Shown: in pieces, positions 1-8,727 of the stretch
Position numbering within the stretch: the first letter of the stretch is position 1
Layout of the letters: every line of letters starts with the position of its first letter
Assembly: GCA_003644825.1 (NCBI GenBank)
Contig: QNDJ01000045.1
Span: 1 to 8,727 of the forward strand
Direction: 5' to 3'
Source: B21-G16 sp003644825 [NCBI: Candidatus Zhuqueibacterota bacterium]
GTDB lineage: Bacteria > SM23-31 > B21-G16
DNA length: 8,727 nucleotides
Program-made: the position numbers and the translations under genes
Notes under the pieces: model-generated
Database searches by the model: none
Seen by the model: only the letters and a program-made list of their open reading frames with translations
What the model was told of the DNA's origin: nothing

Positions 1-327
1 GTTTTTGGTTTTGACCATACAGATGCTGGTGCCTGGCTGTCAGAAAAATGGAAATTACCCGACAGGATTCTTAAACCTATAAAATTCCATCACAAATCTA
101 AAAATATACCTGAAAATTTCTTAAAAGAAATCTATATAACGAGCATTGCTGATTACCTTGTGAAAAAGAATAATGTCGGATATAGTGGAGATAGTAAAAC
201 CCCTATCTTAAATAAAGATGCTATCAGAGAATTGAATTTGAAAGATAATGATCTTTTATTGTTCTCTAAGGAACTTATTAAATTGAAACCCAAAATAGAG
301 TCCTTCTTAAAAATATTAATTAAATAA
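1..327 (+). CDS. HDOD-domain signalling protein, C-terminal fragment (5' end outside window)
   Basis: The reading frame is open from the first base and ends at TAA 325-327, giving the last 108 residues of a protein. The visible start reads FGFDHTDAGAWLSEKWKLP, followed by an isoleucine-rich helix and a paired His-His (KFHH, about residues 29-32). This GxxHxxxGxxLxxxWxLP...HH pattern is the C-terminal signature of HDOD domains, which are related to HD phosphohydrolases but usually lack the full metal site. The remaining ~70 residues (EIYITSIADYLVKK, then a charged helical tail) resemble the helical end of such proteins. HDOD proteins usually act as regulatory or scaffold modules in bacterial signalling, and many carry extra N-terminal domains, which would lie upstream here. 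It lies 5' of a response-regulator gene on the same strand, so a signalling link is possible, but the 311-bp gap suggests separate transcription. No catalytic activity is claimed. Confidence 0.82.
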   Translation, partial: VFGFDHTDAGAWLSEKWKLPDRILKPIKFHHKSKNIPENFLKEIYITSIADYLVKKNNVGYSGDSKTPILNKDAIRELNLKDNDLLLFSKELIKLKPKIESFLKILIK

Positions 328-511
328 ACTGTACTTTTTTCACTCCATTAGAAATTTTGTTCATCCTTTAATTTTTTTATTTTCAGGTTATTCTTGCTGT
401 TCTTTTATATAAATTCCCCGGTTGGTAATCTGAATCTGTTTAATTATAAATAACTCACATTTATTAACAAGTATATTTCACAAGAAAAGCTCATTGTTTT
501 TTTCGGTTGTT

Positions 512-528
512 TTTTGTTACAAACAAAA
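512..528. repeat. Perfect 7-bp inverted repeat with 3-nt centre
   Basis: TTTTGTT, a 3-nt ACA centre, then AACAAAA form a perfect inverted repeat. It holds only one G:C pair per arm, so an RNA hairpin would be weak. A dyad of this form could be a DNA-binding site. It sits just upstream of the better-placed promoter candidate at 537-565, where an operator could lie. In such an AT-rich region a chance match is quite possible. Confidence 0.3.
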
Positions 529-536
529 TACTTCTA

Positions 537-565
537 TTGAGATTATTTTTCATTTCTTTTATTGT
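537..565 (+). promoter_or_regulatory. Candidate sigma70-like promoter upstream of porX
   Basis: TTGAGA (537-542) matches the -35 consensus at five of six positions. A 17-nt spacer separates it from TATTGT (560-565), which matches the -10 consensus at four of six. Transcription would start near 572, giving a leader of about 67 nt that includes the CCCTGCAGGG palindrome. Matches of this quality are common by chance in AT-rich DNA, and the promoter consensus of this lineage is unknown (Bacteroidota use a different one). Confidence 0.22.
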
Positions 566-575
566 AAAAATATAA

Positions 576-585
576 CCCTGCAGGG
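576..585. repeat. 10-bp perfect GC-rich palindrome
   Basis: CCCTGCAGGG is perfectly self-complementary and stands out as one of the few GC-rich stretches in a very AT-rich gap. It lies 54 bp before the preferred porX start. With no loop it cannot form a good intramolecular hairpin and no T run follows, so it is not a terminator. A dimeric regulator site, or chance, are the alternatives. The flanking bases do not extend the symmetry. Confidence 0.4.
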
Positions 586-602
586 AAGTCCTTAATAAAT
601 CC

Positions 603-631
603 TTGATTATTTCTTATTTTTCTAATATATT
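603..631 (+). promoter_or_regulatory. Candidate promoter giving a leaderless porX mRNA
   Basis: TTGATT (603-608) and TATATT (626-631) are separated by 17 nt and match the -35 and -10 consensus at four and five of six positions. Transcription from here would start at about 637-640, almost exactly on the porX ATG at 639. No Shine-Dalgarno sequence precedes that ATG. The region is so AT-rich that this may be coincidence. Confidence 0.22.
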
Positions 632-638
632 TAAAAAT

Positions 639-2195
639 ATGAATATTAAAGCAAAAATACTCTGGGCAGATGATGAGATAGATCTTTTGAAGGCTCATTT
701 GCTTTTTCTTGAGGAAAAGGGCTATTCTGTTCAAACGGTAACAAATGGTGAAGATGCAGTTGCTTTTATGCAGAAAGAGGATTTCGATATTGTATTTCTG
801 GATGAAACAATGCCCGGTATGGATGGTTTAGAAGCACTTGTCAGAATAAAAGAAATCAAGCCAGGTGTTCCAGTTGTGATGGTAACGAAAAACGAAGAAG
901 AAAGCTTGATGGAAGAAGCAATTGGCTCAAAAATTGATGATTATCTGACAAAACCTGTGAATCCGAGTCAGCTCTTGCTTTCCTGTAAAAAATGTCTTGA
1001 AAAGAAAAGAATAAAAAAAGAGAGAATTTCCAGAAAATATGCAGAAAAATTTTCAGAAATATACCAGATACTTAATAATCAACCTGATTTTAAGAACTGG
1101 ATGGATTTGCATATTCGATTGTGTGAATGGGAAATTGAGATTGATGAATACCCTGATATGGGAATGACCGATACTTTAACAGACCTCAGAAAAGAGTGTA
1201 ATTCTCTTTTTTCAAGATATGTTGAGAAACATTACAGGGAATGGATATTTGGAAATAATAGACCTGAACTTTCTATTGATGTTGTTCCTTCACATATTAT
1301 TCCTGAGTTAAAGAATGGTAAAAAGGTGGTATTTATAGTGCTTGATTGTATCAGATTGGACCAGTGGCTTGTTATTGAACCGTATTTATATGATTATTTT
1401 AATATTGAAAAGGAATATTATTTTTCAATTCTTCCGACGGCTACACCATATTCAAGGAATTCTATGTTCAGCGGGCTCTTTCCCCGAGAAATTGAAAAAC
1501 GTTATCCAGACATCTGGCAGGAATGGGATGATGAAGACGATAGTAGAAATAGACACGAAAAAGAGTTGCTTGATATTCTATTAAAGAAAAATGGAGTGAA
1601 TCTAAACCCTGAATTAAAATATGTAAAAATACTTAATGTGGATGATGCAAAAACTCTGGAAAGAAACCTTTCATCTTTTCTAAATCTTCAATTGCTTGTA
1701 ATTGTGATAAATTTTGCGGATCTTCTTGCTCATAAGAGAAGTGAGTCAGAAGTATTAAAAGAGATTACCAAAAACGAGTCTGCTTACAGGTCTGTTACCC
1801 GTTCCTGGTTTGAACATTCATCACTTTTTTACATACTGAGGAATATTGCAGGAAAAGAAAATATTGTTTTTATAACATCAGACCACGGAAGTATAAGAGG
1901 CAAGAGAGGAACCAAAGTAATTGGAGACAGGGAAACATCACCTAATTTAAGGTATAAGTATGGGAGAAATTTGCAGGTAGATCCCAGAAATGCTATTGTA
2001 ATTAAAAATCCTTATGATTACAGACTACCTGAAAGAAATATTAACTGTCAGTATATTATTGCCAAGGAAGATTTTATTTTTCTTTATCCTACAGGGTATC
2101 ATCATTATTATAACCTGTATAAAGACAGTTTTCAGCATGGTGGTGTTTCACTTGAAGAGATGGTTTTGCCAATTGTTAAACTCATTGGAAAATAG
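639..2195 (+). CDS. porX: PorX-like response regulator with PglZ/alkaline-phosphatase-type output domain
   Basis: The 518-residue product begins with a CheY-type receiver: acidic pair D11/D12, predicted phosphoacceptor D55 in IVFLDETMPG, T83 and K105 (DYLTKPVNP). A helical linker spans roughly 125-215. An alkaline-phosphatase-superfamily PglZ domain follows, with metal-site candidates D236 (VLDCIRLDQW), T267/T269 (ILPTATPYSRNSMFSG), D361 and H365 (NFADLLAH), D415-H416 (TSDHGS) and H500 (FQHGG). This order matches PorX, which in Bacteroidota regulates type IX secretion and has been reported to act as a phosphodiesterase on oligonucleotides. All expected catalytic positions appear intact, so an active, phosphorylation-controlled enzyme is inferred. 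There is no DNA-binding domain. The ATG at 639 is preferred because homologs start just before KILWADDE; an in-frame TTG at 603 would add 12 hydrophobic residues. tsaE follows after 5 nt. The partner kinase and any type IX genes are not in the window. Confidence 0.9.
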   Translation: MNIKAKILWADDEIDLLKAHLLFLEEKGYSVQTVTNGEDAVAFMQKEDFDIVFLDETMPGMDGLEALVRIKEIKPGVPVVMVTKNEEESLMEEAIGSKIDDYLTKPVNPSQLLLSCKKCLEKKRIKKERISRKYAEKFSEIYQILNNQPDFKNWMDLHIRLCEWEIEIDEYPDMGMTDTLTDLRKECNSLFSRYVEKHYREWIFGNNRPELSIDVVPSHIIPELKNGKKVVFIVLDCIRLDQWLVIEPYLYDYFNIEKEYYFSILPTATPYSRNSMFSGLFPREIEKRYPDIWQEWDDEDDSRNRHEKELLDILLKKNGVNLNPELKYVKILNVDDAKTLERNLSSFLNLQLLVIVINFADLLAHKRSESEVLKEITKNESAYRSVTRSWFEHSSLFYILRNIAGKENIVFITSDHGSIRGKRGTKVIGDRETSPNLRYKYGRNLQVDPRNAIVIKNPYDYRLPERNINCQYIIAKEDFIFLYPTGYHHYYNLYKDSFQHGGVSLEEMVLPIVKLIGK

Positions 2196-2200
2196 ACTTG

Positions 2201-2620
2201 ATGGTGATATCAAGAAGTAGCCGGGAAACTTATAGATTAGGTATAGAGATTTCTAAAATTTTAAAAATAAAAGATATTGTTTCAATATATGGAGAGCTTG
2301 GAACAGGGAAAACGAGGATTATCCAGGGTATTTGTAGGGGGCTTGGTGTGAAAGAGAGGGTTACAAGCCCTTCTTTTGCATTAATAAATGAATATTCAGG
2401 AAAATTAAAAGTATATCATTTTGATTTTTTCAGAGTAAATAGTTTATCTGAAGCAATGGAACTCGGTTGTATTGATTATTTTTATGATGATGGTATCTGT
2501 CTTATAGAATGGCCTGAAAAAATTGAGAAACTTCTACCTGAAAAAAGAATTAATGTTATTATTCAATACCATAAAGAAAGAAAGAATTGGAGAAGGATAG
2601 AAATAATAAGGAACCCCTAA
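2201..2620 (+). CDS. tsaE: tRNA t6A37 threonylcarbamoyladenosine biosynthesis ATPase TsaE
   Basis: This 139-residue cytoplasmic ATPase belongs to the TsaBDE complex that, with TsaC, makes N6-threonylcarbamoyladenosine at position 37 of ANN-decoding tRNAs. The P-loop GELGTGKT is at 31-38. It is followed by the family motifs TSPSFALINEY (55-65), HFDFFRV (73-79) and LIEWPEKIEKLLP (101-113), where the Glu-Trp pair is characteristic. Length is normal (E. coli 153). The ATG at 2201 is chosen because GGAA at 2187-2190 lies 10 nt upstream; a TTG at 2198 directly before it is the alternative. It starts 5 nt after the porX stop and its 3' end overlaps or abuts tsaB, which suggests translational coupling. 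Confidence 0.95.
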   Translation: MVISRSSRETYRLGIEISKILKIKDIVSIYGELGTGKTRIIQGICRGLGVKERVTSPSFALINEYSGKLKVYHFDFFRVNSLSEAMELGCIDYFYDDGICLIEWPEKIEKLLPEKRINVIIQYHKERKNWRRIEIIRNP

Positions 2621-3282
2621 TTTTAGGATTGGAGACTTCTTATAGGATTTGTGGTGTATCACTTACAAGAGGTGAAAAGTTAATAGCTGAATTGAACATT
2701 GATGCATACAGGTCTCATACTGAAAAACTTCTAAATTTGATTATAGACCTATTGAGATATGCTGAAATGGAACTTAAAATGGTGGATTTAATAGCGGTTT
2801 CGATTGGACCGGGTTCTTATACAGGATTAAGAGTTGGATTGAGCACTGCAAAAGGATTGGCTTTTAGTCTTAACAGACCGATTGTGGGTGTAAGAACCCA
2901 TCTGGTACTTGCTTATCCTTTTAGAAATTATGCAAGATGGCTATGTTCAGTAATACCTTCAAAATCTGGAGAGATTTACAGGGTTTATTTTGAGTTTAGA
3001 AATGGAAAATGCAAAAAACAGGAAGGTATGGGGGCAATTAAACTTGAGGAGTTCTATTCCGAATTGAAAAAGAAAAAGCCTGCTATATGTGGTATTGTTG
3101 ACGGGCTTGATTTAAATTATCTGGAGAATTTTGTTGGTTGTCAGTTTTTAAGTAAAAAAGGTTCATTTCCTGAAAGTTATTATGTTAGTGTTTTAGGATA
3201 CGAGAAATATCTGGCTGGTGATTTTTCAGATATTATCACCCTGGAACCATTTTATATAAAAGATTTTCCAGATAGAAAATGA
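2587..3282 (+). CDS. tsaB: tRNA t6A biosynthesis complex subunit TsaB
   Basis: TsaB is the catalytically inactive ASKHA-fold partner that dimerises with TsaD in t6A synthesis. The signature GPGSYTGLRVGLSTAKGLA (residues 74-92, counting from the TTG) and the first strand LILGLETS (11-18) identify it. The HTEKLLNLI segment (44-52) also fits. Length is 231 residues from TTG 2587, normal for the family. The start is uncertain. TTG 2587 overlaps tsaE by 34 nt and adds about ten polar residues before the first strand, and the purine-rich GGAGAAGG at 2589-2596 would then lie inside the gene. An in-frame ATT at 2620, six nt after AAGGAA (2608-2613), would give a 220-residue protein beginning M-L-G-L-E-T-S, the usual family start. 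The 3' end overlaps rimI by 4 nt (ATGA). TsaD must be encoded elsewhere. Confidence 0.92.
   Translation: MEKDRNNKEPLILGLETSYRICGVSLTRGEKLIAELNIDAYRSHTEKLLNLIIDLLRYAEMELKMVDLIAVSIGPGSYTGLRVGLSTAKGLAFSLNRPIVGVRTHLVLAYPFRNYARWLCSVIPSKSGEIYRVYFEFRNGKCKKQEGMGAIKLEEFYSELKKKKPAICGIVDGLDLNYLENFVGCQFLSKKGSFPESYYVSVLGYEKYLAGDFSDIITLEPFYIKDFPDRK
2608..2613 (+). promoter_or_regulatory. Candidate ribosome binding site for an ATT start of tsaB
   Basis: AAGGAA ends six nt before an in-frame ATT at 2620-2622, whose first base is also the last base of the tsaE TAA. The spacing is good for a Shine-Dalgarno sequence, and no ATG, GTG or TTG lies at a suitable distance that would preserve the first beta strand. 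It matters because it would decide the tsaB start. Confidence 0.35.
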
Positions 3283-3737
3283 AAGTTATAATCAGGCGGA
3301 TGAGATTCTCAGATGTAGAAGAGGTGAGCACCCTTGAAAAAGAAATATTCAGTAATCCCTGGTCTAAATATAGTATAATGCAAAATTTATTTCATTCAGA
3401 TGTATGTTTTTCTTTTGTAGCAGAAGTTGATAAAAAAATAGCAGGATATGCTTTTACCTGGATAGTTAGGGATGAACTTCATATTGGTAATATAGCTGTA
3501 AAAAAGGAAATGAGAAGAAAAAAAATTGCAGAGTCTTTGATGAAGAAAATAATTGAAAAAGGAAGAATATATGGTTGTTCTTATGCTTATCTGGAGGTTA
3601 GAAAATCTAATGAAGCAGCTATTTCTCTCTATAAAAAGTTTGGTTTTGTAAAAAATGGAGTCAGGAAAAGATATTATCCTGATAATAATGAAGATGCTAT
3701 AATAATGTTTAAGTATTATAAAAATAAGAAAAAATAA
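3279..3737 (+). CDS. rimI: Ribosomal protein S18-alanine N-acetyltransferase RimI-type GNAT
   Basis: This 152-residue GNAT-family acetyltransferase resembles RimI, which acetylates the N-terminal alanine of ribosomal protein S18. The N-terminal RRMRFSDVEEVSTLEKEIF, NPWS at 27-30, HIGNIAVKKEMRRKKIA (68-84) and the C-terminal LEVRKSNEAAISLYKKFGF (105-123) are all family-typical. E106 and Y118 align with the general base and general acid known from E. coli RimI. The acetyl-CoA pyrophosphate loop normally reads R-x-x-G-x-G/A but here is RRKKIA (79-84), with lysine in place of the conserved glycine. The gene overlaps tsaB by 4 nt (ATGA) and has no clear Shine-Dalgarno sequence, so coupled translation is likely. 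The tsaE-tsaB-rimI order is common in bacteria. Another N-acetyltransferase substrate cannot be excluded. Confidence 0.88.
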   Translation: MKVIIRRMRFSDVEEVSTLEKEIFSNPWSKYSIMQNLFHSDVCFSFVAEVDKKIAGYAFTWIVRDELHIGNIAVKKEMRRKKIAESLMKKIIEKGRIYGCSYAYLEVRKSNEAAISLYKKFGFVKNGVRKRYYPDNNEDAIIMFKYYKNKKK

Positions 3738-3739
3738 AA

Positions 3740-4582
3740 ATGGAATGGTTTAAGAGAGTTAAGGAAGGGGTATTTCCTCAAAAGAAAAAAGATTTACCCG
3801 AAGGAATATGGATAAGGTGTGAAAAATGTAAGGAGATTTTATATAGAAAAGAGCTTGAAAAAAACCTTAAAGTATGTTTTAAATGTGGTCATCATTTTAG
3901 AATAGGAGCAAAAGATTATATAAAACTTATTCTTGATAAGGATAGTTTTTCAGAGTTAGATGGGAATTTGAAATCAGTTGACCCATTAAAGTTTAAGGAT
4001 ACAAAAAAATACAAAGATAGATTAAAGGAAGCCATCGGAAAAACGAAAATGAACGAAGCAATTATAACGGGATTTGGAAAGATTAATGGTAGAGATGTTG
4101 TTTTTGGGGCAATGGATTTCAGGTTTATTGGTGGAAGTATGGGGTCGGTTGTAGGAGAAAAAGTGAAAAGAGCTACTGAAAAAGCTATGGATAAAATGTG
4201 TCCGTTAATAATTGTTTGTGCTTCTGGTGGTGCCCGAATGATGGAAGGCCCTATATCATTAATGCAGATGGCAAAAACGAGTACTATGCTTGCGAAATTT
4301 TCTCAGAAAAAGGGTATATATATTACGGTTTTAACTAATCCAACGACAGCAGGTGTAATGGCAAGTTTTGCTATGCTTGGGGATATTATTATAGCAGAAC
4401 CAGGTGCATTACTTGGATTTGCAGGCCCAAGGGTTATAAAACAAACTATTGGTGAAGATCTTCCTGAGGGGTTCCAGAGTTCAGAATTTCTTCAGGAACA
4501 TGGTTTTGTTGACCTTGTTGTTCCAAGAGGAGAATTAAGAAATAAATTGATTGAGATTTTAAATTTCTTTTATCAGGATTAA
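3740..4582 (+). CDS. accD: Acetyl-CoA carboxylase carboxyltransferase subunit beta AccD
   Basis: AccD pairs with AccA to move carboxyl from carboxybiotin to acetyl-CoA, making malonyl-CoA for fatty-acid synthesis. The 280-residue protein has the zinc ribbon with cysteines 27, 30, 46 and 49, followed by the crotonase-fold carboxyltransferase core. Diagnostic segments are GGSMGSVVGEK (131-141), CASGGARMMEG (160-170) and AEPGALLGFAGPRVI (219-233). Length matches the family (about 280-305). The start ATG lies 2 nt after the rimI stop, and the sequence before it is A-rich without a clear Shine-Dalgarno sequence, which suggests coupled translation. accA is not present and must lie elsewhere. Nothing looks degraded. 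Confidence 0.97.
   Translation: MEWFKRVKEGVFPQKKKDLPEGIWIRCEKCKEILYRKELEKNLKVCFKCGHHFRIGAKDYIKLILDKDSFSELDGNLKSVDPLKFKDTKKYKDRLKEAIGKTKMNEAIITGFGKINGRDVVFGAMDFRFIGGSMGSVVGEKVKRATEKAMDKMCPLIIVCASGGARMMEGPISLMQMAKTSTMLAKFSQKKGIYITVLTNPTTAGVMASFAMLGDIIIAEPGALLGFAGPRVIKQTIGEDLPEGFQSSEFLQEHGFVDLVVPRGELRNKLIEILNFFYQD
4575..4578 (+). promoter_or_regulatory. Ribosome binding site supporting a TTG start for surE
   Basis: AGGA lies 8 nt before TTG 4587, inside the last codons of accD. No in-frame ATG or GTG precedes the essential LLTNDDG motif, so this site supports TTG as the surE start. Confidence 0.55.
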
Positions 4583-4586
4583 AAAT

Positions 4587-5351
4587 TTGGAAAAAGAAAT
4601 ACTTCTTACAAATGATGATGGAATTTATTCACAGGGATTATATGCTCTTTATCGGGAGATGAAGAAGCTCGGAAAGGTTACTATTGTAGCACCTGATACT
4701 GAAAAAAGTGCAGTTGGGCATGCAATTACTTTGTCGAGCCCTCTAAGGTTCTGGGAAATTAAAAGAAATGGAAGAGTTTTTGGTTATGCTGTAAATGGAA
4801 CTCCTGCCGATTGTGTAAAAATTGCTGTTAAAGTGATAATGAAAAGAAAGCCCGATATTGTTATTTCCGGTATAAATAGGGGACCTAATACTGCAATGAA
4901 TGTTATTTATTCTGGAACAGTGTCGGCAGCAACCGAAGCTTCTATTCTGGGGATATATTCTTTTGCCGTTTCTCTTACATCAAGGGAATATGATGATTTT
5001 TCAGCTTCTGCCTGTTTTTCTAAAAAATTAGCTAAAAAAATCTTCAGATACGGGCTCCCTGAAGGAACCTTCCTAAATGTTAACATTCCCCCCGGGAAAA
5101 AAGAAGATATAAAAGGTGTTAAAATTACTTCTCAGGGAAAAGGAAGATTTATCGAAGAATTTGAAAAAAGAGTTGACCCTTCTAAAAGAAGTTATTACTG
5201 GTTGAAGGGAGATAGACTGGAAATAGATGAAGATGAAAATGTTGATGAAGTTGCAATTAAAAATGGAAAAATATCTATTACACCCATTCATTATGATATG
5301 ACAAATTACTCTGTTATAGAGTTATTTAAGAACTGGAACTTAACGATATAG
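4587..5351 (+). CDS. surE: 5'/3'-nucleotidase (survival protein) SurE
   Basis: SurE is a metal-dependent cytoplasmic phosphatase that removes phosphate from nucleoside 5'- or 3'-monophosphates; some members also hydrolyse short polyphosphate. The 254-residue product starts at TTG, directly before the strand carrying the metal ligands. The four ligands known from Thermotoga SurE are present: D10 and D11 (LLTNDDG), S41 (EKSAVGHA) and N97 (SGINRGPN). The motif GTPADCVKIA (71-80) and the glycine-rich SGTVSAATEA segment also fit. The C-terminal half carries the long charged insert with WLKGD and the final TPIHYDMTNY typical of the dimer-swap region. It sits 4 nt after accD and 6 nt before guaA. 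In many bacteria surE neighbours pcm, which is absent here. Confidence 0.96.
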   Translation: MEKEILLTNDDGIYSQGLYALYREMKKLGKVTIVAPDTEKSAVGHAITLSSPLRFWEIKRNGRVFGYAVNGTPADCVKIAVKVIMKRKPDIVISGINRGPNTAMNVIYSGTVSAATEASILGIYSFAVSLTSREYDDFSASACFSKKLAKKIFRYGLPEGTFLNVNIPPGKKEDIKGVKITSQGKGRFIEEFEKRVDPSKRSYYWLKGDRLEIDEDENVDEVAIKNGKISITPIHYDMTNYSVIELFKNWNLTI

Positions 5352-5357
5352 TTAGAT

Positions 5358-6893
5358 ATGCACCAGAAATTAATTATACTCGATTTTGGGGGACAGTATA
5401 CTCAATTAATTGCAAGAAGAGTAAGAGAACAGAATGTTTTCTGTGAGATTTATCCATATAATATAAGCTTGTCCCGACTGAATGCACTCAAGCCTGATGC
5501 TATAATACTCTCTGGTGGTCCGATGAGTATTTATGAAAAGGGAGCGCCCAGAATCGATAAAGAGATTCTTGAAATTGGAGTTCCGGTTCTCGGGATATGC
5601 TATGGGCTTTGTATAATTGCTGATATTTATGGTGGGAAGGTTATCGGGGCTACAAAGAGGGAATTCGGAAGAGCTGAATTAAATATTAATGATAATACGG
5701 ACATATTTAAGGGAGTGTCAGATAAAACTATAGTCTGGATGAGCCACGGAGATAGAGTTGTTAAGATTCCGGATTCCTTTGAAATTATTGCATATACAGA
5801 AAATTCACCAATAGCTGCTGTAAGGAATAGAGAAAAAAAATTATTTGGAGTCCAGTTCCACCCGGAAGTGATTCATACAATTGAAGGAAAAAAAATATTG
5901 TCCAATTTTTTGTTTGAAGTTTGTGGTTTTAAAGGTGACTGGACACCTGCGTCCTTTGTCGATGAGACAGTAAAGAAAATTAAAGAGCAGGTTAAGAACA
6001 GTAAAATTATATGTGCATTAAGTGGTGGTGTTGATTCATCCGTAACATCAATACTTGTTCATAGAGCTGTAGGTAAAAATTTAACCTGTATATTTGTCGA
6101 TAATGGTCTATTAAGAGCAGGTGAGAAGGAACAGGTTGAAAATACATTTAGAAGAAATTTTCATGTTAATCTGGTTAGTGTTGATGCATCTGACAGGTTT
6201 TTAAAGAAGTTGAAGGGTATAACTGACCCGGAAGAAAAAAGAAGAATTATTGGAAGAGAGTTTATAAGTGTGTTTGAAGAGGAGGCTGAAAAACTTGGTA
6301 GAGTGGAGTATCTTGCTCAGGGTACCCTTTATCCTGATTTGATAGAGTCTGTATCGTTTAAGGGTCCTTCTGCTACAATAAAAACACATCATAATGTTGG
6401 TGGTTTACCTGAAAAAATGAACTTAAAACTGATTGAACCTTTGAAGGAACTTTTTAAAGATGAGGTAAGAAGGGTCGGTAAAGAACTGGGTATACCGGAA
6501 GAAATACTATGCAGACATCCTTTTCCAGGACCCGGGCTTGGTGTTAGAATAATAGGTGAGGTTACAAAAGAAAAATTAGAAATACTAAGAAAAGCTGATG
6601 AGATATTTATTGATGAAATTAAAAGGTATGGAATATATAATGATATATGGCAGGCATTAACTGTTCTTTTGCCGGTAAGGACTGTTGGTGTTATGGGAGA
6701 TGATAGGACTTATGAGAGTGTAATAGCGTTAAGAGCGGTTACAAGTATGGATGGTATGACGGCTGATTGGTTTCACCTTCCTTATGAGCTTATGGAAATT
6801 TTATCCAGCAGGATTATCAATGAAGTTCGAGGTGTCAATCGGGTGGTTTATGATATAAGTTCCAAACCACCAAGTACTATTGAATGGGAATAA
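5358..6893 (+). CDS. guaA: GMP synthase (glutamine-hydrolysing) GuaA
   Basis: GuaA converts XMP to GMP with ATP and glutamine. The 511-residue protein has an N-terminal class I glutaminase (about 1-190) with the triad C81 (GICYG), H168 and E170 (QFHPE). The ATP pyrophosphatase domain carries the P-loop SGGVDSS (222-228), and the C-terminal dimerisation domain has [24 protein letters not shown] and the ending [10 protein letters not shown]. All are canonical and the length is normal (E. coli 525). The nucleophile elbow reads GICYGLC, where C85 replaces the glutamine found at this position in most class I glutaminases. No Shine-Dalgarno sequence is clear before the ATG; the 6-nt gap after surE suggests coupling. 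glmS starts 1 nt after its stop. Confidence 0.97.
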
Positions 6894-6894
6894 A

Positions 6895-8724
6895 ATGTGT
6901 GGAATAATTGGTTATGTTGGTAAAAATAATGCTATTCGTGTTGTTATGAACGGTTTAAAAAAACTCGAGTACAGAGGATATGATTCTGCAGGAATTGCTT
7001 ATTTTGATTCTTCAAATTTTTTGAAAATTGTAAAAGCTCCGGGTAGATTAACTGAACTTGAAAAAGAGATAAATAAAAGTAGCATTCTTTCAAATATTGC
7101 AATCGGGCACACAAGATGGGCAACCCATGGAAAACCCTGTTTGAAAAATGCCCATCCTCATACTGATTGTAAAAATAGAGTTGCTGTAATTCATAATGGG
7201 ATAATAGAAAATTTTTCGATTCTGAAAGATTATTTAGTCAGGAATAATCATAAATTTTCATCTGATACTGATACTGAGGTAATAGCTCATCTTGTTGGAG
7301 AAAACCTGGAAAGGGGAATTGAAGAAAGTTTATTTATGACCTTATCGAGAATAATCGGGACTTATGGTTTACTATTAATTTCTAACATAGAACATAGAAA
7401 AATTATTGCAGCAAGAAACGGGAGTCCTCTTTTGATTGGGATTGGTAAAGATGGTAATTATGTAGCTTCAGACCCGGCTGCTTTTGTTGGTTATACCAGA
7501 GATGTTATTTACCTTAAAGATAGGGAAGTTGCGATAATTGAAGCTGATAATGTTGAAACAAAAACTGTAAATAAAAGGGTTTTTAAAAGAAAAAGCGAGA
7601 AAATAGACCTGACTGTTGAAGAGATTGAGAAAAATGGCTTTGAACATTTTATGCTGAAGGAGATATTTGAACAGCCGAATTCTGTTAAAAATGCTTATAG
7701 AGGTAGAATAGTTAAAGAAAAAGGAATGGTAAGATTGGGTGGCATTCAAAATGTGAAGGAGAAAATAAAATGTTGTGAAAGAATTATTATAACAGCCTGC
7801 GGAACATCCTGGCATGCAGGGCTAATAGGTGAATATTTGTTTGAGGAGTTATGCAGAGTACCCGTCGAAGTTGAGTATGCCTCAGAATTCAGATACAGAA
7901 ATCCGATTGTAAGGAAAAACGACATTTTGATAGCTATAAGTCAGTCTGGAGAAACAGCAGATACTCTGGCTGCTATGAAAGAGGCAAAAAGAAGGGGAGC
8001 TTATGTGCTTGGAATTTGTAATGTGGTTGGCAGTTCTATAGCAAGAGAAGCTGAAGCGGGGATTTACATTCATGCAGGACCGGAAATAGGAGTTGCATCA
8101 ACAAAGGCTTTTACTGCTCAGGTTATTGTATTGTTTCTTTTTGCTATTTATCTGGCGAAAATGAAAAATTCAAAATTTGCTGGAGTAAAAAGACTGATTT
8201 CTGAGCTTGAAACTATTCCTGATAAAATAGAAAAAATCCTCAGTAAAAACAGTAAAATTTTAGAGATTGCCAGAAAATTTTCGGACAGGAGTAATTTTCT
8301 TTATTTAGGAAGGGGGTATAACTTTCCGGTTGCTCTGGAAGGCGCTCTTAAATTAAAGGAGATTTCATATATTCATGCTGAAGGCTATCCTGCAGCAGAA
8401 ATGAAGCATGGTCCCATTGCATTGATTGATGAAGATATGCCTGTTGTATTTATTGCAGTAAAAGATGGCACTTACAGTAAAATTTTAAACAACATTGAAG
8501 AAGTAAAAGCAAGAAAAGGAAGGGTAATTGCCGTGGCTTTTGAGAATGATGAACAGATTGAAAAGAAGGTTGATGAGGTTATTTATATCCCTGAAACTGT
8601 GAAGTATCTTACGCCTGTTTTGTCTGTAATACCCCTTCAACTTCTTGCATATCATATAGCTGTATTGAGGGGTTGTAATGTTGACCAGCCCAGAAATCTC
8701 GCTAAAAGTGTAACTGTAGAATAA
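6895..8724 (+). CDS. glmS: Glutamine-fructose-6-phosphate aminotransferase (isomerizing) GlmS
   Basis: GlmS makes glucosamine-6-phosphate from fructose-6-phosphate and glutamine, the first step toward UDP-GlcNAc for peptidoglycan and surface glycans. The product is 609 residues, the same length as E. coli GlmS. The ATG at 6895 is chosen because it leaves Cys2 as the N-terminal nucleophile after methionine removal; an in-frame TTG at 6880 would bury it. The class II glutaminase (1 to about 230) shows MCGIIGYVG, GHTRWATHG (71-79) and HNGIIENF (100-107). Two SIS domains follow, with SQSGETADTL (349-358), GVASTKAFTAQ (399-409), E489, H505 (AEMKHGP) and K604 in the conserved DQPRNLAKSVTVE end. These align with E488, H504 and K603 of processed E. 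coli GlmS. GGGAA at 6886-6890 can serve as ribosome binding site. No glmS riboswitch is visible upstream, as guaA lies directly before it. Confidence 0.98.
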   Translation: MCGIIGYVGKNNAIRVVMNGLKKLEYRGYDSAGIAYFDSSNFLKIVKAPGRLTELEKEINKSSILSNIAIGHTRWATHGKPCLKNAHPHTDCKNRVAVIHNGIIENFSILKDYLVRNNHKFSSDTDTEVIAHLVGENLERGIEESLFMTLSRIIGTYGLLLISNIEHRKIIAARNGSPLLIGIGKDGNYVASDPAAFVGYTRDVIYLKDREVAIIEADNVETKTVNKRVFKRKSEKIDLTVEEIEKNGFEHFMLKEIFEQPNSVKNAYRGRIVKEKGMVRLGGIQNVKEKIKCCERIIITACGTSWHAGLIGEYLFEELCRVPVEVEYASEFRYRNPIVRKNDILIAISQSGETADTLAAMKEAKRRGAYVLGICNVVGSSIAREAEAGIYIHAGPEIGVASTKAFTAQVIVLFLFAIYLAKMKNSKFAGVKRLISELETIPDKIEKILSKNSKILEIARKFSDRSNFLYLGRGYNFPVALEGALKLKEISYIHAEGYPAAEMKHGPIALIDEDMPVVFIAVKDGTYSKILNNIEEVKARKGRVIAVAFENDEQIEKKVDEVIYIPETVKYLTPVLSVIPLQLLAYHIAVLRGCNVDQPRNLAKSVTVE

Positions 8725-8727
8725 AAA

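What the first reader, a model, noticed from the sequence alone, without database searches (positions are those of the whole stretch)
639..2620. PorX-type phosphoesterase regulator at the head of a t6A/housekeeping cluster
A receiver-PglZ protein with apparently intact phosphoacceptor and metal ligands lies 5 nt upstream of tsaE, followed without gaps by tsaB, rimI, accD, surE, guaA and glmS. PorX is known mainly as a type IX secretion regulator in Bacteroidota, and oligonucleotide phosphodiesterase activity has been reported. From memory, porX next to tsaE also occurs in Bacteroidota genomes; if so, linkage conserved across phyla would point to a role tied to tRNA modification or nucleotide signalling rather than secretion alone. 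The functional link is inference.
Basis: partly seen in the sequence, partly recalled or inferred. Interest (0 to 1): 0.6.

Follow-up and report, generated by a model that had tools for sequence, protein, structure and literature searches.

The report
PorX secretion regulator beside tsaE gene
The gene is a clear PorX, an enzyme-type switch protein known from a Bacteroidota protein-secretion system; its place next to the tRNA-modification gene tsaE recurs across many related phyla, but the evidence ties it mainly to secretion and a partner kinase, not to tRNA modification.

Summary
Window 639-2195 encodes a full-length PorX (NCBIfam PorX equivalog, 703 bits, cut-off 300; 45% identical to P. gingivalis PorX) with phospho-site and metal ligands intact, 5 nt before tsaE, then tsaB-rimI-accD-surE-guaA-glmS. 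The linkage is old: tsaE follows porX within 400 nt in 62 of 80 loci, at least one in every named group sampled.

The inferred tRNA role is not supported. PorX tracks the type IX translocon SprA (p = 4e-4 in 198 genomes), sprA lies directly upstream of porX in two loci, and the window's genome has SprA and sorting-domain proteins, though no recognisable GldL/GldM motor. Against strict dependence, six SprA-less genomes keep porX, one nearly closed.

By-product: one membrane histidine-kinase family lies directly upstream of porX in eight loci of one PorX clade, has a single strong match in most genomes searched, and is missing together with PorX more than chance gives (p = 2e-5). Its layout matches published PorY; hits of NCBIfam's PorY model do not. 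Most likely PorX is this kinase's output; tsaE is probably an old operon neighbour.

The parts
1..327 (+). C-terminal piece of an HDOD-domain protein, cut by the contig end
   Evidence: PF08668, 28 bits
639..2195 (+). porX: receiver - helical linker - PglZ (alkaline-phosphatase fold) protein, 518 aa
657..977 (+). receiver domain (residues 7-113), phospho-acceptor D55
1320..1898 (+). PglZ domain core (residues 228-420) with D236, T269, D361, H365, D415, H416; the last ligand H500 lies beyond it
2201..2620 (+). tsaE (t6A ATPase subunit), ATG 5 nt after the porX stop (a TTG at 2198 is also possible)
2587..3282 (+). tsaB (t6A dimerisation subunit)
   Evidence: TIGR03725
3279..3737 (+). rimI-type acetyltransferase
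   Evidence: TIGR01575
3740..4582 (+). accD
   Evidence: TIGR00515
4587..5351 (+). surE nucleotidase
5358..6893 (+). guaA
6895..8724 (+). glmS (a TTG start at 6880 is also possible)

Best explanation
The gene is an orthologue of PorX: a cytoplasmic response regulator whose receiver is phosphorylated by a membrane histidine kinase of the PorY type, which makes it dimerise and adjusts a metal-dependent phosphodiesterase domain, with protein secretion through a SprA-based type IX translocon as the main controlled process. Shown here: the orthology, the intact residues, SprA and sorting-domain proteins in the same genome, and the co-occurrence of PorX with SprA and with one kinase family. Inferred from published work on Bacteroidota PorX: phosphotransfer, dimerisation, phosphodiesterase activity. 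Inferred here: the kinase family is the partner (its layout is that published for PorY). The tsaE linkage is best read as an ancient shared transcript inherited by descent, not as a biochemical partnership.
For: Orthology and residues. SprA_N in 45 of 47 handles, two of which look like one genome, so 44 of 46, own included; these handles are genomes of PorX loci or of the window's phylum, so the figure is not a test by itself. In 198 class genomes: PorX (E <= 1e-60) and SprA both 182, PorX only 3, SprA only 9, neither 4, Fisher p = 3.6e-4; in 119 order genomes 99, 2, 13, 5, p = 8e-4. sprA directly upstream of porX in L044 and L045, gaps 87 and 51 nt. Two proteins of the own genome end in TIGR04183, 38 and 40 bits against 23. 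Kinase A3: one strong match in 39 of 46 genomes (8 of them supplied the query), other matches at most 127 bits; one match at E <= 1e-55 in 186 of 198 class genomes, missing with PorX in 6, p = 1.7e-5. Layout: 20 residues from TM2 to His193 in PorY (PMC5005315, passages), 15-25 in 23 A3 kinases, 64-70 in 5 NF052314 hits. porX-tsaE loci lie on both sides of the main split of the PorX tree.
Against: Six distinct SprA-less genomes keep porX: G203, G222, G345, G138, G159 and G030 (L057). G203 is nearly closed and also keeps the kinase; G030 lacks it. SprA-positive genomes without a PorX match: 13 of 112 and 9 of 191, and G002, perhaps through incompleteness. Three of the 185 class PorX matches are below the curated cut-off. 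No A3 kinase above generic level in the window's own genome, 84% complete (116 bits); the kinase is present in G001 and G002 without PorX. No GldL or GldM over cut-off outside seven Bacteroidota genomes, so the published PorX-PorL contact cannot be assumed here. Kinase adjacency is confined to one PorX clade and may be one event. The A3 kinases fail NCBIfam's PorY model, and P. gingivalis PorY itself was not available to place. The Fisher tests ignore kinship.
Confidence: 0.6

Rival explanations
1. PorX and TsaE work together: PorX senses or clears a nucleotide tied to t6A synthesis or translation state, and secretion is one downstream consequence.
For: porX-tsaE recurs in 62 of 80 and 27 of 30 loci, median 47 nt from the porX stop to the tsaE domain in these 89, while the flanks differ between Bacteroidota and the rest. 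The pair is also adjacent in four of the six SprA-less genomes that have porX (L242, L245, L246, L057).
Against: tsaE is near-universal in bacteria (recalled) while PorX rings in none of the 14 control genomes at E <= 1e-60, so t6A does not need PorX. In 18 of 80 loci tsaE is further away (5) or not found in the locus (13); 14 of the 18 are Bacteroidota-named. No held paper joining the two turned up.
Confidence: 0.13
2. PorX with its kinase is a general envelope or growth-state signalling pair of these phyla, and type IX secretion is one of several outputs.
For: In the class sample the three SprA-less genomes that keep PorX also keep the kinase, and the four that lack PorX lack it. The PorX-kinase association (odds ratio 26, p = 1.7e-5) is as strong as PorX-SprA (odds ratio 27, p = 3.6e-4). 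A CHASE2-cyclase gene is upstream of porX in two Neomarinimicrobiota.
Against: PorX still tracks SprA overall, and sprA is the one secretion-system gene found directly beside porX. G030 keeps PorX with neither SprA nor the kinase.
Confidence: 0.25
3. The porX-tsaE order is only slow-decaying gene order with no selective reason.
For: Related phyla and mostly vertical tree signal; 18 of 80 loci lack the close adjacency without obvious cost.
Against: The flanks of the pair differ on the Bacteroidota side while the pair stayed.
Confidence: 0.2

Closest known systems
PorX of Porphyromonas gingivalis and Flavobacterium johnsoniae (the PDB chains 7pv7, 8ted and 8p6f are named only 'response regulator'; their assignment is recalled)
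   Same: Full-length architecture, phospho-site, catalytic Thr and metal ligands
   Different: Host lies outside Bacteroidota; no GldL/GldM match in its genome; heads a tsaE-tsaB-rimI-accD cluster
PorY (P. gingivalis, 395 aa, predicted TM 14-36 and 149-173, His193; PMC5005315, passages)
   Same: A3 kinases of ordinary length share size, TM spacing and the TM2-to-His distance
   Different: A3 kinases are encoded directly upstream of porX in eight loci, whereas porX and porY lie far apart in P. gingivalis; NCBIfam NF052314 'PorY family' scores 61.6 and 52.6 bits on two of six scanned, and is outside the best 25 for the other four, cut-off 350
BREX PglZ
   Same: PglZ alkaline-phosphatase-fold domain
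   Different: The window protein scores 117 bits against a 250 cut-off for the BREX-3 PglZ model and has a receiver domain
tsaE-tsaB-rimI cluster
   Same: Common bacterial t6A gene order (recalled)
   Different: porX added at the head

Membership tests
PorX | Receiver + helical linker + PglZ over the full length | tested here: met
PorX | Curated equivalog model above cut-off | tested here: met
   NF052313, 703.5 bits, cut-off 300
PorX | Phospho-acceptor Asp, catalytic Thr, six other metal ligands | tested here: met
   with the residue list of PMC11320123
PorX | Occurs with a type IX translocon (SprA/Sov) | tested here: met
   G000:C42:2784-4040 within a 1960-aa frame
PorX | Binds the PorL/GldL motor subunit | tested here: inconclusive
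   no GldL model match in the own genome; divergence or a gap in the assembly not excluded
PorX | Metal-dependent phosphodiesterase activity; phosphorylation by PorY | not testable with these tools
   needs protein
PorY (for the A3 kinase) | NCBIfam NF052314 above cut-off | tested here: not met
   61.6 bits (L046), not among the best 25 for L055, L048; 52.6 (L184), not among the best 25 for L200, L205; cut-off 350
PorY (for the A3 kinase) | Published (predicted) P. gingivalis PorY layout: 395 aa, two TM, His193 20 residues after TM2 | tested here: met
   23 kinases with frames under 430 aa measured, longer frames left out
Type IX secretion system (own genome) | SprA translocon and C-terminal sorting domains | tested here: met
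   the same ends score higher as FlgD_ig than as Por_Secre_tail in Pfam
Type IX secretion system (own genome) | GldL/GldM motor | tested here: not met
   genome 84% complete
t6A gene cluster | tsaE and tsaB adjacent | tested here: met
BREX PglZ | BREX PglZ model above cut-off | tested here: not met
   117.3 against 250

The most novel reading that the evidence does not exclude
PorX and a PorY-like membrane kinase form a signalling pair older than Bacteroidota and older than, or independent of, the GldL/GldM motor; it was once encoded together (kinase-porX-tsaE-tsaB), still works in about a dozen phyla without a recognisable motor, sometimes without SprA, and its link to tsaE couples secretion control to translation state.
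Probability: 0.22. Interest if true: 0.72.

Novelty: new member of a known kind. Interest (0 to 1): 0.47.

Why it matters
In the papers seen, PorX is a Bacteroidota secretion regulator with a distantly encoded partner kinase, though type IX secretion in other FCB phyla has been suggested in print (PMC11285876, passage). Its presence with SprA and a conserved kinase in many related phyla that lack a recognisable GldL/GldM motor gives a way to ask what the phosphodiesterase is for, and supplies natural kinase-porX pairs for direct phosphotransfer tests. The porX-tsaE linkage is a real, widespread and unexplained association.

Tried and rejected
A regular-expression search for kinases upstream of porX found none; the Pfam scan and clustering then showed the family of eight. 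The idea that the upstream kinases arose in several phyla independently was dropped: on the PorX tree they lie in one clade of 11 rows, 8 with the kinase; of the other three, L050 starts at a contig edge and L057 and L067 do not have it. The two 'Gemmatimonadetes' records in it sit with Latescibacterota and may be misnamed. The NCBIfam PorY model was first taken as the yardstick for PorY and then doubted on layout. The tsaC gene beside the own sprA looked like a second t6A-secretion link, but tsaC was labelled in none of 16 other sprA regions, two of which show only sprA. The 0.5-Mb genome G189 lacks PorX, SprA and kinase; without it p = 0.003 for PorX-SprA and 1.3e-4 for PorX-kinase. Rfam and tRNA scans of the window were empty. 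A promoter-pattern scan of 301-3400 gave 27 sites against 13.6 (sd 3.2) in shuffles and was not followed. No structure was predicted. The paper of Schmitz et al. 2022 is not held.

Full report
What is there. The window is contig C45, 1-8727, of a 2.48-Mb, 493-contig assembly, 83.6% complete. It carries porX (639-2195), tsaE (ATG 2201, 5 nt after the porX stop), tsaB, rimI, accD, surE, guaA and glmS on one strand with gaps of at most 6 nt or overlaps. A 311-nt stretch separates porX from the tail of an HDOD protein at the contig start. The held members of its phylum are six genomes including itself. One of them, G005, has the same SprA place as the genome of L041, titled 'bacterium SM23_31', and is taken to be it; the phylum name SM23-31 is recalled.

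Is it PorX. Yes. It matches solved PorX structures over residues 6-515 and 4-513 (E 6e-150 and 3e-142), passes the PorX equivalog model with 703 bits against 300, is 45% identical to the P. gingivalis sequence and keeps every phospho-site and metal-ligand residue checked (with residue lists from PMC11320123 and PMC10951265, passages). Phosphodiesterase activity of PorX from P. gingivalis and F. johnsoniae is published (PMC10951265, passages); it was not testable here.

Is the linkage real and wide. tsaE lies within 400 nt downstream on the same strand in 62 of 80; of the 18 others, five have it 0.8-5.2 kb away and 13 show none in the locus. By record name: KSB1 3 of 3, Kryptonia 1 of 1, Calditrichota 1 of 2, SM23_31 1 of 1, named Gemmatimonadetes 2 of 2, Melioribacteraceae 2 of 2 (L044 is titled only 'Bacteroidetes' but pairs with L045 at full support), Zixibacteria 1 of 1, Latescibacterota 4 of 4, Rhodothermales and kin 2 of 2, Krumholzibacteriota 1 of 1, Balneolota 4 of 5, Eisenbacteria 1 of 2, Neomarinimicrobiota 3 of 3, unnamed 3 of 4, Bacteroidota-named 33 of 47. 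In one Bacteroidota order 27 of 30 loci have it, one of the other three ending at a contig edge. The median distance from the porX stop to the tsaE domain is 47 nt in these 89 loci. In the window's phylum the order porX-tsaE-tsaB recurs in L004 and L005; L006 is cut; G001 and G002 have no PorX match. The flanks differ: tsaB and often rimI or accD follow in most loci outside Bacteroidota; in Bacteroidota an HD-domain gene lies divergently upstream in the two checked, and a gene that looks like alanine dehydrogenase by eye follows in those printed. In the 47 Bacteroidota-named loci my tsaB profile found one tsaB; its sensitivity there is untested. In P. [quoted passage not shown] A tree of 48 PorX proteins (midpoint root) keeps several groups whole and has porX-tsaE loci on both sides of its main split, so the linkage is best read as inherited from a common ancestor of these phyla.

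Secretion or tRNA. SprA, the type IX translocon, was matched in 45 of 47 handles, two of which look like one genome, so 44 of 46; missing in G001 and G030. Most of these handles were chosen because they hold PorX. The window's genome has it (C42, 1960-aa frame). In about 295 kb sampled from that genome, two long proteins end in TIGR04183 sorting domains (38 and 40 bits, cut-off 23); Pfam scores the same ends higher as FlgD_ig. GldL passes its cut-off in 7 of 46 (G033 has a weak match below it) and GldM in 7 of 46, the same seven Bacteroidota genomes; so 37 of 46 have SprA without a recognisable motor, the own genome included; divergence beyond the models is not excluded. In 119 genomes of one order: PorX and SprA both 99, PorX only 2, SprA only 13, neither 5, p = 8e-4. 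In 198 genomes of the class: 182, 3, 9, 4, p = 3.6e-4; three of the 185 PorX matches there are below the curated cut-off. These tests ignore kinship and incompleteness, only 7 to 11 candidates a genome were scored for PorX in the larger genomes, and the samples share G044, G105 and G151. In L044 and L045 the gene directly upstream of porX is sprA (E about 1e-162). Against a strict tie: six SprA-less genomes keep porX (G203, G222, G345, G138, G159, G030); tsaE is adjacent in four of them, about 1 kb away in one, not found in one. G203 is a 3.93-Mb contig and also keeps the kinase. [quoted passage not shown]

The kinase. Of 31 same-strand upstream genes, 27 were scanned (L044, L045, L087 and L005 were left out); 8 matched HATPase_c, and an all-against-all comparison grouped eight kinases in one family (L043, L046-L049, L052, L054, L055), with the motif AKETAHQLGTP. 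A profile of them finds one strong match in 39 of 46 genomes (178-1016 bits; eight of these supplied the query), other matches at most 127 bits; missing at that level in G000, G006, G011, G030, G036, G037, G045. In the class sample there is one match at E <= 1e-55 in 186 of 198 (at most six candidates a genome scored), and both it and PorX are missing in six, PorX alone in seven, the kinase alone in six (p = 1.7e-5). Of the seven SprA-less class genomes, four lack both and three keep both. It is also present in G001 and G002, where no PorX was found. Published PorY has His193 20 residues after TM2 (PMC5005315, passage). Of the A3 kinases, 23 with frames under 430 aa were measured: 15-25 residues; longer frames, among them most of the eight query kinases, were left out. 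Of eight fetched NF052314 regions five were measurable (four over the cut-off, one from the own genome below it): 64-70. NF052314 is over its cut-off in 5 of 46 genomes. So the A3 family is probably the PorY family in the sense of the experiments, and the far-apart porX and porY of Bacteroidota perhaps a derived state; this needs the PorY sequence, which I did not obtain. Adjacency is confined to one PorX clade (8 of 11 rows), so it may be one event.

Literature. No held paper joining PorX with tsaE turned up (0 papers; 0 papers with three of five terms; one search listed ten of 311, none with PorX). Search listings, starts of abstracts and passages were seen; no paper was read whole.

Verdict. 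A real PorX in a little-known phylum, with an old and unexplained tsaE linkage; secretion signalling remains the best-supported role.

Noticed in passing
L147 (G000:C42) 3-6514: A TsaC/Sua5-family gene (PF01300) lies convergent to sprA with a 4-nt overlap in the window's genome; not labelled beside sprA in 16 other regions.
   Followed up: partly
L002 (G000:C62) 89-994: A second PglZ-domain protein (301 aa) in the same genome, not scanned for other domains, near a 250-aa protein; could belong to a defence system.
   Followed up: no
L065:3496-5910 and L075:3493-5907: In two Neomarinimicrobiota a CHASE2 plus adenylate/guanylate cyclase gene lies directly upstream of porX (domains called on L065; L075 clusters with it and has the same length).
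   Followed up: partly
NCBIfam NF052314 hits L234, L237-L239, L241: The 'PorY family' model matches kinases with 64-70 residues between TM2 and His, unlike published PorY, and rings in Bacteroides ihuae, a control without SprA or PorX match; the model's label may be misleading.
   Followed up: partly
L197, L200, L205, L212: In Bacteroidota the A3 kinase is followed by a gene that looks like hemW (radical SAM) by eye.
   Followed up: no
L043, L047: Two records titled Gemmatimonadetes have PorX proteins that sit with Latescibacterota; possibly misnamed assemblies.
   Followed up: no
L154:11071-11976, L158:9710-10639, L162:10125-10955, perhaps L159:7508-8509: A gene of 276-333 aa that looks by eye like an M28-type glutaminyl cyclase directly follows sprA in several non-Bacteroidota genomes.
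   Followed up: no
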